Under the pieces are notes generated by a model. That model was given only the letters and a program-made list of their open reading frames with translations. It was not told where the DNA came from and did no database searches. This document shows, in pieces, positions 1 through 42,084 of a stretch of DNA of 42,084 bases. Every line of letters starts with the position of its first letter. The first letter of the stretch is position 1. A program made the position numbers and the translations under genes. The DNA is from an uncultured Bacteroidales bacterium (GTDB lineage Bacteria > Bacteroidota > Bacteroidia > Bacteroidales > P3). Location of the stretch: NCBI GenBank assembly GCA_946406015.1, contig CAMJJD010000012.1:1-42084 (forward strand), read 5' to 3'.

Positions 1-241
1 CGTCGAAGCGGATGTAGGAACCATCATTGCGACGAATCTCTTTCTTGGTGCGCACGACGACTGCTTTCGACACGCTACCTTTCTTCACGTTGCCCGAAGG
101 AATAGCATCCTTGATGGCGACCACGATGGTATCACCGATAGAAGCATAACGCTTCTTGGTGCCACCGAGGACGCGGATGCACAGCGCGCTTTTGGCACCG
201 CTGTTATCGGCAACTGTCATTCTGGTTTCTTGTTGTATCAT
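1..241 (-). CDS. rplN: 50S ribosomal protein L14, 3'-truncated by window edge
   Basis: The N-terminal 80 residues of L14 are visible, beginning [20 protein letters not shown] with the start codon at 239-241. The segment ADNSGAK and the later IRVLGG and [13 protein letters not shown] stretches are the family signature. L14 binds 23S rRNA on the 50S subunit and forms part of the intersubunit bridge with the 30S body. It is the last visible gene of the S10 operon, 33 nt after rpsQ, and the gene continues beyond base 1 of the window. Identity is clear; only the C-terminal third is missing. Confidence 0.97.
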
Positions 242-274
242 TTCTTTTTGTTTTTCTAGTGGGTGTGAGATTTT

Positions 275-529
275 TTACTTAGCCTTCTCAACGATCTCAA
301 CGAGGCGCCAGCATTTATTCTTGCTCAGCGGACGGGTCTCCATGATACGGACGGTGTCACCAATACCAGCCTCGTTCTTCTCGTCGTGAGCCATGAATTT
401 GGTGGACTTCTTGACGAACTTGCCGTACTTCGGGTGCTTCACCTTACGCTCGACAAGCACCACGATGGACTTCTCCATCTTGTCGCTCACCACAACACCG
501 ATTCTTTCTTTTCTTAAATTTCTTTCCAT
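275..529 (-). CDS. rpsQ: 30S ribosomal protein S17
   Basis: An 84-residue protein of normal length for bacterial S17, a primary 16S rRNA-binding OB-fold protein of the small subunit. Visible family features are the early strand [14 protein letters not shown], the [20 protein letters not shown] loop, and the [16 protein letters not shown] segment. It lies between rpmC and rplN in the conserved S10 operon order, with a 30-nt spacer to rpmC. The start ATG at 527-529 gives the expected N-terminus [11 protein letters not shown]. Confidence 0.98.
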
Positions 530-559
530 CTTCTGTGGGATTTTACTTCAATTGCCATG

Positions 560-763
560 TTACTTCTGTTCGGCGATTTCTCGCGCGCGGAGCTCAGTAA
601 GACAGCGGGCAATATTCTTTCTACTTTCTTTGATTTTGTTGGGATTCTCGAGGGGCGAGACAGCGTGGCTCATAACCATCTTCTGATAGTTGGCGCGCTC
701 GGTATCGAGTTTCTCCTTCAGTTCGGCAGTCGAGAGCTCCTTTAATACGATTTCATTCTTCAT
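560..763 (-). CDS. rpmC: 50S ribosomal protein L29
   Basis: A 67-residue, helical, charged protein. The start MKNEIVLKELSTAELKEKL and the segment NPNKIKESRKNIARCLTELR match the two-helix hairpin of L29, which sits near the polypeptide tunnel exit next to L23. It is encoded between rplP and rpsQ with short spacers (21 and 30 nt), the universal order in this operon. No unusual feature was seen. Confidence 0.97.
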   Translation of the reverse strand: MKNEIVLKELSTAELKEKLDTERANYQKMVMSHAVSPLENPNKIKESRKNIARCLTELRAREIAEQK

Positions 764-784
764 GACTGTAGGGGTGCTTCTTAT

Positions 785-1207
785 TTATTCTTCGATATAG
801 TCTCTTTTGACAACAAATTTGGTCGAGATAGGAAGCTTCTGGGCTGCAAGACGCAGAGCCTCTTTGGCAACATCCATCGGGACGCCTTCACACTCGAACA
901 GCATGGTACCCGGCATCACGCGAGCCACAAAATACTCGGGGGCACCCTTACCTTTACCCATACGGACCTCATTGGGCTTCTTGGTGATGGGCTTGTCCGG
1001 GAAAATACGAATCCATATCTGACCTTCACGTTTCATGTGACGTGTTACAGCTTGACGAGCAGCCTCAATCTGACGGCCTGTGATAAAACAAGTCTCAAGC
1101 GACTTGATGCCAAAGGTTCCAAAGGCAAGTTCGTGACCGCGGAAGGCATTACCTTTAATCTTGCCCTTCTGCTGCTTTCTATATCTTGTTTTCTTGGGTT
1201 GTAACAT
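785..1207 (-). CDS. rplP: 50S ribosomal protein L16
   Basis: A 140-residue L16 of typical length. Signature stretches are [15 protein letters not shown] near the N-terminus, [16 protein letters not shown] in the middle and [14 protein letters not shown] toward the end. L16 helps to position tRNA between the A and P sites and is important in late 50S assembly. The start ATG is at 1205-1207. The spacer before it (1208-1269) contains three TAGTG words at a 7-bp period, described separately. Confidence 0.98.
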
Positions 1208-1221
1208 CTCTTCTTATTGTT

Positions 1222-1240
1222 TAGTGTCTAGTGCTTAGTG
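1222..1240. repeat. 7-bp iterated word in rplP/rpsC spacer
   Basis: The word TAGTG occurs at 1222, 1229 and 1236, an exact 7-bp period, inside the 62-nt spacer between rpsC and rplP. It belongs to the spacer-repeat class catalogued in the findings. No function can be assigned. Confidence 0.6.
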
Positions 1241-1269
1241 TTTTAACGCCAACTACTAAACCATTATTT

Positions 1270-2019
1270 TTACTTATTGTTATTTCTCATACCCTGACGG
1301 CGGCGAGGGGCACCCTCCGGACGGCGCATGCCACCCATGCCGGCACGATGCTCACGCTGCTGACCACCGATGGTAGAGGACACGAGCTCAGGACGACCGT
1401 AGATGACGCCACGGCAAATCCACACCTTGATGCCGATACGGCCATAGGTTGTGTGAGCCTCTGCATTGGCGTAGTCGATATCGGCACGAAGGGTATGCAG
1501 CGGGGTACGACCCTCTTTGAAATGCTCGCTACGGGCAATCTCAGCACCACCGATACGGCCACTGATAGACACCTTGATACCTTCTGCACCGGTGCGCATA
1601 GTAGTGGTGATGGCATTCTTGATGGCACGACGATACTGGATGCGGCCCTCAATCTGCTTGGCGATATTCTGGGCAACCAGCACGGCATCCATTTCGGGAT
1701 GCTTCACTTCGCTGATGTTGATCTGCACATCCTTACCGGTGAGTTTCTTAATCTCCTCACGCAACTTGTCGACCTCAGAGCCGGCACGACCGATAATCAG
1801 ACCCGGACGGGCGGCGTTGATAGTGACCGTGAGCATCTTGAGGGTGCGCTCGATGTAAATCTTCGAGATACCAGCCTTGGCCAGACGGGCATTGAGGTAC
1901 TTGCGAATCTTATCGTCCTCAACGAGTTTCTGTTCGAACCTTCTACCGCCGAACCAGTTGGAATCCCATCCACGGATGATACCTAATCTGTTTCCAATAG
2001 GGTTAGTCTTTTGTCCCAT
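1270..2019 (-). CDS. rpsC: 30S ribosomal protein S3
   Basis: A 249-residue S3. It starts [20 protein letters not shown], and the KH RNA-binding domain carries the [14 protein letters not shown] loop around residues 75-90. The C-terminal S3 domain includes [17 protein letters not shown] and the GIKVWICRG strand, followed by a basic tail rich in R and G. S3 lines the mRNA entry channel of the 30S subunit and contributes to mRNA unwinding. The tail is slightly long, as is usual in Bacteroidota. The gene order between rplV and rplP is standard. Confidence 0.98.
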
Positions 2020-2043
2020 TGTTGAGTTTCTTCTTTTTATTAT

Positions 2044-2481
2044 TTATTTTGTTTCTTCTTTTTCAGCCTTGGCGACAGGGGCATCCTCGAGACGGCTGCC
2101 CAGAATCATGGTGATGTGGTTGCTGCGCTTGCGGATGCGATAGCCACGACCCTGGGGGGCGGTACGCATACGCTTCATCGTGCGACCCTCGTCCACCATA
2201 ATCTGTTTCACATAGAGCTGGGCATCCTCCATACGCACACCCTCGTTCTTGGCCTGCCAGTTAGCGATGGCCGAGAGGAGAAGCTTGCGCATCTTGGGAG
2301 CGGACTCTCTGGGGTTGTACTGAAGGATACCAAGGGCTTTCTCGACATCGACTCCACGAACCAAGTCGGCGACGAGACGGGTCTTCTGAGGCGAAGTAGG
2401 ATTGTTCATCAACTTGGCCACATAGAGGGTCTTGTTGGCCTCTTTGCGTGCTTCTGCACTGTTATGTTTTCTACGTCCCAT
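2044..2481 (-). CDS. rplV: 50S ribosomal protein L22
   Basis: A 145-residue L22. The first 15-20 residues (MGRRKHNSAEARKEANK) are a basic extension. The core then begins with NNPTSPQKTRLVADLVRG, the conserved first helix, and ends with the beta-hairpin region GRTMKRMRTAPQGRGYRIRK that reaches into the peptide exit tunnel and is the site of some macrolide-resistance changes in other bacteria. The C-terminal tail (APVAKAEKEETK) is low-complexity. It lies 15 nt after rpsS. Confidence 0.98.
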   Translation of the reverse strand: MGRRKHNSAEARKEANKTLYVAKLMNNPTSPQKTRLVADLVRGVDVEKALGILQYNPRESAPKMRKLLLSAIANWQAKNEGVRMEDAQLYVKQIMVDEGRTMKRMRTAPQGRGYRIRKRSNHITMILGSRLEDAPVAKAEKEETK

Positions 2482-2496
2482 TTTCTTTTCTAGTGT

Positions 2497-2775
2497 TTAC
2501 TTTTTACCTTTATCTTTAGATCCTGCATGGCCGCGGAAGATGCGGGTGGGAGCGAACTCGCCAAGCTTGTGACCCACCATGTTCTCGGTGACGTACACGG
2601 GGATGAACTTATTGCCATTATGCACGGCGATAGTCTGACCCACAAAGTCGGGCGAAATCATCGAAGCTCTCGACCATGTCTTGATGGTAACCTTCTTGTT
2701 GGACTGCTGTGCCTCGATTACACGTTTTTCCAGTTTGTGGAAAATATACGGACCTTTCTTTAATGAACGACTCAT
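2497..2775 (-). CDS. rpsS: 30S ribosomal protein S19
   Basis: A 92-residue S19 starting [10 protein letters not shown], with the conserved [15 protein letters not shown] and [11 protein letters not shown] segments. S19 sits in the head of the 30S subunit, contacts S13 and takes part in intersubunit bridging. The length and operon position between rplB and rplV are normal. Confidence 0.98.
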
Positions 2776-2795
2776 TGTTTCTTCTTTTTACTGAG

Positions 2796-3620
2796 TTACT
2801 TCTTTCTTCTTTCGACGATGTACTTGCTCGACTGCTTCTTGGGAGCGCGAGTCTTGTAGCCCTTGGCCGGGATACCCTTACGCGAACGGGGATGTCCGCC
2901 GGTCTGACGGCCCTCACCACCGCCCATCGGGTGGTCAACGGGGTTCATGACAACGCCGCGGTTACGCGGACGACGGCCCAAGTGACGGCTACGGCCGGCC
3001 TTACCGCCAACCTCGAGGTTATGCTCGGGATTGCTCACGATACCGACGGTGGCGCGGCAGGCCTGAAGGACCATACGCATCTCGCCGCTGGGCATCTTGA
3101 TAATGGCATACTTGTCATCACGCGACATCAGCTGTGCATAGGCACCGGCCGAACGGACCATCTTGGCGCCCTGACCGGGACGCAACTCAATGTTATGGAT
3201 CAGCGTGCCGAAAGGAATCTCCGAGAGCAACAGCGTGTTGCCAATCTCAGGAGCCACACCGGCACCCGACATAACGGTCTGTCCAACCTTCAAGCCCTGG
3301 GGGCAGAGGATATAGCTCTTCTCGCCGTGGGAGTACTGGATAAGGGCGATACGCGAGCTACGGTTAGGATCGTACTCAATGCTCTTGACGACAGCAGGAT
3401 CGTTGTCCTTGTTGCGCTTGAAGTCAACGAAGCGGAACAATTGTTTGTGACCGCCGCCGATGTAGCGCATGGTCATCTTACCCTGATTGTTACGGCCGCC
3501 GGATTTGCGTTTGCCGTAGACAAGGCTCTTCTCCGGACGCGTCGCGGTGATGTCATCGTTGGTGACAACCAGTTTGTGGCGCTGACCAGGGGTTGTAGGT
3601 TTAATTTTCTTTAAAGCCAT
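2796..3620 (-). CDS. rplB: 50S ribosomal protein L2
   Basis: A 274-residue L2 of normal length. It starts [16 protein letters not shown] and has the RNA-binding OB/SH3-like fold region with [18 protein letters not shown]. The C-terminal signature [14 protein letters not shown] carries the histidine associated with the peptidyl-transferase region. L2 is a primary 23S rRNA binder needed for subunit association. A 69-nt A/T-rich spacer separates it from rplW. Confidence 0.99.
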
Positions 3621-3689
3621 TTCTTTGTTTTCTTATTGGTCTCTTATCAGTGGACCTTAACTATTATTATCTTTTTTTCCTGTTAGTCT

Positions 3690-4043
3690 TTAGATGCTGG
3701 CGTAGAAGTCGATGCTGTCGCCCTCGGCGAGGGTCACGATAGCCTTCTTGAAAGCATTCGTGCGGCCCGTCAGGAAGCCAGCCTTAGTGTAACGCGACTT
3801 CACCTTGCCCGAATAGTTCATCGTGTTCACGTCGACAACCTTCACATTGTAGAACTGCTCCACAGCAGCCTTAATCTGAATCTTGTTGGCGCGTTTGTCA
3901 ACGACAAAACCGTAACGGTTACGGGCAGGAGCGGCAGCAATGCCTTTATTACGCTGGATGCGCGTCTGCACGGGGTTGGCAGCAACCTCGGTCAGGCGGG
4001 TCATCTTTTCACTAATCAGCGGTTTTACTATAATGTTCATCAT
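3690..4043 (-). CDS. rplW: 50S ribosomal protein L23 with an extra ~20-residue insertion
   Basis: A 117-residue L23, about 20 residues longer than the 96-100 usual for this family. The N-terminal block IVKPLISEKM and the C-terminal core (NRYGFVVDKRANKIQIKAAV, then KSRYTKAGFLTGRTNAFKKA) are typical. Between them, at about residues 21-41, lies an unusual basic and alanine/proline-rich stretch (VAANPVQTRIQRNKGIAAAP). The insertion follows the SEK motif, whose glutamate is the docking residue for trigger factor and SRP in E. coli L23 at the tunnel exit. Two adjacent ATG codons (4041 and 4038) could start it. Identity is secure; the role of the insertion is unknown. Confidence 0.96.
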   Translation of the reverse strand: MMNIIVKPLISEKMTRLTEVAANPVQTRIQRNKGIAAAPARNRYGFVVDKRANKIQIKAAVEQFYNVKVVDVNTMNYSGKVKSRYTKAGFLTGRTNAFKKAIVTLAEGDSIDFYASI

Positions 4044-4078
4044 TGTTAAACTTTCTTAAATCGTTATACTCTCTTGCC

Positions 4079-4711
4079 TTATTTTGTCGACAAAACACGG
4101 TTAATCTCGCTCAAAGAACCCTCACAAACGACAATATTGGAGGCGTTAACAATGTCGTAAGTATTTAATTGCGACACGTTTACCACCTTCACGTTCTTAA
4201 GGTTTCTAGCGGACAAAGATACGAAATTATTTTGATTCTCGAGGACAAAAAGTGACTTTTTATCGTTCAACTTCAAATTGTTGAGCACCTCAATCATCTT
4301 CTTGGTCTTGGGACCTTCGAAAGCGAAGTTCTCCACAACGGTCATAGCGTTGTCCTTGGCCTTGTAGGCGAGGGCGCTGCGACGGGCAAGACGTTTCACC
4401 TTGACATTCAGTTTGAAGCGATAGTCGCGAGGCTTGGGTCCGAAGATGGTACCGCCACCGACGAACACGGGGCTCTTCAAATCGCCCGAACGGGCGCCGC
4501 CGGTACCCTTCTGGCGTTTCAGCTTGCGAGTGCTGTGGGCATTCTCGCTGCGCTCCTTGGCCTTGCTGGTACCCTGACGGTTGTCGGCCAGATACTGTTT
4601 GACATCGAGGTAGATGGCGTGATCGTTGGGCTCGATGGCGAAGATAGAATCGTCGAGGGTGATGGTTCTACCGGTTTCGCTTCCGTTGATGTTATAAACT
4701 TTAATCTCCAT
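4079..4711 (-). CDS. rplD: 50S ribosomal protein L4
   Basis: A 210-residue L4. The tunnel-loop signature [13 protein letters not shown] is followed by [20 protein letters not shown], and the C-terminal domain contains [16 protein letters not shown]4 binds 23S rRNA, and its extended loop lines the nascent-peptide tunnel. In some bacteria L4 also autoregulates the S10 operon; nothing here shows whether that applies. It lies 6 nt after rplC and 35 nt before rplW. Confidence 0.98.
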
Positions 4712-4717
4712 GTCTTA

Positions 4718-5347
4718 TTAACTCCATCTTTCAAGTTTGACAATAGAACCCTTGGGACCGGGCACGGAACCCTTGACCAACATGAGGTTCTTCTCAGCGA
4801 TAATCTTCACCACCTCCAGGTTCTGCACCTTCACGCGGTGGTTACCCATCTGACCGGCCATGCGCATACCCTTGAAGATACGCGAGGGGTACGAAGAAGC
4901 ACCGATCGAACCGGGGGCGCGCAGACGGTCGTGCTGACCGTGGGTGAGATCACCGACACCACCGAAACCATGACGCGTGACCACGCCCTGGAAACCTTTA
5001 CCCTTCGAAGTACCGACCACATCGACAAATTCACCTTCCTGGAACACCTCCACGGTGAGCACCTCGCCATATTTCTTCTTATGTCCTTCCTCGAAGCGGC
5101 TGAACTCGGCCACATACTGCTTGGGCGTCGTGCCGGCCTTGGCAAAATGGCCGCGCATAGGCTTCGTGGTACGGCTCTCCTTCTTCTCGCCGAAGGCAAG
5201 CTGGATGGCCTCATAGCCGTCCTTCTCAATTGTTCTCACTTGTGTTACCACACAAGGACCAGCTTCAATCACTGTGCACGGAATCTGCTTTCCGTCGGCA
5301 TCAAAAAGACTGGTCATTCCGATTTTCTTTCCGATTAATCCTGACAT
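4718..5347 (-). CDS. rplC: 50S ribosomal protein L3
   Basis: A 209-residue L3 starting [20 protein letters not shown], with the conserved [15 protein letters not shown] region and [15 protein letters not shown] near the C-terminus. L3 is an early-assembly 23S rRNA-binding protein whose long loop approaches the peptidyl-transferase centre. It is followed almost immediately by rplD. The 65-nt spacer to rpsJ upstream contains no recognisable promoter. Confidence 0.98.
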
Positions 5348-5412
5348 TTTTAGTTGGATTCTTTTAATTGTTAGACATTCAGCTTATCTGTCGTGACATA
5401 GGCTGATTAAAC

Positions 5413-5721
5413 TCACACTTTGATTTCCACTTCGACACCGCTGGGCAACTCGAGCTTCATTAAGGCATCGATGGTCTTGGCGCGATCGTTGATCTCGATG
5501 TCCATCAGACGCTTGTAGGTGTTCAGTTCGAACTGCTCGCGCGACTTCTTGTTGACAAAGGTCGAGCGGTTCACGGTGAAAATCTTCTTGTTGGTAGGCA
5601 GGGGTATGGGGCCATTGACCACTGCACCAGTCATCTTAACGGTCTTCACAATCTTCTCGGCCGACTTGTCGACGAGGTTGTGGTCGTAAGATTTGAGCTT
5701 GATTCTGATTCTTTGACTCAT
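5413..5721 (-). CDS. rpsJ: 30S ribosomal protein S10
   Basis: A 102-residue S10 starting [20 protein letters not shown], with the conserved [17 protein letters not shown] and [11 protein letters not shown] segments. S10 is part of the 30S head and is also NusE, the partner of NusB and NusG in transcription antitermination and coupling. It follows fusA after only 12 nt, so in this genome the str and S10 groups form one continuous cluster. Confidence 0.98.
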
Positions 5722-5733
5722 TGTTATTTATTT

Positions 5734-7821
5734 TTAATACATTTTATTCTTCAGTATAGCCTCCTGCTGGTCGCGCGTCACCTCGGCATAGTGCGAGAAC
5801 TCCATCGTGGAGTTGGCACGACCCGACGTGATGGTGCGCAGCGAAGTGACGTAGCCGAACATCTGCTCCAGCGGCACCTTGGCATGGATGGCCTGCACGC
5901 CCACCTTGGCCGAGATATTCTCCAGCACGCCGCGGCGGCGGTTCAGGTCGCCCGTGACGTCGCCCACATAGGCATCGGGCGTCAGCACCTCGAGCTTCAT
6001 GATGGGCTCCAGCAGCACTGGATTGGCTTTGCGGCAGGCAGCCTTGAAGCCAATCTTGGCGCAGAGCTCGAAGCTCAGCTGGTCCGAGTCGACCGGGTGG
6101 AACGAACCGTCGATGATGCGAACCTTCATCGAATCCATCGGATAGCCGGCCAGGACGCCGTTCTGCATGGCCTCCTTGAAACCCTTCTCGATGGCAGGGA
6201 TGTACTCCTTCGGTATGTTGCCGCCCTTCACTTCGTTGACAAACTGCAGTCCGACGAAGCCCTCGTCGGCAGGGCCTATCTCAAACAGCACATCGGCGAA
6301 CTTACCCTTGCCACCGGTCTGCTTCTTGTACACCTCGTGGTGCTGCACCGTCGTGGTGATGGCCTCCTTGTAGGCCACCTCGGGACGACCCTGGTTCACC
6401 TCCACGCCGAACTCGCGACGCATACGGTCCACGATGATGTCGAGGTGCAGCTCGCCCATACCGCTGATTACGGTCTGGCCGCTCACCTCGTCGGTTTTCA
6501 CGCGGAAGGTGGGGTCCTCCTCCACGAGCTTCTGCAGGGCGTTGGTCATCTTGTCCATGTCGGCCTGCATCTTCGGCTCCACAGCGATGCTGATCACCGG
6601 CTCGGGAAACTTCATCGACTCCAGCACGATGGGGTGCTGCTCATCGCAGAGCGTGTGACCCGTCTTGATGTCCTTGAAGCCCACGGCGGCGCCGATGTCG
6701 CCGGCCTCGATGCGCTCCAACGGATTCTGCTTGTTCGAGTGCATCTGCATGATGCGCGAGATGCGCTCCTTCTTGCCCGTGTTGGCGTTGTACACATACG
6801 AGCCGCTCTCCAGCGAACCGCTGTACACGCGGAAGAAGCACAGACGGCCCACATAGGGGTCGGTGGCAATCTTGAATGCCAGCGCCGAGAAGGGGGCCTT
6901 GACGTCGACCTTGCGAGTCTCCTCCTTGTCGTTCTTCGGGTTCACACCCGTCACCTCCGGCTTGTCGAGCGGGCTGGGCAGGAAGGCGGCCACCGCGTCG
7001 AGCAGCGTCTGCACTCCCTTGTTCTTGAAAGCCGAACCGCACATCACCGGCACAATCTTGCGCGCCAGCGTGGCCTTGCGTATCTCGGCGATAATCTCGT
7101 CGGCCGTGATCGAGTCAGGGTCGTCGAAGAACTTCATCATCAGCTCCTCGTTCTCCTCGGCCACACCCTCGATGAGCTTCTGGCGGTACTCGGCGGCGAT
7201 ATCCTTCAGGTCGTCGGGCATGGCGATTTCCTCGAAACGCTGACCGTTCGACGACTCGTCCCACACCAGGGCCTTGTTCGAAATCAGGTCCACGACACCC
7301 TTGTACAGGTCTTCCTGTCCGATGGGGATCTCGATGGGGATGGGGTTGGCGCCGAGGCGCTCCTTGATTTGGTTCACCACCGAGAAAAAGTCGGCACCCG
7401 CGCGGTCCATCTTGTTGATGAAAGCGATGCGGGGCACCTCGTACTTGTCGGCCTGACGCCACACCGTCTCGCTCTGGGGCTCCACGCCGCCCACGGCGCA
7501 GAAGATGGCAATCGCGCCATCCAGCACACGCAGCGAACGCTCCACCTCGACGGTGAAGTCCACGTGACCCGGAGTGTCGATGATGTTGTACTTGTAGCGC
7601 TGGTCATGCCAGTCCCAGTACACGGTGGTGGCGGCGGAAGTGATGGTGATACCACGCTCCTGCTCCTGCACCATCCAGTCCATCGTGGCCGAGCCCTCAT
7701 GCGTCTCACCCAGCTTGTAGTTCTTGCCGGTGTAGAACAGTATACGCTCCGTCGTCGTCGTCTTGCCGGCGTCGATATGGGCCATAATACCGATGTTCCT
7801 TGTGTAGTGGAGGTCTGACAT
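5734..7821 (-). CDS. fusA: Translation elongation factor G
   Basis: A 695-residue EF-G, a normal length. The GTPase domain shows the P-loop AHIDAGKT at residues 14-21, the switch region ERGITI near 55-60, DTPGHVD at 82-88 and NKMD at 136-139. Domains II-V follow, including [14 protein letters not shown] in domain III and the C-terminal [20 protein letters not shown] in domain V. EF-G drives GTP-dependent translocation and, with RRF, ribosome recycling. Its place between rpsG and rpsJ marks it as the str-operon copy. Some Bacteroidota carry a second EF-G elsewhere, which cannot be judged from this window. Confidence 0.99.
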
Positions 7822-7862
7822 GTGCTGTTGTATTCTCTCTGTTGCTGTTTATATATAATATG

Positions 7863-8330
7863 TTACGCGCGGAAGTGCGAGAAAGCCTTGTTGGCCTCGG
7901 CCATGCGGTGGATGTCCTCCTTGCGCTTGAAGGCGGCGCCCTCTTCCTTGTAGGCGGCCTGGATTTCGGCGGCCAGCTTCAGGGCCATCGTCTTCTCACT
8001 GCGCTTGCGCGAGAAACCGATCAAGTTCTTCATGCCGATGCTCTGCTTGCGCTCGGCGCGGATCTCGGTGGGGATCTGGAACGTGGCACCGCCGATACGC
8101 TTGCTGCGCACCTCGACGCTCGGCGTCACATTGGCAAGAGCCTTCTTCCACACCTCGAGGCCGTCCTCTTTCGTGCGGTCGCTGACCACGTCGATTGCAT
8201 CGTAGAAGATGCGGTAGGCGATGGTCTTCTTGCCACCCATCATCAGGTTGTTGACGAACTTCGTCACCTGAACATCGTTGTATTTGGGATCCGGAAGGAT
8301 GATTCTTTTCTTGGGTTTAGCTTTTCTCAT
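7863..8330 (-). CDS. rpsG: 30S ribosomal protein S7
   Basis: A 155-residue S7. It has the [20 protein letters not shown] start region, [20 protein letters not shown] in the middle and a C-terminal [15 protein letters not shown] helix. S7 nucleates assembly of the 30S head and contacts E-site tRNA. A 41-nt spacer separates it from fusA. The spacer to rpsL is built of five TTAACTN heptads. Confidence 0.98.
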
Positions 8331-8342
8331 TGCTAAAATGCT

Positions 8343-8377
8343 TTAACTTTTAACTCTTAACTTTTAACTCTTAACTG
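8343..8377. repeat. Five tandem TTAACTN heptads in rpsL/rpsG spacer
   Basis: Five consecutive 7-bp units beginning at 8343 read TTAACTT, TTAACTC, TTAACTT, TTAACTC and TTAACTG. They fill most of the 51-nt spacer between rpsL and rpsG inside the essential str operon. This is one of the clearest members of the 7/8-bp spacer-repeat class listed in the findings. Confidence 0.85.
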
Positions 8378-8381
8378 ACGT

Positions 8382-8765
8382 TTACTTGCCGGCCTGTTTC
8401 GGACGCTTGGCACCGTATTTCGAACGACGCTGGCGACGACCGTCCACTCCGCTCGTATCCAGAGCTCCACGGATGATGTGATAACGCACACCGGGAAGGT
8501 CCTTCACACGGCCTCCGCGGATCATCACAATCGAGTGCTCCTGCAGGTTGTGACCTTCACCCGGGATGTAGGCGTTCACCTCCTTGCCGTTGGTCAAACG
8601 CACACGGGCCACCTTACGCATGGCCGAGTTAGGTTTCTTGGGGGTGGTGGTGTACACACGCGTGCAGACTCCACGACGCTGAGGGCAGCTGTCGAGAGCG
8701 GGAGACTTGGACTTGTACTCCATCTGCTGACGTCCTTTGCGAACTAATTGCTGAATTGTTGGCAT
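8382..8765 (-). CDS. rpsL: 30S ribosomal protein S12
   Basis: A 127-residue S12 beginning [12 protein letters not shown], with the decoding-site loop [17 protein letters not shown] and the second loop [20 protein letters not shown]. The lysine residues of both loops, which are changed in streptomycin-resistant mutants of other bacteria, are unaltered. S12 monitors codon-anticodon pairing at the A site. It is the first gene of the cluster, and a promoter is visible about 80 nt upstream. rpoB/rpoC do not lie directly upstream in this window. Confidence 0.99.
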
Positions 8766-8842
8766 TTTTTTGTTTGTTATTATTATTTATTTACTTGTTT
8801 TTCAGTTACATCCCTGGGCACTCTATGCCCAAAGCGGAATTG

Positions 8843-8874
8843 CAAAAATACACCCTTTTTTTCATCCCGCCAAA
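8843..8874 (-). promoter_or_regulatory. Bacteroidetes-type promoter for the str/S10 operon, with 5' hairpin
   Basis: On the minus strand a -33 TTTG (8871-8874) is followed after 20 nt by the -7 element TATTTTTG (8843-8850), matching TTTG-N19/20-TAnnTTTG. Transcription would start near 8836, giving a leader of about 70 nt before rpsL. The first leader bases can form a GGGCA/TGCCC hairpin with a 5-nt loop (8816-8830). That hairpin could stabilise the mRNA 5' end or be a regulatory site; neither is shown by the sequence. Confidence 0.7.
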
Positions 8875-9109
8875 CATCCTGTATAACATTTACTGTTAAA
8901 TAAAGTTAAAATATTTCGGAACAACTATCTATCAGCATCTTACAAAATCATTTTAACACTTCTACAACCCCTCTCCCACCCTACTTATCAACAACAATTA
9001 ACAACCTTGCGGCATCCGACCGGAAACACAACCAATGCGACGGAAAAAAAACCATTTATCGCCAAACAAATACATCGCGCACGACCCATCTCGGAGTGCC
9101 CCTTGAGTC

Positions 9110-9171
9110 TCTCCGTAGCCCCTCCGTAGTCCCTCCGTAGTCCCTCCGAGGTTGGTCCGACTGAAGTCGGA
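9110..9171. repeat. Dispersed intergenic element with 11-bp iterations (copy 1)
   Basis: The unit CCCTCCGTAGT is iterated with an 11-bp period and ends in a constant tail, GAGGTTGGTCCGACTGAA, followed by a TCGGA. A near-identical element lies at 41601-41661. The surrounding 8875-9334 stretch has no convincing gene. Short reading frames there are made of the repeat itself and are not reported. Confidence 0.8.
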
Positions 9172-9334
9172 GAACCCCCGGAGTATTTACGGTGCAAACG
9201 CGTATAAAACAGCACGTTACGTATATTCTCCCCTCTCGCCCCCAGATAGAATTAATCATTACATGCTGATTATCAACCGATTGCATTCACGCCCTCCGAC
9301 GGGGCATCCTGTCCTCCCTCACCGCCGGAGGGTA

Positions 9335-9366
9335 TAAAAAAGCCGTCCGCCAGAGTGGCAGACGGC
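9335..9366 (-). terminator. Intrinsic terminator, minus strand
   Basis: GCCGTCCGCC (9342-9351) and GGCAGACGGC (9357-9366) form a 10-bp stem with one G-T pair or mismatch and a 5-nt loop. On the minus strand the stem is followed by TTTTTTATA. It is placed to end transcripts arriving from the minus-strand lipoprotein gene at 9541-10002, about 175 nt upstream. Confidence 0.75.
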
Positions 9367-9374
9367 TCAGTTGC

Positions 9375-9386
9375 ATCGTGCACGAT
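9375..9386. repeat. 12-bp palindrome ATCGTGCACGAT
   Basis: A perfect palindrome right after the terminator. Its core TCGTGCACGA recurs at 41710-41719, and a one-base variant, TCGCGCACGA, occurs near 9075 and 41443. In each place it lies within about 300 nt of the 11-bp-iterated element, so the two may form one composite repeat. Confidence 0.55.
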
Positions 9387-9395
9387 TTTTTCTCC

Positions 9396-9512
9396 CCGCC
9401 TGGCGGCGGAAATCCGTAAATCCAATAAATTTATAAGATTTCTAGATTTCGCCCGCAGGGCGGGAGGTGATCTGTTGTTCCCAGCCCTGCGGGCTGAAAT
9501 CCGGAAATCCAG
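9396..9512. repeat. Three REP-like hairpin units
   Basis: Three copies of a short unit consist of a GC-rich hairpin followed by a direct AAATCCG/AAATCC pair. Copy 1 is at about 9396-9423 (plus, CCGCC-T-GGCGG). Copy 2 is at about 9436-9464 (minus, GCCC-GCA-GGGC). Copy 3 is at about 9483-9512 (plus, AGCCC-TGC-GGGCT). The alternating orientation and small size resemble REP/BIME elements of other bacteria. No associated transposase is in the window. Confidence 0.6.
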
Positions 9513-9540
9513 AAGGGGAATGGGTACCCCTGGAGGTGGG

Positions 9541-10002
9541 TTATTTCACGCGGTAATAGATGCGTGAAGAGTAAGTCGTGTCAACAAAGGCATCCAGGTC
9601 GATGTTATAGGACATCACGATATGATTATTGCCGGGGATATTATACCAATCGCACACTCCAGTTACTGTGTCGTAGATGTAGGTGAAGGGGTATACATCC
9701 GGCCAGTCGAATTCATAGGGATTAGTCGATGTCGGATAAATATGAGTATGCCGCGAGCCTGTACTGTCTGTCTCAAATACCAGTCGCGTGTCATCGCTTT
9801 CATCCACACCCCAATTATGATACTCAGAATGATATACCCATTCAGTCCCGACGAGCGATGTGGGTTTTACGGGAGCCACCTCCGCTTCTGTGAGGGGATT
9901 GCCTCCTGGGGCGATTGTGGTTGTTTCTTCGGGCGTGCAGCCCACCTGCATCAGCATGGCGGCCACTATCGCGGCGGCCAGCAGTAAATTGTTCTTTTTC
10001 AT
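9541..10002 (-). CDS. Predicted lipoprotein of unknown function
   Basis: A 153-residue protein with a lipoprotein-type signal: MKKNNLLLAAAIVAAMLMQV, then GC with the probable lipidated cysteine at position 22. The mature part is acidic and rich in aromatic residues (YHSEYHNWGVDESDD, DWPDVYPFTYIYD) and looks like a small beta-sheet domain. The segment TSLVGTEWVYH resembles the start of lipocalin-like domains found in other Bacteroidales lipoproteins, but I do not recognise a family. It is transcribed toward the ribosomal operon and has its own downstream terminator. A 305-nt gap separates it from the next gene upstream, so it may be a separate unit. Confidence 0.75.
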   Translation of the reverse strand: MKKNNLLLAAAIVAAMLMQVGCTPEETTTIAPGGNPLTEAEVAPVKPTSLVGTEWVYHSEYHNWGVDESDDTRLVFETDSTGSRHTHIYPTSTNPYEFDWPDVYPFTYIYDTVTGVCDWYNIPGNNHIVMSYNIDLDAFVDTTYSSRIYYRVK

Positions 10003-10049
10003 ATTACTTACTTTTTTGAATTAAACGGGGTTGATTGGTCATCGGGGGT

Positions 10050-10067
10050 GCATGAAATATTTCATGC
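10050..10067. promoter_or_regulatory. 18-bp perfect palindrome upstream of lipoprotein gene
   Basis: GCATGAAATATTTCATGC is fully self-complementary and lies 48-65 nt before the start of the lipoprotein gene at 10002. That is a plausible operator position for a dimeric regulator. No -7/-33 pair is obvious around it. The rest of the 10003-10307 gap holds a GCCTCC/GGAGGC hairpin and the nested hairpin at 10252-10303, but no gene. Confidence 0.35.
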
Positions 10068-10251
10068 TGGATATAATAAGGCCTGTCTTGCTGCGTTATT
10101 GGAAACAGCAGAACACAGGTTCTGCACCTCGGGTGCCGGGTGTGGCAGGAGGGAGCCTGGAAACGATTCTTAGGTATGGCTCCCCCCGCCAATGGCGCCC
10201 GTTTTTTTTCGCCTCCAGTGCGGGAGGCTTCGCTAGGTGAACTTTCGCATG

Positions 10252-10303
10252 GTGTTAATTGGTTTGGCGGGATTTTTCCCGCTCAGGGGTGTGGTTTTAA
10301 CAC
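10252..10303. other. Nested inverted repeat after lipoprotein stop
   Basis: An outer 7-bp pair, GTGTTAA (10252-10258) and TTAACAC (10297-10303), encloses an inner GCGGGA-TTTT-TCCCGC hairpin (10267-10282). It begins 5 nt beyond the stop codon of the minus-strand gene at 10308. It could act as a 3' mRNA stabiliser or weak terminator, although no U-tract follows on the minus strand. Confidence 0.4.
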
Positions 10304-10307
10304 GTTT

Positions 10308-10727
10308 TTAATCTATTTTGACGGCAGTGCATACGTACTCGTTGGTTTCCTCGTCGACGGTGATGGTCACCGTGTAGCCTTGTTTTACCATGGCTACTGA
10401 CCATGCGGCAGCTTCCACATCGCTTTGTGTGCGGAAAACGACAGTCTTCTTGGAGGAGACTACAGAGGTCGATGCATTGCTGCCGGATACGGTGATGGTA
10501 TACCCCTCACGGGCTACGGCCATCAGTTGCAACATAAAGGCCTCCAAGTCGGTGTTTTCACTCATGGTTGTCTGCCATGTTGTCCCTTCATGCTCGTAGC
10601 GGACGGTGTACATCGCATAGCTTTGCTCTGCGGAAATGGGTTGTTCTACGGGGAACTCTTTCTGGCAACTTGCGGCCAGCAGGCCCAGCAGTGCCAGGCA
10701 AGAGACGCGGATGATGGTTTTCTTCAT
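10308..10727 (-). CDS. Predicted lipoprotein in sigma-factor operon
   Basis: A 139-residue protein with a clear lipoprotein signal, ending LLGLLAASC with Cys21. After a short linker (QKEFPVEQPISAEQ) the mature domain alternates strands and helices (YAMYTVRYEHEGTTWQTTMS, then FRTQSDVEAAAWSVAMVKQG and a final YTVTITVDEETNEYVCTA strand). I do not recognise the family. Its start overlaps the stop of the preceding gene by 4 nt, so it is translationally coupled. It is the fourth gene of the sigma-factor operon, which suggests that the sigma factor controls or senses a cell-surface component. Confidence 0.8.
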   Translation of the reverse strand: MKKTIIRVSCLALLGLLAASCQKEFPVEQPISAEQSYAMYTVRYEHEGTTWQTTMSENTDLEAFMLQLMAVAREGYTITVSGSNASTSVVSSKKTVVFRTQSDVEAAAWSVAMVKQGYTVTITVDEETNEYVCTAVKID

Positions 10728-11230
10728 TGGTTTTTTCTTTTTTTTAGGGTTTCTCTTATTTTATATAATAGTATGGCTTCCATCTGCTCCTCGCACTCTA
10801 TATGGTATATGCATAAAGTCTTGTTGTGCGGTGAGATGATTATATAATCGTTGTTGAGGACGGAGGTGGTATCCATCGGCAGACCATGCCGGTCTTTAGG
10901 GCACATGAAAGACTTCACTGCCGACATATCAGGGGAGGGGTAATCGCAAGTGTCTGTCGGCGAATGGAAGTCGTCGAGCAGACGTATCCAACTGGCACTG
11001 TCGGTGGCTGTGAGAATGGTAACTGAGACGCTGAGAGTGTCGTCAAGGGGGAAGTCTTTGAGATAGGAGGCCTGAATTCCTTCGACTTTGCGGTATTCGC
11101 GGAGGAGCACACTACACTGGCTCAAAGGTAGCTGGCGCGGATGGGTATAACGCCATGCCGACCACGCCATCCCGACTACAACTATCAGTGCCGGGATGAT
11201 ATAACTTATTATGAGTCGGCGTGTTTTCAT
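10724..11230 (-). CDS. Membrane-anchored protein of unknown function in sigma-factor operon
   Basis: A 168-residue protein with one N-terminal hydrophobic segment (residues about 7-26, IISYIIPALIVVVGMAWSAW) after a basic MKTRR start, so it is anchored with the rest probably periplasmic. The outside part contains several cysteines (LSQCSVLL, TCDY, FMCPKD, LCIYHIECEEQ). No family is recognised. It overlaps its neighbours by 4 nt on each side, which indicates a co-transcribed and co-translated set with the sigma factor. Confidence 0.78.
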   Translation of the reverse strand: MKTRRLIISYIIPALIVVVGMAWSAWRYTHPRQLPLSQCSVLLREYRKVEGIQASYLKDFPLDDTLSVSVTILTATDSASWIRLLDDFHSPTDTCDYPSPDMSAVKSFMCPKDRHGLPMDTTSVLNNDYIIISPHNKTLCIYHIECEEQMEAILLYKIRETLKKRKNQ

Positions 11231-11505
11231 GCCAACAGGTTTTCGTATGTTGTCTTCACCAAGTTGTTGTAATGAATGCCCTCACATTTATTGCAAGGGG
11301 TGGCTGATGCCTTGATTGAGGGCACTATCAGTCCTATGGCCAGGCATGCGGCGGCGGCGTAGCGCAGCAGGTCGGAGCGCTGCTGGCGGCGGTGGGTCCA
11401 GCGGCCGGTGGCGTCGGCGACGCCGGCCAGCAGCTGGCGTTGGCGCTGGCGGCGGCAGGCGAGGTTCTGTCGCTTGAGCATCTGGTTGAATTGTTGTTCG
11501 TTCAT
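11227..11505 (-). CDS. Small membrane protein directly after sigma factor, possible anti-sigma factor
   Basis: A 92-residue protein. Residues 1-45 are basic and helical (QFNQMLKRQNLACRRQRQRQ), probably cytoplasmic. A hydrophobic helix follows at about 48-67 (YAAAACLAIGLIVPSIKA), then a short outside tail containing CNKC. The position right after an ECF sigma gene, a cytoplasmic helix and a single membrane span fit a membrane-bound anti-sigma factor, but no known anti-sigma domain is recognisable. The function is inferred from topology and context only. Confidence 0.7.
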   Translation of the reverse strand: MNEQQFNQMLKRQNLACRRQRQRQLLAGVADATGRWTHRRQQRSDLLRYAAAACLAIGLIVPSIKASATPCNKCEGIHYNNLVKTTYENLLA

Positions 11506-11530
11506 GGTTGTTGTTTCTTTATAATGTATA

Positions 11531-12046
11531 TTAGTCTATCATTTTCAGTTGTCGTGCCCGTTGTGCCATCTGATGGCGGATGCGGGTGAGGCGTGTGGAG
11601 ACGACGTTGTAGGTGAGGCCTGTGAGGATGGCCATGTCGGTCAGGCTGTAGCCGTTGAGGAAGAGTTGCATGAGATGCCGGTCGTCGGGGGAGAGGTCGG
11701 CCATGAGGTCGTCGAGGAGTTCGCGGAGGTTGTCGTCGTCGTGGTCGTCGGCCAGGTCGACGGGGAGGGCGTCGAGGGAGAGGGCTTGTGTCGAGTCGCG
11801 GCGGCGGGTGTTGCTGATGGCGGAGAGTGTCACCCGTTTGACCCATGCTTTCTCGGCGCGTCCCAGGTTGTGTTGTCGCAGGTCTTCGCAGCGTTGCAGC
11901 AGGCGCAGGGCGGCTTCCTGGATAAGGTCGCAGGCCAGGTCGAGGTTGCCGCGGGCGGCGCGCAGACATAGCCACCGCACATATTTTTCGTAGCGGTGCC
12001 ACAGGTCGCGGAAGCGCACGTGGGTTTGTGGCTCGGGGGTGTCCAT
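11531..12046 (-). CDS. ECF-type RNA polymerase sigma factor
   Basis: A 171-residue sigma-70 family protein. Region 2 corresponds to about residues 16-52 (RYEKYVRWLCLRAARGNLDL, then DLIQEAALRLLQ). Region 4 with its helix-turn-helix is at about 118-160 (LMQLFLNGYSLTDMAILTGL, then STRLTRIRHQM). An acidic linker rich in aspartate (ADDHDDDNLREL) joins them. It would direct RNA polymerase to a small regulon, probably including its own operon. It heads a four-gene operon with a putative membrane partner, an anchored protein and a lipoprotein. No promoter of either housekeeping or ECF type could be assigned in 12047-12229. Confidence 0.9.
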   Translation of the reverse strand: MDTPEPQTHVRFRDLWHRYEKYVRWLCLRAARGNLDLACDLIQEAALRLLQRCEDLRQHNLGRAEKAWVKRVTLSAISNTRRRDSTQALSLDALPVDLADDHDDDNLRELLDDLMADLSPDDRHLMQLFLNGYSLTDMAILTGLTYNVVSTRLTRIRHQMAQRARQLKMID

Positions 12047-12229
12047 GCGTTGCAGTTGTCTTTACGACTGTCTTGTACTATATATAGACCCGAAAAAGGG
12101 TTGTTTTTTTACAGGGGTAGGGTGTTTTAACATTATTTATGATATGTTAAAATGGTTTCGGCGCACAATTTAATCGGGGTGTTGTCGTTTATAAGGTTGT
12201 AAACAAAATGTTCAACCAAAAAGGCGCGT

Positions 12230-12391
12230 ATGATGCAGCAATATGATTTTTCAAGCACCGACACATTTTCCACCGCTGCAAGCACAAGCATACAACCCTC
12301 GGAGCAGACGCTTCAGAACATCCGCAGTTTTGCCCGCAGCTACCAGACGGTGGTGGTCGAAGGTGTGAAGATTGACTTCTTCCTGAACTAG
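12230..12391 (+). CDS. Small protein of 53 residues, unknown function
   Basis: An open frame from ATG 12230 (or the adjacent ATG 12233) to TAG 12391. The N-terminal half is Ser/Thr-rich and looks disordered. The C-terminal half reads SEQTLQNIRSFARSYQTVVV, then EGVKIDFFLN, a helix followed by a strand. From memory, small Bacteroidales proteins with a similar helix (...IRxFARxY...) and a final LN exist, but this was not checked. It stands alone between oppositely oriented operons and is followed 19 nt later by a strong terminator, which supports a real transcription unit. The gap 12047-12229 before it holds no other gene. Confidence 0.6.
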   Translation: MMQQYDFSSTDTFSTAASTSIQPSEQTLQNIRSFARSYQTVVVEGVKIDFFLN

Positions 12392-12409
12392 CAGAGAGCA
12401 GTTAAAACG

Positions 12410-12460
12410 AGAAGCAGGCAGCAGGCTGTCACCAGCCCACGGCCTGCTTCTTGCTTTCTT
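12410..12460. terminator. Intrinsic terminator, probably bidirectional
   Basis: AGAAGCAGGC (12410-12419) pairs perfectly with GCCTGCTTCT (12442-12451), and an inner GGCTG/CAGCC pair lies in the loop. On the plus strand it is followed by TGCTTTCTT. On the minus strand it is followed by CGTTTTAAC. It separates the plus-strand small ORF from the minus-strand manC gene that ends at 12500. Confidence 0.8.
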
Positions 12461-12499
12461 CAAGGCCTGCCGGCAGAGGGCGTTCCCTCCCGCCGTTGC

Positions 12500-13528
12500 T
12501 CATTGTTGGGAGAACTCTTTGATGCGCTGCTCTTCGCTGCGGCGGCACACCAGCAGGCGGTCGCCCTTGGCGCTGACGATGTAGCCGTCGAGTCCCTGAA
12601 GGACCACTTTGCCGGCCTCTTCGGCATGCACGACACAGTTGGTGCACTCGTAGAGGTGGACTCGGCCCACGGTGCCGTTGCCGTCGTTGTCGTGCTGCAG
12701 CTTGTCATGCAGGGAGGCCCAGTTGCCGAGGTCGCTCCAGCCGAAGTCGGCGGGGTGGGTGTAGACCTTGCCGTCGGCAGCGGCGGGCTCCATGACGGCG
12801 TAGTCGATGCTGATTTTCTCGCATTGCGGGAAGACGGTCTGCACGTCGGCGGGGGTCTTCATGCGCTCCATGTCGGCGGCGAGGTTGGGCTTGTAGGTGG
12901 CGATGGCGTCGGTGATGGTGCGGACGTTCCAGACGAAGATGCCTGCGTTCCAAAGGTAGTTGCCGGCTTGCAGGTACTGCTCGGCCACTTCGCGGCTGGG
13001 TTTTTCCTTGAAGGCAGAGACTTTCTTTATTTCGCCGCAGACGGTGTCGGCGGCCTCGACATAGCCGTAACCCGTCTCGGGGCGCGAGGGTTTGATACCG
13101 ATGGTGACGATGGCGCTGCCTTGAGCGGTGAAGTCGAGGGCGTTGGCGATGACGCGACGAAACTCGTCGGGGTTCATCACCACAGCGTCGGCCGGGGTGA
13201 CCACCACATTGGCGTCAGGTTCTTCGGCCTTGATGCGCCAGCAGGCCCAAGCGATGCAGGGGGCGGTGTTGCGGGCGGCGGGCTCGGCGAGGATATGGTC
13301 GAGGGGGATGTCGGGCAGCTGCTCGCGCACGATGTCGACATAGGCGGCGTTGGTGACGACCCAGAAGTTCCGCATGGGGCAGATGCCTTTGAAGCGGTCG
13401 ACGGTGAGTTGGATGAGCGTGCGTCCGCAGCCCAGGATGTCGATGAACTGCTTGGGGAATTCGGGTGTGCTGAGGGGCCAGAAGCGGCTGCCGATGCCGC
13501 CGGCCATGATGACGATATGGGTTTGCAT
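12500..13528 (-). CDS. manC: Mannose-1-phosphate guanylyltransferase
   Basis: A 342-residue nucleotidyltransferase making GDP-mannose from mannose-1-phosphate and GTP, a precursor for mannose- and fucose-containing polysaccharides and glycoproteins. The pyrophosphorylase signature AGGIGSRFWPLSTPEFPKQF is at residues 9-28. Other family stretches are VVVTPADAVV, IGIKPSRPETGYGYVEA, FKEKPSREVAEQYL and YLWNAGIFVWN. The length fits the single-domain form, without the C-terminal phosphomannose-isomerase domain of bifunctional enzymes. It lies in the same orientation as lptB and kdsD, but repeat-filled spacers of 122 and 196 nt separate the three genes. Confidence 0.95.
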   Translation of the reverse strand: MQTHIVIMAGGIGSRFWPLSTPEFPKQFIDILGCGRTLIQLTVDRFKGICPMRNFWVVTNAAYVDIVREQLPDIPLDHILAEPAARNTAPCIAWACWRIKAEEPDANVVVTPADAVVMNPDEFRRVIANALDFTAQGSAIVTIGIKPSRPETGYGYVEAADTVCGEIKKVSAFKEKPSREVAEQYLQAGNYLWNAGIFVWNVRTITDAIATYKPNLAADMERMKTPADVQTVFPQCEKISIDYAVMEPAAADGKVYTHPADFGWSDLGNWASLHDKLQHDNDGNGTVGRVHLYECTNCVVHAEEAGKVVLQGLDGYIVSAKGDRLLVCRRSEEQRIKEFSQQ

Positions 13529-13537
13529 TGTTGTAAA

Positions 13538-13660
13538 GTTTACAGTTTACGGTTTAAAGTTTAATGGTTAATGGTTTTGGGAGATAAGGAGACAGGAGTT
13601 AAGGAGATAAGACGAATGGATTCCTAATTTCAACTTTCAAATTTCAACTTTCAAATTTCC
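13538..13660. repeat. Three successive 7/8-bp word arrays in manC/lptB spacer
   Basis: The spacer is built almost entirely of iterated words. GTTTACA-type heptads occupy 13538-13578. GGAGTTAA/GGAGATAA-type octads occupy about 13579-13613. TTTCAAC/TTTCAAA heptads start at 13628 and run to 13660, overlapping the last three codons and stop of lptB. The GGAG words are the same as those in the 76-bp repeats at 14484. Confidence 0.8.
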
Positions 13661-14475
13661 ATGGTGCGGGCGCGGCGGAGTTCGAAGTCGCGGCCGAGGT
13701 ATTTCTCGCGCACGTCAGGGTCGGCGGCCATTTCCTCGGGGGTGCCGTGATGGAGGACAGAGCCTTCGTAGAGGAGGTAGGCGCGGTCGGTGATGGCGAG
13801 AGTCTCGCGTACGTTGTGGTCGGTGATGAGGATGCCGATGTTGCGATCCTTGAGGTGTGCCACAATGTCCTGGATGTCCTGCACGGCGATGGGGTCGACG
13901 CCGGCGAAGGGTTCGTCGAGAAGGAGGAACATGGGGTCGTTGGCGAGGGCGCGGGCAATCTCGGTGCGACGGCGCTCGCCGCCACTGAGCTGTATGCCCT
14001 TGCTACGGCGTATGTGCTGCAGGCGGAATTCGTCGAGGAGCGACTCGAGTTTCTCGCGTTGCTGCTCGCGGGTGAGGTCGCGGCGGAATTCGAGGATGGA
14101 GCCTATGTTGTCCTCGACGCTCATCTGACGGAAGACGGAGGCTTCCTGCGCCAGGTAGCCGACGCCAAGCTGAGCGCGACGATACTGCGGCATGCCGGTG
14201 ATGCAGAGCCGCCAAGGAGTGCCGTCGGTCGGGCAGAAGGCTTTCTGCTCGCGGAAGGCGACATTCTCCTTGTCGGCTTCGCAGGTGCTTTCCATGTAGA
14301 CGCTGCCGGCGTTGGGTTTGATGATGCCCACGACCATGTAGAAGGTGGTGGTTTTACCAGCGCCGTTGGGGCCCAAAAGGCCCACTATCTCACCTTGGCT
14401 GACCTCGACGGAGACCTGCTTGACGACGGTGCGAGAACGGTAGATTTTGACTACTTTGTCGGTATAGAGTTTCAT
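13651..14475 (-). CDS. lptB: LPS export ABC transporter ATPase with an insertion
   Basis: A 274-residue ATPase that powers lipopolysaccharide transport from the inner membrane through the Lpt bridge. Motifs: Walker A GPNGAGKT (35-42), Q-loop in [12 protein letters not shown] (about 106-117), signature LSGGE (163-167), Walker B and D-loop [11 protein letters not shown] (184-194), and the switch histidine in ITDH (207-210). [20 protein letters not shown] is characteristic of LptB. The family is usually about 240-250 residues. The excess is an unusual stretch at about 61-96 with three cysteines ([30 protein letters not shown]), where most LptB proteins have a short loop. The final residues MEI derive from a repeat array. 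Confidence 0.95.
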
Positions 14476-14483
14476 TATTCAAT

Positions 14484-14657
14484 TTAGGAGTTAAGGAGAC
14501 AGGAGTTAAGGAGATAAGACAAATGTGTGAACGCTTGATTGTTTGAATGAGTTAGTGTTTTAGGAGTTAAGGAGACAGGAGTTAAGGAGATAAGACAAAT
14601 GTGTGAACGTTTGATTGTTTGAATGTGATAGTATTTTAGGAGTTAAGGAGATACGGA
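14484..14657. repeat. 76-bp tandem repeat, two full copies and a partial third
   Basis: Copies begin at 14484, 14560 and 14636, an exact 76-bp period. Each opens with TTAGGAGTTAAGGAGACAGG and contains GGAGATAAGACAAATGTGTG and GATTGTTTGAATG. The two full copies differ at only a few positions. The array fills the lptB/kdsD spacer. The opening words also occur at about 13579-13613 and, on the opposite strand, inside the permease gene at 25243-25281. Confidence 0.9.
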
Positions 14658-14671
14658 GAGGTGTTATACAA

Positions 14672-15634
14672 TTATATTATTCCCTCGCGGAGGATGTCAT
14701 GTATGTGCACGATGCCGAGGTAGCGGTCGTCGGCATCGACGACGATGATCTGTGTGATGGAGTTGGCGCGCATCATCTGGAGGGCGGTGACGGCATACTC
14801 GGCGTCGAGGATACGCTTGGGGTTGGGATGCATGATGTCGGCCGCCACACGAGGTTCGTGGAAGGTCTGCATCATGCGGCGCAGGTCGCCGTCGGTGACG
14901 ATGCCGCGGATGAGGCCGTTCTCCTCGACGACGGTGCAGCCGAGGCGCTTGGAGGTCATCTCGAGGATGGTGTCGGCGATGGAGGTGTCGGGGCTCACGG
15001 ATGGGCGTTCGTTCTGGATGTAGAGGTCGCCGACGCGGAGATAGAGCTGCTTGCCGAGGGCGCCGCCGGGATGGAAGCGAGCGAAGTCGCGGGCGGTGAA
15101 GTTGCGGCATTCAATGAGGGCCACAGCGAGGGCATCGCCCATGACCAGCTGTGCTGTGGTGCTGCTCGTGGGGGCCAGGTTGTTGGGGCAGGCCTCGTGC
15201 TCGACGGTAGTGTTGAGGACGATATCGGCCTCATGGGCCAGGAACGAGTCGGTGTTGCCGACGATGGCGATGATAGTGTTGCCGAAGTTCTTGATGAGCG
15301 GCACCAGCACTTTGATTTCAGGCGTATTGCCACTCTTGGAGATGCATATCACCACATCGCCGGGCCGCACCATGCCGAGGTCGCCATGGATAGCGTCGGC
15401 GGCATGCAGGAAGAGGGCCGGCGTGCCGGTGGAGTTGAAGGTGGAGACAATCTTGGTGGCGATGTTGGCGCTCTTGCCGATACCCGTCACCACGACGCGC
15501 CCAGATGCCGAAAAAATGGTTTGCACCGCCTCCACAAAAGCATCGTTGATATAATTCTCCAGGGTTGCGACTGCTTTTTTTTCATCTGCAATCACCTGGA
15601 TAGCAATATTTTTTATCTCCTCATTTGTCTTCAC
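14672..15634 (-). CDS. kdsD: Arabinose-5-phosphate isomerase (KdsD/KpsF family)
   Basis: A 320-residue enzyme interconverting ribulose-5-phosphate and arabinose-5-phosphate, the first committed step toward KDO for LPS. The SIS domain (about 35-175) shows VVVTGIGKSANIATKIVSTF, HAADAIHGDLGMV and ISKSGNTPEIK. The ACPNNLAPTSSTTAQLVMGD and FHPGGALGKQL segments are typical of the family. Two CBS domains follow (about 205-320). With lptB next to it, it points to LPS synthesis and export. The start ATG at 15634 leaves an 82-nt divergent region shared with recQ. Confidence 0.96.
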   Translation of the reverse strand: MKTNEEIKNIAIQVIADEKKAVATLENYINDAFVEAVQTIFSASGRVVVTGIGKSANIATKIVSTFNSTGTPALFLHAADAIHGDLGMVRPGDVVICISKSGNTPEIKVLVPLIKNFGNTIIAIVGNTDSFLAHEADIVLNTTVEHEACPNNLAPTSSTTAQLVMGDALAVALIECRNFTARDFARFHPGGALGKQLYLRVGDLYIQNERPSVSPDTSIADTILEMTSKRLGCTVVEENGLIRGIVTDGDLRRMMQTFHEPRVAADIMHPNPKRILDAEYAVTALQMMRANSITQIIVVDADDRYLGIVHIHDILREGII

Positions 15635-15646
15635 TTGGAAAATTTT

Positions 15647-15677
15647 TTTGCCGGTTCAATCTTTTTTAGTATCTTTG
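15647..15677 (+). promoter_or_regulatory. Bacteroidetes-type promoter for recQ
   Basis: TTTG (15647-15650), 19-nt spacer, TATCTTTG (15670-15677): an exact match to the consensus. Transcription would begin near 15684, about 33 nt before the recQ ATG. The overlapping start region of kdsD suggests compact divergent control. No equally good minus-strand promoter was found. Confidence 0.85.
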
Positions 15678-15716
15678 TAAAACATAACGCACCACAGCGT
15701 CAAATATTGTAACAGA

Positions 15717-17921
<2,205 letters not shown>

Positions 17922-17933
17922 CCCACTTCACCC

Positions 17934-20873
17934 ATGCGACACATGGCACACCGGCTCTTCTTGCTTTTGCTGCTGACGGCAGCAACGCAGGGAGCTTTGT
18001 CTCAATCCTTCCAATCCTTCCAACTCATCAACCACGACACCCTTCACATCACCAATTGTCACGGCGAGCCGTTCTACATCACTCAGTCGCAGTCGACCGG
18101 AGTACTCTCCGAATCGCTCGACGCCTATATCCTCATAGAGACCAACGGGGTGCCGTTCGATGTGCTAACGCACATGACACAAGGCAACGCCACAAACCGC
18201 ATCACTTTCAAAATATGGGACGGTGACTCGGCCACAGGCACCTTGATTACCGACTTCAGCGGATTGACTCTCATGCCAACGACCGTCACCGTCTTCAGCG
18301 GACGGCTGACAGCCCATCTGTATCGCGCCGACTCCAGCGACATCACTTTCTCCTTTGGACTCGACTGGTACAACAACCCGTCGTTCGCCTCCTCCTGTCT
18401 CAACGACATCGACTCCCTTCGCGTCACCCAGCTCACGAACACCACCGCCCGGCTGCAATGGGCCTGCCCGGTCAGCCCCTGCCAGCTGCAATACGGCAAC
18501 ACAACCCGTACCATCTACAGCAACGAAGCCTACCTGACCGGGCTCGCCCCCGACAGCGAATACACCGTCACCGTGCTGCCCTACTCCGACCTTGACCGCC
18601 CCTGCTGCGCCCGCACCATCACCTTCCGCACCGAATGTGACCCCTACATCGGCTGTCCCGACTTCACCGACTTCCAAAGTGGCTCGGTACGCGCTTACCA
18701 TGGTGTGTTCTACTCCCCTTATGAAAACATCGGATTTGTCAACCTAGGGAGCACCCAGGTCGACAGCCGCCATACCGTCCACACCGACACCACCGAGACC
18801 GACCCCTGCACCGGAAACCAGCTGCGCACCGTTTGTCCCGGCACGCGCTCCTCGGTCCGACTCGGCAACTGGAATGCCGGCAGCGAGGCCGAAGCCCTCG
18901 AATACTACCTCTACATCGACACCAACCTCTACGCCTTCCTGCTGCTGCACTATGCCGTAGTGCTTCAAAACCCGGATCACGGCTTATCCGACCAGCCCCA
19001 CTTCACGATGGAGATACGCGACTATGGCGGCAATGTCATAGACCCCATCTGCGGCAGGGCCGACTTCGCTGCCAGCTCCTCGCTGGGATGGAACTCCTAC
19101 GCAGCACACCAGAACGTGTGGAAAGACTGGACCACCTTGGGGTTCGACATGACGCCCTACCACGGTCAGACAGTCAAAGTGCGCTTCACCACCCGTGACT
19201 GCAAACAAGGAGCCCACTACGGCTATGCCTACTTCAGCGCCGAATGCAGGCTCAACAGTGCCACCACCGAATACTGCGGCGAGACCGAAGTCAACACCAT
19301 CACCGCCCCCGACGGATTCAACTACCTCTGGTACTACAACAACCCCGCCGACACCGTCTCCACAGAACAGAGCGTCACCTTCACCAACACCGACGCCCTC
19401 CTCCACTGCCGCCTCATCTCCAAAGAGAACCCCACCTGCTACGTCACCCTCAACACCTATGCCGGCCACCGCTGGCCCCAAGCCGTCATCGACACCCTCG
19501 CCACCGAGTCGCTCGGCTGCGACGGATACAAGGTCTACTTCATCAACCGCAGCGTCGTCACCAACGACAACGGCGACACCGTCGACTGGCACTGCGAGAC
19601 AGCCCGCTGGTACTTCGGCGACGCCTACATGTCCTATAGCTACACACCCCAACACATCTATCGCGACTCGGGCGACTACATCGTCACCCTCATCTCAGGC
19701 ATAGCCAACAACTCGTGCCGCGACACCACCCACTTCACCCTCCACATCCCCGACTTCTACATCCCGGCCCTCAAAGACACCTTCGCCTGCGACACCTTCT
19801 GGATCAACGACGTCGCCTACCCCACCGACGGTCTCGGTCCCTCCTACCGCGTGCACCACGCCGACGACTGCGACACCCTCTACACCCTCAACCTGCACAT
19901 CCTGCCCTCGCCGCACTACGAGATGCCGCCCGACACCTTCTGCTACAGCGCCACCTACAGCTGGCGCAACCAAACCGCCGGCGACCCACATATCACCGAC
20001 ACCACCTCCTATCGCCTCGTCGACCGTCTGCTGGCGGCCAACGGGTGCGACTCCACCATATCCATACGCCTCGTACAGCTGCCACCCGACCACATCGGCA
20101 TCAGCAGCCAACCCGACTGCTCCAACAAGCGATACACCCTCACCGCTTCCACCGACCTGCCCTACCTCAGCTGGTCCTCCATGCCCCACGACACCAGCCT
20201 CGACGGCCACGAGTCGGACCGCACCCTCCTTGTCGCCCCTGCCTCCACCACCGTCTACACCGTCACCTCCGACCACCGCGACACCCTCTACTGTCCCACC
20301 TCGGTGGCACTCACCCTGCAACCCACCGAGTTCCCGCAGGCTCAACTCGCCGTCAACCCAGCCATCCTCACCTACGAGCACCCCGAATTCGACGCCCACG
20401 ACCTGAGCCGCTACGCGTCGCGCCAATGGGGTCTCCAGACCTTCCCCGGCAACGGCGACACCCTGTTCCTGGCCGAGCCCTCGGCCCACCTCCACTACAC
20501 TCTCGACAACTTCGACATCGACAGCCTCAAGGTGATACTCACCGTAATCGACAACTACTGCTACGACACCACCCACCTCACCTTGCCATTCGTCCGCACC
20601 TCGGTGTGGGCGCCCAACGTCTTCACCCCGTCGGAAGATGCCAACCGCCTGTTCGCCCCCCTCGCACGCGGCCTGCTGGCCACCGAGCTGTACATCTACG
20701 ACCGTGCCGGACGCCTGATATTCACTACCCAAGACCTCGGACAAGGATGGGATGGCACCAGCGACGGACGGCCCTGCGCCCAAGGCACCTACGTCTGGCT
20801 GCTCCGCTACCAAGCCGCCGACTACCCCGACGTGTGGCGCACCACCTCCGGCTCCGTCACCCTCATCCGCTGA
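17934..20873 (+). CDS. Secreted multidomain protein with T9SS type B (CHU_C-like) C-terminus
   Basis: A 979-residue protein with an N-terminal signal (LFLLLLLTAATQGALSQ; start at Met1 or Met4). A fibronectin III-like segment is at about 160-230 (VTQLTNTTARLQWACP, LAPDSEYTVTVLPY). A PKD-like domain is at about 525-600 (WYFGDAYMSYSYTPQHIYRD followed by SGDYIVTLI). The C-terminal ~90 residues match the gliding-motility/CHU_C sorting domain: NVFTPSEDANRLFAP, YIYDRAGRLIF, GWDGTSDGRPCAQGTYVW, and a final SGSVTLIR. Such domains direct export by the type IX system and surface retention. Codon third positions are strikingly C-rich. Function beyond a surface or secreted adhesin-like architecture is not visible. 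Confidence 0.9.
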   Translation: MRHMAHRLFLLLLLTAATQGALSQSFQSFQLINHDTLHITNCHGEPFYITQSQSTGVLSESLDAYILIETNGVPFDVLTHMTQGNATNRITFKIWDGDSATGTLITDFSGLTLMPTTVTVFSGRLTAHLYRADSSDITFSFGLDWYNNPSFASSCLNDIDSLRVTQLTNTTARLQWACPVSPCQLQYGNTTRTIYSNEAYLTGLAPDSEYTVTVLPYSDLDRPCCARTITFRTECDPYIGCPDFTDFQSGSVRAYHGVFYSPYENIGFVNLGSTQVDSRHTVHTDTTETDPCTGNQLRTVCPGTRSSVRLGNWNAGSEAEALEYYLYIDTNLYAFLLLHYAVVLQNPDHGLSDQPHFTMEIRDYGGNVIDPICGRADFAASSSLGWNSYAAHQNVWKDWTTLGFDMTPYHGQTVKVRFTTRDCKQGAHYGYAYFSAECRLNSATTEYCGETEVNTITAPDGFNYLWYYNNPADTVSTEQSVTFTNTDALLHCRLISKENPTCYVTLNTYAGHRWPQAVIDTLATESLGCDGYKVYFINRSVVTNDNGDTVDWHCETARWYFGDAYMSYSYTPQHIYRDSGDYIVTLISGIANNSCRDTTHFTLHIPDFYIPALKDTFACDTFWINDVAYPTDGLGPSYRVHHADDCDTLYTLNLHILPSPHYEMPPDTFCYSATYSWRNQTAGDPHITDTTSYRLVDRLLAANGCDSTISIRLVQLPPDHIGISSQPDCSNKRYTLTASTDLPYLSWSSMPHDTSLDGHESDRTLLVAPASTTVYTVTSDHRDTLYCPTSVALTLQPTEFPQAQLAVNPAILTYEHPEFDAHDLSRYASRQWGLQTFPGNGDTLFLAEPSAHLHYTLDNFDIDSLKVILTVIDNYCYDTTHLTLPFVRTSVWAPNVFTPSEDANRLFAPLARGLLATELYIYDRAGRLIFTTQDLGQGWDGTSDGRPCAQGTYVWLLRYQAADYPDVWRTTSGSVTLIR

Positions 20874-21015
20874 CCCCTCATCTCCCTTACGGCATCCTGC
20901 TCTGGCCAGACACCTTTCCAAAGTCGGCTCGTTCACAGAGTTGCATTGGAGCTGGTATAGTAGCCACATGCTGCCGAGAACTGAAAGTTTTTCGCACCGT
21001 ATAAGGTTTTTTTAC

Positions 21016-21023
21016 TATCTTTG
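21016..21023 (+). promoter_or_regulatory. -7 element upstream of M1 peptidase gene
   Basis: TATCTTTG at 21016-21023 fits the Bacteroidetes -7 element, and transcription would begin about 13 nt before the ATG at 21043. No TTTG lies at the ideal distance; the nearest T-rich run is GTTTTTCG at about 20987. The T9SS gene upstream ends at 20873, and the 169-nt gap holds no other gene. Confidence 0.6.
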
Positions 21024-21042
21024 CCGATTATATATACCATAT

Positions 21043-23358
21043 ATGAAACACAATAAACTATTGTCATTCTTGGCACTGGCCTTTGTCGGCTTGCTGACGG
21101 CACAGGCACAGACGGCCCTCCCGGCCGATTCGGTCGATGTGCTTGACTACGACGTGTGGGTCGACCTGAGTGCCGGCAAGCCCTTCGCAGGCGACGCCAC
21201 CCTGACCCTGCGCCTGACGGCCCCTTGCCAGTCGCTGGCCCTGAGCCTCAGCGGCACGGCCGACAGCATCTGGGTTGACGGTATCGCACTCGACACCGCC
21301 GACCTCGATGCCATACCCACCGCCACCTATGCCGCCGGCGACACCCTGACGGTGCGTGTCAGCTATCATGGCTCGGGCCATGTGGAAAGCTACGGCTGGG
21401 GCGGATTCCATTTCGACAACGACATGACCTACAACCTCGGAGTGGGCTTCAACGAAGACCCCCACGTGATGGGACGCGTGCTGATGCCCTGCCGCGACAA
21501 CTTCCACGACAAAGCCACCTACACCCTGCGCATACGCGCCAAGCGAGGCTGGACGGCCGAGTGCAGCGGCCAGCTGCAGAGCCGCACCATCGAGGCCGAC
21601 AGCTTGGAGCACTCGGTGTGGCGCATCGCACAGGAGGTGCCCACCTACCTGGTCAGCGTAAGCCAGGCAGCCTTCCGCCGCCTCCATTCCAACGTGCATT
21701 CCATCCACGGCACCTATCCTCTGACGCTCGGCTACCGCGACGGCGACAGCACACTCGTGAAGAGGGCTTTCCGCGAACTCGACTCGGTGGTGCCGATGTA
21801 CGAGCGCTGCCTGGGGCCCTACCGTTGGGGCCGCATCGGCTATATAGCCACCTCGAAAGGCTCAATGGAGCACGTCAACAACATAGCCCTCGCCAAGGAG
21901 TTTATGAACTCTACCGCCGAACGGGCACAGATGACCATCGCCCACGAGCTGGGCCATGCCTGGTTCGGCAACCTCGTCACCTGCCGCACCGAAGCCGACA
22001 TGTGGTTCAACGAGGGCGGCGCGTCATTCTGCAGCGAATTGGCCATGGAGGCCAACAAGGGTCGTGCGGCGGCGCTGAAATACTACCAGACCAACCTCGA
22101 ATCGGTGGTGCGCCAGACGCATGTCACCGACAACGGCTACCGAGCCCTGAGTCCGATGCCACACCTGTACACCTACGGTTCCACCACCTACGACAAAGGT
22201 GCCCTCGTGTGGCACTCGTTGCGCGGCTATCTGGGCGATAGCGCCTTCTACAGCGCCATGCAGCGCTTGATGAGCGAAAAAGCCTTCTCCACCGTCGACG
22301 CCGCCGAGGTGCGCGACTCACTGAGCGCCTACACAGGTGTCGACCTCACCGACTTCTTCCAGTTCCACGTCTTCACGCCGGGCTTCGTCAACTACCACCT
22401 GCACCTCGACACACCTGGATGCCTGGGCAACGAAGTGGGCATCTTTGTGCGCCAGCAAGGGGTGGGCACCACCGCCACACCGGCCTCCAGCCGCGTGCCC
22501 GTCACCTTCTTCTCGCACGAGGGCGACACCGCCAAACGCGTCATCGCCTTCGAGGGCGACGAGTGGTACGAGATGGTCAGCCTGCCTTTCGAGCCGAGCC
22601 ACTACGTCCTCGACTACGACTGCGAGCTGTCCGATGCCGTCACGCTGGCCGAATTCAAGAAAGGGAGCGCCAAATCCAATGTGGCGGCCCACGTCAAGGT
22701 GAACGGCTCCCTGCCGGAGAACGGTTCCATCGTCGTGGAGCACCACTGGGGCCATCCGTGGGACCTCGACACGCTGACGGGCCTCCGTCGAGCCACCAAC
22801 CGCTACTGGGTGGTCAGCGCCTCACAAAGCCAATACTTCGGCCTGCAGGTCGGGTTCCGCTTCGTGCGCGACGGCAATGTCAACAGCAACTTCGCCGACC
22901 TCGACCATGGATTCTTCAACTGGATTGCGTCGCTCGACTCGATAGTAGTGCTCTACCGCGAAGGCTACGGTCACCCCTGGCAGGCCATCAGCCACCAGCG
23001 CTCCGACAACGACAACGAGGGCTGGTTCACGGTCGACAACATGCGCACAGGCGAATACACGCTGGCTGTGGTCGACACCGCCCTGCTCTCCATTGCCGAC
23101 CCCCAGGTGTCGGCCTCCGGCACCCTTGCGCCGACCCTCTTCCCCAACCCCGTGGTGGCGGGCGACGAGCTCTCCCTTCAGGTCCCCGTCGAAGGTTGCT
23201 TCACGGTGCGCATTTTCGACACCGCAGGGCGTCAAGTGTGGCGGAAACGCGCTTGCCGCACCGGCCGCAGAATCAGTCCCAGACTGGCTCCGGGAACTTA
23301 TTTGGTCCGAATTGAAAATAATTGTGTATCTTTGCAGTCGAAATTGATAGTGCTATGA
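21043..23358 (+). CDS. M1-family metallopeptidase with T9SS type A sorting domain
   Basis: A 771-residue secreted peptidase. It has a signal peptide (LLSFLALAFVGLLTAQAQ), an N-terminal beta-sheet domain, and the substrate-binding G-S-M-E-H motif at 273-277, equivalent to GAMEN. The zinc site HELGH is at 301-305 with the third ligand E324 in MWFNEG. The C-terminal ~75 residues (LFPNPVVAGDELSL, FDTAGRQVWRK, LAPGTYLVRIEN) form a type A T9SS sorting domain, so it is probably secreted and surface-attached. A longer upstream reading frame exists, but ATG 21043 directly precedes the signal peptide and follows a -7 promoter element. The stop overlaps the next start (ATGA). Substrate unknown. Confidence 0.93.
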   Translation: MKHNKLLSFLALAFVGLLTAQAQTALPADSVDVLDYDVWVDLSAGKPFAGDATLTLRLTAPCQSLALSLSGTADSIWVDGIALDTADLDAIPTATYAAGDTLTVRVSYHGSGHVESYGWGGFHFDNDMTYNLGVGFNEDPHVMGRVLMPCRDNFHDKATYTLRIRAKRGWTAECSGQLQSRTIEADSLEHSVWRIAQEVPTYLVSVSQAAFRRLHSNVHSIHGTYPLTLGYRDGDSTLVKRAFRELDSVVPMYERCLGPYRWGRIGYIATSKGSMEHVNNIALAKEFMNSTAERAQMTIAHELGHAWFGNLVTCRTEADMWFNEGGASFCSELAMEANKGRAAALKYYQTNLESVVRQTHVTDNGYRALSPMPHLYTYGSTTYDKGALVWHSLRGYLGDSAFYSAMQRLMSEKAFSTVDAAEVRDSLSAYTGVDLTDFFQFHVFTPGFVNYHLHLDTPGCLGNEVGIFVRQQGVGTTATPASSRVPVTFFSHEGDTAKRVIAFEGDEWYEMVSLPFEPSHYVLDYDCELSDAVTLAEFKKGSAKSNVAAHVKVNGSLPENGSIVVEHHWGHPWDLDTLTGLRRATNRYWVVSASQSQYFGLQVGFRFVRDGNVNSNFADLDHGFFNWIASLDSIVVLYREGYGHPWQAISHQRSDNDNEGWFTVDNMRTGEYTLAVVDTALLSIADPQVSASGTLAPTLFPNPVVAGDELSLQVPVEGCFTVRIFDTAGRQVWRKRACRTGRRISPRLAPGTYLVRIENNCVSLQSKLIVL
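23301..23334 (+). promoter_or_regulatory. Internal promoter in the last codons of the M1 peptidase gene
   Basis: TATCTTTG (23327-23334) with an upstream TTTG (23301-23304; 22-nt spacer, slightly long) lies inside the sorting-domain codons and about 20 nt before the next gene. Codons here are A/T-rich compared with the rest of the gene, as if the sequence was constrained to hold a promoter. Confidence 0.55.
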
Positions 23359-23969
23359 ATAAGATAAAATTACTCTTCGCCGTCGTGCTGGCGGCCCTCA
23401 CGCTGAACGCCACAGCACAGTATTCGCAGCTGGGAAACAAGAACGAGTTCATGCTCAAGTTGGAACTCGGCTACGCCCCCTACATGGGTAACGTGGGCGA
23501 AGCCGGCGACTACGGCTTCAACATCACCAAATTCCACAACGCCGCGCAGTTCAATGCAATGGCGGGTGTCAACATCAGCCAGGATTGGTTCGTCGGTGGC
23601 GGTGCAGGCTTCTGCTACTACCACAACCTGATACAGGGCGAGGTGACGCCGATGATGGGAGCCAACGTCTTCGCTGACGTCGACTTCCGCCCCATCTGGC
23701 AGGGTCTCATGGGCCTCGACTACCAGCCCTCCACCATCAAGTGGGCCCCCATGGTGGGAGCGCGTGCCGGCGTAAGCCTCATCCTCAACCACCCTGACTA
23801 CGGCTCGCCGATCACCCCGCTGATGGAACTCTACGGCGGCGTCAACTGGTATTACATGCACGGCCTGCGCAACATGCAGCACAACTGGCATTCCTTCTAC
23901 GCCACCATCGGCGTCGCCTACCTGCAGCAGACCGTCTTCCTGCCCGTCCGCATCGGCTGGCGCTGGTAA
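23355..23969 (+). CDS. Small outer-membrane beta-barrel-like protein
   Basis: A 204-residue protein with a cleavable signal (IKLLFAVVLAALTLNATAQ). The mature part consists of alternating amphipathic strands with many aromatic and glycine residues (FMLKLELGYAPYMGNVGEAG, WFVGGGAGFCYYHNLIQG, WAPMVGARAGVSLIL). It ends in FLPVRIGWRW, a terminal aromatic of the kind outer-membrane proteins carry. This suggests an eight-stranded barrel, function unknown. ATG 23355 overlaps the stop of the M1 peptidase gene, so the two are coupled, and a promoter in the end of that gene could also express it alone. Confidence 0.8.
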   Translation: MNKIKLLFAVVLAALTLNATAQYSQLGNKNEFMLKLELGYAPYMGNVGEAGDYGFNITKFHNAAQFNAMAGVNISQDWFVGGGAGFCYYHNLIQGEVTPMMGANVFADVDFRPIWQGLMGLDYQPSTIKWAPMVGARAGVSLILNHPDYGSPITPLMELYGGVNWYYMHGLRNMQHNWHSFYATIGVAYLQQTVFLPVRIGWRW

Positions 23970-23971
23970 GT

Positions 23972-24072
23972 TCGAGACAACGAGACTTCGAGACAACAAG
24001 ACTTCAAGACTTCGAGACTTCAAGACTTCAAGACCCAAAGACTTTTAGACTCTTCGACTTTTAGACTTCTGA
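23972..24072. repeat. 8-bp iterated words in spacer before rbfA
   Basis: About a dozen octads of the type GAGACTTC/AAGACTTC/TAGACTTT run almost without interruption through the 107-nt spacer. The complementary words (GAAGTCTT, GATGTCTT) fill the spacer at about 26989-27075. Confidence 0.85.
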
Positions 24073-24076
24073 AACC

Positions 24077-24421
24077 ATGCAATCCACCCGACAGAACAAG
24101 TTATGCCGCTTGATACAGCAGGACATGGGCGACATCTTCATCCGCGAGATGAAGCCCGTGCTGGGACCGTCGCTCATCACCGTCACCGCGGTGCGCATCA
24201 CACCCGACCTCTCCATCGCCCGCATCTACGTCAGCATCATGCCCCTCGGCGGCGTCTCCACCGACTCCGTCATGGCGCTCATCCGTGAGAATACCGCCGA
24301 CCTGCGCCGTCGGCTCGGCTTGCGCGAGGGCAAACAGCTCCGCATCATCCCCCAGCTCGAATTCTACCTCGACGACACGCTGGATTACATCGACAATATC
24401 AATCGCCTCTTGAAGCAGTGA
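24077..24421 (+). CDS. rbfA: Ribosome-binding factor A
   Basis: A 114-residue RbfA, a KH-fold protein that binds immature 30S subunits and helps to process and mature the 16S rRNA 5' region, with roles in cold adaptation. Family features: RQNKLCRLIQQDMGDIFI, then VTAVRITPDLSIARIYVSIM and the C-terminal IIPQLEFYLDDTLDYIDNIN. The length is normal. The stop overlaps the GTG start of the next gene. Confidence 0.94.
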   Translation: MQSTRQNKLCRLIQQDMGDIFIREMKPVLGPSLITVTAVRITPDLSIARIYVSIMPLGGVSTDSVMALIRENTADLRRRLGLREGKQLRIIPQLEFYLDDTLDYIDNINRLLKQ

Positions 24422-25725
24422 AACTCGAGTCGTTCATCGCCGTACGCTATCTCTTTGCACGTCAGAAAAAATCCGCCGCTAAGGGACGCTCGGTAGTAAC
24501 GATTATCTCGTGGATATCTCTCATCGGCCTCATGGTGAGCACAGCGGCACTCATCATCGTCCTCTCAGTCTACAACGGCATCGGCAACCTCACCAAGAGC
24601 CTCTTCGCCACCTTCGACCCCGAACTCGTCATCGAGCCCGCCCGCGGCAAGACCTTCCATACCTCCGACCTCCAACTTCCCCTCTCCGACATCGCCTCCC
24701 TCGACGCCGTCGAGGCTGTGGCACAGATGGTCAACGAGACCGCATGGCTCACCTACGGCAGCAACCAGGCCATCGTGCGCCTGCGCGGTGTCGACGACAA
24801 CTACGGTCGCGTCACCGGATTCGACACGCTGGTGAATTCGGAACTCGGAACTCGGAAGGCGGAGGTGGCCGAAACGGACGAAATGTCCGACCTCCAACCT
24901 CCAACCTCCGACCTCCAACCTCCGACCTCCGACCTCCATTACCTCTTCCTTGGCGGCGAGATTTACTATACCCTCGCCATGCGGCCCCACTCCAACCACC
25001 CGGCGGCGGTGCACATCCCCAAGCGGGGCTCCACCTCGATGGGCTTCTCCATGGAGCAGGCCTTCAACACCGGCTACGCCTACCCGGCCGGCTACTTCTT
25101 CATCCAGCAGGACATCGACCGGCAGTATGTCGTCACCGACATCGACTTCGTGCGCCAACTCATGGATTACGCCCCCGACGAAGTCAGTGCCCTCGCCATC
25201 AAACTCAAACCCGGAGCCAATGTGAAGCGAGTGAAACGAGCCCTCCTTAACTCCTTATCTCCCGCCTCCTCAACTCCTTTGACCGTCAAAGACCGCTACG
25301 ACCAGCAGCCGCTCTACTACAAGATATTCCGCTCCGAGCGGCTTGGCATCTACCTCATCCTCTCGCTCATCGTCCTCATCTCCACCCTTTCGCTCGTGGC
25401 CTCCCTCTCGTTGCTCATCATCAACAAGCGACACGACATCTTCATCCTCCAGAGCATGGGACTCACCCGCCAGCGTCTGCGGCGCACCTTCCGCACCGAA
25501 GGCATGCTCATCTGCGCCGTCGCGGTGGCGGCAGGTCTGGCCATAGGATTCCTCGTCTGCTGGATGCAGCAGCAGTTCGGCATCATCCGCATGGGCGACG
25601 GCAACTTCGTCGTCAGCACCTTCCCCGTGGCCATGCGCCCCCTCGACTTCCTCCTCACCTTCCTCCTCGTCATGGCCATCAGCACCGCCTCTGTGACATT
25701 AACCGTACACCGCGCCAAGATATGA
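24418..25725 (+). CDS. FtsX-like ABC transporter permease (LolC/LolE type) with in-frame repeat insertions
   Basis: A 435-residue permease starting at GTG 24418, overlapping the rbfA stop. It has an N-terminal membrane span (VVTIISWISLIGLMVSTAAL), a large periplasmic domain (about 55-295) and three C-terminal spans (IYLILSLIVLISTLSLVASL; then LICAVAVAAGLAIGFLV; then FLLTFLLVMAISTASVTL). The architecture fits lipoprotein-release LolC/LolE permeases. Two periplasmic segments look inserted: residues about 157-174 are a seven-residue repeat, SDLQPPT twice then SDLH, encoded by CTCCRAC heptads (24886-24937), and residues about 276-288 are encoded by GGAG-type repeat words (25243-25281). Both keep the frame. 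Substrate cannot be read from sequence. Confidence 0.88.
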   Translation: MKLESFIAVRYLFARQKKSAAKGRSVVTIISWISLIGLMVSTAALIIVLSVYNGIGNLTKSLFATFDPELVIEPARGKTFHTSDLQLPLSDIASLDAVEAVAQMVNETAWLTYGSNQAIVRLRGVDDNYGRVTGFDTLVNSELGTRKAEVAETDEMSDLQPPTSDLQPPTSDLHYLFLGGEIYYTLAMRPHSNHPAAVHIPKRGSTSMGFSMEQAFNTGYAYPAGYFFIQQDIDRQYVVTDIDFVRQLMDYAPDEVSALAIKLKPGANVKRVKRALLNSLSPASSTPLTVKDRYDQQPLYYKIFRSERLGIYLILSLIVLISTLSLVASLSLLIINKRHDIFILQSMGLTRQRLRRTFRTEGMLICAVAVAAGLAIGFLVCWMQQQFGIIRMGDGNFVVSTFPVAMRPLDFLLTFLLVMAISTASVTLTVHRAKI

Positions 25726-25892
25726 ATACCCAAAGTCGAAAAGTCGAAAAGTCGAGGAGTCGAAGAGGAGTTGCATTGCGCACCCTCGTGCTCCTCGCGC
25801 TCCTCGCGCTCCCCGTCGTGTTCCAGTCGTGCAGCAGCAACGAGCACATGTACCGCCACAACCGCAGCCACTGCGACTGCCCCACCTTCTGA
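25722..25892 (+). CDS. Tiny lipoprotein, 56 residues
   Basis: Runs from ATG 25722, overlapping the permease stop, to TGA 25892, overlapping the next ATG. The first 15 residues (MNTQSRKVEKSRSRR) are encoded by four AGTCGARR octads. A hydrophobic stretch follows (TLVLLALLALPVVF), then QSC with the probable lipidated Cys37 and a short tail, SSNEHMYRHNRSHCDCPTF. The tail's CDC motif may bind a metal. The double overlap with neighbours argues for real translation. Without the repeat-derived extension this would be a standard small lipoprotein. Confidence 0.7.
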   Translation: MNTQSRKVEKSRSRRGVALRTLVLLALLALPVVFQSCSSNEHMYRHNRSHCDCPTF

Positions 25893-26539
25893 TGACCACC
25901 GAGGAGAAATACCGCCGCATCCTGTTTAATCATCTTCCCGCACAGGCCGTCGGGGTGGTATACGACTACCTCAACCTCCATCGTGTGCACTTCCACATCA
26001 CCCGCGAGCGCACCTCCAAGCTGGGCGACTACAGGTGGCCCCAGCGTGGACACGACTACCACGAGATAAGCATCAACGGCGACCTCAACCCCTACCTGTT
26101 CCTGATGGTCTTCCTTCACGAAGCCGCCCATCTGGAGACACACCTCAAGTACGACGCAGTGGCGCCTCACGGCCACGAATGGCAGGGCGAGTACGCCCGC
26201 CTCTTGGTCACCCATGCCGTCCTCTTCCCGTCCGAGGTACAACCCCTCCTGCAGCGTTACACGCGCCGCATACCCCTCAACCGCAGCCTCCTGCGCCAAA
26301 TTGAGGAACTGCTGCACCACTACGATCCCGACTACCGGCCCGAAGAACACCTCACCCTCGACCGCCTGATGGCGGGAAAGGACAACAGCGACGGCATCCG
26401 CTTCCGCCTCAAAAGCAAACCCGACATCCTCTTCGCGCCCCTCGAGCGCCGACGCACACGCTGGCTCTGCCGCGACCTCGCCTCAGGCCGCCAATACACC
26501 GTGGCCGCCTCAGCCGAAATCATTAAAATTGATAATTGA
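25892..26539 (+). CDS. SprT-like zinc metalloprotein
   Basis: A 215-residue protein from ATG 25892. The zinc motif HEAAH is at 76-80 within FLHEAAHLETHLKYD, with candidate third ligands H93 and H95 in PHGHEW. This matches the SprT/Spartan-like protease fold (HExxH plus a downstream HG motif). The C-terminal part (about 170-215) has a beta-hairpin RTRWLCRDLASGRQYTVAAS that resembles the zinc-ribbon end of the family with most cysteines lost. A role in DNA-protein crosslink repair is known for eukaryotic Spartan; the role of bacterial homologues is unclear. An earlier in-frame start exists but overlaps the preceding lipoprotein gene extensively. Confidence 0.85.
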   Translation: MTTEEKYRRILFNHLPAQAVGVVYDYLNLHRVHFHITRERTSKLGDYRWPQRGHDYHEISINGDLNPYLFLMVFLHEAAHLETHLKYDAVAPHGHEWQGEYARLLVTHAVLFPSEVQPLLQRYTRRIPLNRSLLRQIEELLHHYDPDYRPEEHLTLDRLMAGKDNSDGIRFRLKSKPDILFAPLERRRTRWLCRDLASGRQYTVAASAEIIKIDN

Positions 26540-26645
26540 AAAGTGAAAATTGAAAAACAAGGGAGTAAAGGAATAAAGAACTATAGGTCGACCGAAGCAT
26601 TTGTCTTATCTCCCCAAAACACTAACCATTAAACTGTAAACTATA
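26526..26645. repeat. Heptad arrays in spacer before SMR gene
   Basis: AATTGAT/AATTGAA/AAGTGAA heptads run at about 26526-26555, overlapping the last codons of the SprT-like gene. AACCATT/AAACTGT/AAACTAT heptads run at about 26617-26645. The latter are the complement of the words next to manC (13538-13578). Confidence 0.7.
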
Positions 26646-26651
26646 AAAGAA

Positions 26652-26981
26652 ATGCACTGGATTATACTCATCGTAGCAGGCTTTTGCGAAGTAGGCTTCG
26701 CCTTCTGTCTCGGCAAAGCCAAAGGGCTCATCGGACTCCCTTGGTGGGAGTGGATGGCCGGATTCACAGTCTTCTACATCCTCAGCGCCGTGTTGTTGGC
26801 CAAAGCCACCGAAGTGTTGCCCATCGGCACCGCCTATCCTGTATGGACCGGCATCGGTGCCCTCGGCTCGGTATTGCTGGGCATCTTCGTCTTCCACGAG
26901 CCCGCCACCTTCTGGCGCCTCTTCTTCCTCACCACCCTCATCATCTCCATCGTCGGCCTCAAAGCCCTCTCGCCAGAATAA
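26652..26981 (+). CDS. Small multidrug resistance (SMR) family transporter, Gdx/SugE type
   Basis: A 109-residue protein with four membrane spans and the catalytic glutamate E13 in IVAGFCEVGFAFCL. The segment LPIGTAYPVWTGIGALGSVL is the SMR signature in the form seen in guanidinium exporters (Gdx, formerly SugE), and the protein ends with the usual IVGLKAL. It works as a dual-topology dimer exchanging protons for a small cation. Guanidinium is the likely substrate by subfamily resemblance, but no guanidine riboswitch is evident upstream, where the spacer is repeat-filled. Most homologues have serine or tryptophan where this one has variants, so substrate is uncertain. Confidence 0.9.
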   Translation: MHWIILIVAGFCEVGFAFCLGKAKGLIGLPWWEWMAGFTVFYILSAVLLAKATEVLPIGTAYPVWTGIGALGSVLLGIFVFHEPATFWRLFFLTTLIISIVGLKALSPE

Positions 26982-26988
26982 AAGAGTC

Positions 26989-27116
26989 GAAAAGTCAAAG
27001 AGTCTGTGAGCCCTCAAGATCTTGATGTCTCGTCGTCCCGAAGTCTTGATGTCTTGAAGTCTCGTTGTCTCGTTGACTCAGTCACCCAGCCACTCAGCCA
27101 CCCAGCCACTCGAAAT
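26989..27116. repeat. Mixed 8-bp word arrays upstream of ackA
   Basis: Words of the type GTCGAAAA/GTCAAAGA, then CTTGATGT/CTTGAAGT/CTCGTTGT, then CTCAGCCA/CCCAGCCA fill the SMR/ackA spacer with an approximate 8-bp period. The ackA promoter lies just downstream of the array. Confidence 0.8.
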
Positions 27117-27157
27117 GCACGATGCAAATTATTTTATTCCCGTTTCGCTTTTTTTCG

Positions 27158-27165
27158 TATCTTTG
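27158..27165 (+). promoter_or_regulatory. -7 element of the ackA promoter
   Basis: TATCTTTG at 27158-27165, with transcription expected near 27172 and a 40-nt leader. The -33 region is only T-rich (ATTTTATTCC at 27131-27140). A longer in-frame ackA start at 27122 would lie upstream of this promoter and is therefore unlikely. Confidence 0.65.
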
Positions 27166-27211
27166 CATTTTCAAATCCACAAAACAGAAACAATATAAAC
27201 ACATATTAAAG

Positions 27212-28420
27212 ATGAAGATTTTAGTTCTCAACTGCGGAAGTTCGTCGATCAAGTATCAGCTGGTCGACATGGCAAACAACGCCCAGGTGATGGCCAAGGG
27301 CCTGCTGGAGCGCATCGGTTTGGAGATGGGTGAGTTCACCCACAAGTGGAACGGTCAGAAACACTACGAGCAAGTGCCCATTCCCGACCACACTGCCGGC
27401 ATCAAGATTGTCCTCAACGCCCTTATCGACCCCCAGATGGGTGTCATCAAGGACTTCAAGGAAATCGGTGCCGTCGGCAACCGCGTGGCCCACGGCGGCG
27501 AGACTTTCGACAAGAGCGTCGTCGTGACCGACGAGGTAATCGAGAAGATCAAGGCCCTCACCCCGCTGGCCCCGCTGCACACTCCCGGCAACCTGGCCGG
27601 CATCTACGCCATGCGCGAGGTGCTGCCCGGCGTGCCCCAGGTGGCTGTCTTCGACACCGCCTTCCACAGCACCCTGCCCCCGAAGAGCTACCTCTACGGC
27701 GTGCCCTACGAGTACTACGAGAAGTACGGCGTGCGCCGCTACGGCTTCCACGGCACGAGCCACAAGTTCGTTGCCGAGAAGGCCGCCAAGATGATCGGCC
27801 GCGACTGGAACGACCTGAAGATTATCTCCTGCCACCTCGGCAGCGGCGCCTCGATTTGTGCCATCGACCACGGCAAGAGCTTCGACACCACCATGGGTAT
27901 GACCCCGCTGGAGGGTCTGCTGATGGGTTCGCGTCCCGGCGACGTAGACCCCGGCGTCATCGAGTTCATCATCAAGAAGGAGATTGTGGAGAACGGCAAG
28001 GACTGGAAGGACATCACCAAAATACTGAACAAGCAGAGCGGTCTGGTGGGCATCAGCGGCGGCAAGCAGGACATGCGCGACATCCGCGCGGGCCGCGATG
28101 CCGGCGACGTGCGTGCCACCTACGCCTTCGACATGTTCGCCCAGCGCGTGAAGCGCTACATCGGCGGCTACATGGCCGAGATGGGCGGCTGCGACCTGTT
28201 GCTCTTCACCGGCGGCATCGGCGAGAACGCCTGGTTCATGCGCCGTCCCATCCTGGAGAACATGGAATGCCTCGGCATCAAGATCGACTTCTCGAAGAAC
28301 GACAACGTGATGGGCGAGGACATCATCCTCTCGACGCCCGACTCGAAGATGGCCGTCGTCGTCGTCACCACCGACGAGGAGTACGTCATCGCCAGCGACA
28401 CCTACGCCCTGGTGAAGTAA
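27212..28420 (+). CDS. ackA: Acetate kinase
   Basis: A 402-residue acetate kinase forming ATP and acetate from acetyl-phosphate and ADP, the final step of fermentative acetate production. Family motifs: NCGSSSIKYQL near the N-terminus, AHGGETF, AVFDTAFHSTLPP, RYGFHGTSHKFV, HLGSGASICAI, MTPLEGLLMGSRPGDVDPG and LLFTGGIGENAW. The start at ATG 27212 gives the standard N-terminus MKILVLNCGS. Phosphate acetyltransferase (pta), often adjacent in Bacteroidales, is not next to it here; the gene has its own promoter and terminator and is monocistronic. Confidence 0.98.
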   Translation: MKILVLNCGSSSIKYQLVDMANNAQVMAKGLLERIGLEMGEFTHKWNGQKHYEQVPIPDHTAGIKIVLNALIDPQMGVIKDFKEIGAVGNRVAHGGETFDKSVVVTDEVIEKIKALTPLAPLHTPGNLAGIYAMREVLPGVPQVAVFDTAFHSTLPPKSYLYGVPYEYYEKYGVRRYGFHGTSHKFVAEKAAKMIGRDWNDLKIISCHLGSGASICAIDHGKSFDTTMGMTPLEGLLMGSRPGDVDPGVIEFIIKKEIVENGKDWKDITKILNKQSGLVGISGGKQDMRDIRAGRDAGDVRATYAFDMFAQRVKRYIGGYMAEMGGCDLLLFTGGIGENAWFMRRPILENMECLGIKIDFSKNDNVMGEDIILSTPDSKMAVVVVTTDEEYVIASDTYALVK

Positions 28421-28422
28421 AT

Positions 28423-28490
28423 AGTTGACAGTTAGTAGTGGGTAGTGGGTAGCGCATGTGCACAAAGGCTACCGCTACCCACTTTCTTTA
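28423..28490 (+). terminator. Intrinsic terminator of ackA, formed partly from a heptad array
   Basis: GTGGGTAGCG (28445-28454) pairs with CGCTACCCAC (28473-28482) and is followed by TTTCTTTACC. The left arm belongs to an array of TAGTGGG heptads starting at about 28435. This is an example of the 7-bp repeat words being part of a regulatory structure. Confidence 0.75.
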
Positions 28491-28508
28491 CCATAAAGCA
28501 AATACCTC

Positions 28509-29333
28509 ATGGAAGGCCTCATCAACGTACCCGACAATCCCCAGGTAGACAAGGGTGGGAACCTCTGGAAGACGCTTCTGCTCACCTTCCTCGGCACCAC
28601 GATGTCTATCCTCCTCACCTTTGGCACCTCAGCCCTCGTTCAGCAGCATCGCCGCATGCAGGACCGCAAGATGACGGTCCTGATGGTGATGGGTAGTGTT
28701 GAGAAATTTGCCCAGAAGCTGGATGAGAGAGCCCAGAATCTGGAGCGGAACGACACCATGGCCACCTATCTGTTGAACATCCCGGCCGACTCGCTTGAAA
28801 ACCCTGGCTACCAAAGCAACATCAAGCTTATCGGTGTTCCCCTGGGTATAGCCTACGACAAAACCGCCGAGATGGTCTTCATCAACAATACGGCGTCATG
28901 GAGCAGCACCAAATATTTCGACTTCATCAATTGGGCAGGCGTGTGCTTCTACAACATGAAGGAGATAGAGGACAAACACAACTCCTATATTGCGGAATTC
29001 GAGGCTGCATTGGACGATATCTGGGACCATCCCGAGCTCCATCCCGGCACCTCGATGAAAGCCAAATTCCTGCGCGACAAGAAGTATCGCGAGCTGCTTG
29101 AGGGGATACATAACAAGGCCGCCTATTATCGATACCTCGCAGCCAAGATGCGGGACCACAACCGCGTAAGCATGGAGATGATGGATGTCAGCGAAAAGGA
29201 GTTGATGAAGTTTGTGGAGGACAATGAAGCCGTAGCCCTTATGAAGAATACGACCAGGTCACTGCAGCAGTACACCACACCACCCCTCAACATCGACAGC
29301 CTCCCTGCTTTGGAAGAATGGATAGGAGAGTGA
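28509..29333 (+). CDS. Membrane-anchored protein of unknown function
   Basis: A 274-residue protein. After a short polar N-terminus comes a single membrane span at about 20-43 (LWKTLLLTFLGTTMSILLTF), followed by a largely helical, charged domain with coiled-coil character (QQHRRMQDRKMTVLMVMGSV, then KFAQKLDERAQNLERND). The rest (AEFEAALDDIWDHPELHPG, KAAYYRYLAAKMRDHN) is also helical. No catalytic motif or known family is recognised. It stands between the ackA terminator and a T9SS cargo gene, and no promoter was identified. Confidence 0.8.
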   Translation: MEGLINVPDNPQVDKGGNLWKTLLLTFLGTTMSILLTFGTSALVQQHRRMQDRKMTVLMVMGSVEKFAQKLDERAQNLERNDTMATYLLNIPADSLENPGYQSNIKLIGVPLGIAYDKTAEMVFINNTASWSSTKYFDFINWAGVCFYNMKEIEDKHNSYIAEFEAALDDIWDHPELHPGTSMKAKFLRDKKYRELLEGIHNKAAYYRYLAAKMRDHNRVSMEMMDVSEKELMKFVEDNEAVALMKNTTRSLQQYTTPPLNIDSLPALEEWIGE

Positions 29334-29410
29334 CCTTATGGGGAAGGGGATTCCCCTGTTCACATGCTTGACACAGACAATCGAAAAAGGGTAAAATACC
29401 AGTAAGAATC

Positions 29411-30616
29411 ATGAAGCGAATCGTACTTATCACCCTGGCCATGGCCTCGTTCATGGCCTACGCACAGTATCAGCTGCCCAACCCAGGCTTCGAGCAGTGG
29501 GACGGCGGCATCACGTCGGAGCCGACGCACTGGAATTCCTTTGCCACATCGGACGGCGACTATGCCACCCTCGCCTCATCGCCCCACCACTACCGCCGCA
29601 TCGGCGGACGTCCCGGCACGCAGGGAAGCCACTATGTGACCATCTACACTAAGTCTATCATGGGCATCAAGGCCAACGGCAACATGACCACCGGCCGCAT
29701 CCACGCCGGCTCGATGTCGGCCGCGAGCAGCGAGAACTACAACTACACCCAGCGGTCGAACACCGACCACTGCCAGCCCTTCACGGGGACGCCCGACTCG
29801 ATGTATGTGTGGGTAAGCTACTATGCCTCCAGCGCCAACTCACAGGCACAGGTGACGGCCATCCTGCATGGCGACAACGACTTCCGTGCCCCCAACCAAG
29901 AGAACGACGCCTCGCTCTACTGTGGCAAGGCCGAGGCCCGCTTCACCCGCACCACCACCTCGGCACACAGCTACCAGTGGCAGCTGATGAAAGTGCCCTT
30001 CGTCTACAGCGGCAACACTGACGCCCGCTACATGCTGGTCAACATGACCACCAACGCCACCCCGGGTGGCGGCGACGGCAACGACTCGCTCTCGATCGAC
30101 GACATCATGTTCGTCTACAGCTCGTGGCTCATCGGCATCAGCGTCAACGGCGTGCCCATCGCCGGATTCGACAAAGGGGTGATGGATTATGTGCTGCACG
30201 TCGACGACCTTGAGCATATCGAGATAGAAGCCCAGCCCGAAGTCGACGATGCCGACATCTTCATCACGCAAGAGACGGTTGACGACAGCACCGTGCTCTA
30301 CCGAATCCGCGTCACCGCCGAGGACGGCTTCACCCACCATTATTACACCGTCACCCTCAGCACCAGCCAGAGCGTCGGCATCCCCCATTCCGACCTCCAA
30401 CTTCCGACCTCCGCATTAAACATCTATCCCAACCCGACCCTCGACGCCGTCACCGTCGAAGCCGAAGGCCCGGTCACACTCCTGAGCCTGGACGGCCGCA
30501 CCCTTTGGCAACGCGACGTGCATGGCACCGCCCGCTTCGACCTGAAGCCCTTGCCGGCCGGCACCTACCTGGTGCGCTGCGGCACAGCAGTACAACGGAT
30601 AATAAAGAATCGCTGA
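29411..30616 (+). CDS. Secreted protein with T9SS type A sorting domain, PCMD-like N-terminus
   Basis: A 401-residue protein with a signal peptide (IVLITLAMASFMAYA). The region YQLPNPGFEQWDGGITSEPT (about 20-39) through WQLMKVPFVYSG resembles the putative carbohydrate-metabolism (PCMD) beta-sandwich found in Bacteroidales surface proteins, a tentative match. A second beta domain (about 240-320) follows, then NIYPNPTLDAVTVEAEGPVT and LPAGTYLVRC, the type A sorting domain. The linker before it (HSDLQLPTSAL) is encoded by CCGACCT/CCAACTT heptads at 30390-30417, the same word family as in the FtsX-like permease. Followed by a strong terminator. Confidence 0.85.
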   Translation: MKRIVLITLAMASFMAYAQYQLPNPGFEQWDGGITSEPTHWNSFATSDGDYATLASSPHHYRRIGGRPGTQGSHYVTIYTKSIMGIKANGNMTTGRIHAGSMSAASSENYNYTQRSNTDHCQPFTGTPDSMYVWVSYYASSANSQAQVTAILHGDNDFRAPNQENDASLYCGKAEARFTRTTTSAHSYQWQLMKVPFVYSGNTDARYMLVNMTTNATPGGGDGNDSLSIDDIMFVYSSWLIGISVNGVPIAGFDKGVMDYVLHVDDLEHIEIEAQPEVDDADIFITQETVDDSTVLYRIRVTAEDGFTHHYYTVTLSTSQSVGIPHSDLQLPTSALNIYPNPTLDAVTVEAEGPVTLLSLDGRTLWQRDVHGTARFDLKPLPAGTYLVRCGTAVQRIIKNR

Positions 30617-30618
30617 CA

Positions 30619-30664
30619 AGAGGCTGCCGCCGCTTCTCTTGCGAGAAGCGGCGGCGCCTCTTTT
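30619..30664 (+). terminator. Strong intrinsic terminator
   Basis: GCCGCCGCTTCTC, a 4-nt TTGC loop, and GAGAAGCGGCGGC, extended by GAGGC/GCCTC at the base, followed by TTTTT. It ends the plus-strand cargo gene. It also abuts the stop codon of the convergent minus-strand gene (30664), so it may insulate both. Confidence 0.9.
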
Positions 30665-32577
30665 TAATCGAAAGCCTCCCTGATGTGGCGCGGGATGCGG
30701 GGCACCCAGTATATCAGGATGAGGACCGCGCCGACGAAGGCCAGGAACGATATCAGGTTGCGGGCCCAGCGCTGCAGGCGGAACTCGTTCCACTGCTGGA
30801 AGCGTGGGTAGAGGAAGTAGCCGTTCTTGCGGGTGGAAGGAGTAATCTTATATATCGTGTAGCGCACCGTAGGCCAGAAGCCGCGCTTGCCGTTGGCCAG
30901 CGTGTCGGCCAGGATGGCCTCGATGTCAGCCTGCTTGACGCCGCCATGGAGGTAGGCCACGCGCTCGGGGAAGTGCATCTTCAGGTCTTCGAGGGCATAG
31001 GTCTCCTTGCGCCCTTCGAGGGTGTAGGCGTAGTCAAAGGCGCTGGCGGCGCCGGTGGCCTGCACCGTGGGGCGTTTCTTCACCTGCTTGACCGACTTGA
31101 CCGTCACGGTGTCGCCCGAGGGCAGCAGCGTAGGATGCCCCACGGCGGTCTCCATCAGCGGTCCGTAGGCCAGGCTGCCGTCGCGCAGCTGCAGCAGATA
31201 TTGCTGGTTGGTCCAGTAGACGCGGGGCGAGTTGCCCTTGTCGAGTCTCTTCTTGTAGACACCCAGCACCGTGACCTTGGTGCCTACGGCGAGTTTCTTC
31301 TCCTTGCCGCCGTCGACGGGGCGCACGGTCTGCCCAGGGATGGTCACCTTCACCGTCTCGGCCCTTTCGAGGGCCTCCTGCTCGCTGATGGGCAGGAAAG
31401 TGAGACGGTCCATGTGCCACACGAGGCCGATGGCCGACACCGCCAGCACGAAGAGCAGCGTGCGTCCGACGAGGGGCCAGAGGTTGACGCGGCGGGTGAC
31501 GATGCGACGGGTGGTGGTGCGGGGACGGCGCACGCGGTAGTGGCGGGGTTTGATGCCCAGCTCGTCGAGCATATACCAGCGCACATCACCGTTCTTCCTG
31601 TAGCAATAGCGGGCAAAAAGGATGGCCCATTTGCGGGCCTCCTTGCGGTCGCGCGGCACCCCGATGCCGAAGCAATAGTGGTAGGCCAGCACACGCATTC
31701 CTTCCTCGTCGCCCGCCTCGGCGGCACGGCGGTACCAGTAGTGGGCCTGGGGCTTGTCGGGCGGCAGAGGCCTGTAGCTCCTGCCGCGGCCGAAGAACTC
31801 CGCCAGGTCGATCATGGCCCGCGTGTTGCCCGCCTCGGCGGCACGTATCCACCAGCGGACGGCCTCGTCGCGGTCGTCGCGCATGTTTTTAAAGCCATAC
31901 TCTGCGCCGCGTCCGTCCTCCCAGGCCTCGTAGACGCGGTTCCAGGCCGCCACGCCGTTCTGCTGCCAGTCGTGCGGGGTGCCGGGGGCGCTGTAGATGC
32001 GCTCCAGCTCGGCCAAAGCCTGCTGTGCATCTTCATGGCCCGCCGTCTTACGGTACCAACGCTTGGCCTCCTCGACGTCAGGGTCGACGCCGAGGCCGAA
32101 CTCCAGATTCTGGCCCCAGTTGAAATAGAATATATCGTTTACTACTTTATTGTCTTCCACCGCTTCGCGCAGCCAGCGGGACGACAGGCGGAAGTCGTTG
32201 ACAGGGCGGCGATATTTATAAAGGAGGCCGAGGAACGGCTTGGGACCCTTCTCGCCCAACTCGACGGCACGCAGATACATCTGGGCGGCCAGTTTGTAAT
32301 GCTCGCGTTCATCGGCAATGTGACCCAGGTCAGTCCAGGCATCGGAACGGCCATTGTCGGCGGCTCGGGCATACCAGTCGATGGCGGTGTCCACGTCCTT
32401 TTCCACCCCCTCGCCGTTATTGTAACAGTCGGCGAGATAAAACTGCGCGTCGGCATCGCCCATCTCGGCAGCGATGGTAAAGCATCGCACGGCCTCTTCA
32501 TAATCTTCGTCATAGTAGGCTTCCATACCAGTGGCATACCAATAGGTGGCATCCTTTGCGTTGTTGTCGTCGCTCAT
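30664..32577 (-). CDS. Sel1-repeat protein with two membrane spans
   Basis: A 637-residue protein from ATG 32577. The N-terminal half contains Sel1/TPR-like repeats, for example AVRCFTIAAEMGDADAQFYL, AIDWYARAADNGRSDAWTDL, AVRWWIRAAEAGNTRAMIDL and AHYWYRRAAEAGDEEGMRVL. A basic stretch (RRPRTTTRRIVTRR) precedes a membrane span (TLLFVLAVSAIGLVWH). A predicted periplasmic domain with SH3-like strands (LAVGTKVTVLGVYKKRLD) follows, and a second span near the C-terminus (LISFLAFVGAVLILIYW). It is probably a cytoplasmic scaffold tethered to the inner membrane; function unknown. A TTG start 39 nt upstream overlaps the promoter and was rejected. Confidence 0.85.
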   Translation of the reverse strand: MSDDNNAKDATYWYATGMEAYYDEDYEEAVRCFTIAAEMGDADAQFYLADCYNNGEGVEKDVDTAIDWYARAADNGRSDAWTDLGHIADEREHYKLAAQMYLRAVELGEKGPKPFLGLLYKYRRPVNDFRLSSRWLREAVEDNKVVNDIFYFNWGQNLEFGLGVDPDVEEAKRWYRKTAGHEDAQQALAELERIYSAPGTPHDWQQNGVAAWNRVYEAWEDGRGAEYGFKNMRDDRDEAVRWWIRAAEAGNTRAMIDLAEFFGRGRSYRPLPPDKPQAHYWYRRAAEAGDEEGMRVLAYHYCFGIGVPRDRKEARKWAILFARYCYRKNGDVRWYMLDELGIKPRHYRVRRPRTTTRRIVTRRVNLWPLVGRTLLFVLAVSAIGLVWHMDRLTFLPISEQEALERAETVKVTIPGQTVRPVDGGKEKKLAVGTKVTVLGVYKKRLDKGNSPRVYWTNQQYLLQLRDGSLAYGPLMETAVGHPTLLPSGDTVTVKSVKQVKKRPTVQATGAASAFDYAYTLEGRKETYALEDLKMHFPERVAYLHGGVKQADIEAILADTLANGKRGFWPTVRYTIYKITPSTRKNGYFLYPRFQQWNEFRLQRWARNLISFLAFVGAVLILIYWVPRIPRHIREAFD

Positions 32578-32613
32578 GTGTAAAGGGGTGTTTGGGTTAT
32601 CGTTTTCAGGGTG

Positions 32614-32644
32614 CAAAGATAGTGATTATTTCCGATATGGCAAA
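32614..32644 (-). promoter_or_regulatory. Promoter for the Sel1-repeat gene (divergent)
   Basis: Minus strand: TTTG (32641-32644), 19-nt spacer, TATCTTTG (32614-32621), a consensus match. It starts just 6 nt from the oppositely oriented promoter at 32650-32681, so the two -33 elements are nearly back to back and could interfere or share a regulator. Confidence 0.8.
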
Positions 32645-32649
32645 AATAA

Positions 32650-32681
32650 TTTGGCCGGACGGGGAAAAGTTCGTACTTTTG
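32650..32681 (+). promoter_or_regulatory. Promoter for the kinase-like gene
   Basis: TTTG (32650-32653), 20-nt spacer, TACTTTTG (32674-32681). The 14-nt string TTCGTACTTTTGCA covering the -7 element is identical to that in the two 71-bp modules downstream, suggesting common descent of the three promoters of this accessory block. Confidence 0.8.
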
Positions 32682-32712
32682 CAGCGTGAAATAGAAACAA
32701 GAAAAAAAAGCA

Positions 32713-33492
32713 ATGTGCAGTATCCAGAACATATACAAGGCTATTGCCGTCGAGGGATTCTCCGAATCCACATTGCATATGATTGATACGTTGTCAAATG
32801 ATATACAAAATGGACACACAAACTTTCCTCGCTACACTATACCAGAGCATGCAGGACTCTGCACGGCTGGTACGACTCTCATTGGGGCGTCCATCGTCGC
32901 ATGCTACGCGGCAACAAGCCTTGGAGCAGGTAGCCATGCTCCAGCAGGCCAAGGAAGCCCGTCAATCGTCACAAACCGACAAGTAGACGCCCTGCAAGAG
33001 CAACTTATTGAGCAGTGGGCCAAAGCCGCGCGCCTTTGGGTCGAAGACTCCGAACGAATACTGACAGAACATTTTGGCCCCAAGATAGCCCAGGGAGCCG
33101 AAGCGAAAGTCTACTACAAAGAGGGAGATACCTCGGTTGTTAAGGAAAGGGCCTCAATTTATTCTACCACACAGAAGGCTCTGGACGCCATAGCTCTGCA
33201 CAATTACTTGTTTCCAGAGACGGCAATGCATGTGATAGGTTATACACGTGATTCCGACGGTTTGTTGAGGATTATTCTCACCCAACCCTATGTACGTTGT
33301 TTACGCTTGGCGACGAAAGAAGAGATTGATATGCTGGCGGCTTCAAAAGGTTTTCGTGACAATTGGCAGGGGGAGGGTGTAAACTATATCTCGGAACGCA
33401 TGGCATTAGAAGATATGCATCCTGCCAATGTCTTCATTGACGAGACGAGCGAGAAGGCCACCTGTATCGATTGTATCGTGAAGTTTGTATAA
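32713..33492 (+). CDS. Kinase-like protein, possibly of the polyvalent-protein kinase group
   Basis: A 259-residue protein. The C-terminal part resembles a degenerate protein-kinase fold: a glycine-rich segment IAQGAEAKVYYKEGDTSVVK (about 125-144) containing a putative ATP-binding lysine, a middle ALDAIALHNYLFPET, and a catalytic-loop-like LEDMHPANVFIDE (about 234-246) followed by CIDCIVKF, where the aspartates could match the HxD..N and DFG positions. Such domains occur in phage or mobile-element polyvalent proteins and in Bacteroidales accessory loci. The N-terminal ~95 residues are uncertain, because a second, more helix-like frame (32810-32986) overlaps them (see findings). Base composition is more A/T-rich than in the flanking core genes. 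Confidence 0.7.
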   Translation: MCSIQNIYKAIAVEGFSESTLHMIDTLSNDIQNGHTNFPRYTIPEHAGLCTAGTTLIGASIVACYAATSLGAGSHAPAGQGSPSIVTNRQVDALQEQLIEQWAKAARLWVEDSERILTEHFGPKIAQGAEAKVYYKEGDTSVVKERASIYSTTQKALDAIALHNYLFPETAMHVIGYTRDSDGLLRIILTQPYVRCLRLATKEEIDMLAASKGFRDNWQGEGVNYISERMALEDMHPANVFIDETSEKATCIDCIVKFV

Positions 33493-33536
33493 TTTTAAAG
33501 ATTGTAGACAACAACATATTGTTCGATTATAACCTT

Positions 33537-33607
33537 TTGCCGCCGCGTGGAAACCACGCGGCGGCAACTTTTATTTGGTCAGTTCGAATAATATTCGTAC
33601 TTTTGCA
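33537..33607 (+). repeat. 71-bp terminator-promoter module, copy 1
   Basis: The first part is a terminator: 14-bp stem TTGCCGCCGCGTGG, AAA loop, CCACGCGGCGGCAA, then CTTTTATTT. The second part is a promoter: TTTG (33574-33577), 20-nt spacer, TACTTTTG (33598-33605). It ends the kinase-like gene and starts the toxin-antitoxin-like pair, whose ATG is at 33629. Copy 2 at 34156-34226 differs at one base. Confidence 0.92.
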
Positions 33608-33628
33608 AATTGAAACAATACAACCACC

Positions 33629-33820
33629 ATGGTACGCGAATATACAGACAAAGATCCCGAAACTCCAAAGGTCAGCGAGCCCGCAACCGAGTATGGAACG
33701 GTAGCAAAGGAACATCTGCGCATCGTTTCAGACGAGGAATTGGCTACGTATATGCCTCTTGAAGAATCGAGACGCCTTATCACGGAAAAGATTTATAGGG
33801 TTTATCATCCAGAGGCATGA
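33629..33820 (+). CDS. Putative antitoxin of a small two-gene operon
   Basis: A 63-residue acidic, probably flexible protein (MVREYTDKDPETPKVSEPAT start; helical end PLEESRRLITEKIYRVYHPE). It precedes and overlaps by 4 nt a gene whose product looks like a RelE/ParE-fold toxin, the usual order and coupling of type II antitoxins. No DNA-binding motif is evident, so autoregulation is uncertain. The function rests on context. Confidence 0.6.
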   Translation: MVREYTDKDPETPKVSEPATEYGTVAKEHLRIVSDEELATYMPLEESRRLITEKIYRVYHPEA

Positions 33821-34131
33821 AACTGGTAGTTTCCCATAAGGTACATCAGGCCATCGACAATTTCTACGATGCTGCCATTCTCCGTCATTGGCACACACTG
33901 AGCTATGAGACCGTGGAACAAAAGAAGGATAGGTTGTATGATGGGTTAGAGTCATTGACGGATTATGCTGCTATTTTCCCAAAAGCAAGACTTAAACATG
34001 AATGGATAAAAGCAGGTTGGCACGAGTTCATTTGCGAAGATTTCCATTTTGCATATGAACGTACATTTGATAGTCAAGGAGAAGATTTGATTATTGTTCA
34101 CGACGCCATCCATAGCCTGCTGTACCATTAA
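33817..34131 (+). CDS. Putative RelE/ParE-superfamily toxin
   Basis: A 104-residue protein. Its order of elements fits the ParE/RelE fold: a first strand (MKLVVSHKVHQAI), two helices (AIDNFYDAAILRHWH; TVEQKKDRLYDGLESLTD), then strands WIKAGWHEFICEDFHFAYE and EDLIIVHDAIHSLLYH. The final HDAIHSLLYH has histidines and a tyrosine of the sort used by RNase-type members, but no experimentally known active site could be matched. It is coupled to the preceding small acidic gene and bracketed by the two 71-bp modules. Could also be a harmless member of the fold. Confidence 0.65.
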   Translation: MKLVVSHKVHQAIDNFYDAAILRHWHTLSYETVEQKKDRLYDGLESLTDYAAIFPKARLKHEWIKAGWHEFICEDFHFAYERTFDSQGEDLIIVHDAIHSLLYH

Positions 34132-34155
34132 GCCGAATAGCATTTACGCCCCCTC

Positions 34156-34226
34156 TTGCCGCCGCGTGGAAACCACGCGGCGGCAACTTTTATTTGGTCA
34201 GTTCGAATATTATTCGTACTTTTGCA
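34156..34226 (+). repeat. 71-bp terminator-promoter module, copy 2
   Basis: Same structure as copy 1, 619 bp downstream, with a single A/T difference in the spacer of the promoter. The terminator (34156 onward) closes the toxin-antitoxin-like operon. The promoter (TTTG 34193-34196, 20-nt spacer, TACTTTTG 34217-34224) fires into the structured region 34230-34467. Confidence 0.92.
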
Positions 34227-34229
34227 CTG

Positions 34230-34467
34230 TCGTTTCAGGTGAAATGGCAGACATATAAAAGAGACGTGTAACAGCGTTTATCTGCGGCGTAGAGAACTTC
34301 GCAACCTCACTAAGTCCCGCAATAACGCAATGTTCCTCGTCCATTGCTTGGTATATTATCATTTATACCATAATGCGTGGGCTTCGGCATTGCTTATTCT
34401 GGACTTAAGGCAATGCGAAGGCCTTCTACGCGGGATAAGCAAAGTAGCAGATTCCCGCGCTTTTTTT
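34230..34467 (+). ncRNA. Candidate structured RNA or attenuated leader
   Basis: The region begins at the expected start of the copy-2 promoter and ends at an intrinsic terminator (CGCGGGA 34429-34435, TCCCGCG 34453-34459, then seven T). It has no convincing ORF. Internal hairpins include GGTATA-N8-TATACC and a long stem in which GGCTTCGGCATTGC pairs with GCAATGCGAAGGCC (one bulge). The 43 nt to the next ATG contain another hairpin. This could be an independent ~240-nt small RNA or a leader that controls the giant gene downstream by attenuation. I did not match it to a known RNA family. Confidence 0.6.
34429..34467 (+). terminator. Intrinsic terminator before the BspA-like gene
   Basis: A perfect 7-bp GC-rich stem (CGCGGGA/TCCCGCG) with a 17-nt loop is followed by CTTTTTTT. 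It lies only 43 nt before the start codon at 34510, with no promoter between them that fits the consensus, which is why attenuation is suspected. Confidence 0.8.
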
Positions 34468-34468
34468 A

Positions 34469-34507
34469 TGTCTATTGAATGAGACAGAAACAAATAAACA
34501 ATAGACA
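34469..34507 (+). promoter_or_regulatory. Hairpin abutting the start codon of the BspA-like gene
   Basis: TGTCTATTG (34469-34477) and CAATAGACA (34499-34507) are perfectly complementary, and the ATG follows after two bases. In the mRNA this stem would sit right next to the initiation codon and could modulate translation. Confidence 0.5.
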
Positions 34508-34509
34508 AA

Positions 34510-37500
34510 ATGAAACATCGAGTATCCCTGATTGCACTCTTACTGATGCTTTCGTCCATACCTTTCCATGCCAGCGCATATGACTTCTCAGCGGTGGCGC
34601 CGAGTGGTCAGACATTGTATTACATTATTACAAGCAGCAATACGGTGGCTGTGACAAGTCAGACCACCTCTTATCCATACAACACAACAACAACACCTAC
34701 AGGCAGTCTTGTTGTTCCCGATAGTGTAACAAATGGTGGTAACACATACTCGGTAACATCCATCTCCAGCTATGCTTTCATTAGGTGCTTTGGCTTGACC
34801 TCCGTCACCATTGGCAACTCGGTGACCAGGATCGCCAGCTACGCCTTCCAGCATTGCTTCAGCCTGACCTCCATCACCATCCCTAACTCGGTGACCAGCA
34901 TCGACAACTACGCCTTCGCTTTCTGTAGCGGCCTAACCTCCGTCACCATTCCCAACTCGGTGACCAGCATAGGCCACTACGCCTTCTATAATTGCAGCCG
35001 CCTGACCTCTGTCACAATCCCTGACGGTGTCACAGAAATTGGCCAATATTCTTTCAGCGGCTGTAGCGGTCTGTCCGTCACCATCCCAAATTCGGTGACC
35101 AGCATAGGCGTAGATGCCTTTTATGAAGTAAAATATATTGAATATCACGGCAGTGCTACCGGTGCCCCCTGGGGGGCTCGCCTGATGAACCGCGTGACAG
35201 AAGGGGACTTTGCCTTTACCGATTCCACAAAGCGCAATCTGCTTGCCTACTTAGGTGCTGGTGGAGATGTCGTTATTCCTTCGTATGTCGATACAATTGG
35301 TGAACAGGCCTTTGGTTTCTGTAGCGACCTAACCTCCGTCACCATTCCAAATTCGGTGACCTGCATCAGCGGTTGGGCTTTCGGTCGGTGCTACAGTTTG
35401 GTTAACATAAACATTCCGAACAGTGTCTCTTATATTGGTGACCATGCGTTTTATAATTGCAGTTCATTGACTTCAATCAGCATTCCCGAAGGTGTAACGG
35501 AGCTCAATGGCACATTCGATGGGTGTGGGGCATTGAGCTCCGTCGTATTGCCTAATAGTATTACGATAATCGGCGACAGTACTTTCAATTACTGCAGTGG
35601 TTTGACGTCTATCACGCTTCCTGAAGGTGTCCAATCCATCGAACATTCTGCATTTCAATCATGTAGCAATCTGTCTTCAATCAGTTTGCCGAGTAGTTTA
35701 AAAAGTATAGGAGAGTGGGCTTTTTCCGGTTGTGGTTTGGAGTCAATAACTATCCCCGACAGTGTTTCTTTAATTAAAGATGGTGCCTTTAGTTCATGTC
35801 AAAAACTGGTCACTGTAACACTTCCGGAAAGTCTGGATTCAATTGGACCGGATGTGTTTCAAGGCTGCCGTAAGCTATCCTCGGTCAATATTCCCGTCAA
35901 AATAAGGACAATTGCAGGGAGGCTTTTTGTGGATTGTGATAGTTTGACAAATATTATTATTCCAGATAGCGTTAGATACATAGGGGAACTTGCTTTTTAT
36001 AGGAGTGGCTTGAGAACTGTCACCATCCCGAAAGGCGTTAAATACATAAGAGAAGGTGCTTTCGGGGAGTGTAGTAATCTTGACACCATGTTCCTGAAGC
36101 CAATAACCCCTCCTGTTTTCGTTGAGGGGTCATATTCACCGTGGCCCACTATACCTTATAATACGGTAAAAGTAATTTATAGTTGTGCATACGAGGCATA
36201 TAGTAATTCTATGTGGTCAAATTATCTTGCATCTTTCAGCGTTATTGATAACGAATATGTCCTTAATTGCATTCCGGAGAATGAAGTGTTTGGGGAAGCA
36301 GTCATAGAACAACAATACTGTGATTCGAACATCATGTCCGTAATACATGCTGTTCCCAACTATGGCTACCATTTTAGGCAGTGGAACGACGGTGACACCA
36401 ATAATCCTCGGGTCGTCACGCTGACGCAGGACACCACGATTTCCGCTATTTTTGCTAAAAACATCTACAATGTAGCTGTCAGTAGTGCCGACACTGTGCG
36501 TGGTGGTGTTACAGGTGGTACAACTGCAGAGTATCTTGATACCGTCAGCCTGACCGCTACATCCAACTATGGCTACCACTTCACACAGTGGAGCGATGGT
36601 ATCACTGACAATCCGAGGATGGTGCAGGTGACCCGCGACAGCATCTTCACAGCGCAGTTCGGCTACAACCAGTACGGCATCACATTGGCGGTCGACACCA
36701 CCATCCACGGCTGCGTGAACGGAGCGGGTAGTTACAACTACCTTTCGGAGCGCACCATCAGCGCCATGCCCAACTACGGCTACCATTTCACACAGTGGAG
36801 CGACGGTGACACCAACAACCCTCGTACCCTCACGCTGACGCAGGACACCATATTTACCGCACTGTTTGCCAAGAATACCTATAGCATCGCTGCGCTGTCG
36901 GCGGATACGGTGATGGGCACGGTGGCTGGCACAAGCACTTTGGAATACCTCGATACCGCCACCTTGACTGCCACCTCTAACTACGGCTACCACTTCACAC
37001 AGTGGAGCGATGGAAACACCGCTAACCCGCGCAGCGTGCAGGTAATCCGCGACAGCGTCATCACTGCACAATTCGACTACAACCAATATAGCATTTCGCT
37101 GACGGTCGATACCACCATTCACGGCAGTGTAAGCGGTGATGGAAGTTATAGCTACCTCTCGGAGCGTACCATCAGCGCCACCCCCAACTATGGCTACCAC
37201 TTCACGCAGTGGAATGATGGCGACACTAACAATCCCCGTACCCTCACGCTGACACAAGACACCGCATTTACGGCTTTATTTACCACAAACCAGTATTATG
37301 TCACAGCTATATGCAATGACACAGCGAGGGGCAGTGTTTGGGGGAGTGACAGTGTGGCCTATCTTGACACCATCACTTTGATAGCAGTGCCCAACTATGG
37401 CTACCACCTGAATTACTGGCGATACCTCAACGACAACGGTAGCCCTGTCACATTATACGGCATGGACACCATCCAACTGGAGGTCACACGCAATATGTCC

Positions 37501-39735
37501 GTGACGGCATACTTCACCTACAATCAGTACAGCATAGCGCTGGCTGTCGATACCGCCATACACGGCAGTGTGAGCGGCGCAGGTGACTACAACTACCTCT
37601 CGGCACGCACCATCGCAGCCACCCCCAACTACGGCTACCACTTCACGCAGTGGAACGATGGCGACTCTACCAATCCGCGAGTCATCACGCTGACACAAGA
37701 CACCACATTTACCGCCATGTTTGCAAAGAATCTGTACGATGTTGCAGCATTGAGTGCCGACACAATACGTGGTAGCGTTACAGGCAGCACTACGGCAGAG
37801 TATCTTGACACTATTACAATGACCGCAGCACCCAACTATGGCTATCACTTTACACAGTGGAACGACGGTGACACCAACAATCCGCGTACTTTCACGCTGA
37901 CACAGGACACCGTGTTTACTGCCCTGTTTGACAAGAACAGCTACGACATCACCCTGATGGTTGACACCGCCATTCACGGCAGCGTGACGGGAGCAGGTAC
38001 CTATGAATACCTTGACAACCGTTCCATCTGCGTCACAGCCAACTATGGTTACCACTTCACGCAGTGGAACGATGGCGACACTACCAATCCGCGAGTCATA
38101 ACGCTGACACAGGACACCATCTTTACTGCCTTGTTTGCCAAGAATCTGTACGATGTCGCAGTATTGAGTGCCGACTCAATACGTGGTAGCGTTACAGGCA
38201 GCACTACGGCAGTGTATCTTGACACTATTACAATGACTGCAGCACCCGACTACGGCTACCACTTCACACAGTGGAACGACGGTGACACCAACAATCCGCG
38301 TACTTTCACGCTGACACAGGACACCGTGTTTACTGCCCTGTTTGACAAGAACAGCTACGATATCGCCCTATCGGTAGACACTGTTATTCACGGCAGCGTG
38401 ACGGGGGCAGGCACGTACGAATACCTTGACAGCCGTACCCTTGCCGCCACACCCAACTATGGCTATCACTTCACGCAGTGGAACGATGGCGACACCAACA
38501 ATCCGCGTGTCATCACGCTGACACAGGACACCGCCTTCACTGCCCTGTTCGCCAAAAACAGCTATGTGCTGACCCTGCAGAGCAACGATACAACGCTGGG
38601 CGAGGTGCTCGGCGAAGGCTTGTACGAATATCTTGACACGGTGAGCATCACTGCCTCCACCCTGATGTCGCACCACCACTTCGTGCAGTGGAGCGACGGC
38701 AGCACAGAAGCGACGCGCAACGTGGTGGTCACGCAGGACTCGCTGATTACCGCCACGTTCGCCATCGACACGCACACAGTGACGCTGGCAGTAAACGATG
38801 ACCTGTACGGTACAGTGAGCGGCATAGGGGTGTATCCTTATGGTAGCGATGTGGTGATAGAGGCCACGGCAGCCGAAGGCTTCCACTTTGCCCAATGGAG
38901 CAACGGCAGCCGCAGCAACCCCGATACCATCACGGTACTTGGCGACACAACGTTGACAGCTATCTTCACCGACGACGTAGTACCGGAGATTTCCATGGTC
39001 ACCGTGCAAAATGGCCGCAACATGGTTATCTGGGAGAAAGGGCTGGAAGTGACGGCTTATAACATCTACCGAGAGGGTAACAGCTCGAATGAGTACGACT
39101 TAATTGCTACGGTGCCTTACGACGCGGAACCACAATGGATTGACACCGCTTCGCGGCCACGCAACCGTAGTTACCGCTACCGTATGACAGCCACCGACCT
39201 CTACGGCTACGAGTCGGAGCCCAGTTCAATACACAAAACCATGCACCTCACCATCAGTCAAGGTGTCGGCAACGAGTGGAACCTCGTTTGGACTCCCTAC
39301 GAAGGTGCAGAGTACAGCACATATGTCATCTACCGCGGCACCAACGCGAGCAATATTCAGCAAATCGACGTGATGCCCTCGAACGGCAACACTACCTACA
39401 CCGACGACAGCGCACCTGAGGGCACTGTTTACTATCAGGTTGGAATCATGCTTTCCAGTTCGGCGAAGAGAAGCGACATCATCCTTTCGAATATTGCCAC
39501 CAACAGCACTGTGGGCATCGAGGAAGTCGGAGGTCAGAGGTTGAAGGGCAGAGTGTATGCTGTCGAGGGTAAGATTGTGGTCGAGGGTGCCGAGGGTGAG
39601 ACGGTGAGGGTGTACGATGTGACGGGGCGCATGGTTCAGACATTCACTCACTCCAGCGACCAGACACTCCCCGCCGGCGTCTACATGGTCAAGGTCGGCC
39701 AGCATCCCGCCCGCAAAGTGGTGGTGTTACGGTAA
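34510..39735 (+). CDS. Giant BspA-like LRR / InlB-type repeat surface protein with T9SS sorting domain
   Basis: A 1741-residue secreted protein. It has a signal peptide (VSLIALLLMLSSIPFHASA), then BspA/TpLRR-type leucine-rich repeats to about residue 580 (LTSVTIPNSVTSIGHYAF and similar). From about 610 to 1495 there are thirteen ~69-residue divergent InlB B-type repeats, NYGYHFTQWNDGDTNNPR followed by TLTQDTTFTALF, alternating in two flavours so the DNA period is 414 bp. Fibronectin-like domains follow (about 1495-1670: NMVIWEKGLEVTAYNIYREG), and a C-terminal type A sorting domain (EGETVRVYDVTGRMVQTF, LPAGVYMVKVG). BspA-like proteins bind host proteins or other bacteria; the ligand here is unknown. 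Repeat units 7-8 and 9-10 are nearly identical in DNA, indicating recent duplication. Confidence 0.93.
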   Translation: MKHRVSLIALLLMLSSIPFHASAYDFSAVAPSGQTLYYIITSSNTVAVTSQTTSYPYNTTTTPTGSLVVPDSVTNGGNTYSVTSISSYAFIRCFGLTSVTIGNSVTRIASYAFQHCFSLTSITIPNSVTSIDNYAFAFCSGLTSVTIPNSVTSIGHYAFYNCSRLTSVTIPDGVTEIGQYSFSGCSGLSVTIPNSVTSIGVDAFYEVKYIEYHGSATGAPWGARLMNRVTEGDFAFTDSTKRNLLAYLGAGGDVVIPSYVDTIGEQAFGFCSDLTSVTIPNSVTCISGWAFGRCYSLVNINIPNSVSYIGDHAFYNCSSLTSISIPEGVTELNGTFDGCGALSSVVLPNSITIIGDSTFNYCSGLTSITLPEGVQSIEHSAFQSCSNLSSISLPSSLKSIGEWAFSGCGLESITIPDSVSLIKDGAFSSCQKLVTVTLPESLDSIGPDVFQGCRKLSSVNIPVKIRTIAGRLFVDCDSLTNIIIPDSVRYIGELAFYRSGLRTVTIPKGVKYIREGAFGECSNLDTMFLKPITPPVFVEGSYSPWPTIPYNTVKVIYSCAYEAYSNSMWSNYLASFSVIDNEYVLNCIPENEVFGEAVIEQQYCDSNIMSVIHAVPNYGYHFRQWNDGDTNNPRVVTLTQDTTISAIFAKNIYNVAVSSADTVRGGVTGGTTAEYLDTVSLTATSNYGYHFTQWSDGITDNPRMVQVTRDSIFTAQFGYNQYGITLAVDTTIHGCVNGAGSYNYLSERTISAMPNYGYHFTQWSDGDTNNPRTLTLTQDTIFTALFAKNTYSIAALSADTVMGTVAGTSTLEYLDTATLTATSNYGYHFTQWSDGNTANPRSVQVIRDSVITAQFDYNQYSISLTVDTTIHGSVSGDGSYSYLSERTISATPNYGYHFTQWNDGDTNNPRTLTLTQDTAFTALFTTNQYYVTAICNDTARGSVWGSDSVAYLDTITLIAVPNYGYHLNYWRYLNDNGSPVTLYGMDTIQLEVTRNMSVTAYFTYNQYSIALAVDTAIHGSVSGAGDYNYLSARTIAATPNYGYHFTQWNDGDSTNPRVITLTQDTTFTAMFAKNLYDVAALSADTIRGSVTGSTTAEYLDTITMTAAPNYGYHFTQWNDGDTNNPRTFTLTQDTVFTALFDKNSYDITLMVDTAIHGSVTGAGTYEYLDNRSICVTANYGYHFTQWNDGDTTNPRVITLTQDTIFTALFAKNLYDVAVLSADSIRGSVTGSTTAVYLDTITMTAAPDYGYHFTQWNDGDTNNPRTFTLTQDTVFTALFDKNSYDIALSVDTVIHGSVTGAGTYEYLDSRTLAATPNYGYHFTQWNDGDTNNPRVITLTQDTAFTALFAKNSYVLTLQSNDTTLGEVLGEGLYEYLDTVSITASTLMSHHHFVQWSDGSTEATRNVVVTQDSLITATFAIDTHTVTLAVNDDLYGTVSGIGVYPYGSDVVIEATAAEGFHFAQWSNGSRSNPDTITVLGDTTLTAIFTDDVVPEISMVTVQNGRNMVIWEKGLEVTAYNIYREGNSSNEYDLIATVPYDAEPQWIDTASRPRNRSYRYRMTATDLYGYESEPSSIHKTMHLTISQGVGNEWNLVWTPYEGAEYSTYVIYRGTNASNIQQIDVMPSNGNTTYTDDSAPEGTVYYQVGIMLSSSAKRSDIILSNIATNSTVGIEEVGGQRLKGRVYAVEGKIVVEGAEGETVRVYDVTGRMVQTFTHSSDQTLPAGVYMVKVGQHPARKVVVLR
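37322..38404 (+). repeat. Recently duplicated 414-bp unit inside the BspA-like gene
   Basis: The sequence from about 37726 recurs at exactly +414 (AAGAATCTGTACGAT ends at 37740 and 38154) with few mismatches. The unit encodes two ~69-residue InlB-type repeats. The interval marks the region where neighbouring units are most alike; the whole array spans roughly 36340-39000. Confidence 0.75.
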
Positions 39736-39753
39736 CACAGAGCATCAATTTAC

Positions 39754-39807
39754 ACCCTATCGGGTATAATTTACATATCCTGGACACATAACTATACCCG
39801 ATAGGGT
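39754..39807. repeat. 15-bp perfect inverted repeat
   Basis: ACCCTATCGGGTATA (39754-39768) and TATACCCGATAGGGT (39793-39807) flank a 24-nt centre. Each arm is itself partly palindromic (CCCTATCGGG / CCCGATAGGG). It lies between the BspA-like stop and the terminator before the next gene and could be a regulator site or RNA stem. Confidence 0.8.
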
Positions 39808-39810
39808 ACA

Positions 39811-39843
39811 AAACCGGCACACAATTTATGTGCCGGTTTTTCG
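39811..39843 (+). terminator. Intrinsic terminator abutting the next start codon
   Basis: AAACCGGCACA (39811-39821) pairs perfectly with TGTGCCGGTTT (39829-39839), followed by TTC. It would end the BspA-like transcript, yet the next gene's GTG start (39854) is only about 11 nt further on, leaving no room for a promoter in between. Confidence 0.85.
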
Positions 39844-39853
39844 TTATATAGGC

Positions 39854-41431
39854 GTGAAAGAGAAATTATTGATAGCATTGCTGCTCCTGCTGCCGGTGGC
39901 GGCCTTGGGGCAGAACAAGAAGAGCGAGCCGCTGTTCAACCAAGCGGTGGAGAAGAGCATCGTGGGCCAGTACGAGGAGGCCATCGCGCTGCTGCACAAG
40001 GCCATCAAGGTGGACCCCACCTACGCCGAAGCCTATCTGCTGCTGGGCAACCAGCACCTGATGCTGGAGCAGTACACCAAAGCGGTGGAGTGCTACCAGC
40101 AGTGCCTCGACCTCAACCCTTCGAGCACGCGCTGGGTGCAGGAGGCCCGCGACGGCATACGCACCGCCGAATGGCGCCGCCATGCGGTGGAGAACCCCGT
40201 GCCCTTCAAGCCCATCAACCTGGGTCCCAACGTCAACACGGAGGCCGACGAATACATGCCGGCCCTGACGGCCGACTACCGCATGCTGGTCTTCACGCGC
40301 CGCGTGCCGCGCCGCGCCACCACCCGCCGCGACCTGCCGCAGGAGGAGGACTTCTTCCTCTCGCTCTACGACACCATGGAGCTCGACTGGGGCCCCGCCG
40401 AGCGGATGCCCGAGCCCCTGAACAGCAACGCCAACGAGGGGGCGCAGACCCTCTCGCACGACGGCCGCGTGGTCATCTTCACCGCCTGCGGCCGCAACAA
40501 CGAGCCCACGGGCTGCGACCTGTATATGAGCGTCCGCAGCGGCGACCGCTGGGGCAAGCCGCGCAACCTCGGCGCGCCGGTCAACAGCAGCTACTGGGAG
40601 TCGTTCCCCTCGCTCTCCATCGACGGCTACACCCTCTACTTCGCCAGTAACCGCCGCGGCGGCTACGGCGGCACCGACATCTGGTACTGCACCCTCGAAG
40701 AGGGCCGCTGGAGCGAGCCCCGCAACCTGGGCCCCGCGATAAATACCAAAGGCAACGAGACCTCGCCCTATATCCACTTCGACGACAAGACCCTCTACTT
40801 CTCCTCCGACGGCCACCTGGGCATGGGCGGCGCCGACCTCTACGTGGCCAAGCGGGTGAACGACAGCACCTGGGGCGAGGTGAAGAACCTCGGATACCCC
40901 ATCAACACCGCCGGCGACGAAGCCTCGCTCATCGTAGCGCCCGACGGGCGCACGGCCCTCTTCGCCAGCGACCGCTACGGCGGCTACGGCCAGCAGGACC
41001 TCTACTCCTTCGTCATGCCCGCCCCCGCGCGGCCCGAACGCATCACCTTCATCGACCCCGTGCGGCAGGCCGAGAACCTGCTCACCCTGGGCGACACGGT
41101 GACGCTGAAAAACATCTTCTTCCACACCGCCAGCGCCGAACTCTACGAGACCTCGCTGGCCGAGCTCGACCGGCTGGCCGAAGCCTTGCAGCGCCACCCG
41201 AAGCTGCGCCTCGAGGTGGGCGGCCACACCGACGCCGTGGGCTCCGATGCCGACAACCTGCTCCTGAGCGAACGCCGTGCCAAAGCCGTCTACGACTACC
41301 TCGTGCTGCGAGGCGTCGCTGCCGACCGCCTCACCTACCGCGGCTACGGCGAGAGCCGCCCCGTGGCCGACAACGACACCCCCGAGGGGCGCGCCAAAAA
41401 CCGCCGCACCACCCTCACCCCTTTGAGGTAG
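39854..41431 (+). CDS. TPR-PD40-OmpA outer-membrane-associated protein (PorE-like architecture)
   Basis: A 525-residue protein. Signal peptide LLIALLLLLPVAALGQ; TPR repeats at about 24-95 (YEEAIALLHKAIKVDPTYAE, YTKAVECYQQCLDLNP); a PD40 beta-propeller at about 115-385 with repeated blades such as GYTLYFASNRRGGYGGTDIW; and a C-terminal OmpA peptidoglycan-binding domain at about 405-525 (VGGHTDAVGSDADNLLLSER, YGESRPVADNDTPEGRAKNR). This resembles T9SS protein PorE but lacks its carboxypeptidase-regulatory-like domain between propeller and OmpA. The best start is GTG 39854; an earlier in-frame GTG at 39830 lies within the terminator stem. It could anchor a surface complex to peptidoglycan. Confidence 0.9.
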   Translation: MKEKLLIALLLLLPVAALGQNKKSEPLFNQAVEKSIVGQYEEAIALLHKAIKVDPTYAEAYLLLGNQHLMLEQYTKAVECYQQCLDLNPSSTRWVQEARDGIRTAEWRRHAVENPVPFKPINLGPNVNTEADEYMPALTADYRMLVFTRRVPRRATTRRDLPQEEDFFLSLYDTMELDWGPAERMPEPLNSNANEGAQTLSHDGRVVIFTACGRNNEPTGCDLYMSVRSGDRWGKPRNLGAPVNSSYWESFPSLSIDGYTLYFASNRRGGYGGTDIWYCTLEEGRWSEPRNLGPAINTKGNETSPYIHFDDKTLYFSSDGHLGMGGADLYVAKRVNDSTWGEVKNLGYPINTAGDEASLIVAPDGRTALFASDRYGGYGQQDLYSFVMPAPARPERITFIDPVRQAENLLTLGDTVTLKNIFFHTASAELYETSLAELDRLAEALQRHPKLRLEVGGHTDAVGSDADNLLLSERRAKAVYDYLVLRGVAADRLTYRGYGESRPVADNDTPEGRAKNRRTTLTPLR

Positions 41432-41809
41432 AAAAATTTAAATCGCGCACGACCTAACTGCCGTTTTCCCAACGGTCGCCGACCATAGGTCGAGGGGCCG
41501 GAAAAGGACGTTTTCGCCCCCAAAACAGCACCCAAGCCCTCCCAACCGCACATAAAACAGCTGATTTACAGACATCTATACAGTTATTACACATCCGTTC
41601 CTCCGAAATCCCTCCGTAGTCCCTCCGTAGTCCCTCCGAGGTTGGTCCGACTGAAATCGGACAAAATACGGTCCAACCACGGTCATGTGGCGGGGCATCC
41701 ACGAATAAATCGTGCACGACCTAACTGCCCTTCCACCTGCCGTCCGACGGTGGTTAAAATATATACCCGCGACACAATAAAAGGCGGGAAGCAGCGTTGT
41801 AGGATTGTT
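41432..41809. other. Repeat-bearing intergenic region without a gene
   Basis: 378 nt with no convincing gene. It contains a variant TCGCGCACGA motif followed by CCTAACTGCC at about 41443, a CCGTT/AACGG hairpin, the 11-bp-iterated element at 41601-41661 and a second TCGTGCACGA-CCTAACTGCC at 41710. No promoter fitting the consensus was found before the sirtuin gene. Confidence 0.7.
41601..41661. repeat. Dispersed intergenic element with 11-bp iterations (copy 2)
   Basis: CCCTCCGTAGT repeated at an 11-bp period, then the tail GAGGTTGGTCCGACTGAA and ATCGGA. Same orientation and nearly the same sequence as the element at 9110-9171, 32 kb away. Confidence 0.85.
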
Positions 41810-42084
41810 ATGAAAAAGATAGTGGTATTGACCGGCGCAGGCATCAGCGCCGAGAGCGGCATCTCCACCTTCCGCGACTCGGACGGGTTGTGGGAGCACT
41901 ACCGCGTGGAGGACGTGGCCACCCACGAGGCCTATGAGCGCAACCCCGAGTTGGTGCTCAACTTCTACAACGAGCGCCGCCGCCAGCTGTTCCAGGCGCA
42001 GCCCAACGAGGCGCACCGCCAGCTGGTGCGGCTGGAGGAGAAGTACGACGTGCGGATAGTGACCCAGAACATCGACGACCTGCA
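41810..42084 (+). CDS. NAD-dependent protein deacylase (sirtuin), 3'-truncated by window edge
   Basis: The first ~91 residues are visible, starting [20 protein letters not shown]. The NAD-binding [10 protein letters not shown] and [11 protein letters not shown] motifs and the TQNIDDL segment are the sirtuin signature. The enzymes remove acetyl, succinyl or related groups from lysine using NAD. The zinc module and C-terminus lie outside the window. The start ATG is at 41810-41812. No promoter was identified upstream. Confidence 0.96.

Follow-up and report, generated by a model that had tools for sequence, protein, structure and literature searches.

Twin terminator-promoter junctions and a structured leader RNA in a modular accessory island of an uncultured Bacteroidales bacterium

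The region at 32.68-39.84 kb of the window, the 42,084-nucleotide stretch of contig CAMJJD010000012.1 from an uncultured Bacteroidales bacterium analyzed here, is an accessory island in which units of promoter, gene and terminator follow one another: first a PolyVal kinase, then a toxin-antitoxin (TA)-like pair with a predicted ParE/RelE fold, and then a structured leader RNA followed by a BspA-type surface protein. Two 71-75-bp repeats form twin junctions, each coupling one unit's terminator directly to the promoter of the following unit. The explanation that best accounts for the whole, and that we consider probable, combines a modular island, twin junctions duplicated via promoter/leader recombination, and a leader acting as an attenuator. 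Sequence comparison places the leader before unrelated cargo with a sharp 3' boundary and reveals reciprocal empty sites and further TA twins. The modular units of the original prediction stand in outline, with the correction that the element shared among loci is the promoter plus leader, not the 71-bp repeat. That leader RNA, driven by the second repeat copy, had been overlooked; as a family it is the most novel part of the locus.

Twin terminator-promoter modules

All parts of the island lie on the forward strand. As originally described, two 71-bp direct repeats at 33537-33607 and 34156-34226, 619 bp apart, differ at one position only (A at 33591, T at 34210). Four further upstream bases, one of them mismatched, extend the repeat to 75 bp at 97% identity. 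Repeat comparison thereby delimits module copy 1 (33533-33607), predicted to drive the TA pair, and module copy 2 (34152-34226), which fuses the TA unit's terminator to the predicted leader RNA promoter.

Each 71-bp copy is indeed composed of a perfect 14-bp-stem terminator hairpin fused to a predicted consensus Bacteroidota promoter. In copy 1, the arms at 33537-33550 and 33554-33567 pair perfectly over 14 bp around a 3-nt loop, and the predicted promoter comprises a -33 TTTG (33574-33577) and a -7 element, TACTTTTG (33598-33605), separated by a 20-nt spacer. The hairpin of each copy runs straight into CTTTTATTTG, followed by TACTTTTG at -7, so that the terminator's T-rich stretch and the -33 element share bases. 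This promoter agrees with the published Bacteroides consensus of TTTG at -33 and TAnnTTTG at -7 (PMC7366714); transcription start sites at the window locus are predicted from sequence.

The 14-nt string TTCGTACTTTTGCA is common to the kinase promoter and the 71-bp unit, as had been noticed. It occurs 12 times in the assembly versus 0 times for a reversed control, and this part of the unit is therefore a common promoter element. The promoter half is a genus-wide property, similar strings being present 5' of many genes in relatives, and the hairpin half is found within the assembly at these two places only (E<=0.001). Against 98 relatives, the matches listed for the 75-bp unit are confined to the promoter half except in G010 and G036, where weak matches (71-72% identity) span its full length.

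The single mismatch occupies the exact center of CGAATA[A/T]TATTCG (33585-33597 and 34204-34216), making the copies mutual reverse complements at this element. By eye, the genus promoter itself is nearly palindromic at the same position, and a role of the palindrome as a TA operator was set aside on that ground. Elsewhere in the window, a 76-bp tandem repeat spans 14483-14634 with 95% identity between copies.

The bracketed gene pair

The modules bracket, as predicted, two small bicistronic genes overlapping by 4 nt: a 63-aa antitoxin-like ORF (33629-33820) without known family and a 104-aa toxin-like protein (33817-34131) with a predicted ParE/RelE fold. Neither protein has a Pfam or PADLOC match or an NCBIfam match near the cut-off; the best NCBIfam match of the 63-aa protein reaches 12.3 bits against a cut-off of 70, and these three resources reveal no recognized family or DNA-binding domain in it. 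A sequence-profile search with the 104-aa protein returned no relevant match, and its 98 homologues carry no informative name and no precomputed Pfam domain. Because family and sequence-profile searches gave nothing, a fold search was applied. The AlphaFold2 model, with a pLDDT of 95, was compared with the PDB by Foldseek; the top 18 matches are all toxin-antitoxin entries, mostly ParDE/RelBE, with five of the 18 at E<=0.001, a best E of 6.4e-4, and query TM values of ~0.4-0.7. Since the predicted structure resembles ParE/RelE-type toxins, the two genes are likely a toxin-antitoxin pair. With type II systems of the ParDE/RelBE superfamily the pair shares two overlapping small genes and a second product of predicted ParE/RelE fold, but it differs from them in having no Pfam/PADLOC match and an antitoxin without a recognized DNA-binding domain.

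Sixteen homologous TA loci with relatives of the 104-aa toxin (L040-L055) are set among other sequences, and blastn of the 75-bp unit against them yields no match reaching the promoter end at E<=0.01. Inheritance of the pair and its flanks as one block, named at the outset as the alternative to cassette modularity, fails on this comparison, the module being present at 0/16 loci. Two of the homologues (L047 and L054) carry an internal stop codon.

Neighboring units, island ends and empty sites

The predicted promoter of the PolyVal-kinase unit (32650-32683) aligns with the promoter preceding the OmpA-like gene at an empty site in a relative, G012, which places the left end of the island at or just after this promoter. 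The kinase ORF, called from 32713, contains a Kinase-PolyVal domain (PF18762) at 32995-33492 (residues 95-257, E 3.7e-31). The ORF list also includes a 67-aa ORF before the domain (32783-32986), with no Pfam/PADLOC match, possibly the partner of the kinase. Behind the leader lies its cargo, a 1741-aa BspA-type LRR protein with LRR_5 and Flg_new_2 domains (34510-39735).

The right end lies at 39754-39840, where two hairpins precede the OmpA-like gene, one with arms at 39754-39767 and 39794-39807 and the other at 39810-39840. G049 (C25:1348-1460) matches 39740-39852 at 98% identity, against 78% identity of the adjoining OmpA-like protein, a difference that suggests exchange of the block. Inverted repeats resembling the right-end hairpins, of the ACCC..GGGTAT type, are present in G041 and G010.

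The original prediction overlooked that the whole 7.2-kb block is absent from G012. There, the Sel1-repeat (86%) and OmpA-like (91% protein identity) genes are adjacent, with 137 bp separating the aligned parts of the two flanks. Reciprocally, G012 carries a TA-leader-lipoprotein island between DoxX-like and PepD-like genes, and in the window's genome these two genes are neighbors, the aligned blocks being 75 nt apart. Among the other relatives fetched, no leader was found at either empty site, and the ackA-OmpA interval is variable, with adjacency in three. Neither an excision product, circle or strain-level deletion at these loci nor a single-copy deletion product of the window TA pair was seen, which leaves the proposed role of the 71-bp unit as a mobile boundary, with excision between its copies, unsupported. 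A search of the assembly (80.6% complete) for Phage_integrase (PF00589) gave one match, on contig C92, and none in the window.

A structured leader RNA family

Module copy 2 leads into a structured leader RNA of ~240 nt (34226-34467), recognized by its fold (z -7.9), a covariance model score of 204 bits, and covariation. Its 3' end is predicted to form an intrinsic-terminator-like hairpin, GCGGGA...TCCCGC, followed by T7. Across 96 aligned sequences, changes on both sides occur at 12 of 34 pairs, eight of which show them in 35 to 55 of the sequences. Rfam release 15 provides no leader match above the gathering score in the window or in 16 loci, and at E<=1 over 32500-34600 it returns nothing, 6S, 6S-flavo and Bacteroidales-1 included.

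DNA search detects leader relatives in 81 of 120 genus genomes, the window's own among them. The covariance model was run on 40 genus genomes, all of 90% completeness or more except the window's own; 34 match at E<=0.001 and 29 exceed 100 bits, with up to six matches of this strength per genome. At the level of the order, 294 genomes from 180 genera were compared, and matches at E<=0.001 occur in 52 genomes and 36 genera; 36 of the 52 genomes reach at least 60 bits and 12 exceed 100 bits. A pattern scan recovered at least 118 stretches, and 80 titles from it are metagenome-assembled or uncultured genomes named Bacteroidales, Bacteroidetes or Bacteroidia, with one Candidatus Sodaliphilus, many of them from rumen or other herbivore gut samples. 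The 23-nt core pattern of the leader has no match in viral_contigs, and neither plasmids nor phages gave a blastn match to the leader; carriage by phage or plasmid was rejected on these results. Neither the leader nor the twin-module arrangement was found in the literature searched, a body of text that contains no preprints and few subscription papers.

Leader cargo and a putative attenuator

At the loci from the pattern scan, the first downstream gene of at least 80 aa lies on the leader strand at 96 of 108, four more loci having no such gene, and for 82 of the 84 nearby genes no TAnnTTTG separates the terminator-like leader end from the start codon. For cargo assignment, downstream genes were truncated at 330 aa and limited to the 84 starting within 150 nt of the leader, and the scans of alignments give counts per family, not per protein. 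LRR_5 accounts for 18/84 and secretion-tail proteins for 5/84; DarT, PAPS-reductase/DndC, PLD-like, caspase, kinase, ion channel and other families appear in one or two cases each. Among control genes of the same contigs (84 of 92 scanned), LRR_5 falls outside the 25 commonest families, a list that reaches single cases.

Between the leader terminator and the start codon of the window cargo, TGTCTATTG (34469-34477) pairs with CAATAGACA (34499-34507) in a hairpin spanning 34469-34507. Hairpins ending at the start codon are present in 35 of 128 leaders, mostly of BspA type, versus a control mean of 13.4 and maximum of 21. A downstream segment pairs with the terminator 3' arm over at least six pairs in 62 of 124 leaders, and pairing across the T-run with non-consensus arms occurs in 13 of 57 versus a shuffled mean of 4.2 and maximum of 10 (500 shuffles). 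We infer that the leader may act as a transcription attenuator, in which case the cargo mRNA would arise when transcription continues beyond the leader terminator. The model is incomplete because the partner, of the GGGAATC type, is transcribed only after the terminator and cannot act earlier. At some non-BspA loci (L123, L079 and L059 among them), a recurrent segment like GTTGCGCCCGACACGNATTAGGGC lies between leader and start codon.

Bacteroid-trp and Bacteroidales-1, listed in PMC2864571, are examples of cis-regulatory attenuator/riboswitch leaders. Like them, the window leader is conserved and structured, lies 5' of its gene and carries a terminator-like hairpin, but it has no Rfam match, and its cargo is unrelated accessory, surface and defense-like genes, not one pathway. 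That the 240-nt RNA is instead a free, 6S-like small RNA that happens to be positioned upstream of genes is unlikely: its own predicted promoter, terminator-like 3' end and long hairpin fold would suit such an RNA, whereas the same-strand downstream genes (96/108), the gaps without a -7 motif (82/84), the several copies per genome and the absence of an Rfam match, 6S and 6S-flavo included, speak against it, gene orientation and copy number having led us to disfavor it.

Homology around leaders

A set of 90 distinct leaders yields 387 pairs whose leaders align at 82% identity or more. Where enough downstream sequence was available for comparison (349 pairs), similarity breaks off no further than 30 nt from the leader end in 321 and continues for more than 100 nt past the leader in 10, the pairs and genomes being non-independent and the sequences largely metagenome-assembled. 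L067 (G106) and L139 (which has the same leader as L071 in G116) share a homologous block (~-840 to +274) that begins at the TA promoter and closes with the leader terminator; the cargo behind it differs. Similar blocks appear to occur at L107, L080 and L200 with the toxin or HEPN gene partly or wholly missing. L107 and L080 share a 58-aa antitoxin-like gene next to the twin promoter and leader but lack all or part of its toxin, and may be remnants of a decaying TA system.

Of the small genes lying up to 1.2 kb upstream of a leader, 13 to 16 of 64 carry TA-type domains, versus 2 of 59 distant small genes (64 of 65 upstream and 59 of 77 distant genes scanned), a range being given because one protein may match two families. 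Taking 14/64, the enrichment has a Fisher p of 0.003, calculated over loci that are not independent. Perfect stems of at least 7 bp lie just upstream of the leader promoter at 11 of 87 loci, compared with 0.24 expected from shuffles.

Twin modules at other loci

At a threshold of at least 42 bp and 80% identity, applied to loci with enough upstream sequence, a second copy of the leader's own upstream module is present at 9 of 82 leader loci versus 0 of 71 downstream controls; 73 of the 82 have no twin at this threshold. All six twins with a spacing of at least 600 bp bracket TA-type genes: MNT-HEPN at L019 and L064, the window pair (L056) and, labeled by eye, a ParE-like pair at L076, a PIN-like pair with a RhuM-like gene at L129, and an MNT gene plus several others at L107. 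The L064 twin is weak, with 81% identity over 47 bp. Three of the nine are short-spaced or tandem and contain no TA gene, comprising a 140-bp tandem repeat at L059 and L145, with an additional copy at 323 bp in L059, and a spacing of 426 bp at L161. The closest parallel to the window, L019/L272 in G012 (judged by sequence and length to be on record JAFURZ010000007.1), has modules 97% identical over 79 bp, placed 783 bp apart around MNT-HEPN and followed by the leader, with a hairpin sequence different from that of the window module. Restriction of the unit to this locus is true of the 75-bp sequence itself and untrue of the architecture, which recurs with other sequences; near-identical modules bracketing different TA pairs in other genomes, and empty sites, both exist and support this part of the original prediction. 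The architecture is present in two separate assemblies, metagenome assembly being a general caveat.

Upstream-copy promoters are 0.76-1.00 identical to their own leader promoter, versus medians of 0.51-0.60 to the promoters of other leaders, with one or two other leaders' promoters matching the upstream copy equally well or better at L064 and L076. The 34 other promoters located 0.2-3 kb upstream of leaders have a median identity of 0.53 to the leader promoter, and the best of them (L121, 0.91; L080, 0.84) lie, by eye, beside TA-like genes. At L076, L107 and L129, the promoter core is alike between copies and the hairpin parts have diverged. The upstream copy at L019 retains the first leader bases, ACCGTCG, and those at L200 and L102 retain ~40-45 nt of leader. 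In the window, the direction of duplication is not visible because the upstream copy carries no leader nucleotides.

Origin of the twin modules

A TA unit placed upstream of the leader would duplicate the leader's own terminator-promoter and so generate twin modules, in some cases together with the initial 8-45 nt of leader sequence. The simplest mechanism, which we favor over a site-specific integrase with moderate confidence, would be recombination between promoter/leader repeats. The TA pair may in turn help retention of the island.

Two competing accounts each have a modest chance of being correct. Gene conversion or selection for equal strength could keep two neighboring promoters alike with no cassette movement at the repeats, as would fit a promoter half near the genus consensus, the 12 exact 14-mers, the similar strings at many genes of relatives, and the three loci (L076, L107 and L129) where hairpins have diverged around a similar promoter core. 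Against such upkeep, the hairpin is duplicated too in the window and in G012, with a sequence that differs between these loci, the six twins spaced at 600 bp or more surround TA-type genes, and the 34 other upstream promoters have a median identity of 0.53 to the leader promoter. Alternatively, the island could have been inherited, or transferred by homologous recombination of its flanking genes, the repeats being a historical tandem duplication without a role. The variable ackA-OmpA interval agrees with this possibility, and the right end, at 98% identity to G049 beside an OmpA-like protein at 78%, is as expected of an exchanged block; twin modules of other sequence at other TA pairs and a shared leader before different cargo are left unexplained by it.

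Superintegrons have hairpin boundaries and small-gene cassettes, including TA pairs. The window island resembles integron and superintegron cassettes as an array of small units with a TA pair, border hairpins and empty sites, and its hairpins could on that likeness be taken for attC-like sites of an integron integrase. We consider this reading very improbable. The sole Phage_integrase-family match is the one on contig C92 of the 80.6%-complete assembly, outside the window, every unit has its own predicted promoter, and the shared element is a leader RNA. Stems of attC sites are bulged and imperfect; in the module hairpin all 14 bp pair, and a T-rich tract comes next. An integron array was disfavored because the PF00589 search found no tyrosine recombinase in the window and the module stems are perfect. 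TA-stabilized genomic islands, exemplified by HipAB in a composite island (PMC8978831), likewise have TA genes adjoining cargo in a variable island; the window island differs from them in that no integrase was found and in having twin terminator-promoter modules and a leader RNA.

Under the preferred explanation, promoter/leader recombination in a modular island, rumen Bacteroidales islands that pair a TA set with a surface or defense gene can use a near-identical promoter twice. If it is true, one RNA leader controls rotating surface, defense and addiction genes in a widespread uncultured gut group, providing a directly testable regulatory switch and a gene-swapping route that preserves control. 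There are hints that these twin-promoter islands constitute a gene-cassette platform without an obvious integrase. More speculative, and on balance doubtful, is an undescribed Bacteroidales platform in which promoter and attenuator-like leader form a common, repeatedly used docking module: recombination between promoter/leader repeats, without a dedicated integrase, would swap unrelated cargo (surface LRR proteins, defense and lipoprotein genes) behind it and add TA pairs in front. A single signal acting on RNA would in that case govern all accessory genes of this kind within a genome. The leader family is a candidate addition to RNA databases and a probe for accessory islands in metagenomes.

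Shorter leader variants

The other covariance-model matches in the genus are mostly weak variants of 160-175 nt, and the window's genome contains one full leader match and one weak match, on contig C8. Shorter weak variants of ~160-175 nt and 20-36 bits include L224 (G000:C8:49226-49391), L225 and L226, and one to three such variants per genome are present in many genomes. By eye, the next ORF at L224 and L226 is nuclease- or restriction-like.
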